Shown here piece by piece: positions 1-37,551 of a stretch of 37,551 nucleotides of DNA (positions are counted from its first letter, which is position 1; each line of letters starts with the position of its first letter). Source of the stretch: an uncultured Acidobacteriota bacterium (GTDB lineage: Bacteria > Acidobacteriota > UBA6911 > CAINFC01); the NCBI GenBank assembly GCA_903847975.1, contig CAINFC010000038.1, positions 1 through 37,551 of the forward strand, written 5' to 3'. The notes under the pieces were generated by a model, which worked only from the letters and a program-made list of their open reading frames with translations, did not search any database and was not told the DNA's origin. The translations under genes were made by a program, and so were the position numbers.

Positions 1-1560
1 AACTGGCCATCAGAAAAGCACGGGGTTTTAAGAGTTACGCAGTGGCTGAAACCGCCCTTTATCATGAACTTGGCCGTCTTCCCGAGCCTGAGTTCACCCA
101 TAGATTCTGTTGACGAGGCAACATTTTTAACACACGTCTCAAAATCAACGCGATTGTTGCACACAATTTTTCTCGGGCGTAGCTGATAGCCACTCATCTT
201 GCGTTTCACTCCGCGTGGATTGATGCGGGCCCGACTCGACACAACACGTTCCTCCAGGATTTCCGAAAGCACGGTTTCATGAAATGCCTTCCAGTCCTGA
301 GGGGGGAACGGACGCGAAGCGCGTCATTTTCCGGCGAATCACTCGAACGGTATGTAAAAATGAAAGCTGATCTGGATCCAAATCTTCCTTCAAAGCAGCT
401 TCATGCATGAGACTACGGATGGCAAAGTGGGCTAGCATAAATCCATAGAACTCCTGCTTGACCAAGTCCGGCGTCTTGCTCCGCAACACAATTTTAGCAC
501 CGCGTAAGTGGGTCTTAAGTTCGTCTAACGCCGTTTCTATCTCCCAGCGCTCATGGTACAAAGCTGCCAATTCCGAGGCAGGCGCCGAGTCCGGATCCAG
601 AATGGTTGTCAACAGCCTATAAATCGGCTCTGCGTCCGTAATACCCTCCAGAGTATATTCTATTACTCGAACCGTAACTCCGTTGCGCTGATGCCGCCGA
701 TCTTTGGTCGAGGGATAGACTGTGCTCAGATAGGAATCATCGACAAGCCGTTTCTCACAGGGAAGAGAAAGGTTTTTTTTCACTCTCCAGAGCAAATCTG
801 CCTTATCGGCGCGTGCTTTGTTCCACAACTCGAATCCGTAAAAATTACGGTCTGCCAAACACATCATCCCTTGTCGTAAAAAAGACAGAACCCCTTCAGC
901 CAGAGTGAGTTCTCCGGTGCTACAGCCTCCCATCTGTGTTCCAAACAATACATGCGTGCCGTTTTCGACCAGGGATACAAAGCGCACTTGAGGATAGGCG
1001 CTCTCCCCTCGGTTTGCCGATGGTCGCCCAAATGTCTTTTCATTTTCCCTCTCGTCAGCAACATCCATGGTGCTTCCATCCAGGCTCACTAAATGCCATT
1101 TCCGATACCAGGCACCCTTAGTGCTTTCACCGGCAATCGGCATGACGATTTCATCGTGCAGTTGCCGAACAGGTTGGGATCCGAGCCGTGTGCGAGCTTG
1201 CGAAATTCCCGACTTTCCCGTAACCTTGACACGTGCCCCTGGATCGATCAACCAATGAATTCCTTCTATAAGGCACCTCAAAACTTCACGGTAGGAAGAT
1301 TGTGCGTAGAGCGCTAAGGCAATAACATAATAAACAACGACATGGGCCGGTAAATCCCTTTTACGAATGCTTGCTTTGTTTGCCTTTGCTAAAATCGCTT
1401 CAATGGAAGCCGCGGGAAAAGTTTTGGCTATAACTCCAAGACTGATGTAATCCGTTATGCGACTTCCACTTGGAAGTTGTGCAACTGTTCGTGCCATAAG
1501 TGGTCCTCCTGCTGTTTTTTTTCAACAGGATACCACATAAATTACGCTAAGTGAACAGTA
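1..1560 (-). mobile_element. IS4-family insertion sequence, partial (runs off left edge)
   Basis: The element is defined by its DDE transposase (277-1497) and by sequence on both sides of it. Upstream of the transposase start there is an AT-richer stretch (about 1500-1560), and the host-type hairpin element begins at about 1569, so I place the right boundary near 1560. Downstream of the transposase stop the coding signal continues in another frame to position 1, so the left end is outside the window. I could not identify terminal inverted repeats or a target-site duplication. The boundaries are therefore approximate; only the presence of an IS4-type element is firm. Confidence 0.6.
277..1497 (-). 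CDS. IS4-family DDE transposase, frameshifted near its C-terminus
   Basis: This is a 406-residue transposase that cuts and rejoins the ends of its element. The N-terminal region (about 20-105) resembles the IS4 transposase N-terminal domain. The catalytic core shows D140 in the SLDGST motif, D216 in LADRNFYG, and the Y-2-R-3-E-6-K signature as Y314, R317, E321 and K328. A strong AGGAGG site precedes the ATG. The reading frame ends early: at a run of six C (minus strand, 301-306) it slips into SGLEGIS-stop. Removing one C restores the expected IS4 tail (QDWKAFHETVLSEILEERVV, then SSRARINPRGVKRKMS), which stays open to the window edge. Either the gene is broken, the run is a sequencing or assembly error, or the slip is programmed. 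I regard decay or an assembly error as more likely, because the missing tail is conserved in the family. Confidence 0.9.
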   Translation of the reverse strand: MARTVAQLPSGSRITDYISLGVIAKTFPAASIEAILAKANKASIRKRDLPAHVVVYYVIALALYAQSSYREVLRCLIEGIHWLIDPGARVKVTGKSGISQARTRLGSQPVRQLHDEIVMPIAGESTKGAWYRKWHLVSLDGSTMDVADERENEKTFGRPSANRGESAYPQVRFVSLVENGTHVLFGTQMGGCSTGELTLAEGVLSFLRQGMMCLADRNFYGFELWNKARADKADLLWRVKKNLSLPCEKRLVDDSYLSTVYPSTKDRRHQRNGVTVRVIEYTLEGITDAEPIYRLLTTILDPDSAPASELAALYHERWEIETALDELKTHLRGAKIVLRSKTPDLVKQEFYGFMLAHFAIRSLMHEAALKEDLDPDQLSFLHTVRVIRRKMTRFASVPPSGLEGIS

Positions 1561-1568
1561 TTGGGAAT

Positions 1569-1698
1569 AGCCCTGAAGGGGCGGCCTAATAGAAACGAAC
1601 AATTGGAATCAGGTCGCCCCTTCAGGGCTTTGATTCCCGAATGCCATCCTTCCCGGGGCTTCACCCCGGGCTGAGGATATTGGAGGCTTTCAGCCTCC
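1569..1698. repeat. Three-hairpin intergenic element
   Basis: The gap 1498-1882 holds three successive palindromes. The first has 19-nt arms (1569-1587 and 1611-1629, one mismatch) built on CCTGAAGGGGCG. The second is CCCGGGG-CTTCA-CCCCGGG (1652-1670). The third is GGAGGCT-TTC-AGCCTCC (1682-1698). A similarly organised set lies at 6874-6960. Such clusters of short GC-rich palindromes between genes are a known style of dispersed repeat (REP-like). None has the poly-U tail of an intrinsic terminator. Confidence 0.75.
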
Positions 1699-1800
1699 TT
1701 CAAGACTTTCTACCGGGTCGTCTTCCCTTATAAGGGGGCAAAAACCGAAAGCACCGCAACTGCTTCGATCATACCATTGCTGTTGCTATATTTCCTTTCC

Positions 1801-1830
1801 TTGATTTTCTTTTGGGGCTGCGGATAGAAT
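1801..1830 (+). promoter_or_regulatory. Putative sigma70-type promoter for the sensor-kinase pair
   Basis: A TTGATT box (1801-1806) is separated by 18 nt from TAGAAT (1825-1830). The predicted start of transcription near 1837 leaves a leader of about 45 nt before the ATG at 1883. The match is reasonable but not perfect, and the stretch is AT-rich, so a chance match is possible. Confidence 0.5.
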
Positions 1831-1882
1831 GAGGAAAGTCAAACGGTACAAAATTGATTTGTAGGAGCATGGAAGGGCGAGG

Positions 1883-4267
1883 ATGAGTGAGCGAAATTCT
1901 CCGGATGACCCCGAAAAGCAGAGCAGCTCCGCACGGAGCGGACAATCCCTGCGCAAAATCATTCCCAACGCCTACCTCCGTTCGGCGCTCATTCCCATTT
2001 TCGTGATTGAAGTCGCCCTGATTGTCGTCTACTTCGGGATCAGCTACTTCATTACCAGTAAAAACGAAGAGATCCATACCAAAAACCTGGCCAATAGCCG
2101 GGAAGTCCTTCTGGCGGAAATCCGCCAGGTCATCCCGGAAATCGTGAGCGGCCATTCCCGGAAGGTGAACCTCGAGCTGCATGCCGTTTCCACTTCCATG
2201 AAACTGCTGCAAAAGGAAAACACCCGCTTTTTTGAAGCGCCCTCCCGCTTCCGAATCCCCGGCAGCGAGCCGAAATTCGCCTTTGCCCCCAATGGCGTCT
2301 TCTACAAGACAAACCAGGAAGGGTGCAGCCTGTTTTATGCTTCCAACACCCGAATCACCGTTGCGGAGCGCAGCAAGGCAAGGGACACGGAGACCTTCGA
2401 TCCCCTTTATGCGCTGGCCATCCAGAGCAACCCGATCATTGTCGCCGCCTATTTCAACAGCTGGGACAACATGAACCGCCTCTGCCCTTTCATCCCGAAG
2501 GTCTACGAGCAGTACCCTGCAGAAATTAAAATGACCAATTACAATTTCTACTACCTGGCGGATGCGGCTCACGATCCGAAGCGGGAACCGGCCTGGACGG
2601 GTGCCTACCTGGATCCGGCGGGCCAGGGGTGGATGGTCTCCTGCGTCGCTCCCATCTACCGCGGGGATTTTATGGAAGGGGTTACCGGTCTCGATGTGAC
2701 CATCGAAAAAATGGTCCAGCAGGTGCTCAACCTGCGCATGCCGTGGGAGGCGTCCGCCATTCTGGTGGACGCCGACGGTGTGATTCTGGCCATGCCGGAG
2801 GCGGTGGAGAAGATCCTGGGGCTGCGGGAGCTGAAACAGCACACTTACAGCCAGACCGTTTCCAAGGAAGTGGTCAAGCCGGAGGAGTTCAATCTTCTCA
2901 AGAGCAAGGATCCCAAGGTTGTGGAGCAGTTCCGCCAGGTGATGACCGGAACCGATCCGATTTATCCCATCCGGATTGGAGAAGAGGACTTTTTTCTTGC
3001 CCAGTCGGCCATCCCGGAAACCGGATGGCGCCTGATGGCGCTGGTCAACCGGTCGAAGGTATTCCAGCCGATCATGCAAGCGGACCGGCTGGCCCGGGAG
3101 CAGAGCAGCCAGCTGCACGTACTGTCGAGGCGGATCGGTTATGCGGCCATCTTCGTCATGCTGGCATTTTATGTGGTATTTTTCGCTTACCTGGTCCGCA
3201 AGTCCGACCGGCTTTCCGATGCGATCTGCCAGCCGATCGGAAGGCTGACGGATGCCACCGGGCGGATGGGCAAGGGAGAGGATTTTGCCCTGCTCTCCAT
3301 GGCCGGCATCGAAGAGCTGGACCGGCTTTCAGAGGACTTCAACCGCCTGGGAAAAGAGCTCAAAGCCCGGACCCGGGAGCTGGTGGAAGCCAACATTCGG
3401 CAAAAACTGATGGAAAAGGACGCGGAGATCGCCTACAGCGCCGGCCTTTTCGAATCGGCCAGTGCCTACCTGCACAACATCGGCAACACGCTTTCCGGAA
3501 TTGACGGAAATCTGCTTAAGGTCCGCGCCATTGCCCAGATTTCCGACGAGTTTCCGGAGATCTTCCGGCTGATGCGGGATGCCCACCGGGAAGCTCTGGA
3601 AGCGAAAGGAAAACCGGACCGGCTCCCGGTTCTCCTGGACCGCCTGGAGAAGCTGCTGCAAGCGAAAGCGTTCCCGGAATTGAAAATGGTTCTGGACGAT
3701 ATCAGCCGGCAGCACGAGCACATGATTCAGACCATCCGGCACCAGCAGGCTACCTTCGTGAGCGAGAAGCGGTCGGCTTCCTCCTTCCTGCAGAAGCTGG
3801 ACATGGCGGAGCTGGTGGAAGGGGTGGCTGCCGGTTGCAAGGATTTTTTCGTTCAAAGCCGAATCGAGCTGCAAATGGATATGGACCGCTCCATCCATCT
3901 CGAGGGCCAGAAAAATCCGCTGATCCACGGCCTTTTCAACCTTTTCAAAAACGCCTGCGAATCGATCGAGCTGAGCAGCTCCCCGGAAAGAAAAATCAGC
4001 ATTTCGCTCCAGAGACTCAAGGGGGACGGAGCACGGGCGGAAATCCGGGTTTCCGATACCGGCGGGGGGATCCCCCCGGAGAATATGCCCAAGCTTTTCC
4101 GGGCCGGCTTTACCACCAAGCCCAACGGCCATGGGCTGGGGCTCCATTCCTTCTGCACTTTTCTCAATGAAAATTCCGGATCGATCCGTGCGGAAAGCGA
4201 CGGCTTAGGGCAGGGAGCGGTTTTTATTGTGGAGATTCCCTATGAACCGAAGAATCCTGATCGCTGA
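1883..4267 (+). CDS. Membrane sensor histidine kinase (Cache-HAMP-HATPase)
   Basis: This is a 794-residue kinase. A transmembrane helix near residues 35-58 is followed by a long extracytoplasmic sensor of double-Cache type (about 60-415), a second helix (about 417-440), a HAMP linker and a coiled coil (about 440-515). The putative phospho-accepting histidine is H531 in [10 protein letters not shown], an atypical H-box like the LHNVGN type rather than the common SHELRTP type. The ATPase domain has an N-box with N690 (NACESI), a G1 box at D725 (DTGGGIPP) and the loop [20 protein letters not shown] six bases upstream supports the ATG at 1883. It overlaps the next gene by 26 nt, so the two are translationally coupled and probably share a pathway. 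The ligand is unknown; its sensor resembles that of the PP2C protein at 22549-25005. Confidence 0.9.
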
Positions 4268-6803
4268 CGACGATCCGGACGTAATGCAGCATTACCGGCT
4301 GGTTCTGCGGGGGAACTATTCCATGAGTTTCTTCCGGGAAGAAACGGAGGACGGTTTTGAAGTGGAGTCTTTTTCCGACGGGTCGCTTCTTTTGGAGCGG
4401 TTCCGGTCCGACTACGAAGCGGGTATCCTGACGCCGCTATGCATCCTCGACCTGCGCATGATCCGCATGGGAGGCATGGCTGCCGCAGAGGCCATACGGC
4501 GGATCGATCCCAAAGTGGTGATCCTGATCATTTCCGCCTTTTCCGACGTGAAGCCTTCGGAAATACGCCAGCGGCTCAGACAGGATATCTATTTCATGCG
4601 GAAGCCGTTCAACTCCGACGAGTTCTACACCCTGGTTCACTCCCTGGTCCTGGGCTGGAACAGCCGGATGGCCCTGGAGCTGGAAGCCGCGGCGCGGGCC
4701 GAAAGCGAGGAGCGCTGGCAGTTCGCCCTGGAGGGCGCGGAGGACGGGGTGTGGGACTGGGATGCGGAAACCAACCGGGTATTTTTCTCGCGCCGGTGGA
4801 AGAGCATGCTGGGGTACGAGGAGCACGAAATCAGCGATGAGCTCCGGGAGTGGGAAAGCCGCGTGCACCCGGATGACCTGGAAAAATGCCTGGGTGAACT
4901 CCAGAGTTATTTCAGCGGCGAAACCGGGGCGTATCGATCCGAACACCGGGTCCGATGCAAGGACGGCACCTACAAGTGGATTCTGGACCGGGGCAAAGTG
5001 GTGAAATGGGCGGCCGCCCGGCAGCCCAAGAGGGTGATCGGCGTACATACCGACATCTCGCGCCAGAAAGTTACGGAGGATAGCCTTCGCGAGGCCAACC
5101 GCCGCCTGGAAGAGGCTACCCAGCTGGCCAATCAGGCCAATGCTGCCAAAAGCGAATTTCTGGCCAATATGAGCCATGAAATCCGGACCCCGATGAACGG
5201 AGTGATCGGAATGACCGGTCTGCTGCTGGATACCGATCTGAGCGACGAGCAGCGGTACTATGCCTCGGTGGTTCAGTCCAGCAGCCAGTCGCTGCTCTCC
5301 ATCATCAACGATATCCTGGATTTTTCCAAGATCGAGGCCCGGCGCCTGGAACTGGAAAAAATGGATTTTGAGCTCTATTCCCTTTTGAACGAAACCGTGG
5401 AGATGCTTTCATTCCGGGCCAGAGAAAAAGGGCTGATGCTCTCCGCGCGGATCGATCCCAGCGTGCCGCCCTTCCTTTACGGCGATCCGGGGCGGCTGCG
5501 CCAGATCCTGACCAACATGATCGGGAACGCCATCAAATTCACTCCCGAGGGATCGGTTTCCGTCCTGGTGGAGCATGAAGCGGACACGGAGGAAGGCGTC
5601 AAAATCCGCTTCAGCGTTTCCGACACGGGGATCGGCATACCGGGGGAAAAGATTGTCACCCTGTTCAAGCCTTTCACCCAGGCGGACGGTTCCACCAGCC
5701 GAAAATACGGTGGTACGGGCCTGGGCCTGGCCATTTCCCGCTCTCTGGCGGAATTGATGGGCGGGGAGGTGGGCGTGGAAAGCGAGCTCAACCAGGGATC
5801 CGTTTTCTGGTTTACTGCCGTATTCGGAATTCCCGAGGAGGAAAACCTGACCGGTGTGCCGTCGGAATCCTCTGCCTTGCGCGAAAAAACGGTTGCCGAA
5901 GGCTGGGAGTGGCGTCCCCAGGAAAGCCGGGAGGAGGAGCCGGCCGCGGTGCTGGCTGCGGAAAGTCCGGCAGGCGGCAAACGGAAGAGAATCCTGATTG
6001 CCGAGGACAATCCCATCAACCAGGCCGTGGCTGCCAAACTGGTTGAAAAAATGGGGTATCGGGCCGACCTGGCCGCCAACGGGGTCGAGGCCCTTAACGC
6101 CCTGCAAAACCTGCCCTACGACCTGGTGCTGATGGATATTCAAATGCCCGAAATGGACGGTTTCGAGACTACCCGGCGGATACGCCAGGGAGAAGCCGGT
6201 GCGGAACTTTGCCATATCCCGATCATCGCCATGACGGCTCACGCCATGAAGGGCGACCGGGAGAAGTGCCTGCAAGGCGGAATGGACGGCTACCTCACCA
6301 AACCGATACCGGTAAAAGATCTTGCCCTGACCCTGCATCGCTGGCTTTCCTCCGAAAAAGAAAAAGGGGCAGAGCCATGCACCGACAGCCTGCCATCCGA
6401 AGAGGAATCTTTCGCCGGCGAGCCGGGGAGCTCTCCGGACCTTGTCGAGCCATGGCCCGAGAGCAAGCCGGTTTTCGACCGGGAGGGATTCATCATCCGG
6501 ATCATGGGAGATAAAACCCTAGCCTCCGAACTGATCGAAGATTTCCGTGGAGATTTTGCCATGCACTTTTCCGCCCTTAAAGCGGAAGTGGATGCCCGGA
6601 ACTGGGATCGCGCCTTTTTCCACGTCCACCAGATGAAAGGCTCCAGTTCGAATATGGGAGGAATGGCCCTGCAGGCGCTCGCCAGGCAGGCCGAGGGCTT
6701 CTGCCGGAACGAAAAGAAGGCGGCCCTGGAACAGATCCTGCCCATGCTGGAGCAGAATTACCATCGGCTCATGGAGCATCTGGAACAGCTCCTGAAAGAA
6801 TGA
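4242..6803 (+). CDS. Hybrid histidine kinase (REC-PAS-HisKA-HATPase-REC-HPt)
   Basis: This is an 853-residue soluble phosphorelay protein with no membrane segment. In order: an N-terminal receiver (acidic ADDDPD motif, phosphoacceptor D70 in ILDLRM, later K in MRKPF), a PAS domain with PAC-like tail (about 160-280), a coiled linker, HisKA with H312 ([12 protein letters not shown]), HATPase ([17 protein letters not shown]), a second receiver with D632 ([11 protein letters not shown]), and an HPt domain with H796 ([11 protein letters not shown]). I chose the ATG at 4242 because GGAG at 4231-4234 lies seven bases before it; a TTG fifteen bases upstream is a less likely start. The start lies inside the 3' end of the Cache kinase, so that kinase probably phosphorylates D70 directly. 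The final output regulator is not encoded next to it. Confidence 0.92.
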
Positions 6804-6873
6804 TCCCCCGGCAAAAAGTCTGGCAGCTGCCTTTGGAAAGAGCTTTTCCTTCTCCGGAGCAAGTATTTGCAGG

Positions 6874-6960
6874 GCGGGCTGAAGGCCCGCTGACATGACA
6901 GCCTGGGGCTTCGCTACGCTCCACCCCAGGCTATTATATGCCGGGCCTTTGGCCCTTGGC
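6874..6960. repeat. Three-hairpin intergenic element, second example
   Basis: The convergent gap 6804-7184 begins with three palindromes: GCGGGC-loop-GCCCGC (6874-6890), AGCCTGGGG with CCCCAGGCT (6900-6908 and 6924-6932), and GGGCC-TTT-GGCCC (6943-6955). The layout and some of the core (for example GGGGCTTC between G-rich and C-rich arms) parallel 1569-1698, but the sequences are not simple copies. It could serve as a bidirectional barrier between the convergent genes; no U-tract supports a classical terminator. Confidence 0.65.
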
Positions 6961-7030
6961 TTGTTCCGGGAAAAATTATTAAGGACAATTTACCGGGCCA
7001 CCTGGAATGATGGAGCTGCAAAACCTGGCG

Positions 7031-7148
7031 GTTTGCGGGCGAAAGACCCTTCCGCTTTTCTTCCCGCTCTTCCTTAGTCTTCCTGTAAAACCTGGCATTT
7101 TACAGGAAGACGGGAAGATCAGGAAGGAAGAAAGAAGCCGTCCGTGCA
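7031..7148 (+). repeat. 118-nt inverted-repeat element, copy 1
   Basis: This element matches 28323-28440 in the same orientation over its whole length, with scattered substitutions and a changed loop. The core is a long imperfect inverted repeat: left arm 7060-7090 (CTTCCCGCTCTTCCTT then AGTCTTCCTGTAAAA) and right arm 7098-7130, with a loop of about seven bases. Conserved flanks are TGCGGGCGA on the left and GAAGCC-TCCGTGCA on the right. It carries no gene. It lies in the convergent gap between the hybrid kinase and the VIT/VWA gene. A small non-autonomous mobile element or a REP-like repeat would fit. Confidence 0.8.
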
Positions 7149-7184
7149 GGTCGGATGGGGAGACCTTTTTCGGGAGTTCGCCGC

Positions 7185-9605
7185 TTATCGGATGCCGGCC
7201 GGGGCGGGCGCCGGGCCGATAAACACGACCTCCTTCAATCGGAGCAGGGCCTGGAGCTGTGCGGCCGCCACGCGGCCGACGATCCGGAGGGCGCCGGGCG
7301 CCGCGTATTGCATGCGGAAGCCGTTCTTCTTCAGCTCCGCCAGCACTTCCGGGGCGGCGCTGCTGAGCCGGATTTCCACCTCCACCTCCCGTGCCGCCGC
7401 TCCCTTTCCGGCTTCTTCCAGCCAGGTCTGAACCCGGGGATGCACGCGGCTGGAATCGAGTTTGGCCTTGGACTCTTCCCGTGCCGGACGGTTGGCCTCC
7501 TTATCGGCGGATGTTACCTCCATGCGGTTTTCCTGCCTGGGGGAGCCGAATACTCCGCCTATGGCCGCCGCCATTTTCACGGGCGCGAACGACATCATGG
7601 GGGAAGTGGAGGCTGGCGGTACAGCAGCATCTTTGGACGTCGTGCCGAATACGCCCTCATAGCTGACCCCATCGGGCATTTCCACGGGGACCAGCACCTG
7701 GCGGGGGATTCCGCCTTCGTGAACCGTCTGCTCCTCCACGGCGATAAAGGAGGTGAAGGGAGTCATGATCCGGAATTCCAGGCCCAGGCTGGTGATCTGC
7801 TCGCGCAGCTCCGGGCGCAGGCTGCCCGACGGCAGGCCGCCCCAGTCCTCCGCGGAAAGCTCTTCCACGCGGTGCCGGGCCCAGAGTGCCGCCAGCGCTT
7901 CATGCTTCGGCTCCGAAGCCGGGAATTCCACCAGGATGCTGCGGGTGAAGTTGCGCAATCCCTGCCGGCCGGTCATGCGCACCACGCCGCGGGCCGGGGC
8001 GGTGAAGCGGCCGGTGACCAGGAGCGGCTTGGCGGCAAAAAGATCCGGCAGCCGCGAGGGCTGCACGTCGGCGGCCGGCAGCCAGCTGAAGTCGAGTTGG
8101 ATGTCGGTCAGAAGCGGCTGGCGGATCCGCTCGTGAAACTTCCGGGCGGCTTTGCCGCCGTCCTCGGACAACGAGACGTAATCCACCTCGCCCCGGCTTT
8201 CCCGCGCCATGCGGTCCAGCAGAAACCGGTTGACGGAATTGCCGATGCCGAAGGAAAAAACCCGGGCGTTCGGGTGACGGCGGACCTCCCCAACGATTTC
8301 CATGTCATTGCCGACGTATCCGTCCGTCATGAAGCAGACGATCCGGATCTTCCCCGCTTCGCCGCTGGGCTGCAGGGCGGCGCGGATGGCCTTCATCATC
8401 TCCGTTCCCCCGCTTCCCTGGCGCGATGCCAGAAAGCTGTCGGCCTGCCGCAGGTTTCCGGGAGTGGCCGGGACCGGCTCCGGGAACAGGATGTGGGTGT
8501 CCCCGGCGAAGGTGATCAGGTTGAAGGTGTCGTGCGGGTAGAGGCCGGACAGGGCCAGCCGCATGGTCTCCTTGGCCTTTTCGATCGGGGGGCCGCTCAT
8601 CGAGCCGGAGGTGTCCAGGACAAAAACCAGCTCCTTGGGCGTGATGCTCTCTACCGCCGGGCGCTCCGGCGGCTGGACCATCAGCGCAAAAAATCCGCCC
8701 CGGGTTCCGCGGGTGACAAACAGGGCGTCCCCGATCGTGCCGGAGGCCAGCTGGTAGCGGAGGATAAAGTCCTTGTTCGGGATGGTGGCCAGGTCCTGCA
8801 GCCGGACAATGGCTTTGCCGGGTTCCCGGGAATCGGTGGCGATGCGATGGCTTGGGGAGGAGATGTCCCGGATCGGCATCCCGGCATCGATACGCACTTC
8901 GATATCGATGTCGTGTCCGGCCCGGGTTCCCGGCGGAGTGACCGGCGGAGTGATCCGGGAAGCGTCCGGAACCTGCGCGGTATCCGGAGCCCAGCCTCCC
9001 CCGGAGCGGCTGCCGCTGGCCTGGCCCGGGATATAGCGCGGGCCCACCACCATCGGGAAGGTAAATTCGTACCGGGCCTCCTCGTAAGGCAGAGCCTGCA
9101 GGTAGGAGAGCGTAATGCGCACCTTGGCTCCCGGAGCGATATTGGTTACCGACTGAGTGAAAATGTTGGGGCGCTCCTGGTCCAGGAGGGCTGCGGTCTG
9201 GCCCCGCTGCCGGGCCTGTTCAAAAATCTGCCGGGCCTCTTCGCGGCGCCGCATGACGCCGCGGATCCGCCGCATGCCGATCTCCATCAGCATGTCGTCC
9301 ACGGCGGCATCGTGCGGCAAAGGGAAGGTATAGACCGCTTCCACCTTGTCGCTGGAGCGGTTCACAAAATCCTGCGTAACGGTGACGCGCGACAGGAATC
9401 CGGTCACGTCCGCCGTCACGGAAGTGTGCTGCAGGGGGCATTCCCCGACCGGCTGCCCAAGGCGGTCCGTCAGATAAAGCGTGCCCTGGGTGGCGAATCG
9501 GGAGGGGGGAGGCAGTTGCTTCTGTCCGAAAGCGGGGATCAGGAGCAGGAAGGCAATCCACCCGTTCCACAGGAACGGGGTGCATCTTTTGTTTCGTTCA
9601 GCCAT
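7185..9605 (-). CDS. Exported VIT and VWA domain protein
   Basis: This 806-residue protein has an N-terminal signal-like hydrophobic segment (about 13-27, ending AFGQ). A VIT domain (about 40-170) is recognisable by the PLPHDAAVDDM and REEARQIFEQA motifs typical of inter-alpha-trypsin-inhibitor-like proteins. A von Willebrand A domain follows, with an intact metal-ion-dependent adhesion site: D331 in DTSGSMSG, plus later GGTEM and MTDG. The last 200 residues are variable, with a low-complexity stretch and a terminal alpha/beta segment. VIT-VWA proteins are envelope proteins thought to bind other proteins; no sortase motif is seen. A good GGAG site precedes the ATG. It is the third gene of a minus-strand unit after a sigma factor and its anti-sigma-like partner (74 nt gap), which suggests it is made under the same envelope-related control. 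Confidence 0.88.
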   Translation of the reverse strand: MAERNKRCTPFLWNGWIAFLLLIPAFGQKQLPPPSRFATQGTLYLTDRLGQPVGECPLQHTSVTADVTGFLSRVTVTQDFVNRSSDKVEAVYTFPLPHDAAVDDMLMEIGMRRIRGVMRRREEARQIFEQARQRGQTAALLDQERPNIFTQSVTNIAPGAKVRITLSYLQALPYEEARYEFTFPMVVGPRYIPGQASGSRSGGGWAPDTAQVPDASRITPPVTPPGTRAGHDIDIEVRIDAGMPIRDISSPSHRIATDSREPGKAIVRLQDLATIPNKDFILRYQLASGTIGDALFVTRGTRGGFFALMVQPPERPAVESITPKELVFVLDTSGSMSGPPIEKAKETMRLALSGLYPHDTFNLITFAGDTHILFPEPVPATPGNLRQADSFLASRQGSGGTEMMKAIRAALQPSGEAGKIRIVCFMTDGYVGNDMEIVGEVRRHPNARVFSFGIGNSVNRFLLDRMARESRGEVDYVSLSEDGGKAARKFHERIRQPLLTDIQLDFSWLPAADVQPSRLPDLFAAKPLLVTGRFTAPARGVVRMTGRQGLRNFTRSILVEFPASEPKHEALAALWARHRVEELSAEDWGGLPSGSLRPELREQITSLGLEFRIMTPFTSFIAVEEQTVHEGGIPRQVLVPVEMPDGVSYEGVFGTTSKDAAVPPASTSPMMSFAPVKMAAAIGGVFGSPRQENRMEVTSADKEANRPAREESKAKLDSSRVHPRVQTWLEEAGKGAAAREVEVEIRLSSAAPEVLAELKKNGFRMQYAAPGALRIVGRVAAAQLQALLRLKEVVFIGPAPAPAGIR

Positions 9606-9679
9606 GATGGTCTCCTTTCAGGTTTCATGGCTGTAATGCCTTTGGGCGGGGAATCCTTTCACCCCAAAATAAATATTTT

Positions 9680-10843
9680 TCAGGGAGCGGCCGGAAGAAG
9701 GATTTCCATTTTTCTACCGGCATCCGGAAAAGGTTCGGAGCCGTCCGCAGGAATCCGCACCGGCAGAGCGGTCGGGTACCAGGCCAGGAGAATTCGCTTC
9801 GAATGGGCCGGGGTGCCGAAACTCCAGGGGGAGCCCGCAGGCAGAAGCAGCGCGGATCGGGCTGCCAGAAAGCCCATCGCTTCTCCCTCGCGCGGATAAA
9901 GCAGCTGCCAGGAGCCGTCCCCGGCCTGCTCTGCGGCGGCCAGATACCCCGCTTCCTGCAGCTCCACAGACAGCCGGTAGATATCCCCGGACCGGAACCG
10001 GGTGTCGGCGGGGACTTCCTGAAACCGGGCGTTTTCTCCCAGGCGCAACAGGCGGTAAGTGACAAAAGGAACCGCTGCGGCCGGCTTGCTTTCCGGGGGT
10101 ACCTGCCATAAGGCGTGCGGCTCCAGGGTTACTTTCTGTGTGACCGGCGCCCGGGCGGCTTCCGATTTCACGGCAGGCGGCGGCGCGGCGGAAATCCCGC
10201 CGATAATCCGTTCGTCGCCGGCGGCACGGTCCGCTTTCGCTTCCGCGGAGGTCTGCGGGGCGGCGGGCAGATTGCCTGTTCCCTTGCTTTTTTCCAACGG
10301 CGCATCCTTGATATCGAGGGAGGGAGCCGACGACAGGAGGTTTTCTTTTTCCGGCTTACCTTGGGTTTTTTGGGGAGGGGCCTGCCGGGCCGGAGCCGCT
10401 GGCCGGGCGGATTCCTTGTCCGCCAGGGGAGCTTCTTCCAGCCGGTTTTCCCCGACCGGACCCGGCTCCATGGCGGCCTGTTTTTCCTTTGTTGCCAGGA
10501 GGGCCAGATCCGATTCCGGTCTGCGGGTGCCGGTGAATTGCCATAGAAAAAGGAACAGTCCGACGGCGGCCACCGAGGCCAGGGCGGCTACCGGCCAGGG
10601 CCGCCAGAGCCAGTCGAAGATTCCGGCGCGAGGGCTTACCTGCAGCGCGGCCCGCAGTTCGGCCCGGGCCTGCGGGTCTGCCATCAGGTCGGCCAGAGGC
10701 TGCTCCTCGGCCAGCCTCTCAAAGAGAGCCTGGTCTTCCAGGGCGGCAGCCATCAGATGGCGGCGGTCATCGGCGGTGATGGTCCCGGCGGCATATTCGG
10801 CGAGCAGCCGCCGCGCTTCCCCGGCAGGCAATTTCTGACTCAT
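9680..10843 (-). CDS. Membrane-anchored anti-sigma-like protein with DUF4384-like C-terminus
   Basis: This 387-residue protein has an N-terminal helical region (1-70), one transmembrane helix (about 83-103), a Pro/Ala/Lys-rich linker (about 110-250) and a C-terminal extracytoplasmic domain. The motif GDIYRLSVELQEAGYL followed by WQLLYP resembles the DUF4384 family. Its start overlaps the stop of the sigma factor gene by four bases (ATGA), the usual arrangement of a sigma/anti-sigma pair. The N-terminal segment lacks the HxxxCxxC motif of zinc-binding anti-sigma factors. It would therefore have to hold the sigma factor without zinc, or respond through its outer domain. Function is inferred from gene order and topology, not from a clear anti-sigma signature. 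Confidence 0.75.
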   Translation of the reverse strand: MSQKLPAGEARRLLAEYAAGTITADDRRHLMAAALEDQALFERLAEEQPLADLMADPQARAELRAALQVSPRAGIFDWLWRPWPVAALASVAAVGLFLFLWQFTGTRRPESDLALLATKEKQAAMEPGPVGENRLEEAPLADKESARPAAPARQAPPQKTQGKPEKENLLSSAPSLDIKDAPLEKSKGTGNLPAAPQTSAEAKADRAAGDERIIGGISAAPPPAVKSEAARAPVTQKVTLEPHALWQVPPESKPAAAVPFVTYRLLRLGENARFQEVPADTRFRSGDIYRLSVELQEAGYLAAAEQAGDGSWQLLYPREGEAMGFLAARSALLLPAGSPWSFGTPAHSKRILLAWYPTALPVRIPADGSEPFPDAGRKMEILLPAAP

Positions 10844-11331
10844 GGCTCCCCCATTAATTCCCGCAGCCGCTGCCGGCAGCGGTGATCCCAGGTATAGACG
10901 GTATTGAGCGAGGCGGCGCCCATCGCCTCCTGGATTTCCGAAAAATTCTTTCCCTCCAGCTTGAAGCCGAACAGCTGTCGGCAGCGGTGTCCCAGCTTTA
11001 GCAGGGCCGGTTTCATTTTCTCCAGCAACTCCCGTGCTTCCGCCCGGGCGACCGGGCTGGAAGAAAAGTCGGGAAGGGGTGCCTCCTCGGCCGGAACCGA
11101 GCTCTGCTCCCCGTGCCGGCGCGATTTTCTCCAGGCCGCAGCCGCCTTGTAGCGCACGATACGGATCGCCAGGGGGACCAGGTCTTCCAGGCGCAGCAGG
11201 TGGTCGTATTTCCGGTGCAGGAGCAGCAGCGTATCCTGGGTCAAATCCTCGGCGATGTCCTTACGCATGCGAGATGCCGCGAAGGAGAGAATCCTTTCAC
11301 GCAATCTGGATAAAATTTCATCGCGATCCAC
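10840..11331 (-). CDS. ECF-type RNA polymerase sigma factor
   Basis: This is a 163-residue sigma factor. Region 2 is seen at about residues 10-50 (AEDLTQDTLLLLHRKY, close to the ED.TQ.T motif of ECF sigmas). Region 4 is at about 105-160 (GHRCRQLFGFKLEGKNFSEI, then a helix-turn-helix and the final RCRQRLRELM). It starts with GTG at 11331; an AAGGGTAAAGG stretch just upstream can serve as ribosome site. The next gene begins within its stop codon and encodes a membrane protein of anti-sigma type, so its activity is probably set from the envelope. Targets are unknown; the VIT/VWA gene in the same unit is an obvious candidate. Confidence 0.87.
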   Translation of the reverse strand: MDRDEILSRLRERILSFAASRMRKDIAEDLTQDTLLLLHRKYDHLLRLEDLVPLAIRIVRYKAAAAWRKSRRHGEQSSVPAEEAPLPDFSSSPVARAEARELLEKMKPALLKLGHRCRQLFGFKLEGKNFSEIQEAMGAASLNTVYTWDHRCRQRLRELMGEP

Positions 11332-11353
11332 AGGCGGCCTTTACCCTTGGTCA

Positions 11354-11362
11354 AGTATATCA
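11354..11362 (-). promoter_or_regulatory. Extended -10 promoter upstream of the sigma factor gene
   Basis: On the minus strand the sequence TGATATACT (11362-11354) is an extended -10 element (TG-n-TATACT). No good -35 box is present, which is common for extended -10 promoters. Predicted transcription would begin near 11347, about 16 bases before the GTG start of the sigma gene. Confidence 0.5.
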
Positions 11363-11448
11363 TTCCGGGCGGAGTCATGGCACAATCTCGGTGAGAAGCC
11401 GGAGCCTGGTTCCGGCCGGACAGCAAGAGGAGGAAAGGAGAAACCGCC

Positions 11449-12651
11449 ATGACGACCATGCCGACCAGAAGCGCCTCGGCCCTGGCCAAACGGAATCGAA
11501 TGAACTGCGCCCTCCACCACCGGGAAAGCGACCGCGTGCCGGTCAGCGATTTCTTCTGGGGCTCCTTTGTGGAGCGGTGGCGGCGGGAACTGGGACTTCC
11601 CCGGGATGCCAGTCCGTATACCTATTATGACCTGGACTGGCAGGTCACCATTCCCAACATGGACCCGCACATCCGGCCGTTCGAAATCCTGGCGGAAAAC
11701 GAATCGGAAGTCCTGGTGCGTACCGGCTTCGATGCGGTCATCCGCAAGAAATTTGCCGATCCGATGCCCTCCTTCGAACGGTTCGAGACGGACACCATCG
11801 AATTGCTGGAGCGGTTTGCCTTCGACGACCCCTGGGACGAGCGCCGGTTTCTCCGGCCGGGCGACAACCAGATTGCCGGCGTGGGCGACGGATTCTCGCG
11901 CAACTCGCCGGCCTGGCTGGAAACGGTGCGCCGTCTGTATCCCGACTTTCCGGTCTATGGGAGCGTCTGCGAGGGACAGGAAACCCTGTGGCGGATCATC
12001 GGGTCGGAAAACGCCATGCTCTGGATCGGCATGTTTCCGGAGCGGGTAGGACGCTTCGTCGAGCGGATCAACGAATTCGCCCGGGAGCTGGTGCGGGCCC
12101 AGATCCGGGCAGCCGACGGCCTCCTGGACGGCATGGTTATCTGGGGCGATGTAGCCTACAAAAAAGGGCTGTTCTTCTCCCCGGCCTACTGGCGCAAATA
12201 TTTCAAGCCCGGCGTAAAGGCCATCATCGAGGAATGCCATTCCCACGGCCTGCCGGTGATCTACCACGGCTGCGGCAACGTGCGCTCCATCTTCGAAGAT
12301 TTTATCGAGATCGGAACCGATGCCTACAATCCCCTGGAAGCCAAGGCCGGGATGGATGTGCTCGACCTCCGGCGCCGGTACGGGCACCGCATGGCCTTTT
12401 GCGGCAATCTGGACGTGACCGTCTGGGCCCGCGGCGACCGGGAGGAGATCGCGCGGATGGTCCTGACCAGGCTGAATGCCGCCAAAGGGGGCGGTTATAT
12501 CGTCCAGTCGGACCACTCCGTCCCCGGGAACATTTCCGGCGAAGATTACGACTATGTCATCCGCCTGGTCCGGGAGCGGGGCCGGTACCCGCTGGAACTC
12601 GGAGAGTACGACCTGCCCGAATTTGCCGCCGGCTCAGAAGGAGGCCCGTAG
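11449..12651 (+). CDS. Uroporphyrinogen decarboxylase-like / MtaA-type methyltransferase family protein
   Basis: This 400-residue protein has the URO-D superfamily barrel: an early helix with ALHHRESDRVPV, central residues DGMVIWGDVAYKKG, the segment SPAYWRKYFKPGVKAII, and PVIYHGCGNVRS followed by GNLDVT. The HGCG motif resembles the H-x-C zinc site of corrinoid or thiol methyltransferases in this superfamily rather than haem-pathway URO-D. It is therefore more likely a methyl-transfer enzyme than HemE. A strong site (AGGAGGAAAGGAG) precedes the ATG. It stands alone on the plus strand. Its last 18 nt overlap the 3' end of the convergent TonB-receptor gene. Substrate unknown. Confidence 0.8.
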   Translation: MTTMPTRSASALAKRNRMNCALHHRESDRVPVSDFFWGSFVERWRRELGLPRDASPYTYYDLDWQVTIPNMDPHIRPFEILAENESEVLVRTGFDAVIRKKFADPMPSFERFETDTIELLERFAFDDPWDERRFLRPGDNQIAGVGDGFSRNSPAWLETVRRLYPDFPVYGSVCEGQETLWRIIGSENAMLWIGMFPERVGRFVERINEFARELVRAQIRAADGLLDGMVIWGDVAYKKGLFFSPAYWRKYFKPGVKAIIEECHSHGLPVIYHGCGNVRSIFEDFIEIGTDAYNPLEAKAGMDVLDLRRRYGHRMAFCGNLDVTVWARGDREEIARMVLTRLNAAKGGGYIVQSDHSVPGNISGEDYDYVIRLVRERGRYPLELGEYDLPEFAAGSEGGP

Positions 12652-15600
12652 GGCGAACTGCATGGTCCGGGGCGATCGCGCGGCGATATATTGGCCCATG
12701 CGCGAGTTGACCTGCTGCCCGGTCGCCGGATCGAAGCGGGCGGTTACATCCAAACCGGAGAACTGGGTGTGGTTGAATGCATTGTAGAGTTCCCAGCGGA
12801 ATTGAAGCCGTAAACGCTCCCGCACCTGGAAGTTCTTGAATACCGCCAGGTCCCAGTTGTTTATGCCCGGACCGCGGAAGTTGTTGATGGCCGCGTTTCC
12901 GATGGTACCGACCGCCGGCATGCGGGCCACATCGGTGCGGAAGGCGCGGCTGAAGGTGCGCTCCGACTTGGGAAGCACCGGGCTGCCGGTCAGTACCACC
13001 CGGGCGCCCTGGGAGGCCGTGCCGGTGAAGTCCACCGCCGTAGTGGTCGTCAGGCCGATGGCCTCGGGCTGGCCGCTGACAAACGAAGTGATTCCCGAAA
13101 TCGACCAGTTTCCGAGCAGGTAGCGCTTGATGACATGTTGCCCGTTAAACCGCGGGCCGTCCCACACGTAGTTGATCTGCAGATTGTGGGTGCGGTCGTA
13201 GTCCGCCAGGCCGTACGACCAGGTCCGGGCGTTGACGAGCGAGCTGATCGTCTCCGTGTCGCTATCGTTATAGGCCAGCGCTTTGGACCAGGTGTAGGCC
13301 AGTCCGAACTGGAAGTTTTTCAGGAACCGGCGCCGGGCGGTGAGCTGCAGCGAATGGTAGTTCGAGCTGGCCGCGCCCTCCATGGAGGTGATGGCGTTGT
13401 ATCCTCGGATCGGCCGCAGAAACGCAGGGGGCAGCGGTCGCCCGCCGCTGAGGGTGGGGTCTACGTTGCGCGGATCGAAGTTGGCCCCCATGGGGATCGG
13501 ATTGATATCTCTTCTCCACTGCAGGTGCCGCCCCAGCGAACCGGCGTAGCCCACATCGACCACCGTGCCCCAGCCGATATCCCGTTGCACGGAAAGGCTG
13601 AAGTTCATCAACATCGGCAGCTTGCCGGAGCGGTCGGCGGAAAACACCGCCTGGGGATAAAGCAGACCGGAGCTGGATAGAAAGGTATTGATTTCGCCAA
13701 AATTGATGACCGGTTCGTTCAGCAGCGGCGGCTGGCCCACCAATGTGTTGGAGAAGACCTCGGTGAAGAAGCGGTTGTAGAATATGCCGAAGCCGCCGCG
13801 CAGTGCCATTTTGCCGTTCCCGGTCAGGTCGTAGGCGAAGCCCAGGCGCGGGCCCCATTGGATCCCGCGGCTGTCGATCATGGCGCGGGGGTAGTTCGGA
13901 TCTTTTCCGGCCACCAGCATCCCGTTGGAAGAATCGGCCGTTCCCGGCGCGATGGCGCCGATCTGGGCTGCGGAGTAGGTTTGGCCGTTGATGGGATTGA
14001 CCCCGATGCGCACCCCCTGGGCATTGAGGGCCGGCTCGATCAGGCGAATCGGCTTGGAGGAATCGAAGCGCGACGGTACGTAGCCGGCCATGAAGTTGTC
14101 CATCTCCCAGATGGGCAGCAGAAGGTACAGGCGCAAACCGTAATCGAAGGTCAGCTTGCGGGATACTTTCCAGTTGTCCTGGGCAAAGAACTCATAGCCG
14201 CCGGTGCGCACCTTCATCCAGGCTTCGCCGCTGATTTCGCTGTAGGTATTGAAGACCCCGAGGGCCGCGTTTGCATACGCGTAGCCGGTATCCAGGGGAT
14301 TGGTGGTGCTGGTGGCGAAGTTGAAGGAGCCGACAAAATTCACCGATTTTTTCTGATGCCGGTAGAATGTCTCGACGTAAGTGCCGAACTTGAAGCTATG
14401 CCCGCCGCGCAGCACGGTAAGGTTGTCGGAGAAGTTCACCAGATGATAGCGGTTGTAGAGCGGGAACCGGCCTTCGGTGGCGATGTTGGCCGCCCCCGGG
14501 ATACCCCCGAAGGTGGCGCTCGGGATGATTTTGAGCGGGTTGGCGCTCGGCGTGAACTGCCCGACCTTAAAGCCGACCGTGTCGCGCTGCATCCTTTTGA
14601 GATCGGACTCCTGGTAAAAATTGTCGGCCGGCTGGTTCAGCCATCCGAAGCTGAACTCGTTCAATACGGTGGGAGAGAGGATCCGGGTATAACGGAGCGT
14701 GGTGCTCTTGCCCTGGCTGGTCCAGTTTTTGCGCAGGATCGGCCAATTGCCCGATGCGGTGGTCGTGCCGTAGGCTCCTTCGGAAACATCCTTGAACAGG
14801 GAGTAGCCGAATACCAGCGTGTTGTTCGGGTTGACGTTGTAGTCGACCTTCAGCGTGGTGGTGCGCTTCGGGGTGCGGTTCGGATCCTGGAACACATAGT
14901 TATATTGGCCCTTCGATACGTTGCGGTCGGTGAAGTTGGGTTCCGGAAAGAACTTCAGCAGGGCGAGTCCGCTTTCGTTGGTTCGACTGGCGGGAATGAT
15001 GTTTCCGGGGAAGGGGGTATTTTTATTGTAGGGATCGCGTACCACGATGGCGCGATTATTGACGTCGACCGTCTGGGAGAAGTTCCCCTGCCGCTCCAGG
15101 GCCGTAGGGACGGTCACCTGGCCGCTGGAGACTCCTTGGGTGGGCCAGAATTCCTGGTGGAAGAAGAAGAACAGCTTGTCGCGATTCCGGTTGAATCCGG
15201 TCCAGGGGAGGATTACCGGACCACCCACGTTGTAGGTATAGGTATTGTAGCGGTATCGGCCCTTGGGCAGCCCCAGCTGATTGTTGAAGAACGAATTGGC
15301 GTTGAATTGTTCGTGCCGCTTGAACCAGCTGAACAGGCCGTGGAAGTCGCGGGTGCCGCTCTTGGTGACGATCTGGATGTTCGAGCCGGCCATGCGGCCG
15401 AACTCGGCCTGGTAGTTGCTGACCAGCATTTTCACCTCGGCCACGGCGTCCTGGCTGACTGTCAATTTGAGTTGCGAGCCGTTGCCCATGTCGGTGGCCG
15501 GAACCCCGTCCACGGAAATGTTGTTCATGGTGGACCGCGCCCCCTGCACGTTGATGGAACTGGTCGAGGACAACCCCTCCTGCGGGGTGCCGGTGACCAC

Positions 15601-16095
15601 CCCGGGGAGCAGGCTCATCAGATCCTGGACGTTGCGCCCGCGAATGGCCAGGTTTTCCACTTGCGCGCTGGTGATTACGTCGGCGCGCTCCGCCGTCTGA
15701 CTCTGCACGATAGCCGCACGGCCGGTCACGGTCACGGTCTCGGTGAGCTGCCCGATGTCCAGCTTGAGCTCGCCGAGCGGCAGCCGCTCGCCGGTGGGCA
15801 ATTGGATACTTTGCAGCTCCGTCTTCTTGAAGCCGGAGGCGGCAATGCTGAGCCGGTAGCGGCCGGCATCCAGGCCGCTGATCACAAAGTCGCCTCGTTC
15901 GTTGCTTTCGACCCGGCGTTCCTTGCCGGTTTCCGGATGGACCAGAACGATTTGAGCGGCGGGCACCGCCAGGCCGGCCGGATCGGTTACGGTCCCGGAG
16001 ATCGAGCCGGTGACGATCTGGGCGACAGCTCCGGCGCATAAACACAGGAGTAGAGCACCACAAAGGAAAAGCGGAGTTTTCATGATGGATCTCAT
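12634..16095 (-). CDS. TonB-dependent receptor, Oar-like, with CarboxypepD_reg-like domain
   Basis: This is a 1153-residue outer-membrane protein. A signal peptide (from MKTPLFLCG to about residue 26) is followed by a carboxypeptidase-regulatory-like beta domain (about 27-112; GSISGTVTDPAG and FVISGLDAGRYRL), a plug domain (about 115-225; LPGVVTG and DGVPATDMGNG) and a long beta-barrel. The chain ends in an aromatic residue (QFALRASF), as outer-membrane barrels do. This Oar/OmpA-related type is greatly expanded in Acidobacteriota. The ATG at 16095 overlaps the stop of the upstream sulfatase (ATGA); an alternative ATG four codons later gives a more typical signal peptide. The pairing suggests import or binding of sulfated carbohydrate products. 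The substrate is not shown by the sequence. Confidence 0.9.
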   Translation of the reverse strand: MRSIMKTPLFLCGALLLCLCAGAVAQIVTGSISGTVTDPAGLAVPAAQIVLVHPETGKERRVESNERGDFVISGLDAGRYRLSIAASGFKKTELQSIQLPTGERLPLGELKLDIGQLTETVTVTGRAAIVQSQTAERADVITSAQVENLAIRGRNVQDLMSLLPGVVTGTPQEGLSSTSSINVQGARSTMNNISVDGVPATDMGNGSQLKLTVSQDAVAEVKMLVSNYQAEFGRMAGSNIQIVTKSGTRDFHGLFSWFKRHEQFNANSFFNNQLGLPKGRYRYNTYTYNVGGPVILPWTGFNRNRDKLFFFFHQEFWPTQGVSSGQVTVPTALERQGNFSQTVDVNNRAIVVRDPYNKNTPFPGNIIPASRTNESGLALLKFFPEPNFTDRNVSKGQYNYVFQDPNRTPKRTTTLKVDYNVNPNNTLVFGYSLFKDVSEGAYGTTTASGNWPILRKNWTSQGKSTTLRYTRILSPTVLNEFSFGWLNQPADNFYQESDLKRMQRDTVGFKVGQFTPSANPLKIIPSATFGGIPGAANIATEGRFPLYNRYHLVNFSDNLTVLRGGHSFKFGTYVETFYRHQKKSVNFVGSFNFATSTTNPLDTGYAYANAALGVFNTYSEISGEAWMKVRTGGYEFFAQDNWKVSRKLTFDYGLRLYLLLPIWEMDNFMAGYVPSRFDSSKPIRLIEPALNAQGVRIGVNPINGQTYSAAQIGAIAPGTADSSNGMLVAGKDPNYPRAMIDSRGIQWGPRLGFAYDLTGNGKMALRGGFGIFYNRFFTEVFSNTLVGQPPLLNEPVINFGEINTFLSSSGLLYPQAVFSADRSGKLPMLMNFSLSVQRDIGWGTVVDVGYAGSLGRHLQWRRDINPIPMGANFDPRNVDPTLSGGRPLPPAFLRPIRGYNAITSMEGAASSNYHSLQLTARRRFLKNFQFGLAYTWSKALAYNDSDTETISSLVNARTWSYGLADYDRTHNLQINYVWDGPRFNGQHVIKRYLLGNWSISGITSFVSGQPEAIGLTTTTAVDFTGTASQGARVVLTGSPVLPKSERTFSRAFRTDVARMPAVGTIGNAAINNFRGPGINNWDLAVFKNFQVRERLRLQFRWELYNAFNHTQFSGLDVTARFDPATGQQVNSRMGQYIAARSPRTMQFALRASF

Positions 16096-17405
16096 TCCTT
16101 TCGGGTAATGCGGCTAAGGGTAACCGAGCGCTCCCAGCGATCGAGCCGCGCGGTCAGATCGGCGACCCGTGCGGGAAGCTCTGCGGCCAGGTTGGTCGTT
16201 TCCGGGAGATCTCGCGAGAGATCGGAGAGCCAGGGCTCCTGGTTCGGCATGCGGGTAAGTTTCCAGTCGTTCCAGCGCACGGCGCGCTGCGGTCCATGAG
16301 CCCAGAACAGCGTTCGCTCCGCAAGAGGCTTGCCGGTGCGGAGGTGCGGGAAAAGGCTGATTCCGTCGAGCGCCGGGGAGTCGGGCGCCTTAACGCCGGC
16401 TGCTTCCAGCAGGGTGGGAAAAACATCCATGGTAAGAGCGGCGGCACCGGAGGTGCGGCCCTCGGGAATCCGTCCGGGCCAGCAGGCAATCGCCGGTACG
16501 CGATGCCCGCCTTCCCATAACTGCGCTTTGAAGCCGCGGAGAACTCCGTTCGATCCCTGAGGGGTAGCCCCGTTGTCGGAGCAGAAGAATACGAAGGTCT
16601 CCCGGTCGTACGGCAGAGCCCTCAGCCTGGCCAGCACGCGTCCGACGCTGTTGTCCAGGGCCTCCGTCATGGCCGCGTAGGTGGCGCCGACATCCTTCCG
16701 GCCGGCGGGACCGCCATCCTTCTGTCCGGCCGCACGGAGCGCCCTGTCGTTCGGTCCCTGATACGGGTAGTGCACACTCGCGTGGGCCAGGTACAGGAAA
16801 AACGGCATAGTCCGGTGGCCATCGATGAAATCGAGCGCGTGGCGGGTAATGAGTTCGGTGGTGTAGCCGTCTTCGGATATTGCTTTGCCGTTGTGCCACC
16901 AGTCGGCGTAGCCGGCCTGGTCGATATGCGAAAAGTAATCGATATTACCGCTGACGTACCCGCGGAATTCCTGGAAGCCCTGCCGGTCGGGGTGAAATCT
17001 GGGGTCATACCCCAAGTGCCACTTGCCGAACATTGCTGTGGTGTATCCGGCCTGGCCCAGGGCCTCGGCGAGGGTGATTTCGGAAAGCGCCAGCCCGCCG
17101 TCGCGCATGGTGGTGGCGTTGATGACTTCGTCCACCCCGGAGCGCTGCTGGTAGCGGCCGGTCATCAGAGCGGCCCGGGTGGGGCTGCAGACGGCGCCGT
17201 TGGAGTGGAAGTCGGTGAAGCGGATCCCGTCTGCGGCGAGGCGGTCGATGGCCGGGGTGCGGGAGCGGCTGTTACCGTAGCAGCCCAGGTCGCCGTAGCC
17301 GAGGTCGTCTGCGAGGATGAGCACCAGGTTCGGCTGCCGTCGGGAAGCCGCCGCCGCGGCAGTCGAAGCGGAGGCGAGAGAGTGGAGGAAGGAGCGCCGG
17401 TTCAT
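16092..17405 (-). CDS. Tat-exported sulfatase (arylsulfatase family)
   Basis: This 437-residue hydrolase removes sulfate esters from an unknown substrate outside the cytoplasm. The N-terminus (MNRRSFLHSLASA) is a twin-arginine signal. Catalytic features are the metal-binding pair in LILADDLGYGD, the formylglycine precursor C73 in CSPTRAALMTGRY (the C-x-P-x-R signature), GKWHLG, and the second metal site in FFCSDNGATPQG. I prefer the ATG at 17405, which starts directly with the Tat motif; an ATG three codons upstream is possible. A maturase to convert the cysteine is not in the window. It is followed with a four-base overlap by the TonB-dependent receptor, and preceded by its own promoter at 17538-17566. 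Confidence 0.92.
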   Translation of the reverse strand: MNRRSFLHSLASASTAAAAASRRQPNLVLILADDLGYGDLGCYGNSRSRTPAIDRLAADGIRFTDFHSNGAVCSPTRAALMTGRYQQRSGVDEVINATTMRDGGLALSEITLAEALGQAGYTTAMFGKWHLGYDPRFHPDRQGFQEFRGYVSGNIDYFSHIDQAGYADWWHNGKAISEDGYTTELITRHALDFIDGHRTMPFFLYLAHASVHYPYQGPNDRALRAAGQKDGGPAGRKDVGATYAAMTEALDNSVGRVLARLRALPYDRETFVFFCSDNGATPQGSNGVLRGFKAQLWEGGHRVPAIACWPGRIPEGRTSGAAALTMDVFPTLLEAAGVKAPDSPALDGISLFPHLRTGKPLAERTLFWAHGPQRAVRWNDWKLTRMPNQEPWLSDLSRDLPETTNLAAELPARVADLTARLDRWERSVTLSRITRKE

Positions 17406-17495
17406 GGAAATCATGGGAGACGAGATGAATTTTCGAATGGGGCGGCCGGTTGGTAAGTCATGTCCAGAGACTCCTGTTTATGTACTCATAAACCA

Positions 17496-17517
17496 CGGAA
17501 AGACAAAAGCCTTTCCG
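17496..17517 (-). other. Leader hairpin before the sulfatase gene
   Basis: The arms CGGAAAG (17496-17502) and CTTTCCG (17511-17517) form a 7-bp hairpin with an 8-nt loop inside the predicted 5' leader of the sulfatase mRNA. It has no terminator-like U-run. It may protect the transcript or mean nothing; no riboswitch motif was recognised. Confidence 0.35.
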
Positions 17518-17537
17518 CGTTTTCTTACCACTTCGCA

Positions 17538-17566
17538 AGTATACGATGCGGCCGCAGGGAAATCAA
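17538..17566 (-). promoter_or_regulatory. Sigma70-type promoter for the sulfatase and TonB-receptor genes
   Basis: On the minus strand TTGATT (17566-17561) is followed by exactly 17 nt and TATACT (17543-17538). Transcription would start near 17531, giving a leader of about 125 nt to the ATG at 17405. The gap between the upstream gene (ending 17651) and the sulfatase is otherwise without coding features. This supports independent expression of the sulfatase-receptor pair. Confidence 0.65.
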
Positions 17567-17650
17567 GCCCCAAGGAGCATGGGGTGTTTTGCCTCTTCCT
17601 GCCTGCACGGGGAAGGCTGGTTGGGGAAAACGCGGTATGCCGATTGGAAA

Positions 17651-18553
17651 CTAGGTTGCGGCAAGGATGGTCCGGACCAGGTCGGCGTTTTCCCGAACCT
17701 CATCCTTGAAGCGCGGATACATGCCGACAATGACTGCGTCCTGCGGCTTGATGTTCCGGAAAGCGAAGCGAAAAGACTGCTCCAGGTCTGCTGCGGTTTC
17801 CGCTGATCGGCCGGCGCCCAGGATCTTGTAGGCCAGGCAGGTCTTGCGGGTGCTGCGGATGACCCGGCACATTCGCCCCGGATCTCCCTCCAGGAAAACC
17901 ACCTTGCCGATGGGCATTTCTCCCAGCATGGTTTTCAGCTCTTCTTTCGGGCGGCTGAGCTGGTGAAAGCAGGTCATGTAAAAATCGATGTCCCAGTTCC
18001 GCTCCTCGGCATACTCGATGTTCTGCGGCCGGTGCGAGGACATGCCCACCAGAACGCCCGTGTCCCGCGTTCTCTTCAGGAATTCCTCCACTTTGGCATG
18101 CTGCCCGTCCCGGAACCTCTGGTCGGTGACCCCGCCATGATGAACCACCCCGATCGGCCCCAGTTGGGCGGTGGTGGCAATGAGGGACAGATCGTCCTTC
18201 ATGGCTCCGCCGCCCAGCAGGATCCATTGGAGCCTGCCTCCCTGGTCGCGGTACCTCTGGAAATCGGCCATCGCCTGCGGGTGATAACTGAACTGGTGGG
18301 TGTTGATGCCGTTTTGCTCGGCACTCTGAAGAACTTTGCCGATGTTCTCCGGGGTGGCCCATTCCTTCATGTGCCGGTCGAGCGACGGCAAGGAATAAGA
18401 ATAGCCATTGAAGGGATTGGACCCGATGATCAGCCGGGTGATTTCGTGTTTGCCGAGTTTCACCTTGGGAAGCGGAGAATTCGCGGCAACGCTCCTTCCC
18501 GTCACGGCTAATCCGGCGGCAGTCTGCAGCAGGTTTCGACGCAGCAATTCCAT
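17651..18553 (-). CDS. Secreted protein of unknown function, aldo/keto-reductase-like barrel
   Basis: This 300-residue protein has an N-terminal export signal of weak Tat type (MELLRRNLLQTAAGLAVTG). The start at 18553 is chosen because CGGAGGATC lies eight bases before it; an upstream in-frame extension has no such site and reads through the intergenic region. The mature part (KLGKHEITRLIIGSNPFNG, later INTHQFSY, LLGGGAM, VHHGGVTD, AYKILGAGR) has the rhythm of alternating strands and helices seen in TIM barrels of the aldo/keto-reductase type. I see no clear catalytic tetrad. Similar leader-bearing barrel proteins occur in Acidobacteriota and Planctomycetota. It lies upstream of the sulfatase on the same strand, 245 nt away, but that gene has its own promoter. 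Confidence 0.7.
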   Translation of the reverse strand: MELLRRNLLQTAAGLAVTGRSVAANSPLPKVKLGKHEITRLIIGSNPFNGYSYSLPSLDRHMKEWATPENIGKVLQSAEQNGINTHQFSYHPQAMADFQRYRDQGGRLQWILLGGGAMKDDLSLIATTAQLGPIGVVHHGGVTDQRFRDGQHAKVEEFLKRTRDTGVLVGMSSHRPQNIEYAEERNWDIDFYMTCFHQLSRPKEELKTMLGEMPIGKVVFLEGDPGRMCRVIRSTRKTCLAYKILGAGRSAETAADLEQSFRFAFRNIKPQDAVIVGMYPRFKDEVRENADLVRTILAAT

Positions 18554-18662
18554 AGGTTTGATCCTCCGGAATGATGATACTTGATTTGTTCGAAAAAATC
18601 GTCTTTCAGATGCTTGGTCCATATCCGGCCCCGAGGCGCAGCGCCAGGAAAGAAACTTAAGA

Positions 18663-18691
18663 TTGACACTTCCGCCGGGTGTCGTTACAAT
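18663..18691 (+). promoter_or_regulatory. Near-consensus sigma70 promoter for the GAF-PP2C / STAS / kinase unit
   Basis: A perfect TTGACA (18663-18668) is followed by a 17-nt spacer and TACAAT (18686-18691). Transcription is expected near 18698. This rules out the in-frame GTG at 18679 as a start and points to the ATG at 18796, leaving a leader of about 98 nt. It is one of the best promoter matches in the window and suggests housekeeping expression of the partner-switching trio. Confidence 0.75.
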
Positions 18692-18795
18692 CTGCCGTTG
18701 ATCGGAAGTGGGGAGAGCAGCCCTGGCGGCTTTTGCGCCCCGAAGAACTGACCCGGTTCCCTCGCGGGCCGTTGCCAATAGGAGTGCAGTACCCA

Positions 18796-20400
18796 ATGAC
18801 CACCGGTTTCGACCTGACCCGTCTCGAGGCGCTTTTGGAGTCGGCCCAACTCCTGCAAAGTTCCCTGGAACTGAAGCCCATACTGAAGCATCTGCTGCGA
18901 ACCGTCATGGGACGCCTGCCGGCGCTGCGCGGGATGATTGCCGTGTGCCGTCGGGAAGGCGGATCCAGGGTGGAGCTGGTCCGGGGTGCCGCCGCCTTGA
19001 CGGAAGGAAGTGTTTTCCATGAGGATTCCGCGCGGCAGGCAGGCATGGTACTTTTTTTCCCGATCGGCTCGCCTTCGGAGCCGGTAGGCGTGCTGGGCGT
19101 CGGGGGCCTGCCGTCGGCCGTAAAGCCGGAAGAAGCGGAGTTTATCGAAGCGCTTCTTGGGCTGGCGGCCAGCGTGATTTCCAATGCGCAGGCCCACGAG
19201 CAGGCTCATATTGCCAACCGGCTGCTCGACCAGCGCCTGCAGGAGCTGCGGGCCTTGCTGGACCTGGGGCGGGGCCTGGCGGCGGCCTTCGATCCCGAGG
19301 AGGTGGCCCGGCTGGTGGGCTACACCCTGGCGGGCCGATGGGCTATCTCCCGATACACCGTGGCTGCCTGGAAGGAAAATCATCCCTCCGTCCTCCGACA
19401 GAAAGGCATGACTCCGGGCGATTGGCCGGCACTGCAGGAGAAGTACGGCGCGTGTGTCGAGGCCCGGTTGACTCCGGAGGGAGGGCTGGTGCTGCCGATT
19501 CGCTCCCGGGAGTCGCCAATCGGCCTGCTGGTCTGCGGACCCCGTATGCCGGGGGTGGATTACGGGGAAGCGGACTTGGAGTTCGGTGCCGGTCTGGCGG
19601 CCCAGGCGGCAGTGGCCTTCGAGAAAGCCTGGCACCTTCAGGATATGCTGGCGCGGCAGCAGCTGGAAAAGGAGCTGGAGCTGGCCGCTGGCATTCAGCG
19701 CGATCTTTTCCCCTCCTCTTTGCCTTCGCTGGCCGGATGGGATGTTGCCGCACGGAATCGCCAGGCCCGGCAGGTCGGTGGAGACTATTACGACGTGCTT
19801 CCCTTTGCCGGGACCGGGCCGGAAGATCCCCACCTGCTGTGCGTCGCGGATATCTCCGGAAAAGGAATCGCCGCGGCCTTGCTGATGAGCACCCTGCAGG
19901 CGACGCTGCGATCCCTGTTGCGCCGTGAATCTTCCCTGGTGGAACTGGCCTCCATAACCAATGAACTGTTGTATGCCACCACACCGGCCAACAAATATTC
20001 CACCGCATTCCTGTGTGCCGTGCAACCCCGCACCGGAGAGTGCCGCTACGTCAACTGCGCTCATAATGCCGCTTTGCTGCTGCGCGCCGGAGGCGAAGTG
20101 GAGCTGCTGGACGGCCCGGGCTTCGCCCTGGGGCTTTTTCCGATGCGCACCCACCAGGAAAGGGAATTTGCCATGCAACCCGGCGACATCCTCGCACTCT
20201 ACAGCGACGGAGTGATCGAAGCGCAGAATCCGTCCGACGAGCAGTTCGAAATCGAGCGAATGAAGAGCTGCTTGCGGGAGAATGCCGGCGGAACCGCCGC
20301 GGAAATCGTGGATCGCCTGTTCGAGGCCATCGATGCCTTTGCCGCGGGCGCCCCTCAATATGACGACATTACCCTGATGATCGTAAAGAGAAATGACTGA
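18796..20400 (+). CDS. GAF-GAF-PP2C (SpoIIE/RsbU-type) serine phosphatase
   Basis: This 534-residue soluble protein has two GAF-like regions (about 10-155 and 180-325), a short helical linker (LARQQLEKELELAAGIQRDLFP, which resembles the RsbU linker) and a SpoIIE-type PP2C phosphatase domain (about 345-534). Metal-binding motifs are intact: VGGDYYDV, ADISGKGIAAAL, YSDGVIEA and YDDITLMIV. By family knowledge it would dephosphorylate a STAS antagonist, most simply the one encoded next. The start is the ATG at 18796, with AGGAGTG about nine bases upstream and a promoter further upstream. Signals reach it probably through the GAF domains; the ligand is unknown. Confidence 0.9.
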   Translation: MTTGFDLTRLEALLESAQLLQSSLELKPILKHLLRTVMGRLPALRGMIAVCRREGGSRVELVRGAAALTEGSVFHEDSARQAGMVLFFPIGSPSEPVGVLGVGGLPSAVKPEEAEFIEALLGLAASVISNAQAHEQAHIANRLLDQRLQELRALLDLGRGLAAAFDPEEVARLVGYTLAGRWAISRYTVAAWKENHPSVLRQKGMTPGDWPALQEKYGACVEARLTPEGGLVLPIRSRESPIGLLVCGPRMPGVDYGEADLEFGAGLAAQAAVAFEKAWHLQDMLARQQLEKELELAAGIQRDLFPSSLPSLAGWDVAARNRQARQVGGDYYDVLPFAGTGPEDPHLLCVADISGKGIAAALLMSTLQATLRSLLRRESSLVELASITNELLYATTPANKYSTAFLCAVQPRTGECRYVNCAHNAALLLRAGGEVELLDGPGFALGLFPMRTHQEREFAMQPGDILALYSDGVIEAQNPSDEQFEIERMKSCLRENAGGTAAEIVDRLFEAIDAFAAGAPQYDDITLMIVKRND

Positions 20401-20519
20401 CGGACACAATTCGGCCGGTGCGTTCCATGGAATCTTATTAATAAAACCGGGCGATCGGCCAACCTTATTCATACCGCAGGCAGCTCCGGGTTGTCTGCTT
20501 TTTCCGCCGGGAGGACACT

Positions 20520-20882
20520 TTGGTAAGAAATTTAGTACTGCACATCAGCCAGATCGACGGGATCGCGGTGATCGCTCTCGAAGGATTCCTCGATGCCCAT
20601 ACCGCCCCGCAGTTCGAGGAAGCGATTCAAAGCGAGATCGACGCCGGGCGCCGCAATATTGTCGTGGATTGCGCCCGTCTGCTGTATATTTCCTCGGCGG
20701 GGTTAGGCGTGTTTATGGGTTTTATCGGAGAGCTTCGCGAGACGGGCGGAGATATTAAAATATGCGGCGTTGCTGCCCCGCGGGTCCTGCAGCTCTTCGA
20801 AGTCAGCGGATTCAAGGACCTGTTCGGCCTGGCCGCGGATCTGCCCGCCGCCGTGGCCCTGTTCCGGGAAAAAGATAAGTGA
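20520..20882 (+). CDS. STAS-domain anti-sigma factor antagonist (RsbV/SpoIIAA type)
   Basis: This is a 120-residue single STAS domain. The segment RLLYISSAGLGVFMGF carries the phosphorylation loop; S59 in SAGL is the likely phosphorylated serine. The start is TTG at 20520, supported by GGGAGGA five to six bases upstream; no ATG fits better. In the family, the unphosphorylated form binds the anti-sigma kinase and frees its client. It lies between the PP2C phosphatase and the kinase, the classical gene order. The 119-nt gap before it shows no promoter I trust. Confidence 0.92.
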   Translation: MVRNLVLHISQIDGIAVIALEGFLDAHTAPQFEEAIQSEIDAGRRNIVVDCARLLYISSAGLGVFMGFIGELRETGGDIKICGVAAPRVLQLFEVSGFKDLFGLAADLPAAVALFREKDK

Positions 20883-20889
20883 GGCGGAG

Positions 20890-21375
20890 ATGAATGATTT
20901 CGGGCGTTGCTTCGAGCTGCGCGTTCGGTCATCGACGGAAAACCTGGCCCTGATCCGGGACTTCGTCGGAAATGTGGCCCGGCAGGGCGGCCTGAGCGAG
21001 AGCGATCTTTCCCTGGTCGAGCTGGCCGTGGACGAAGCCGGGGCCAACGTGATGGAACACGCCTATGGCGGGGACCCGACCAGGGAAGTCGTGGTTCGTG
21101 TCCGGCTTGATGCCGACGCCATTACCATCGAGATGCTCGACACCGGCCGGGGGTTCGATCCGGCCGCCGTCGAGCAAAAGGATTTGCAGAAACTGGTCGC
21201 CGAAGGGGCCCGCGGAGGGCTGGGGATGCGCTTGATGAAGCGGGCAATGGATGAGGTTCAATACCGGTCCGTGCCGGGAGGGCGGAACGAGCTGCGCATG
21301 GTGAAAAAACTCGGCAAGCCGCCGGGCCCGGAAACGACCGAAGAAGACCGGAAATCCGGCGGGAAAGGTGTTTGA
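20890..21375 (+). CDS. RsbW-like anti-sigma serine kinase
   Basis: This 161-residue protein has the GHKL-type ATPase fold of the RsbW/SpoIIAB group (HATPase_c_2). The N-box is in ELAVDEAGANVMEHAYGG with N53, the G1 box in DTGRGFDP with D84, and the G2 box in GGLGMRLMKRAMDEV. It would phosphorylate the STAS protein encoded seven bases upstream and, when not bound to it, hold a target. The start at 20890 is preceded by GGCGGAG. No sigma factor gene is adjacent, so the client is unknown. It is the last gene of the plus unit and faces the minus-strand cluster across a 96-nt gap. Confidence 0.92.
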   Translation: MNDFGRCFELRVRSSTENLALIRDFVGNVARQGGLSESDLSLVELAVDEAGANVMEHAYGGDPTREVVVRVRLDADAITIEMLDTGRGFDPAAVEQKDLQKLVAEGARGGLGMRLMKRAMDEVQYRSVPGGRNELRMVKKLGKPPGPETTEEDRKSGGKGV

Positions 21376-21471
21376 CGGGGGGGCAGGCCGCGAAAAGGAA
21401 TGAGGATGCCGTTCGCCGTTTCCGATTCCGGCGCGGACCTTTTTATCGTCCGGCGGTGCGGTCCCTGATTC

Positions 21472-21846
21472 CTAGGCTCCCTCGATCGTGGGCATCAGCT
21501 TGCGCAAGGTTCCCAGCATTTTAGACTGCCAGCTGTATTCGGAACTGGTCATCAGGCGCAGCTTGGTGCCGCTGCTGCGCGCGGACAAGGCAACCCCGGC
21601 GAAAAGATTGATGCCCGAAGAGTTGAGCAGCTTGAGCTGGCGCACGTCCAAAGTCAGAACTCCGGTCGGCCCGATGGCCTCCACGGCAGCGCGCACCATG
21701 GACTTAATTTCGTCGTAGGAGTTCAGGCGCAGCGTTCCCCCAAACGTCACCGTCCCGGTTGCACGGCTGAATCGCACCAGGTATTCCGGCCCCGAAACAA
21801 CCGGGTCTGTTTCCGGACCCGCGGTGGAGTGATTTCCCTCATTCAT
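21472..21846 (-). CDS. STAS-like regulator (possibly Slr1659-type)
   Basis: This 124-residue protein has a short variable N-terminus and a STAS-like domain: LTLDVRQLKLLNSSGINLFAGV contains the phospho-loop serines, and the tail SSEYSWQSKMLGTLRKLMP matches the tails of the STAS proteins at 26834-27175 and 25037-26224. This is different from the classical antagonist at 20520. From memory the pattern recalls the cyanobacterial Slr1659 group, which pairs with an atypical ATPase; that link is tentative. The start at 21846 has AGAAGGG upstream. It is the last gene of the seven-gene minus unit, directly after its probable ATPase partner. Confidence 0.85.
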   Translation of the reverse strand: MNEGNHSTAGPETDPVVSGPEYLVRFSRATGTVTFGGTLRLNSYDEIKSMVRAAVEAIGPTGVLTLDVRQLKLLNSSGINLFAGVALSARSSGTKLRLMTSSEYSWQSKMLGTLRKLMPTIEGA

Positions 21847-21928
21847 GATATTAACCCTTCTTTTTCTTCCTTGGAAAAGTCGTGCCCAACCCGGCATCGG
21901 CCTGCAGCTCTCCGCCCGGTATATCTCC

Positions 21929-22495
21929 CTAAAAAACCGAAGCCGTGAGCCTGGCGCTTACCGACACGCGGCCCGGATGGGCAGGCTCGCCGGACTCAAA
22001 CCGCCAGGATAAATCCGCTCCGTGGTGGATCATCATCGTCAAAAACCCCAATCCCGAAACCTTGGCCTCGGGATGAGCTTCGTTGTGTTCCATGGTCGCA
22101 AAAAACTTCTCCTCCAAAGAGCTCTCACCGTCGAACAGCTTCTGGAGGCTGGCCTTGAATTTTTCCGACTTGGCGGCCTCGATGCGGTTGCTGACCACCA
22201 GGGTCACGGTGTGGCCCTTGGCGCCGGAACAGATTTCAATGCTGCCGCCGCTGCGCTCCTTGATGGCGTTCTCCAGGAGTTCGTTGGCCACGTAGTTGAC
22301 CGAGTCGCCCAATTCCGCCACTTCGCTTTTTTCCAGCTTCTCCAGATCCAGGGTCCCGGTGAGATGTCCCAGATAGCGCGATATCATGTCGCAGTGCGCC
22401 CACCGCGGGTGAAGCTCTTCGTTGAGCCGTATGCGGATCTGCGGATTTTCCTGCGTTATTTGGCCGGTGTAGTTCCGGATATCCTGTATTGCCAT
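21929..22495 (-). CDS. GHKL ATPase-like regulator (possibly Slr1658-type), probable STAS partner
   Basis: This 188-residue protein has an ATPase-like core: VNYVANELLENAIKE (N-box with N76) and VSGLGFLTMMIHHG (a shortened GLG box). A typical D-x-G-x-G box is not visible, so ATP handling may be unusual. The start at 22495 is supported by GGGAGG eight bases upstream; the longer in-frame extension is not. It lies between the Cache-PP2C phosphatase and a STAS gene, the order expected for a partner-switching trio. The protein at 26227-26730 is a diverged relative. The assignment to the Slr1658 group is from memory of the pattern, not from a search. Confidence 0.78.
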   Translation of the reverse strand: MAIQDIRNYTGQITQENPQIRIRLNEELHPRWAHCDMISRYLGHLTGTLDLEKLEKSEVAELGDSVNYVANELLENAIKERSGGSIEICSGAKGHTVTLVVSNRIEAAKSEKFKASLQKLFDGESSLEEKFFATMEHNEAHPEAKVSGLGFLTMMIHHGADLSWRFESGEPAHPGRVSVSARLTASVF

Positions 22496-22548
22496 AACCC
22501 TGCCTCCCTTTGAGCTGTTGTTTTCCGCCGTGCCGCCCACTGTCGGAA

Positions 22549-25005
22549 TTAGGTGACCCGGCGCTTGCAGACCACCAGGGTGATGTCATCCCACACCTTG
22601 GCGGAACCGATGTGTTGACGTACAGCCGCAATGATGGCATCGCGGATCTCCATAGCCCCCGCTCCCCGCGTGTTGCGGGCTATTTCCATCATTCGCTCTA
22701 TCCCGAAAAGATGGCCGGCCCCGTCGTCGGCCTCGGTGATCCCGTCGGTATAAACGATGAGTACATCCCCGGGGTCGAAAGGAATCTCCTGCAGGTTGAA
22801 AAATTCTCCGGCATCCGGAACCAGCCCGATGGATATCCCCAGATCCTGCGTGTCGATCCGCTCCACCTGTCCGTCGCCGCGGATGACCAGCACTTCCTCA
22901 TGCTGTCCGGTGATCGACCATTTCCCCATATGGTAGTCGAGATAGCACATGGTCAGATTCTTGTCGGTACCCATCCGCCTGGTGTTGTTGCAAACCATGC
23001 GGTTGGTCGCCTGGAGCACCTCACAGAGCGGGTGGGGCGAATAGGCGGAGCGGACCGTATCCCGACTCTCGACGGCCTGGGCGTTCAGCACGGCGTTGAC
23101 CGCCGCCTGAACCTGGAGCATCAAAGCTCCGGACTCCAATCCGTGTCCGGTCACATCTCCGATGCCGATTTTCACGTGTTCGTCCGGCAGGAACATCACA
23201 TCGTAATAATCTCCGCCGACTTCATCGGCCGGCTCCATAAAAGCGGCAATGTCGAGAACCGGATGTTGTTCCAAATCCGAGGCTTGCGGCAGGATCATTT
23301 GCTGCAGCCGCCGCGATATGTTCAGCTCGGCGGCCATGCGCGAGTTTTCCTCTCGAAGGCGCTCGGCCTCCGCCAGGTTGGCCGCCATTTCGTTGAAAGC
23401 CTGACCGAGCTGCCCGATCTCATCCTTGGTCTTGATCTGGCAGCGTACCGCATAGTCCTTCAGCGTAATGAGCTTTACTGCTTCATGAACCTGCTTGAGA
23501 CCCTGCCCCAGCGAATTGGCCATGGTCCGCACTACCAGAACTCCCAGGCTGGAAAAAACAAGAAGGAGGATCAAAGACATCTGCACCGACGCATAGGTTG
23601 CATTTTCGATCTGGGCGGTGGCCTCTTCGATCTGCTTTTGGGTGTCGGTCAGGATCCGGAACAGTTCGGCTTTCGGAACGGCCAGGCCCAGCAGCCACTG
23701 CGCGCGGGCCACTTTCTTTCCCGCTTCCGCCCAATAATTCATCGGCGCCAGACGCCGCATCAGAATAATGTAATCCTCCTTCGGTCCGGCGGCGCGCTGC
23801 ACGGTGCAGGTTTCCAGGGTGTAGTCGGTCGGCCCGGGGAATTTGAGCGCCCGAATGGTCGGCTGCGTGCTTTGGGTCAGGTAACGATTGAGTACGCTTA
23901 CTCCGCTGCCGGACCCTTTTTGCATCGTCAATCCTAAAATTTCCTCGGCGATGGGGGGCGCCGCCACCACATTCCCGTCCGGGGCCGCCAGAAAGGCAAA
24001 GCCGGTGTCGGCCAGCTTCACATCGCTGATCAGCCGCCGGGTCTGCTCGAGGGTCACGTCGATGGCCACGGCCCCCTGGCTTCCCTTGCGGTCCTTGCTC
24101 CACAGCGGGTAGAAATAGGTGACAATCTCGTTTCCCGTGCAGGCATCCTGGTACGGATAACTCACCGTGGTGTACTCCCCGCGCACCGGAACGGATTCCG
24201 GATCTCGGGCCCATTCATCCCACGACTGCAGGCAGCCGTCGAAATAAAACGGCCAGAAAGCGTGCGTGTTGTGTCCCGGATAGAGGCGATCGAAATTCTG
24301 AGCCTGCGGCAGCCACGGCGTGAGCCGCATAATCGGGGCGCGCGGAGCGCCGATCTGATAAACCTGAAGCTTGGGATTGCCGGACTTGAGAATGGCCGGA
24401 CCATAAAAATCAAAAACCGCCGTCTCCCGCACGTCTTTCATGACGTCCGGGCGAACCGGTTTGTCCGGGCCGGGCTCCAGCAGATACCCCCATACCGACA
24501 GAACCGAGGCGTCATCAGGCGGTGTCTGCCGCCAGCCTCCGATCTTGTAGGTTTCCTTGGTGGCCAGGGGCTGGCCCATGATCGATTTATCGGTGGTGAT
24601 TTCCGCAGGAGGCTGGTAGATCAGCTTGTCGTTCCACTCCGGCAGTTTTTCGGCTATACGGCCCAGCTGCTCCCGCGCCTGATCATGGTCGATGAGCCAC
24701 TGGGAAAGATTGGCCGTAATGGTCGCCTCCCGGAAGGTGGTCTGAAATAGAACGTCGACCCGTGATGCCACCGAGGCCGAATAGTTGTTCATCGCCTGGG
24801 TGGTTTCTTTGGTCAACCCGTCCGCAATGGTTTCTGTGGCTTTCCGGCCAAGGTTGCGAACGTTGGCCACGGCCGCCCTGCCCGCCCAGATCGACAGCGC
24901 AGCCGAGGATGCCATGGCTACCACCAGCACCCCCAACATGGAGGCCAGCAGTTTTTTGCGAAAGGACCAGCGGATGGTCTCGTTTTGGTGCTGCATTTTA
25001 TTCAT
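22549..25005 (-). CDS. Membrane Cache-HAMP-PP2C (SpoIIE-type) sensor phosphatase
   Basis: This is an 818-residue protein. Transmembrane helix 1 is at about 18-42, a large extracytoplasmic double-Cache sensor at about 45-470, helix 2 at about 472-495, then HAMP (about 495-545), a coiled coil and a SpoIIE-type PP2C domain (about 575-818). Metal motifs are complete: VGGDYYDV, GDVTGHG, YTDGITEA and WDDITLVV. It would turn an outside signal into dephosphorylation of STAS proteins. The Cache part (AIDVTLEQ, AAPPIAEEILGL) is clearly related to that of the kinase at 1883-4267 ([20 protein letters not shown]). No good ribosome site precedes 25005; an ATG three codons later is equally possible. It sits in the middle of the seven-gene minus unit. 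Confidence 0.9.
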   Translation of the reverse strand: MNKMQHQNETIRWSFRKKLLASMLGVLVVAMASSAALSIWAGRAAVANVRNLGRKATETIADGLTKETTQAMNNYSASVASRVDVLFQTTFREATITANLSQWLIDHDQAREQLGRIAEKLPEWNDKLIYQPPAEITTDKSIMGQPLATKETYKIGGWRQTPPDDASVLSVWGYLLEPGPDKPVRPDVMKDVRETAVFDFYGPAILKSGNPKLQVYQIGAPRAPIMRLTPWLPQAQNFDRLYPGHNTHAFWPFYFDGCLQSWDEWARDPESVPVRGEYTTVSYPYQDACTGNEIVTYFYPLWSKDRKGSQGAVAIDVTLEQTRRLISDVKLADTGFAFLAAPDGNVVAAPPIAEEILGLTMQKGSGSGVSVLNRYLTQSTQPTIRALKFPGPTDYTLETCTVQRAAGPKEDYIILMRRLAPMNYWAEAGKKVARAQWLLGLAVPKAELFRILTDTQKQIEEATAQIENATYASVQMSLILLLVFSSLGVLVVRTMANSLGQGLKQVHEAVKLITLKDYAVRCQIKTKDEIGQLGQAFNEMAANLAEAERLREENSRMAAELNISRRLQQMILPQASDLEQHPVLDIAAFMEPADEVGGDYYDVMFLPDEHVKIGIGDVTGHGLESGALMLQVQAAVNAVLNAQAVESRDTVRSAYSPHPLCEVLQATNRMVCNNTRRMGTDKNLTMCYLDYHMGKWSITGQHEEVLVIRGDGQVERIDTQDLGISIGLVPDAGEFFNLQEIPFDPGDVLIVYTDGITEADDGAGHLFGIERMMEIARNTRGAGAMEIRDAIIAAVRQHIGSAKVWDDITLVVCKRRVT

Positions 25006-25036
25006 TGAAAGAAGGGCGTTTCCTTGTTGTCTGGCG

Positions 25037-26224
25037 CTAGGTTCCGCGCTGAGGTTTCTTCCCTATTCCGGCCCATACCGGCCAGGTTGCATAGCCGTTG
25101 GGCCGCAGAATCGCCTGCTGGTGGTCACGAAATCCCTGGCGCAACCGATCCAGGTAGTTCCCGTCGCTGCCTTTTTTGCTGGCCCAGCGGCAGTAGCTCT
25201 CCTCCCAGCTCCGGATGACCTCGGCAAACTCTTCCCGCACGCGGGGGTGGCCGCCGTCATCCTCGGTAGATACCACAAACTGGACATTGCGCACATCCTG
25301 GAGTCCGGAGGCCATCATCATCGCTTTTTGCTTCGGCCCCAGTTCGATGTCCATCTTGAAATGCGCCCATATCAGGGCCACCTGGTTATAAGTCCATTGG
25401 ATCGATTCTCCAAAGGGCTCCCCAAGGCAGTGAGAATTCTTCTCGTTGGTCACATATACCGTACCGCCAGGCTTGCAAATGCGTACGATCTCACTGAGAA
25501 TCTCCATGGGGCGATCGAAGACCTGCAGGGAATGCCGGCAGAAAACCACATCAAAAGTGTCGTCCGGAAGGAGCAGCGAAGCGGCATCCCCCACCTGGAA
25601 CTCAATGCCGTCCACCCCGAACTCCTCGGCCATCGCCCGGGCGTAATCCAGGGATCGTTTGGCATGGTCTACGGCAACCAGCCGTCCGGGTGAAAATGTT
25701 TTTTTGAGGTGCATGGCGAAATCCCCGATGCCGCAGCAGATATCGGCAACCGCGGCACCGGGCTTGAGAATACCTTCCACGAGGCTCTTTTCATGGCGCC
25801 AGGTCATCTTGGTCTGCGCCCGAAGGGCCGACACGAAGGCCCCATCCTCAAAAAGACTCTGGCCGGGATAAAAATCCTGGTCGTAGGTCTCCACCAATAT
25901 GTTCTCGTGCAACTGCTGCAGAGGCGCCAGCCGGGGGTAGGACCACGGAATCACGCTGGTGGTCACCACGCGAAATTTCTTCCCGGGGTTCTCTCTGGCA
26001 ACTTTCTGCAGGGTGCAGGCCAGCATCTGCAAGCCCATGGTGTTGAGCGCCGTAAGTCTTTTGGCGGCGATATAGAGAACCTTTCCGGGCGATGCCGCGC
26101 CTCGGGAAATGGCCTCCTCGACCGCGCGTGTCTCGGGCCCCGGCCCGACCGGCTGCAGCGCGCCCTTCAGATGAACCTGTTGGTCGTGTTCGTCGTACCA
26201 TACGGAAAATGCGGTTGTGCTCAT
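25037..26224 (-). CDS. STAS-methyltransferase fusion protein
   Basis: This 395-residue two-domain protein starts with a STAS-like domain (about 1-112). The segment TALNTMGLQMLACTL stands where its neighbours have LLNSSGIN, so both loop serines are replaced (T62, M63). The tail (TTSVIPWSYPRLAPLQQL) matches the paralogues at 21472 and 26834. The C-terminal half is a class I SAM-dependent methyltransferase: motif I VADICCGIGD (159-168), VAVDHAKRSLDYARAMA, a DDTFDVVFCRHSLQVF segment, and KPGGTVYVTNEKN. Its ribosome site (GGAGGAA) lies in the last codons of the upstream gene, two bases away. By inference the STAS part docks with a partner-switching protein and so ties methylation to the switch. 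The methylated substrate is unknown. Confidence 0.85.
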   Translation of the reverse strand: MSTTAFSVWYDEHDQQVHLKGALQPVGPGPETRAVEEAISRGAASPGKVLYIAAKRLTALNTMGLQMLACTLQKVARENPGKKFRVVTTSVIPWSYPRLAPLQQLHENILVETYDQDFYPGQSLFEDGAFVSALRAQTKMTWRHEKSLVEGILKPGAAVADICCGIGDFAMHLKKTFSPGRLVAVDHAKRSLDYARAMAEEFGVDGIEFQVGDAASLLLPDDTFDVVFCRHSLQVFDRPMEILSEIVRICKPGGTVYVTNEKNSHCLGEPFGESIQWTYNQVALIWAHFKMDIELGPKQKAMMMASGLQDVRNVQFVVSTEDDGGHPRVREEFAEVIRSWEESYCRWASKKGSDGNYLDRLRQGFRDHQQAILRPNGYATWPVWAGIGKKPQRGT

Positions 26225-26226
26225 GG

Positions 26227-26730
26227 CTATTCCTCCATCACCCGGTGGAGCGAAGCGTCCAGGCCGACCCGCATCTGGCCCAGATCGCGGACGGCAAGGC
26301 TGACTTTGTGGACCACCGTAAGCTCGATGAGCGACAAAAGCGTGGGAGCCGCTTCTTCCCGCCCCAGCAGTTCCAGGTACTGGTTCATTCCGGCGAGGCG
26401 GGCCTGCTCCACTTCCGAAACAATTCGCCGGACATTATCTCCGGCGTCGAATTCCAATTGAAAAAAGATTCCGCCCTCTGGAGCGCCGGCATTTACCTTC
26501 AACGTCCCGGCGCATCTTCCGGTCCGAAAGGCCAGTTCGAAAAGCTCATTGGTGATCGAAGAAACCTGCGAGGCGAAGCGCTGAGAGTCGGGGCTGTCGA
26601 GGGAAAGGACCTGCGCCACCAGGTTGGCCGTGTCGGAACAGGTGCTCCATCGGGACTGGAATGCGCTCCCCACCATCTCGATTTCAAACCACGATTTTTC
26701 CATTGGAGTTGTTGCTATTGTTTCTGTCAT
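26227..26730 (-). CDS. Degenerate GHKL ATPase-like protein
   Basis: This 167-residue protein has no strong family signature on its own. VSSITNELFELAFR aligns with VNYVANELLENAIK of the ATPase at 21929-22495, and the surrounding helices match in length. The key N-box asparagine is replaced by L66, and no glycine-rich ATP box is visible. It therefore probably binds its STAS partner without hydrolysing ATP. The start at 26730 has GGAG about ten bases upstream; a longer in-frame version overlaps the preceding STAS gene and is less likely. It lies between a STAS gene and the STAS-methyltransferase gene. Confidence that it is coding is high; the fold assignment is moderate. Confidence 0.7.
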   Translation of the reverse strand: MTETIATTPMEKSWFEIEMVGSAFQSRWSTCSDTANLVAQVLSLDSPDSQRFASQVSSITNELFELAFRTGRCAGTLKVNAGAPEGGIFFQLEFDAGDNVRRIVSEVEQARLAGMNQYLELLGREEAAPTLLSLIELTVVHKVSLAVRDLGQMRVGLDASLHRVMEE

Positions 26731-26833
26731 ATCCGTACCGTCTCCTTCGATGGCATTGATTGGCTTGTATGGTTCCCGGCTGACGGAAAGAAAAAGTGCG
26801 GTCCGGTTCAGCCAGGCAAAGGTATGCGCCCGA

Positions 26834-27175
26834 TCAATCAATGACCAGGTTCAGCGCTGGAAATAGCTTCTTCAAGTTCGGGAGCGACTTCCCCTGCCAG
26901 GGGATTTCCTTACTCCCATGGATAGTCAAGTCGGTCCCTTTCCCATTTCGCACCCCGATAACGAACTTGGCAATGACATTGATACCGGAACTGTTCAGCA
27001 ACTCCAGGCCGGTGAGGTCGATCGTAAGCCCCGCCGGAATGGCTGCCAGAGAATCGTTCAGAATAAGGGTCATATTATCATACTGATCATTGGAAAGGCG
27101 AAAGGTTCCGGTCAGGAAGACGGTCTTTTTATAAGTGTCCAACCAGATCTTGGCATTATCAGTCGTGAATTCCAT
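26834..27175 (-). CDS. STAS-like regulator (possibly Slr1659-type), second copy
   Basis: This 113-residue single domain contains TIDLTGLELLNSSGINVIAKFVIG with intact loop serines. Its tail SKEIPWQGKSLPNLKKLFP aligns with the STAS protein at 21472-21846. It is the second gene of the minus unit, 36 nt after the coiled-coil PP2C gene and 103 nt before the degenerate ATPase. The order phosphatase-STAS-ATPase repeats in this unit. AAGGA precedes the ATG. It is expected to be the phosphorylatable switch of the upstream half of the unit. Confidence 0.87.
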   Translation of the reverse strand: MEFTTDNAKIWLDTYKKTVFLTGTFRLSNDQYDNMTLILNDSLAAIPAGLTIDLTGLELLNSSGINVIAKFVIGVRNGKGTDLTIHGSKEIPWQGKSLPNLKKLFPALNLVID

Positions 27176-27211
27176 TTCATTCGTCCTTACATTCGATTAA
27201 AGCTCAGTCGA

Positions 27212-28141
27212 TCAAAGATCAACCAGGAAAATGGAGAAATCATCTTCAAAAGCGTCACATCCCTGGACCTTGCGCAGGTCGGCAATCAGGTCATCCAGCT
27301 GATAGGAACTTCCGCGGGGCATTTGGGCAAGGTACCGGGCCAGATCCTCCAGATCCAGCATGTCGGATTGATTGTGCTTCTGGATTTCGTAGGTGCCGTC
27401 GCTGAAGACGAAAAGCCGTCCGTCCGGCGGAACAATGCAGGATTGCATTTCATAGGTGATATCGGGCATTCCGCCGACGATAAGCTGCCGGGTTACGAGT
27501 TCTTTTACGGTGACGTTTCCCTCGCTGCCGGCGACCAGCAGGGCCGGAGGGTGTCCGCCGCTGGCGAATTTCAACACGCGGGTGGAAGGCTGGAAAACCC
27601 CGTACCACAGGGTGAAATACATGTTGTTCTGCTTGGACATGTCGAAGGCGTTGTTCATTCCGGTCAGGGCCTGCCCCGGATCCCGCATGTCGACGTTGGG
27701 CAAGCCGCCCGTGCGCAGGACGTTGATGGCGGTGACGGAAAGGAGGGCGGCCCCGACACCGTGGCCGCAGACGTCCAGCAGGTACATGGCAAAGTGGTCC
27801 GGATCGATCCAGTGGTATCCGAACGAGTCGCCCCCCAATTCCGAGGAGGGGATATATTTCCACTGGGTCACGGGATAATCCGACGAGGGTGCCGGAATGA
27901 TCGACTGAACGTAATTGGCGGCGTCACGCAGCTCGTGGGCCAGCCGTTTCTGCATGCGTTCCAGCTCGGCGTTTCGATCGGCCAGCTGGTCTTCAATGGC
28001 AACACCGTGTTCCATCATGTTTTCGTACATGAGGTTCATGTCTGCCAGCTCGTTTCGCAGGCGCTCGTTCTCTTCTTCAAGTCGAGCGACCTGTTCGGGC
28101 AGCGAACACGGATTTTGCGCCGCACCGGCTTCCGTAACCAT
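27212..28141 (-). CDS. Coiled-coil PP2C (SpoIIE-type) serine phosphatase
   Basis: This 309-residue protein has a long N-terminal coiled coil (about 20-90; LEEENERLRNELAD and repeats) and a SpoIIE-type PP2C domain (about 100-309). Motifs are ELGGDSFGYHWID, LLDVCGHGVGAALL, FSDGTYEI and the final DDFSIFLVDL, so the metal-binding acidic residues are kept. No receiver, GAF or membrane domain is present; the coiled coil may be the docking part. I chose the ATG at 28141, nine bases after AGGAGG; an ATG two codons earlier is possible. It is the first gene of the seven-gene minus unit and has a near-consensus promoter. Confidence 0.88.
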   Translation of the reverse strand: MVTEAGAAQNPCSLPEQVARLEEENERLRNELADMNLMYENMMEHGVAIEDQLADRNAELERMQKRLAHELRDAANYVQSIIPAPSSDYPVTQWKYIPSSELGGDSFGYHWIDPDHFAMYLLDVCGHGVGAALLSVTAINVLRTGGLPNVDMRDPGQALTGMNNAFDMSKQNNMYFTLWYGVFQPSTRVLKFASGGHPPALLVAGSEGNVTVKELVTRQLIVGGMPDITYEMQSCIVPPDGRLFVFSDGTYEIQKHNQSDMLDLEDLARYLAQMPRGSSYQLDDLIADLRKVQGCDAFEDDFSIFLVDL

Positions 28142-28203
28142 ATTCATCTTCCTCCTCAGACGATTGACAGGCAATATATTTTTGCGCTCAATCCCGGTGG
28201 CAA

Positions 28204-28232
28204 ATATTAGATTATTGCGGAGTCAAAGTCAA
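28204..28232 (-). promoter_or_regulatory. Sigma70-type promoter of the seven-gene partner-switching unit
   Basis: On the minus strand TTGACT (28232-28227) is followed by exactly 17 nt and TAATAT (28209-28204). Transcription would start near 28197, about 50-55 nt before the ATG choices of the coiled-coil PP2C gene. TTGACT is directly repeated (28226-28221), but only the outer copy has the right spacing. Within the unit the gaps are 2-103 nt and I saw no second promoter of this quality. Confidence 0.7.
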
Positions 28233-28322
28233 AAGAAACGGCCTGACAAGAGTGGAATCGATACCCGCAGCCATCCCGGCTTAGGGCAGGACTGCGGCGA
28301 TTCCGGACCGAACCGGTAAAAA

Positions 28323-28440
28323 GTCTGCGGGCGACAGGCCCATCCGCATTTCTTCCCGCTCTTCCTTGTCTTCCTGCGATCCCGCTCTTTTCACAGGAAG
28401 ACGGGAAGATCGGGAAGGAAGAATGAAGCCATCCGTGCAT
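28323..28440 (+). repeat. 118-nt inverted-repeat element, copy 2
   Basis: This element matches 7031-7148 from TGCGGGCGA through the arms (CTTCCCGCTCTTCCTT, GTCTTCCTG and the complementary CAGGAAGACGGGAAGATC) to GAAGCC-TCCGTGCA. The loop between the arms differs between the copies. It lies in the 372-nt gap (28148-28519) between the 3' end of the HEAT-receiver gene and the promoter of the PP2C unit. It is not coding. Beyond it, 28441-28519 shows nothing I can name. Confidence 0.8.
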
Positions 28441-28519
28441 TTCGCTTGCGAGGCACAAGCGGAATCCGGCTCGCAACGCGCAGCCATTTACCGAACCCGG
28501 AGCGCAGCGCAGGGGGGGG

Positions 28520-31500
28520 TCAGCCGAGCCACTCCTGCATCAGGTAGCGGATCACGCGGTACAGGCTGACCGGCATGGGAAACGTGGCCGGGTTGTAGCT
28601 TCTCACCCCGGCAAATTCCGAAGGATGGTTCAGCAGGATCAGCACGCGGTGGGCCTGGGGCTTTTCCTGTGCCGCCAGCCGCTCGAAGCTCCGGAAATCG
28701 GCAATCAGAAAATCGGCCTCGCGCGGCGGCTGCTTTTCGCGGACCTCGAACCAGGGGAAAATCCTGCGGATCTGATCGCGGAGAAGGGCCAATACTCCTT
28801 TGTTTTCCAGCCAGACGCAGAAAGCCCGGTATTCCGCGGTTCGGCCGCGCGCCATGGCTTCCAGCAGCGGAAAGCGGAAATCGCGGCGGCGGCTTCCTTC
28901 CGATTCCGGCTCTTCCCCGAGGCCCTCCTTGAGCCGTGCCGCGATTTTTTGCTGCGCCAGACAGGCGGCATGAGGCTGGGAGACCAGGAAACGCTCCAGG
29001 GCTTCCCACGGAATCGAGGCCGGGCTGAGGATCAGTTCCAGGCCTTTAAGGGCCGATTCCAGGCTTTTCACTTCTTCCAGCTGGACGGGAAGGTAGTCCC
29101 GGCATTTTTTCAACTCCGCGGATTCCTCCGCGCCGAGCCCTTCGGACCGCTGCTTTTGCAGAAGGTTCAGGGTTTCCTGAAACACGGAGAAGGTAACCAT
29201 GTCCTGGCACCGCCAGCGCTGGGCGCTGCGAAAAAGTGCGCTGAAGTCTTCGCGGAAGGGGCCGCTGGCCAGTTCCCGGTAGAAGGCCATGAAATTCGGA
29301 CGGGACGGATCCCCGAGCTGCAGAACCGGTTCGAATTCCAGCAGCCGGAAAAGGAGGTCCGCCCGGGCGCGCAGCTGGCCGGGGCTCCAGCTGGCCGGCA
29401 GCGGCCGGGCGAAAAAGCGGTGCAGCGCCTCCAGCGGAAACAGCCGGGCAACGGCGGAAAAATATCCGGGGGAGACGTCCTGAAACCGGTTTTCGAATTC
29501 CGGCTGGAACAGGGCCCGGCCATTTTCGAAATCGAAATTGGCGCGCATCTGATCCATGGCGGCCTGGCATATTTCTTCATCCGGCGAAGAGAGCAGCTCC
29601 CCGATGCGCTCCCGGAAGCCGGCGTAATTCTCGGCGGGAATGTGGGAGAGCAGGTGGAGAAGGGAAATGCGGTCCAGCCGGGGCATTTTTTCGACCAGCC
29701 GGGCAGTGGCTTCAGGCTGACGGAGCAGGGCGGCCAGGATTTTATCCCGGACAGGGCTTCTCTTTTCCCATTCCTCAAGCAAAAAAAGGCGGCCCTGCGC
29801 ATGGGAGGCCAGCGGCTCCAGCAGGGATTCCCGCAAATCGGGGCGATCCTGGGAAATCCGGATGGCCTCCTGGACAAAATTCCCCTGAGGATTTTTCATC
29901 AGGATCGGCAGCAGCAACGTCCGGGTGGAAAGGTCGGGATTTTTTTCATAAACCGGCCGGATATCTCCATCCATTGCCGACGCTGCGGCCGGATGCCGGG
30001 AAATGTACCGGTAAAGGTGGGCCAGCAGTGGCTTGGGAGGAGGTGCCGGGCCCTCTGCAGCGCCCTGCCAGAGGGCCAGCTCCCTGCGGGCGAAGCGGAC
30101 GATGGCCTCCTCTTCGGCGGGTCCGCCTTTTTCGCACAGCAGTTCGAAGGCCCCCATCCGGACCATGGGATCCTCCGCCTCGTCGAGATAGGCGGCAAAC
30201 ACTGCCAGGTTCGGCGCCTGGACTGCCTTCCGGAGCAAACGCATGGCGGCCTGGAAGGCCCGGGGATCCTTTTGCCCCAGCAGAAACTGCGGGATCAGGC
30301 CGAGGAAGGGAAGCCTCTCCTTCAGACGCAGGATTTCCCCTTGCACGAACCGGGTCAGGAAGGAATTGCGTACCCTCTCAAGCAGGACGGTCAGCGATTG
30401 CAGCGCCCGGTCGTCGTCCATGGCGGCGATGGCCTGGATGGCCTGCTTGCGGACCTGAATCGGAAAAGCGAGGCGCTCCGCGGCCGCCTGCAGCGGGGGC
30501 AGATGGCAGCCTTTCGGCCCGCGGCTCAAGGCATCGACCGCCAGGGCGACGAGGCGGTGCCCGGCAGGAGCCGTTTCCAGAAACCGGCAGATGTCTTTTG
30601 CCCCCGGCTCCCCCTGCGCTTCGAGGGCTTCCAGAAACCGGCGGGAAAAAACCTCTTCGGACCAGTCGACACCGGCTTCCAGCAGCTCCGCGACACGGAG
30701 AGCGGGGGGCGTATGGGCCCGCTCCGGAATCGCCAGGATTTCGGCCAGCATGCTTTCCCGGCGGGGATCCTGCACACCCGGCCGGATTCTTTCCAGGTCG
30801 GCCCGGCCGATGGAAGCCAGGTCCGGAAATCTCCGGAAATAGTCCCGCAGGCAGACGAGAGCCGATTCCGCCTCCGCGGCGTCGGAGGCCTCCGGGGAGG
30901 CGGCAAGGGAGTCCAGCGATTTCCGGCAGTGGTGCCAGATCATCGGCAGGGCATCGCGGCCGGCGGAAGAAGTGAGAATTCGCAAGGCACCCTGTCGTAT
31001 CTTTTCCGACGGGTGCATCAGAAATTCATAAAAAATCGGGGCATCCGCCGGTTTGAGAATCTTCTGCAACGTCTCCACGGCCGCCGGGAAAGACGCCTCT
31101 TCCCGGTCGTTGAGAAATCGCGGCAGCAGGGAAAGGATCGGATCATCCTGGCGGATCCGGGAAATGGCCTGCCCGATTTCTTCGATCAGCCGGGGGTCGG
31201 ATATTTTCCGCAGGTGACGGTCGAGAATCTGGAAGGCGGTCCGGTCACTGTATTTCGAAACGGCGACCAGGGCTTCCTTGGCGGTATGAAAGTCCGGGCT
31301 CTGTTCGATCGTCCTGCGGAGCACTTCCAGAAAAGAGGGAGCATGAACATATCCAGCTGTCCGAATAACCTGGAGGCGGATCTCGGCTGCGACCTCCGGC
31401 GATCCGATCAGCTCGGAAAAGACTTCCGCCGTCTCCCGGAAGGTGGGGGATCCCGAGCGGAACAGCTGTTCCAGCCGGTTCCGGAATTCCCGATCGCCCA

Positions 31501-32425
31501 GGGAGGAAAATTCGCGGACCAGTCCGAAGGCCGCCCGGCGGATCTCGTCGCGGACCCGGGCGTCCGCGCCCCAGGCAGAGGGACCGGATGGGGGCGGCGC
31601 TTCCCGCTCGATTCCCAGGGTGGACAGGGTCGAATCCAGCTTCCGTTCCTCGTAGGGCTTGAGCAGGAATCCGGAGCATCCCGCCTGCAGCGCACGGAGA
31701 ATGATATCCCTTTCGCTTCGGGAGGTGGTCAGGACAGCGCGGGGTGCCCCGGCTTTCAGGATCTGCTGCTGCTGCAGGATCCGCAGCCTGGCGAGGAGGG
31801 AGAAACCGTCCATGTCTCCCAGATCCAGCTCCAGAAGCACCAGGTGAAAGCGGATGGAATCCTCTCCGGAGGCTTTTAGCTTTTGAACGGCCAACCGTCC
31901 GTCGCGGGCCACCTCAACCTGCCCGAGCGAGGAGAGGTGCCGGCGTAAAAACTCCGTGGATTCCCGGTCCGCGTCCACGATCAGGCTGTTGAGGATCGGA
32001 AAAAAGCCCTCCAGGACGGGCTCCATCCGGCTCGGGTCGAAAGGCCGGGGCAGGCACGCGCAGCCGGCAGCCCCGGCCGATAGCAGCCGCTGTTTTTCCG
32101 CCGGCCCGGCGAACAGAACGACCCTGGCGGGAAGAAAACGATGGGAGTAGACCGGCAGGCTTTCGGCTTCCCTCATGCGGGATAAGGTTTCCATGCCCGG
32201 CTGGTCGGGAAGTTCCTGGCTCAGGACGATCAGCCGGTACGCCTGGCCGGACTGCATGGCCGCAATGTGAAGATGCAGAGCCTGCTCCCCGCCCTCGGCG
32301 ACGTCGCACCGGCCGAACGGCGACAGGAAGGCCCGCATCGCTTCCCGCTCCGGCGATTCCGGAAACACGATCAGCGCACGACGGCTTCCTGCCTTCCAGG
32401 ATGCCGGATGAATCTCCTGTTCCAT
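28520..32425 (-). CDS. Giant protein with two dead receiver domains and a HEAT-like solenoid
   Basis: This 1301-residue protein has no signal peptide. Residues about 15-140 form a receiver-like domain in which the phosphoacceptor position is S69 (LIVLSQELPDQPG), and the acidic pair is lost. Residues about 146-270 form a second receiver with a retained acidic site (LIVDADRES), E199 in place of the aspartate (LLELDLGDMDG) and K256. From about 300 to 1150 the chain is a run of paired helices resembling HEAT repeats. The last 65 residues (FLIADFRSFERL, then HRVLILLNHPSEF) look like part of another receiver. It is probably a scaffold that integrates signals by binding. It follows two lipoprotein genes with a 9-nt gap and lies upstream of the partner-switching unit. 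I know of no named family. Confidence 0.8.
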   Translation of the reverse strand: MEQEIHPASWKAGSRRALIVFPESPEREAMRAFLSPFGRCDVAEGGEQALHLHIAAMQSGQAYRLIVLSQELPDQPGMETLSRMREAESLPVYSHRFLPARVVLFAGPAEKQRLLSAGAAGCACLPRPFDPSRMEPVLEGFFPILNSLIVDADRESTEFLRRHLSSLGQVEVARDGRLAVQKLKASGEDSIRFHLVLLELDLGDMDGFSLLARLRILQQQQILKAGAPRAVLTTSRSERDIILRALQAGCSGFLLKPYEERKLDSTLSTLGIEREAPPPSGPSAWGADARVRDEIRRAAFGLVREFSSLGDREFRNRLEQLFRSGSPTFRETAEVFSELIGSPEVAAEIRLQVIRTAGYVHAPSFLEVLRRTIEQSPDFHTAKEALVAVSKYSDRTAFQILDRHLRKISDPRLIEEIGQAISRIRQDDPILSLLPRFLNDREEASFPAAVETLQKILKPADAPIFYEFLMHPSEKIRQGALRILTSSAGRDALPMIWHHCRKSLDSLAASPEASDAAEAESALVCLRDYFRRFPDLASIGRADLERIRPGVQDPRRESMLAEILAIPERAHTPPALRVAELLEAGVDWSEEVFSRRFLEALEAQGEPGAKDICRFLETAPAGHRLVALAVDALSRGPKGCHLPPLQAAAERLAFPIQVRKQAIQAIAAMDDDRALQSLTVLLERVRNSFLTRFVQGEILRLKERLPFLGLIPQFLLGQKDPRAFQAAMRLLRKAVQAPNLAVFAAYLDEAEDPMVRMGAFELLCEKGGPAEEEAIVRFARRELALWQGAAEGPAPPPKPLLAHLYRYISRHPAAASAMDGDIRPVYEKNPDLSTRTLLLPILMKNPQGNFVQEAIRISQDRPDLRESLLEPLASHAQGRLFLLEEWEKRSPVRDKILAALLRQPEATARLVEKMPRLDRISLLHLLSHIPAENYAGFRERIGELLSSPDEEICQAAMDQMRANFDFENGRALFQPEFENRFQDVSPGYFSAVARLFPLEALHRFFARPLPASWSPGQLRARADLLFRLLEFEPVLQLGDPSRPNFMAFYRELASGPFREDFSALFRSAQRWRCQDMVTFSVFQETLNLLQKQRSEGLGAEESAELKKCRDYLPVQLEEVKSLESALKGLELILSPASIPWEALERFLVSQPHAACLAQQKIAARLKEGLGEEPESEGSRRRDFRFPLLEAMARGRTAEYRAFCVWLENKGVLALLRDQIRRIFPWFEVREKQPPREADFLIADFRSFERLAAQEKPQAHRVLILLNHPSEFAGVRSYNPATFPMPVSLYRVIRYLMQEWLG

Positions 32426-32434
32426 GACGAAAAG

Positions 32435-33928
32435 CTATCTTGTTCGATCCCCGGCGGAATCCAGAGAATAAATCCGGCAGCGTCCGGGGTCCGAGGCAAT
32501 GGAAATTTTCTTTCCCCCCAGATTCAGCTCGGCGGGGGCCCGCGAGGAAAGGAAATCGGTCCGGCGCACCAGAACCCGCCGGTCGAGCTGAAGAGCGGAC
32601 AGAACGGTGCCCGGCTGGCCGGGCACGTCAAAAACGACAGGAATTCCTTTGTCCAGGAACTCTCCGTACTGCTGGGCCTCGGCCCAGACCGTGTGGACCA
32701 GCCGGATCTCTTCCTCATTTTCTTCCGGGAGACACCAGAGAAAGAAGCTGTCCGCTCCGCGCAGAAGAGCATGCCAGAGAAGCTCCTGGTAGGCCTCGGA
32801 GCGGATGGAGACGATCCTGGGGTCCGGCGGAGTGGGGGGGACCGTCAGGTGCCAGTGGACAAAGGGGATGAGCGGCATTCCGGGCGGCGTGCTTTTCCCC
32901 GCACTGCTGGCCTCCAGAAGCAGGTTGTAAAACCAGCGGTAATCGGGAACCGGGAAGTCGTACCAGTCCCAGGTCCAGGACCAGGGGTAAAGGACCGGCA
33001 TGGCCATGGTGTACCCCGTGAACTCGAATTCCCGGGCCCAGCGGCGATACGGCGCTTTGCGGTCTTTCACGGTGGCCGGGCTCTCTCCGCGGTTTTCGAA
33101 GTAATCGAACCAGTATCGGGTGCCGTCATGAGGGTAAACGGCATAATTCCCGACCAGCGCTCCGGGGTATCGGGCCCGGACCGGGTCGGAAAAAATTTCT
33201 TTCTGCAGCCGGCCGCGCATCTCCCGCATGGCCTTCTGGAAAACGGCAAAGTCGTCCAGGCCGGGCAGCTGCTCCCGGCAGCGGCGGCATTTCCGGGAGG
33301 ATTCCCAGGCGCCGTTCCACTCCAGCGGCCCGTCGATTTCCCAGTCGGCAAACAGGAAATCGACCGGCAGGCCCTGCCGGTGGTAGGCTTCGATGAAGAA
33401 AGAAATTCGTTCGCGGATTTCCTTCCGGCGCTCTTCCAGGGTAAAAGGACAGCCCATATCCTTTTTACCTTCGAAGCTCGTATCCCAGAAAGGCTTCCCT
33501 GCTGCATCGATGTGGGCGGTTGCCGGGTCGCCGTTAAAAAGGGAGTACAGGCAGGCGTTGGCGTTGATCGAAACCGGGAGCCCCCGCTTTTTCTGCGCCC
33601 GGGCGACGGGCAGCGCTTCCTCCAGGGATTCTTTTCGCCGGCCGGGCTCCCAGGAGGAAATCAGGGCCACGCCGCGCCGGTCCAGTTCGCCGACCAGCGC
33701 TTCGGCCCTTTCCGCCGTCAGCACTCCGGGGGACATGGCTGGCCAGAGGTAGAGCGGCAGGCGCTTTCCGCGCGGCCAGGTCAGCGGCCGGGTGTTCTCC
33801 AGGACCTGGCGGATTCCTGCCGGCCACTCCTGCGCGGCGGGCGGTGGTTGCCCGAAGGGCCGGCAGGAAGCGACCCACACCAGAAAACAGGACAGGGAAA
33901 AACCGGTGCGTTTGGAGGGGAGCCGCAT
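32435..33928 (-). CDS. Putative secreted lipoprotein, glycoside-hydrolase-like
   Basis: This 497-residue protein has a lipoprotein signal (hydrophobic segment ending VASC, about residues 9-22). The mature part reads as a barrel: LPLYLWPAMSPG, GLPVSINANACLYS, LPVDFLFADWEIDGPLEW (acidic residues at a strand end, typical of glycoside hydrolases), a CRRC pair, and YTMAMPVLYPWSWTWDWYD. A hyaluronidase-like or other glycosidase barrel is possible, but I cannot assign a family. A good AGGA site precedes the ATG. It lies 15 nt after the sialidase-like gene, so the two probably attack the same polymer at the cell surface or in the periplasm. Confidence 0.7.
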   Translation of the reverse strand: MRLPSKRTGFSLSCFLVWVASCRPFGQPPPAAQEWPAGIRQVLENTRPLTWPRGKRLPLYLWPAMSPGVLTAERAEALVGELDRRGVALISSWEPGRRKESLEEALPVARAQKKRGLPVSINANACLYSLFNGDPATAHIDAAGKPFWDTSFEGKKDMGCPFTLEERRKEIRERISFFIEAYHRQGLPVDFLFADWEIDGPLEWNGAWESSRKCRRCREQLPGLDDFAVFQKAMREMRGRLQKEIFSDPVRARYPGALVGNYAVYPHDGTRYWFDYFENRGESPATVKDRKAPYRRWAREFEFTGYTMAMPVLYPWSWTWDWYDFPVPDYRWFYNLLLEASSAGKSTPPGMPLIPFVHWHLTVPPTPPDPRIVSIRSEAYQELLWHALLRGADSFFLWCLPEENEEEIRLVHTVWAEAQQYGEFLDKGIPVVFDVPGQPGTVLSALQLDRRVLVRRTDFLSSRAPAELNLGGKKISIASDPGRCRIYSLDSAGDRTR

Positions 33929-33943
33929 TTTAAATTCCTTTTC

Positions 33944-35197
33944 TTATTTTGGGGAAGGATCCGGCCTGCCGGCCTGCCGGATCCAGGCTTCGTTGAACCG
34001 CGCGTGCTTGATGGTTTGGCCTTCCTTGGGATAATAGCTATAGGTCAGATGGATCGAGCCGTCCGAGGCCTCGAGCAGCGACGGATAATGGTAGCTGCCC
34101 CGGAAGGCTTTGGGATCTTCCGCCGGCGTCGGATCCCGCTCCACATAACGCTTCCAGGGCCAGGTGCGCCCCTCGTCCTCCGAAAGGGCCACCGCCAGGC
34201 GGTAGCGGCCCTCCTCCAGGTCGTTGTAGGCCAGGGCCCAGGCACCGCTCCGCAGGGAAACGATTTCGATGCTCGCTCCGGAATTGGGAATCGGCAGGTC
34301 CCGGACCTCCGACCAGGTGCGGCCTTCATCTTTCGACTCGCTGCAGGGAATCCGGTTCGGAGGGGGGCCGTTGTCGCGCATATAAGCGGCCAGTGTGCCG
34401 TCCTTCTTTCGGACCAGGGACGGCTGGACATTTCCCATGCCGATCATCGGCCCGCCCGCTTCCCACGTCGAGCCTCCGTCCGTGGTGATGGCCATGATCG
34501 AGAAATCGAACCCGTCCGAATAGAGCGGCAGGATCCAGTGCCGCGGGCCGAGCGCCAGCATATGGACCCGGGGCATCCAGCCGATGCGTTGGTAGAGCTT
34601 GTTTGAGGCGCGCTTCCTTATGCCCTCCAGTTCCGCCTTCAACTTTGGGGAGGGCAGGGAATCGGCCATGGCGGCCGCCGCCCGCTCCACCTGCGGGGCG
34701 AAGGCGGCATCCGGCGTGACATGGATGAGATCGCCGTCGGACCACAGGGGAGGGCCCGGCCGGAGGTAATTCGTGGAAGTCTTGTACTTCAGAAGCGCGC
34801 TCTGCCACTGGTTGTCGAGTACCGTCGAGTAGATCAGCCAGAGTTTTTTCTGCGGATCGATAAAAAGAATGGGATTGGTGTCCGGGTATCGGGGGGTGTC
34901 GGCCATGCGGAAAGGCCGGCTCCAGTTCTTCTGATTCTTCTCCTTTCGGGATCCCAGGACGGCGACGTCGTCGGCGGTCCTTTCCCCCGATCCGCGGTAC
35001 CAGCATACCAGCAGGCTGCCGTTCGAACACTCCACGATCGAAGAGCTGTGGTTGTGAACCGGCTCCGGAGGGAAAAGCAGCTCGGCCTCAAATAAGGGTC
35101 GCTCGGCGCTCCGCCCCCCGGGGCCGCTTTCCGCGCGGCAGGAAAGGAGCAGGAAAAAGAAAACGAATCCCAGAACGAGGAGTCGGTCGGTTTTCAT
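33944..35197 (-). CDS. Sialidase-like (BNR repeat) lipoprotein
   Basis: This 417-residue protein has a lipoprotein signal with lipobox LLLSC (cysteine near residue 20). The beta-propeller is marked by Asp-boxes TTDGGSTWEAG, SKDEGRTWSEV and SEDEGRTWPWK, the S-x-D-x-G-x-T-W pattern of sialidases. Near the N-terminus, HNHSSSIVECSNGSLLVCWYRG fits the start of BNR_2-type exo-sialidase domains. It may release sialic acid or a related sugar; related propellers also cleave other sugars, so the substrate is open. It lies 42 nt after the aminotransferase gene, on the same strand. Confidence 0.85.
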   Translation of the reverse strand: MKTDRLLVLGFVFFFLLLSCRAESGPGGRSAERPLFEAELLFPPEPVHNHSSSIVECSNGSLLVCWYRGSGERTADDVAVLGSRKEKNQKNWSRPFRMADTPRYPDTNPILFIDPQKKLWLIYSTVLDNQWQSALLKYKTSTNYLRPGPPLWSDGDLIHVTPDAAFAPQVERAAAAMADSLPSPKLKAELEGIRKRASNKLYQRIGWMPRVHMLALGPRHWILPLYSDGFDFSIMAITTDGGSTWEAGGPMIGMGNVQPSLVRKKDGTLAAYMRDNGPPPNRIPCSESKDEGRTWSEVRDLPIPNSGASIEIVSLRSGAWALAYNDLEEGRYRLAVALSEDEGRTWPWKRYVERDPTPAEDPKAFRGSYHYPSLLEASDGSIHLTYSYYPKEGQTIKHARFNEAWIRQAGRPDPSPK

Positions 35198-35239
35198 CGG
35201 ATATACCCAATCAAAGGCCCGGGCGGGCCGCTGTGTTCG

Positions 35240-36436
35240 TCAGGATAGACAGTCCCGGATGGCGCCGGCGATCACCCGGATGCCGTCTGCGATTTTTTCT
35301 TCCGGCGTATGGCTGAATGCCAGTCGGAAGCGGTCGTTGAGCCGGGCTTCCGGGTCGAAGGTCTTCCCGACAACGAAGATCACCCCCGCGGCGATGGTCT
35401 TCTGCAGGACTTCCGCGGAATCCAGTCCGCGGGGGAGCTGGACCCAGATGTAGAAGCCGCCGCGCGGCCGGTTCCAGCGGACTCCTTCCGGCATATATTC
35501 CCGGAGGGCTTCCCGCATGATCCGGGAGCGCCGGGCGTACTCGCCGCGGACGAAAGCGACATATCGATCCAGCTGGCCGCTGACCAGGAATTCGTGGGCG
35601 ATAACCTGGGAGAAGGTCGGCGTGCAGGCGTCGATGGACTGCTTGGCCAGCTCGCAGGCTTTCATGATGTCCGTCGGAGCCAGCAGCCACCCCAGGCGGA
35701 ATCCGGGCCCCAGAATTTTGGAAAACGAACCGGTATAGCAGATGGGGACCGGGTTGGGGCCCAGGGCTTTGATCGGGGTGACCAGCTCGCGGTCCTGCTC
35801 CTCGAAGTAGAGCTCGGAGTAGGCATCGTCCTCGACCATGACGATGTCCCGGCCCGGCAGCAGCGAAAGCACCGCCTGGCGGCGCTCCCGGCTGTAGACG
35901 ATGCCCGCCGGGTTGTGGAAATTGGGAGTGAGGTAAAGGAGCTTGGGCCGGGGCGGCCCCTGGTCCAGCGCTTCCTGCAGCCCGGCGATGTCGATCCCCT
36001 CCTCATCCAGGGGAACGCTGCGCAGAATCCCCTGGTGGGCGCGAATGGCCGCAATCCCGCCGATAAAGCAGGGATTTTCGGTGACCACCACGTCTCCCGG
36101 GTCCAGGTAAACCCGGTCGATCAGGTGCAGGGCCTGCAGCGATCCGGTGGTCATCATCAGCTCGTGGTTTTCGATGGGCAGGCCCTTGCGGGCCAGGAAG
36201 TCCTTGAGCGCGCTGCACAGCGGGGGGTAGCCGTGGGTCGGCCCGTATTGAAAGCCGACCTGCTTCACCTCCCGGGGCAGCCGGGCGATGATCCGGTCGA
36301 TCTCCTCCACCGGGAACAATCCGTTGTTGGGCATTCCGCCGGCAAAGGAGATGGTTTCCGGGCGTGAGGCGACCCCCATCAGCTCGCGGATGGCCGAGGA
36401 GCGCATGTTTCGGAAGTTGCTTGAAAATTCCACCAT
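35240..36436 (-). CDS. PLP-dependent class I/II aminotransferase (2-aminoadipate/aromatic type)
   Basis: This 398-residue fold-type I enzyme transfers amino groups between an amino acid and a 2-oxo acid. The Schiff-base lysine is K240 in GSFSKILGPGFRLGW. The pyridine-ring aspartate is D203 in VEDDAYSELY, and TPNFHNPAGIV carries the conserved asparagine. The start SSNFRNMRSSAIREL and the length match the LysN/MocR-like group without the DNA-binding domain. AGGAG precedes the ATG. It is preceded by a double-ACT protein and a phenylacetate-CoA ligase-like gene, a setting that suggests aromatic or branched amino acid turnover. Confidence 0.92.
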   Translation of the reverse strand: MVEFSSNFRNMRSSAIRELMGVASRPETISFAGGMPNNGLFPVEEIDRIIARLPREVKQVGFQYGPTHGYPPLCSALKDFLARKGLPIENHELMMTTGSLQALHLIDRVYLDPGDVVVTENPCFIGGIAAIRAHQGILRSVPLDEEGIDIAGLQEALDQGPPRPKLLYLTPNFHNPAGIVYSRERRQAVLSLLPGRDIVMVEDDAYSELYFEEQDRELVTPIKALGPNPVPICYTGSFSKILGPGFRLGWLLAPTDIMKACELAKQSIDACTPTFSQVIAHEFLVSGQLDRYVAFVRGEYARRSRIMREALREYMPEGVRWNRPRGGFYIWVQLPRGLDSAEVLQKTIAAGVIFVVGKTFDPEARLNDRFRLAFSHTPEEKIADGIRVIAGAIRDCLS

Positions 36437-36472
36437 GGGTTGTAGCTCCTGCTTTCCTCTGCGGTCCTTCCG

Positions 36473-36895
36473 TCAGCTGTGAATTTCCTCGGAAGTGCGC
36501 AGCTCCATCTGGTTTTCCTGCAGCACGCGGATGGCCTCCTCGACGGCTTCGGTGCGGATCACCGCGGAGGCCTTGTCTCCGAAGGCGAAGGCATACATAT
36601 ATTCGATGCTGACCCCATGGTCGGATAAAACCCGCAGGACGCGGGAAAGGGAGCCGGGGACATCGTCGATGACCACGCAGATCACGTCGGTCAGGCTGAC
36701 CGAGAACCCCCGGCCGCGCAGCGCTTCCACCGCCTTTTCCGGCTGGGCTACGATCATGCGCAGGATGCCGAAATCGGCCGTGTCGGCGATGCTCAGCGCG
36801 GAGATGTTGATTCCCATTTCCCCGAGGGTGTCGGTGACTTCGGTGAGACGACCGGAGGTGTTTTCCAGAAAAACAGATAGCTGTCGGATGATCAT
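36473..36895 (-). CDS. Double ACT-domain protein
   Basis: This 140-residue protein consists of two ACT-like domains (about 1-68 and 70-140): IIRQLSVFLENTSGRL and VICVVIDDVPGSLSRVL each open with the strand-loop-helix of small-ligand (amino acid) binding. I start it at 36895, eight bases after AAGGAG; the longer frame would overlap the ligase gene. ACT proteins of this size often sit next to phenylacetate-CoA ligase-like genes, as here. It is probably a ligand-binding regulator or subunit; the ligand is not shown. Confidence 0.9.
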   Translation of the reverse strand: MIIRQLSVFLENTSGRLTEVTDTLGEMGINISALSIADTADFGILRMIVAQPEKAVEALRGRGFSVSLTDVICVVIDDVPGSLSRVLRVLSDHGVSIEYMYAFAFGDKASAVIRTEAVEEAIRVLQENQMELRTSEEIHS

Positions 36896-36911
36896 GGCAC
36901 GTCTCCTTTCC

Positions 36912-37550
36912 TTAGATTTTTCTCTTGTCGATGACGCGGCGGGCTTTGCCTTCGCTGCGCTCGATGGTTTTGGGTTCCACCAGCTTGACCTTGACGCCGA
37001 CCCCGAGGGTGCTTTCAATGCGGGTGCGGATGACTTCGCTCAGCGACTCCAGCTTGCGGATTTCGTCCGAGAAGAACTGGGCATCGACTTCCACCCAGAC
37101 CTCGAGGACATCCAGGTTGTTGATCCGGTCCACAATCAGCAGGTAGTGCGGGCGGGTGTCGCGGATTTCCAGCAGCACGCTCTCGATCTGCGAGGGGAAG
37201 ACGTTCACTCCGCGAATGATCAGCATGTCGTCGGAGCGGCCCAGGCACTTGCGCATCCGCACCATGGTGCGCCCGCAGCGGCAGCGCTCCCGGTTCAGGG
37301 TGGTCAGGTCGCGCGTCCGGTAGCGCAGCAGAGGCATCCCCTCCTTGGAGATGGTGGTGAAGACCAGTTCTCCTTCCGCTCCGTCCGCAAGCGGTTCCAG
37401 GGTGTCGGGCGAAATGACCTCCGGCAGGAAGTGGTCTTCGAAAATATGCAGTCCGTTCTGATATTCGCACTCGCTGGAAACGCCGGGGCCGATCACCTCG
37501 CTCAGGCCGTAGATGTCGATGGCCTTGATCTGCAGCTTGTTCTGGATCTC
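36912..37550 (-). CDS. paaK: Phenylacetate-CoA ligase-like protein, C-terminal part (cut by window edge)
   Basis: Only the last 212 codons are present; the frame is open to the right edge. [13 protein letters not shown] is the adenylate-forming motif of PaaK-type ligases. It is followed by [24 protein letters not shown], the cysteine pair CRCG, the hinge [16 protein letters not shown], and the C-terminal lid domain ([21 protein letters not shown] split by strands and helices). The family activates aryl acids, such as phenylacetate or indoleacetate, to CoA thioesters. The stop at 36912 is 16 nt before the ACT gene, so the two form one unit. The exact acid is not known. Confidence 0.88.
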
Positions 37551-37551
37551 T

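Follow-up and report, generated by a model that had tools for sequence, protein, structure and literature searches.

The 37,551 nt contig of an uncultured Acidobacteriota bacterium analyzed here (CAINFC010000038.1; hereafter the window) carries a cluster of partner-switching genes, raising the question of what such a cluster would control. In partner switches, PP2C phosphatases and switch kinases set the phosphorylation of STAS proteins. These switches have long been regarded as sigma-factor controls and more recently as cyclase controls; in Bgr, an on/off switch for sticky-polysaccharide production in root-nodule bacteria, the STAS protein controls an enzyme. The original prediction for this locus, made from the DNA alone, was a two-input switch with a shared enzymatic output.

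Ten consecutive partner-switching genes

The ORF list and family scans confirmed the predicted run of ten consecutive partner-switching genes at 18679-28174, three on the plus strand (g1-g3, 18679-21375) and seven on the minus strand (g4-g10, 21472-28174; Table 1). Their products comprise three SpoIIE-type phosphatases and three proteins with the switch-kinase fold, together with four STAS domains and one methyltransferase. Family scans located the SpoIIE domains in g1, g6 and g10. The g2 STAS domain was recognized by Pfam, and those of g4, g9 and the g7 N-terminus by the NCBIfam slr1659 superfamily, the Pfam scores of g4 and g9 being sub-threshold. No sigma factor was found among the ten genes, as had been noted at the outset. 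The adjoining PP2C phosphatase, ant_ant_sig superfamily STAS protein and HATPase_c_2 protein encoded by g1-g3 constitute a classical trio of the RsbU/RsbV/RsbW type; g3, which is convergent with g4, probably has its true start near 20890.

Transcription of the minus-strand genes would proceed in the order g10, g9, g8, g7, g6, g5, g4, with successive gaps of 36, -8, 2, 31, 8 and 31 nt. Since these genes are 2-36 nt apart or overlap, they likely form one operon. Promoter-like sites coincide with the end points originally given to the cluster (18663 and 28232), in a scan that yielded no excess of such sites over shuffled sequence. A TonB-type receptor neighbours the cluster, with its best plasmid matches in Granulicella and Acidisarcina, in line with a probable acidobacterial origin.

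Table 1. Genes of the partner-switching cluster, with positions in the window.
Gene	Product	Position	Strand	Basis
g1	GAF - SpoIIE PP2C phosphatase, classical trio	18679..20400	+	family scan
g2	STAS antagonist, RsbV/SpoIIAA type	20520..20882	+	Pfam + NCBIfam scans
g3	HATPase_c_2 switch kinase, RsbW/SpoIIAB type	20770..21375	+	family scans
g4	slr1659-type STAS at BgrV position, LNSSGIN phosphosite	21472..21897	-	NF047705 80 bits
g5 (BgrW-like)	slr1658-superfamily switch kinase	21929..22540	-	NF047703 112 bits; N-box + SGLG box intact
g6 (BgrU-like)	Cache - HAMP - SpoIIE PP2C membrane sensor phosphatase, 818 aa	22549..25005	-	family scan
g7 (BgrT-like)	slr1659-type STAS + class I SAM methyltransferase fusion	25037..26224	-	scans, model, fold
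g8 (BgrS-like)	SiaB/SpoIIAB-fold protein, nucleotide-site residues lost	26227..26841	-	alignment + model fold
g9	STAS antagonist, slr1659 superfamily, LNSSGIN phosphosite	26834..27175	-	NF047705 115 bits
g10	coiled coil + SpoIIE-type PP2C, cytoplasmic, 320 aa	27212..28174	-	Pfam SpoIIE 122 bits

Five minus-strand genes match the rhizobial Bgr core

A first g7 search at one genome per species returned three Rhizobiales loci with 46-48% identity across the whole protein, all three with the order g8-g7-g6-g5-STAS. A further 120 plasmid records contained strong g7 matches, all from rhizobia or near relatives. We then compared 17 rhizobial loci in detail (L040-L056). The order, encoding an ATPase-like protein, a STAS-methyltransferase, a Cache-HAMP-phosphatase, a kinase and a STAS protein, was present in 16 of them, so the expectation that gene order would be conserved in other genomes held, for these five genes, even in another phylum. 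The exception, L055, is without the kinase and STAS genes within the stretch examined. Identity between g7 and its rhizobial homologues was 45-49% end to end, and g8 was always directly 5´ of g7.

On pSymB of S. meliloti 1021, the core comes after a GGDEF-EAL gene, an arrangement shared by the annotated copy CP140944. Judged by gene order and gene types, the pSymB locus is the BgrSTUWV system, the partner switch that, as Baena et al. reportedly found in 2019, controls the diguanylate cyclase BgrR in Sinorhizobium meliloti. This published relative was missed in the original prediction. The order S-T-U-W-V corresponds to g8-g7-g6-g5-g4, with homology along each gene; the single letters, which we take to belong to the individual genes in this way, were assigned by order. 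The STAS protein in position V, g4, has diverged further than g9, whose sequence is closest to rhizobial BgrV (40-48% identity). Compared with S. meliloti, the window thus agrees in all five gene types and in their order, with ~47% and ~41% similarity over the full lengths of g7 and g6, respectively, and 45% for the g9 STAS protein, but lacks bgrR, has g10 and g9 as extra genes within the transcription unit, and belongs to a different phylum. According to two papers citing that work, the BgrU/BgrW phosphatase/kinase couple sets the phosphorylation state of BgrV and, through it, how active BgrR is (PMC7647112, PMC8457831). Literature searches on the S. meliloti locus tags and on partner switching with a STAS-methyltransferase returned nothing relevant.

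Loci carry either bgrR or g10

The bgrR gene adjoins the core in 14 of the 17 rhizobial loci. The other three (L040, L041 and L045) have no bgrR, and a g10 orthologue (45-49% identical) lies divergently upstream of the core. Across all 18 loci, 14 with bgrR and, counting the window, four with g10, the two genes were never found together and never both missing. On this pattern of gene content, g10 stands in the place of bgrR in the second configuration. In a tree of g7 and g6, the window falls with the loci that have g10 (split support 1.0), and because these loci adjoin in the tree, the mutual exclusion may represent one or two evolutionary events. The metal-binding Asp motifs of g10 (GGD, LDVCGHG, SDG and DDF) are intact and those of g6 are likewise kept, in agreement with the predicted pairing of an outside phosphatase (Cache, membrane) with an inside one (coiled coil, cytoplasmic). 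Two g10 relatives examined elsewhere in the phylum (L087 and L088) are without the Bgr core and seemingly are receiver-domain phosphatases.

In a profile search, L041, L045 and the window each had a classical STAS-HATPase pair close to the core. Since the pair accompanies two of the three rhizobial loci without bgrR but not one of the 14 with it, the position of the plus-strand trio may be more than coincidence, and, more tentatively, g1-g3 may share an input with the minus-strand unit. The cross-talk originally suggested for the trio gains some support from this distribution, but the pair is missing in L040 and its place differs in each locus that has it.

The adjacent GGDEF-EAL protein of a complete Bgr system has no counterpart here, as there is no GGDEF gene in the neighbourhood of the window. 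The same core could nevertheless act on a diguanylate cyclase encoded elsewhere and bound by the STAS protein in trans, with the methyltransferase modulating the switch. There are precedents in BgrV, which acts on BgrR in S. meliloti, and in P. aeruginosa, where HsbD is the target of HsbA and SiaD that of SiaC (PMC8457831, PMC7647112). A cyclase output is also made possible by the 15 GGDEF matches in the genome of this bacterium, one of them a GGDEF-EAL protein like BgrR, and because bgrR loci also have the g8-g7 pair, the methyltransferase could be accessory to such a cyclase. However, the BgrR region preceding the GGDEF domain has no match in the whole genome and no full-length BgrR was found; moreover, the cyclase adjoins the core in all 14 bgrR loci and none was found within the stretch examined of the g10 loci. 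We consider a cyclase encoded elsewhere an unlikely output, though one that deserves weight.

The STAS-methyltransferase is the best candidate output

The reading we prefer is that the methyltransferase is itself an output. In g7, the STAS domain covers residues 1-112 and the class I SAM methyltransferase about 150-395. The methyltransferase motif ADICCGIGDFA is kept in all g7 homologues, and from one phylum to the other, identity is 52-57% over the methyltransferase part compared to 22-35% over the STAS part, as expected with methyltransferase activity under selection. We take the methyltransferase as the best candidate output, the role of shared enzyme first proposed for the cluster falling to g7, and the absence of bgrR from so distant a bacterium suggests that it is a second, possibly older output beside the known signalling enzyme. 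The class I methyltransferases returned in number by a PDB search with g7 act on a variety of small molecules. Elsewhere in the phylum we found no full STAS-methyltransferase fusion, while the methyltransferase part alone matched well; the neighbourhoods of four such unfused relatives had no shared context and hence gave no substrate hint.

The STAS domains differ at the phosphosite. The free STAS proteins have the LNSSGIN phosphosite in 17/17 cases. At the corresponding position of the g7 STAS domain, most homologues have Asn or Met and two have Ser (R. gallicum/R. etli); the residue in the window is Thr.

One kinase-fold protein has lost the nucleotide-site residues

We aligned 17 g8 and 16 g5 homologues. 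All 16 g5 proteins have the N-box Asn (NExxEN), a further conserved Asn and the SGLG box. The same three elements are lost from all 17 g8 proteins, in which NExxE is kept (17/17). Thus g8 is without the N-box Asn and glycine-rich box that serve a GHKL switch kinase for Mg-ATP. It matches no Pfam family and, at 23 bits, is not placed in the slr1658 superfamily (NF047703); the matches of its homologues are also weak (23-45 bits). Modelled with AlphaFold (mean pLDDT 59, rising to about 70 over residues 90-200), g8 most closely resembles SiaB (Z 11.8; 150 residues, 3.7 A), followed by SpoIIAB (Z 10.7), with histidine kinases next and well below both. The true g8 start is probably downstream of the listed TTG. 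Among 396 genomes of the phylum, g8 matched itself and one other protein marginally. Of the three ATPase-like proteins first described (g3, g5 and g8), all therefore have the kinase fold, but the nucleotide-site residues of g8 are gone. From these residues we infer that g5 is the sole live kinase of the minus-strand unit, and we propose that g8 is an adaptor holding g7. The g8-g7 pair resembles a dead kinase that retains a phospho-deaf STAS-methyltransferase, and a single live phosphatase-kinase-STAS cycle would drive it.

The symmetrical picture originally put forward, in which two complete switches, g10-g9-g8 and g6-g5-g4, converge on g7, would explain why the metal sites of two phosphatases are intact and why two free STAS proteins are phosphorylatable. 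It does not fit the alignment: with g8 devoid of nucleotide-site residues and the g7 STAS domain mostly non-phosphorylatable, g10-g9-g8 is not a complete phosphatase-STAS-kinase trio, and in rhizobial loci one STAS protein and one live kinase suffice for the same core. We therefore find two full switches improbable. Slightly less probable again is that g8, though atypical, is active as an ATPase or kinase by means of a different metal site, with the Thr of the g7 STAS domain as its phosphorylation target. The conserved first Glu of the N-box and the Thr at the window phosphosite would allow this, but the glycine box is gone, and given Asn or Met in most rhizobial homologues, Thr phosphorylation is not the shared mechanism.

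Comparison with other partner switches

With SiaABCD of Pseudomonas aeruginosa, the minus-strand unit shares a HAMP-PP2C phosphatase, a SiaB-fold kinase, a STAS-like antagonist and an output that is an enzyme rather than a sigma factor. In contrast, SiaC is a DUF1987 protein whereas the antagonists here are slr1659-type STAS proteins, and the published description of SiaABCD has no STAS-methyltransferase or degenerate kinase paralogue. Consistent with these differences, the SiaB_fam_kinase score of g5 was 23.7 bits, far below the cut-off of 85.

The unit resembles the Synechocystis slr1658/slr1659 regulators in that both g5 (112 bits) and g9 (115 bits) exceed the curated cut-offs of 100 bits for NF047703 and NF047705, respectively; g4 (80 bits) and the g7 STAS domain (33 bits) are below the latter. 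To our knowledge, these regulators have no methyltransferase fusion. Slr1658 of Synechocystis has been studied for recovery from iron limitation (PMC7555055).

Fold and general logic are shared with SpoIIAB/SpoIIAA/SpoIIE and RsbW/RsbV/RsbU, the type to which g1-g2-g3 belong. Unlike these systems, in which kinase and sequestering partner are one protein, the minus-strand unit is without a sigma factor and the two roles apparently are divided between g5 and g8.

In another genome from the same phylum (G051), genes for a Cache-HAMP-SpoIIE phosphatase, an slr1658 kinase and an slr1659 STAS protein are followed by a hybrid histidine kinase gene, with a Bmp-type binding protein encoded upstream. 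This arrangement suggests a portable phosphatase-kinase-STAS unit whose output can be exchanged; on gene content, the output would be a cyclase for Bgr, a histidine kinase for G051 and a methyltransferase for the window.

That unrelated partner-switching genes came together by chance is very improbable even in an 8.1 Mb genome rich in SpoIIE domains (22 matches), being already contradicted for the minus-strand core by the five-gene order conserved across phyla and by the confinement of all slr1658/slr1659 matches >25 bits in the genome to this cluster, though the plus-strand trio could still be a chance neighbour.

Proposed mechanism

Our leading reading, plausible if a little short of an even call, is that the minus-strand unit is a Bgr-type switch without BgrR and with g10 and g9, in which the methyltransferase is freed via g8. 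Kinase g5 would phosphorylate the free STAS proteins g9 and g4, and the phosphate would be removed by the Cache-phosphatase g6 upon an outside signal and by the coiled-coil phosphatase g10 upon an inside signal. Unphosphorylated g9 or g4 would then bind g8, which would be unable to phosphorylate the bound STAS protein. STAS-bound g8 would give up the g7 STAS domain, and the methyltransferase would thereby be set free. The double role of an RsbW-type protein would in this way be shared out between paralogues, g5 as kinase and g8 as sequesterer. More tentatively, we suggest a split switch, with g5 as kinase, g8 as dead sequesterer and a methyltransferase effector with its own phospho-deaf STAS domain, converting outside and inside signals into methylation. 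In bgrR loci, one core could act on BgrR and the methyltransferase alike.

Implications

The locus belongs to a known kind, Bgr, and is not categorically new. Its new features are the absence of bgrR from a locus in another phylum, a dead kinase that is conserved and a methyltransferase as the likely output. Core and methyltransferase are kept where the cyclase has been dropped, which points to methylation as a conserved output, one absent from the S. meliloti model as described in the citing papers. If this is true, rhizobial Bgr systems would hide the same methyltransferase output beside the known c-di-GMP output, and the conserved dead kinase with its phospho-deaf STAS partner would show how RsbW-type roles can separate. 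As S. meliloti carries the same genes, the reading of a methyltransferase output is directly testable there.

Possible gene duplication and genomic surroundings of the partner switch

Two free STAS genes, g9 and g4, belong to the minus-strand unit of the window. Among the free STAS genes compared, rhizobial BgrV, the STAS protein of the S. meliloti Bgr switch, is nearer to g9, which is out of position, than to the in-position g4, suggesting from sequence that the pair arose by duplication followed by divergence. A further Bgr-type copy is carried by an S. meliloti GR4 plasmid, with bgrR divergent; no kinase and STAS genes were found after g6 in the stretch examined. In L046, L047 and L056 the homologues of g8, the degenerate SiaB/SpoIIAB-fold protein, are publicly annotated as 'ubiquinone biosynthesis methyltransferase UbiE', a name probably taken over from the adjoining gene; the S. 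meliloti 1021 homologue matched no Pfam family.

Surface-polymer genes lie near three rhizobial Bgr loci (L044, L047 and L056). In the window, the immediate upstream neighbour of g10 is a gene of the same orientation, whose 1301-aa product contains HEAT repeats and a response-regulator receiver domain (Pfam) and is a possible input to the switch. A five-gene row in the same phylum (L086) ends in a hybrid histidine kinase gene, and a two-component system may be the target of that partner switch.

Coordinates of the genes and loci discussed
Feature	Locus	Position	Strand	Organism or replicon
Free STAS g4	window	21472-21897
Free STAS g9	window	26834-27175
Receiver/HEAT protein	window	28520-32425	-
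Further Bgr-type copy	L055	9021-15494		S. meliloti GR4 plasmid pRmeGR4c
'UbiE' g8 homologue	L056	15486-16004		S. meliloti
'UbiE' g8 homologue	L046	11450-11965
'UbiE' g8 homologue	L047	11489-11995		Rhizobium sp. CCGE532
AraC regulator with UDP-sugar and glycosyltransferase genes	L056	23742-30735		S. meliloti
bcsA cellulose synthase	L044	15403-17559		Rhizobium sp. CC-CFT758
Curlin/csgH genes	L047	295-6647		Rhizobium sp. CCGE532
Bmp-type binding protein, Cache-HAMP-SpoIIE, slr1658 kinase, slr1659 STAS, hybrid histidine kinase, consecutive	L086	4674-10627		Acidobacteriota

Follow-up and report, generated by a model that had tools for sequence, protein, structure and literature searches.

The window (the whole stretch of DNA analysed here, 37,551 nucleotides) carries seven consecutive genes, separated by small gaps and all on the minus strand, that run from 28174 down to 21472 in its list of open reading frames. 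At their centre is a STAS-methyltransferase fusion, whose parts are given separately below.

27212..28174, minus strand: coiled-coil SpoIIE (PP2C) phosphatase (PF07228, 122 bits)
26834..27175, minus strand: STAS_b, predicted phosphorylatable antagonist with the loop LNSSGIN (NF047705, 115 bits)
26227..26730, minus strand: slr1658-like protein b, putative decayed kinase, or pseudokinase (hhalign to the profile of protein a, 94.4%; N-box Asn at the Mg-ligand position in 0 of 30; SGLG loop gone)
25037..26224, minus strand: STAS-methyltransferase fusion, 395 aa (open reading frame and family scans; 29 full-length homologues)
25889..26224, minus strand: residues 1-112 of the fusion, predicted slr1659-type STAS domain (NF047705, E=4e-8; hhalign 97.7%; pLDDT mostly 69-97)
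26027..26044, minus strand: phosphosite loop of the fusion, N61-T62-M63-G64-L65-Q66 (T62 codon at 26041-26039, aligned with SpoIIAA S58 and SiaC T68)
25040..25810, minus strand: residues 139-395 of the fusion, predicted class I SAM methyltransferase domain (PF08241, 72 bits; motif I ADICCGIGDFA, acidic D186; 3mgg match)
22549..25005, minus strand: dCache-HAMP-SpoIIE (PP2C) phosphatase, SiaA-like (PF07228, 121.7 bits; PF00672; four PP2C motifs intact)
21929..22540, minus strand: slr1658-like protein a, predicted active GHKL kinase with NELLENA and SGLGFLT (NF047703, 111.8 bits)
21472..21897, minus strand: STAS_a, predicted phosphorylatable antagonist with the loop LNSSGIN (NF047705, 80 bits)

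We took the ATG at 26730 as the start of protein b; its open reading frame as listed begins with a TTG at 26841. A scan of the whole 8.1-Mb genome found only three slr1659-type STAS domains, all inside the cluster, and two clear slr1658 proteins, a and b, both likewise in the cluster (one more match elsewhere is marginal, at 18.5 bits), and the set therefore looks self-contained. The G+C content of STAS_b, 49.1%, is clearly below the 57-59% of its cluster neighbours. Two distinct partner switches adjoin in the window. The second, an RsbU/RsbV/RsbW-like set on the plus strand (18679-21375), lies just past the 3' end of the slr1658/slr1659 cluster, whose genes are on the other strand, and consists of a GAF-SpoIIE phosphatase (18679-20400), a STAS protein with a phosphosite Ser (SSAG; 20520-20882) and a HATPase_c_2 kinase (20770-21375). 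Upstream of the cluster and on its strand (28520-32425, minus) lies the gene for a 1301-aa protein that combines HEAT repeats with a response-regulator receiver domain.

Comparison with the clusters of 29 relatives, Sinorhizobium meliloti 1021 among them, revealed a fixed arrangement: in all 30 clusters, the window included, the genes for b, the STAS-methyltransferase, the SiaA-like phosphatase, a and a STAS protein follow one another in this order on one strand. The transcription unit of the window has two extras, a second STAS protein and the coiled-coil phosphatase. STAS_b is the counterpart of the single STAS protein found elsewhere (40-46% identity to those of the Rhizobiales clusters), and 11 of the 29 other clusters are flanked, on the opposite strand, by a homologue of the coiled-coil phosphatase. 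The genes for b and the methyltransferase overlap by 1-4 bases in nine of nine clusters measured and lie 2 bases apart in the window, a tight spacing that suggests production as a pair. All 28 main phosphatases that were scored have the four PP2C motifs. Directly upstream of b, 13 of the 29 other clusters carry a GGDEF-EAL gene (for example L014:5699-7411; AGDEF and EALLRW motifs), which suggests a link to c-di-GMP. Downstream of the cluster, Rhizobium sp. CC-CFT758 has bcsA (cellulose synthase; L022:14403-16559), and S. medicae (L021) has genes for an AraC-family regulator and a UDP-glucuronate decarboxylase.

The 29 full-length homologues of the fusion, from Rhizobiales and other Alphaproteobacteria, are 45-50% identical to the window protein. 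They rule out a frameshift or gene-fusion artefact, and the conservation of the fusion's motifs rules out a pseudogene. Genome contigs of Rhizobium, Mesorhizobium and another Rhizobiales bacterium yielded full-length homologues (46-48% identity). Around the Rhizobium match, the fusion is present in 21 of 397 genomes sampled from its order, 4 of 385 from its class and 6 of 398 from its phylum, counts that include the starting genome. A plasmid search returned 120 records, mostly from Sinorhizobium, among them the pSymB copy of S. meliloti 1021 (461150-462322); this cluster may bear the locus tags SMb20447-20452, for which a literature search gave no match. Within the 396-genome sample of the window's own phylum, the fusion was found in the window's own genome only. 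Matches in other genomes of that phylum (L007-L011) were rejected as fusion homologues, being stand-alone methyltransferases, and the viral contigs searched held no confirmed relative. The closest unfused relatives in the own-phylum sample (L015-L019) are methyltransferases of about 270 aa that lack a STAS domain, share 26-29% identity with the methyltransferase part and have no partner-switch genes near them, save two weak matches in L018; this family begins EMADESMVRNLAAQAEAIWPQE. Pairwise identity among the alphaproteobacterial fusions is at least 55%, against 45-50% between them and the window protein, which makes the latter an outlying member. The family occurs mainly in Rhizobiales and was perhaps spread by horizontal transfer. 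From its gene content, the host of the window is taken to be an Acidobacteriota-like bacterium.

Residues 3-109 of the fusion match the slr1659_superfam model NF047705 at 33.5 bits, against a curated cut-off of 100 bits; as its homologues score 31-38 bits, the N-terminus is a remote homologue and not a member by cut-off. Matches to NF047705 recur in three fusion homologues (E=2e-7 to 2e-9). Two profiles, one of ten fusion N-termini and one of ten STAS proteins from the neighbourhood, were paired by hhalign over 105 of about 112 columns (E=2e-12). Both groups share a PW motif whose Trp never varies (W94 in the fusions, W93 in the STAS proteins). Among STAS positions, N61, G21, R56, W94 and others show little or no variation across 30 fusion proteins. 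These family matches, their recurrence in homologues, the profile alignment and the genome scan rule out a chance resemblance. An AlphaFold model built on a 9-row alignment had a mean pLDDT of 70 (40 in a single-sequence run), with most of its confident residues in the stretch 1-110 (block pLDDT 69-97). This part shows the STAS order b-b-a-b-a-b-a-b, and residues 61-62 open helix 2, the position at which both SiaC and the 4QTP antagonist have their phosphosites (PMC7647112). Searches with the full-length model by Foldseek and VIA-align returned no PDB STAS chain among the matches listed, both lists being filled by matches to the methyltransferase half. On its predicted strand and helix order and its profile similarity, the N-terminus (about residues 4-112) is assigned a STAS fold.

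In the remainder of the protein, residues 154-262, approximately, match Methyltransf_11/25/31 (E~1e-19), the PF08241 score stands against a gathering threshold of 21.2 bits, and motif I and D186 are conserved in 30 of 30 fusions. In a fold search of the model, this half resembled 3mgg (Z 19.5, 224 residues, 3.0 A). The fusion is, on these motifs, a predicted class I SAM methyltransferase with its motifs intact; it falls below the UbiE/MenG equivalog cut-off (59 bits against 216). As the closest folds are small-molecule methyltransferases, the modelled enzyme probably acts on a small molecule or lipid. Of the two halves, the methyltransferase is the slower to diverge, with 53-60% identity against 24-36% for the STAS half. 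The original prediction had described a STAS domain, alignable over residues 1-112 with two neighbouring STAS proteins down to the PW motif, fused to an intact class I methyltransferase, and that description holds. The two outcomes that would have refuted the prediction did not occur: the N-terminus is modelled as STAS, and all homologues but one lack the serine.

For the STAS half, the position taken as the phosphosite is important. The loop reads LNTMGLQ in the fusion and LNSSGIN in the STAS proteins beside it (31 of 31 in the 30 clusters). The SpoIIAA chain has MDASGLG in 1til/1tid where 1thn/1th8 has MDSSGLG (PDB chain sequences), and SiaC is phosphorylated on T68, within LLYLNTSSIK (PMC7647112); because of these two cases we place the phospho-acceptor at the first residue after Asn/Asp, hence at T62 and not M63 in the window fusion. 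Across the 30 fusions this position is Asn in 23, Met in 5, Thr in 1 (the window) and Ser in 1, so that Ser is absent in 29 and any hydroxyl in 28; the preceding Asn is kept in all 30 and the next Gly is replaced by Ala in 29. With Asn, Met or Thr in nearly all members, the loss of the serine is therefore a family trait. The STAS anti-sigma-antagonist type is defined by a phospho-acceptor Ser at the start of helix 2, and the window fusion, with T62, falls outside it. Thr is, however, the accepted residue in SiaC; phosphorylation-blindness therefore holds for 28 of the 30 relatives, while the window copy, which keeps a phosphorylatable residue, may yet be phosphorylated. Thus the change from NSSGIN to NTMGLQ was correctly noted at the outset, with the site now moved from the T62-M63 pair to T62; the accompanying claim, that the STAS part can no longer be switched by serine phosphorylation, stands for the family, in which a single homologue keeps the serine, and is unsupported in that form for the window protein itself.

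The two slr1658-like proteins of the cluster have fared differently. Protein a exceeds the 100-bit cut-off of NF047703 and qualifies for the slr1658 superfamily, with the N-box Asn in 30 of 30 and the SGLG loop in 29-30 of 30. Protein b reaches 23.3 bits against the same cut-off and is highly divergent (17-26% identity); it keeps the Asn-Glu of the N-box, has Thr, Leu, Val, Met, Ile or Ala at the Mg-ligand position, and is missing the SG of the ATP loop. The roles of these motifs as catalytic base, Mg ligand and ATP lid in a and b would follow those in the GHKL family. The product of the gene at 26227 had been taken for an ATPase, a view contradicted by the loss of the N-box Asn and G-box in all 30 clusters; by its motifs, protein b is better read as a pseudokinase that decayed with the STAS half of the fusion. 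As b and this STAS half both lack the parts for phosphorylation, and a second copy of each keeps them, the loss would therefore have occurred together. The motif pattern of a, b, the STAS proteins and the fusion therefore points to one live and one dead kinase/antagonist pair, with the enzyme on the dead pair. In the S. medicae record CP140910.1, protein b (L021:7486-8004, WQO70173.1) is annotated as 'ubiquinone biosynthesis methyltransferase UbiE', a name probably carried over from the neighbouring gene.

From the anatomy of the cluster, its conserved order and its pattern of lost and retained motifs, we infer a complex of b with the STAS-methyltransferase, its displacement and the direction of control. 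Kinase a, the NSSGIN STAS protein or proteins and the sensor phosphatase (22549-25005) would make up the live half, which would set the phosphorylation state of STAS according to a periplasmic signal. Pseudokinase b and the STAS-methyltransferase would form the dead half, made adjacently and joined through the usual GHKL-STAS interface, a pair that would neither phosphorylate nor come apart by phosphorylation. With the phosphatase dominant, dephosphorylated STAS protein may compete for b and displace the methyltransferase, which may then change in activity or location. We regard it as an even call whether the module indeed consists of two copies of a kinase/STAS pair, one live and one dead, with dephosphorylated STAS displacing the methyltransferase from b. 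The cluster has the components of a partner switch, and one with a methyltransferase as client, as first suggested for this gene, is plausible; a partner protein may capture and release the enzyme.

This reading is supported by the gene order in 30 of 30 clusters, the paired motif loss, the b/methyltransferase spacing, the genome-wide uniqueness of the set, the PP2C motifs and the precedents of SiaC-SiaD and BgrV-BgrR. Against it count the possibility that T62 is still phosphorylated, the one homologue with Ser, the divergence of b, and the faster divergence of the STAS half, which would also fit relaxed constraint. We put at slightly under even the chance that the methyltransferase is a client held by the pseudokinase via a phosphosite-less STAS domain, the duplicated pair forming a phosphorylation-blind output module under the live copy.

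The holder in SpoIIAB-type switches is the kinase itself, and the STAS-methyltransferase might accordingly dock on kinase a, the live one, in lasting competition with the NSSGIN STAS protein, with b as an accessory or stabiliser; phosphorylation of the STAS protein would then free a to hold the methyltransferase. In favour of this reading, the GHKL protein a is intact and is the sole clear slr1658-type kinase of the genome. However, the translationally coupled neighbour is b, not a, and in every cluster the decay of b parallels that of the STAS half, so we consider docking on a unlikely. Slightly less likely again is that the STAS half has no switching role and persists as a structural or dimerising remnant, while the enzyme methylates a signal molecule or a protein of the cluster, for example in feedback or adaptation. 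The lost phosphosite and the far lower conservation of the STAS half would agree with such a remnant, but the near-invariance of its STAS positions in 30 proteins and the retention of the degenerate partner b in 30 of 30 clusters argue otherwise. We think it improbable that kinase a still phosphorylates the window protein on Thr62 and so switches the methyltransferase directly: T62 does lie exactly at the SiaC T68 site in the same L-N-T context, but 28 of 30 family members have Asn or Met there, and the coupled neighbour b has, by sequence, no ATP site.

Keyword searches of an open-access library of papers, of which only four name slr1658 or slr1659, found no description of a STAS-methyltransferase in such a cluster, nor STAS domain, SAM-dependent methyltransferase and SpoIIE together. 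An output consisting of a methyltransferase held by a pseudokinase thus appears undescribed, and bacteria appear here to switch an enzyme on and off by exchange of protein partners in a form not described before. The partner-switch outputs that we compared in the literature are sigma factors and diguanylate cyclases, to which a methyltransferase would add new chemistry; if true, the way in which kinase and antagonist decayed as a pair would reveal how a phosphorylation switch can evolve into a two-protein lock. The proposal is directly testable, since S. meliloti 1021, a genetic model, carries the cluster on its pSymB.

Among known systems, the slr1658/slr1659 superfamily (NF047703, NF047705) contains close relatives of a, STAS_a and STAS_b, with a and STAS_b above the cut-offs, whereas b and the fusion N-terminus are remote, below the cut-offs and devoid of the catalytic or phospho-acceptor residues. 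The SiaABCD system of Pseudomonas aeruginosa combines phosphatase SiaA, kinase SiaB, STAS-like SiaC and diguanylate cyclase SiaD. Our cluster likewise has a HAMP-PP2C membrane phosphatase related to SiaA, a small GHKL-type kinase, a STAS-like phosphoprotein and an enzyme output, and in 13 of 29 relatives it adjoins a c-di-GMP gene. It differs in that the output, a methyltransferase, has a STAS domain of its own fused to it, that there is an extra pseudokinase, and that the antagonist is of the slr1659 type, not DUF1987. No protein passed the SiaA, SiaB or SiaC cut-offs (70 bits for the SiaA model against an equivalog cut-off of 700), and the window proteins scanned had no SiaC match at E<=1 and no GGDEF domain. 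Control of diguanylate cyclases through a STAS or STAS-like protein is described for SiaC-SiaD, HsbA-HsbD and BgrV-BgrR (PMC8457831). BgrUWV-BgrR resembles our cluster in its STAS-based control of an enzyme and belongs to S. meliloti, which also carries the fusion cluster (PMC7647112, PMC8457831), but it acts on a diguanylate cyclase, and neither a methyltransferase nor a pseudokinase is mentioned in the descriptions cited. Finally, SpoIIAA/SpoIIAB and RsbV/RsbW follow the same scheme, in which a PP2C phosphatase and a GHKL kinase act on a STAS antagonist whose phosphosite is at the start of helix 2; unlike in those switches, the client here would be an enzyme tied to a phosphosite-less STAS domain rather than a sigma factor.
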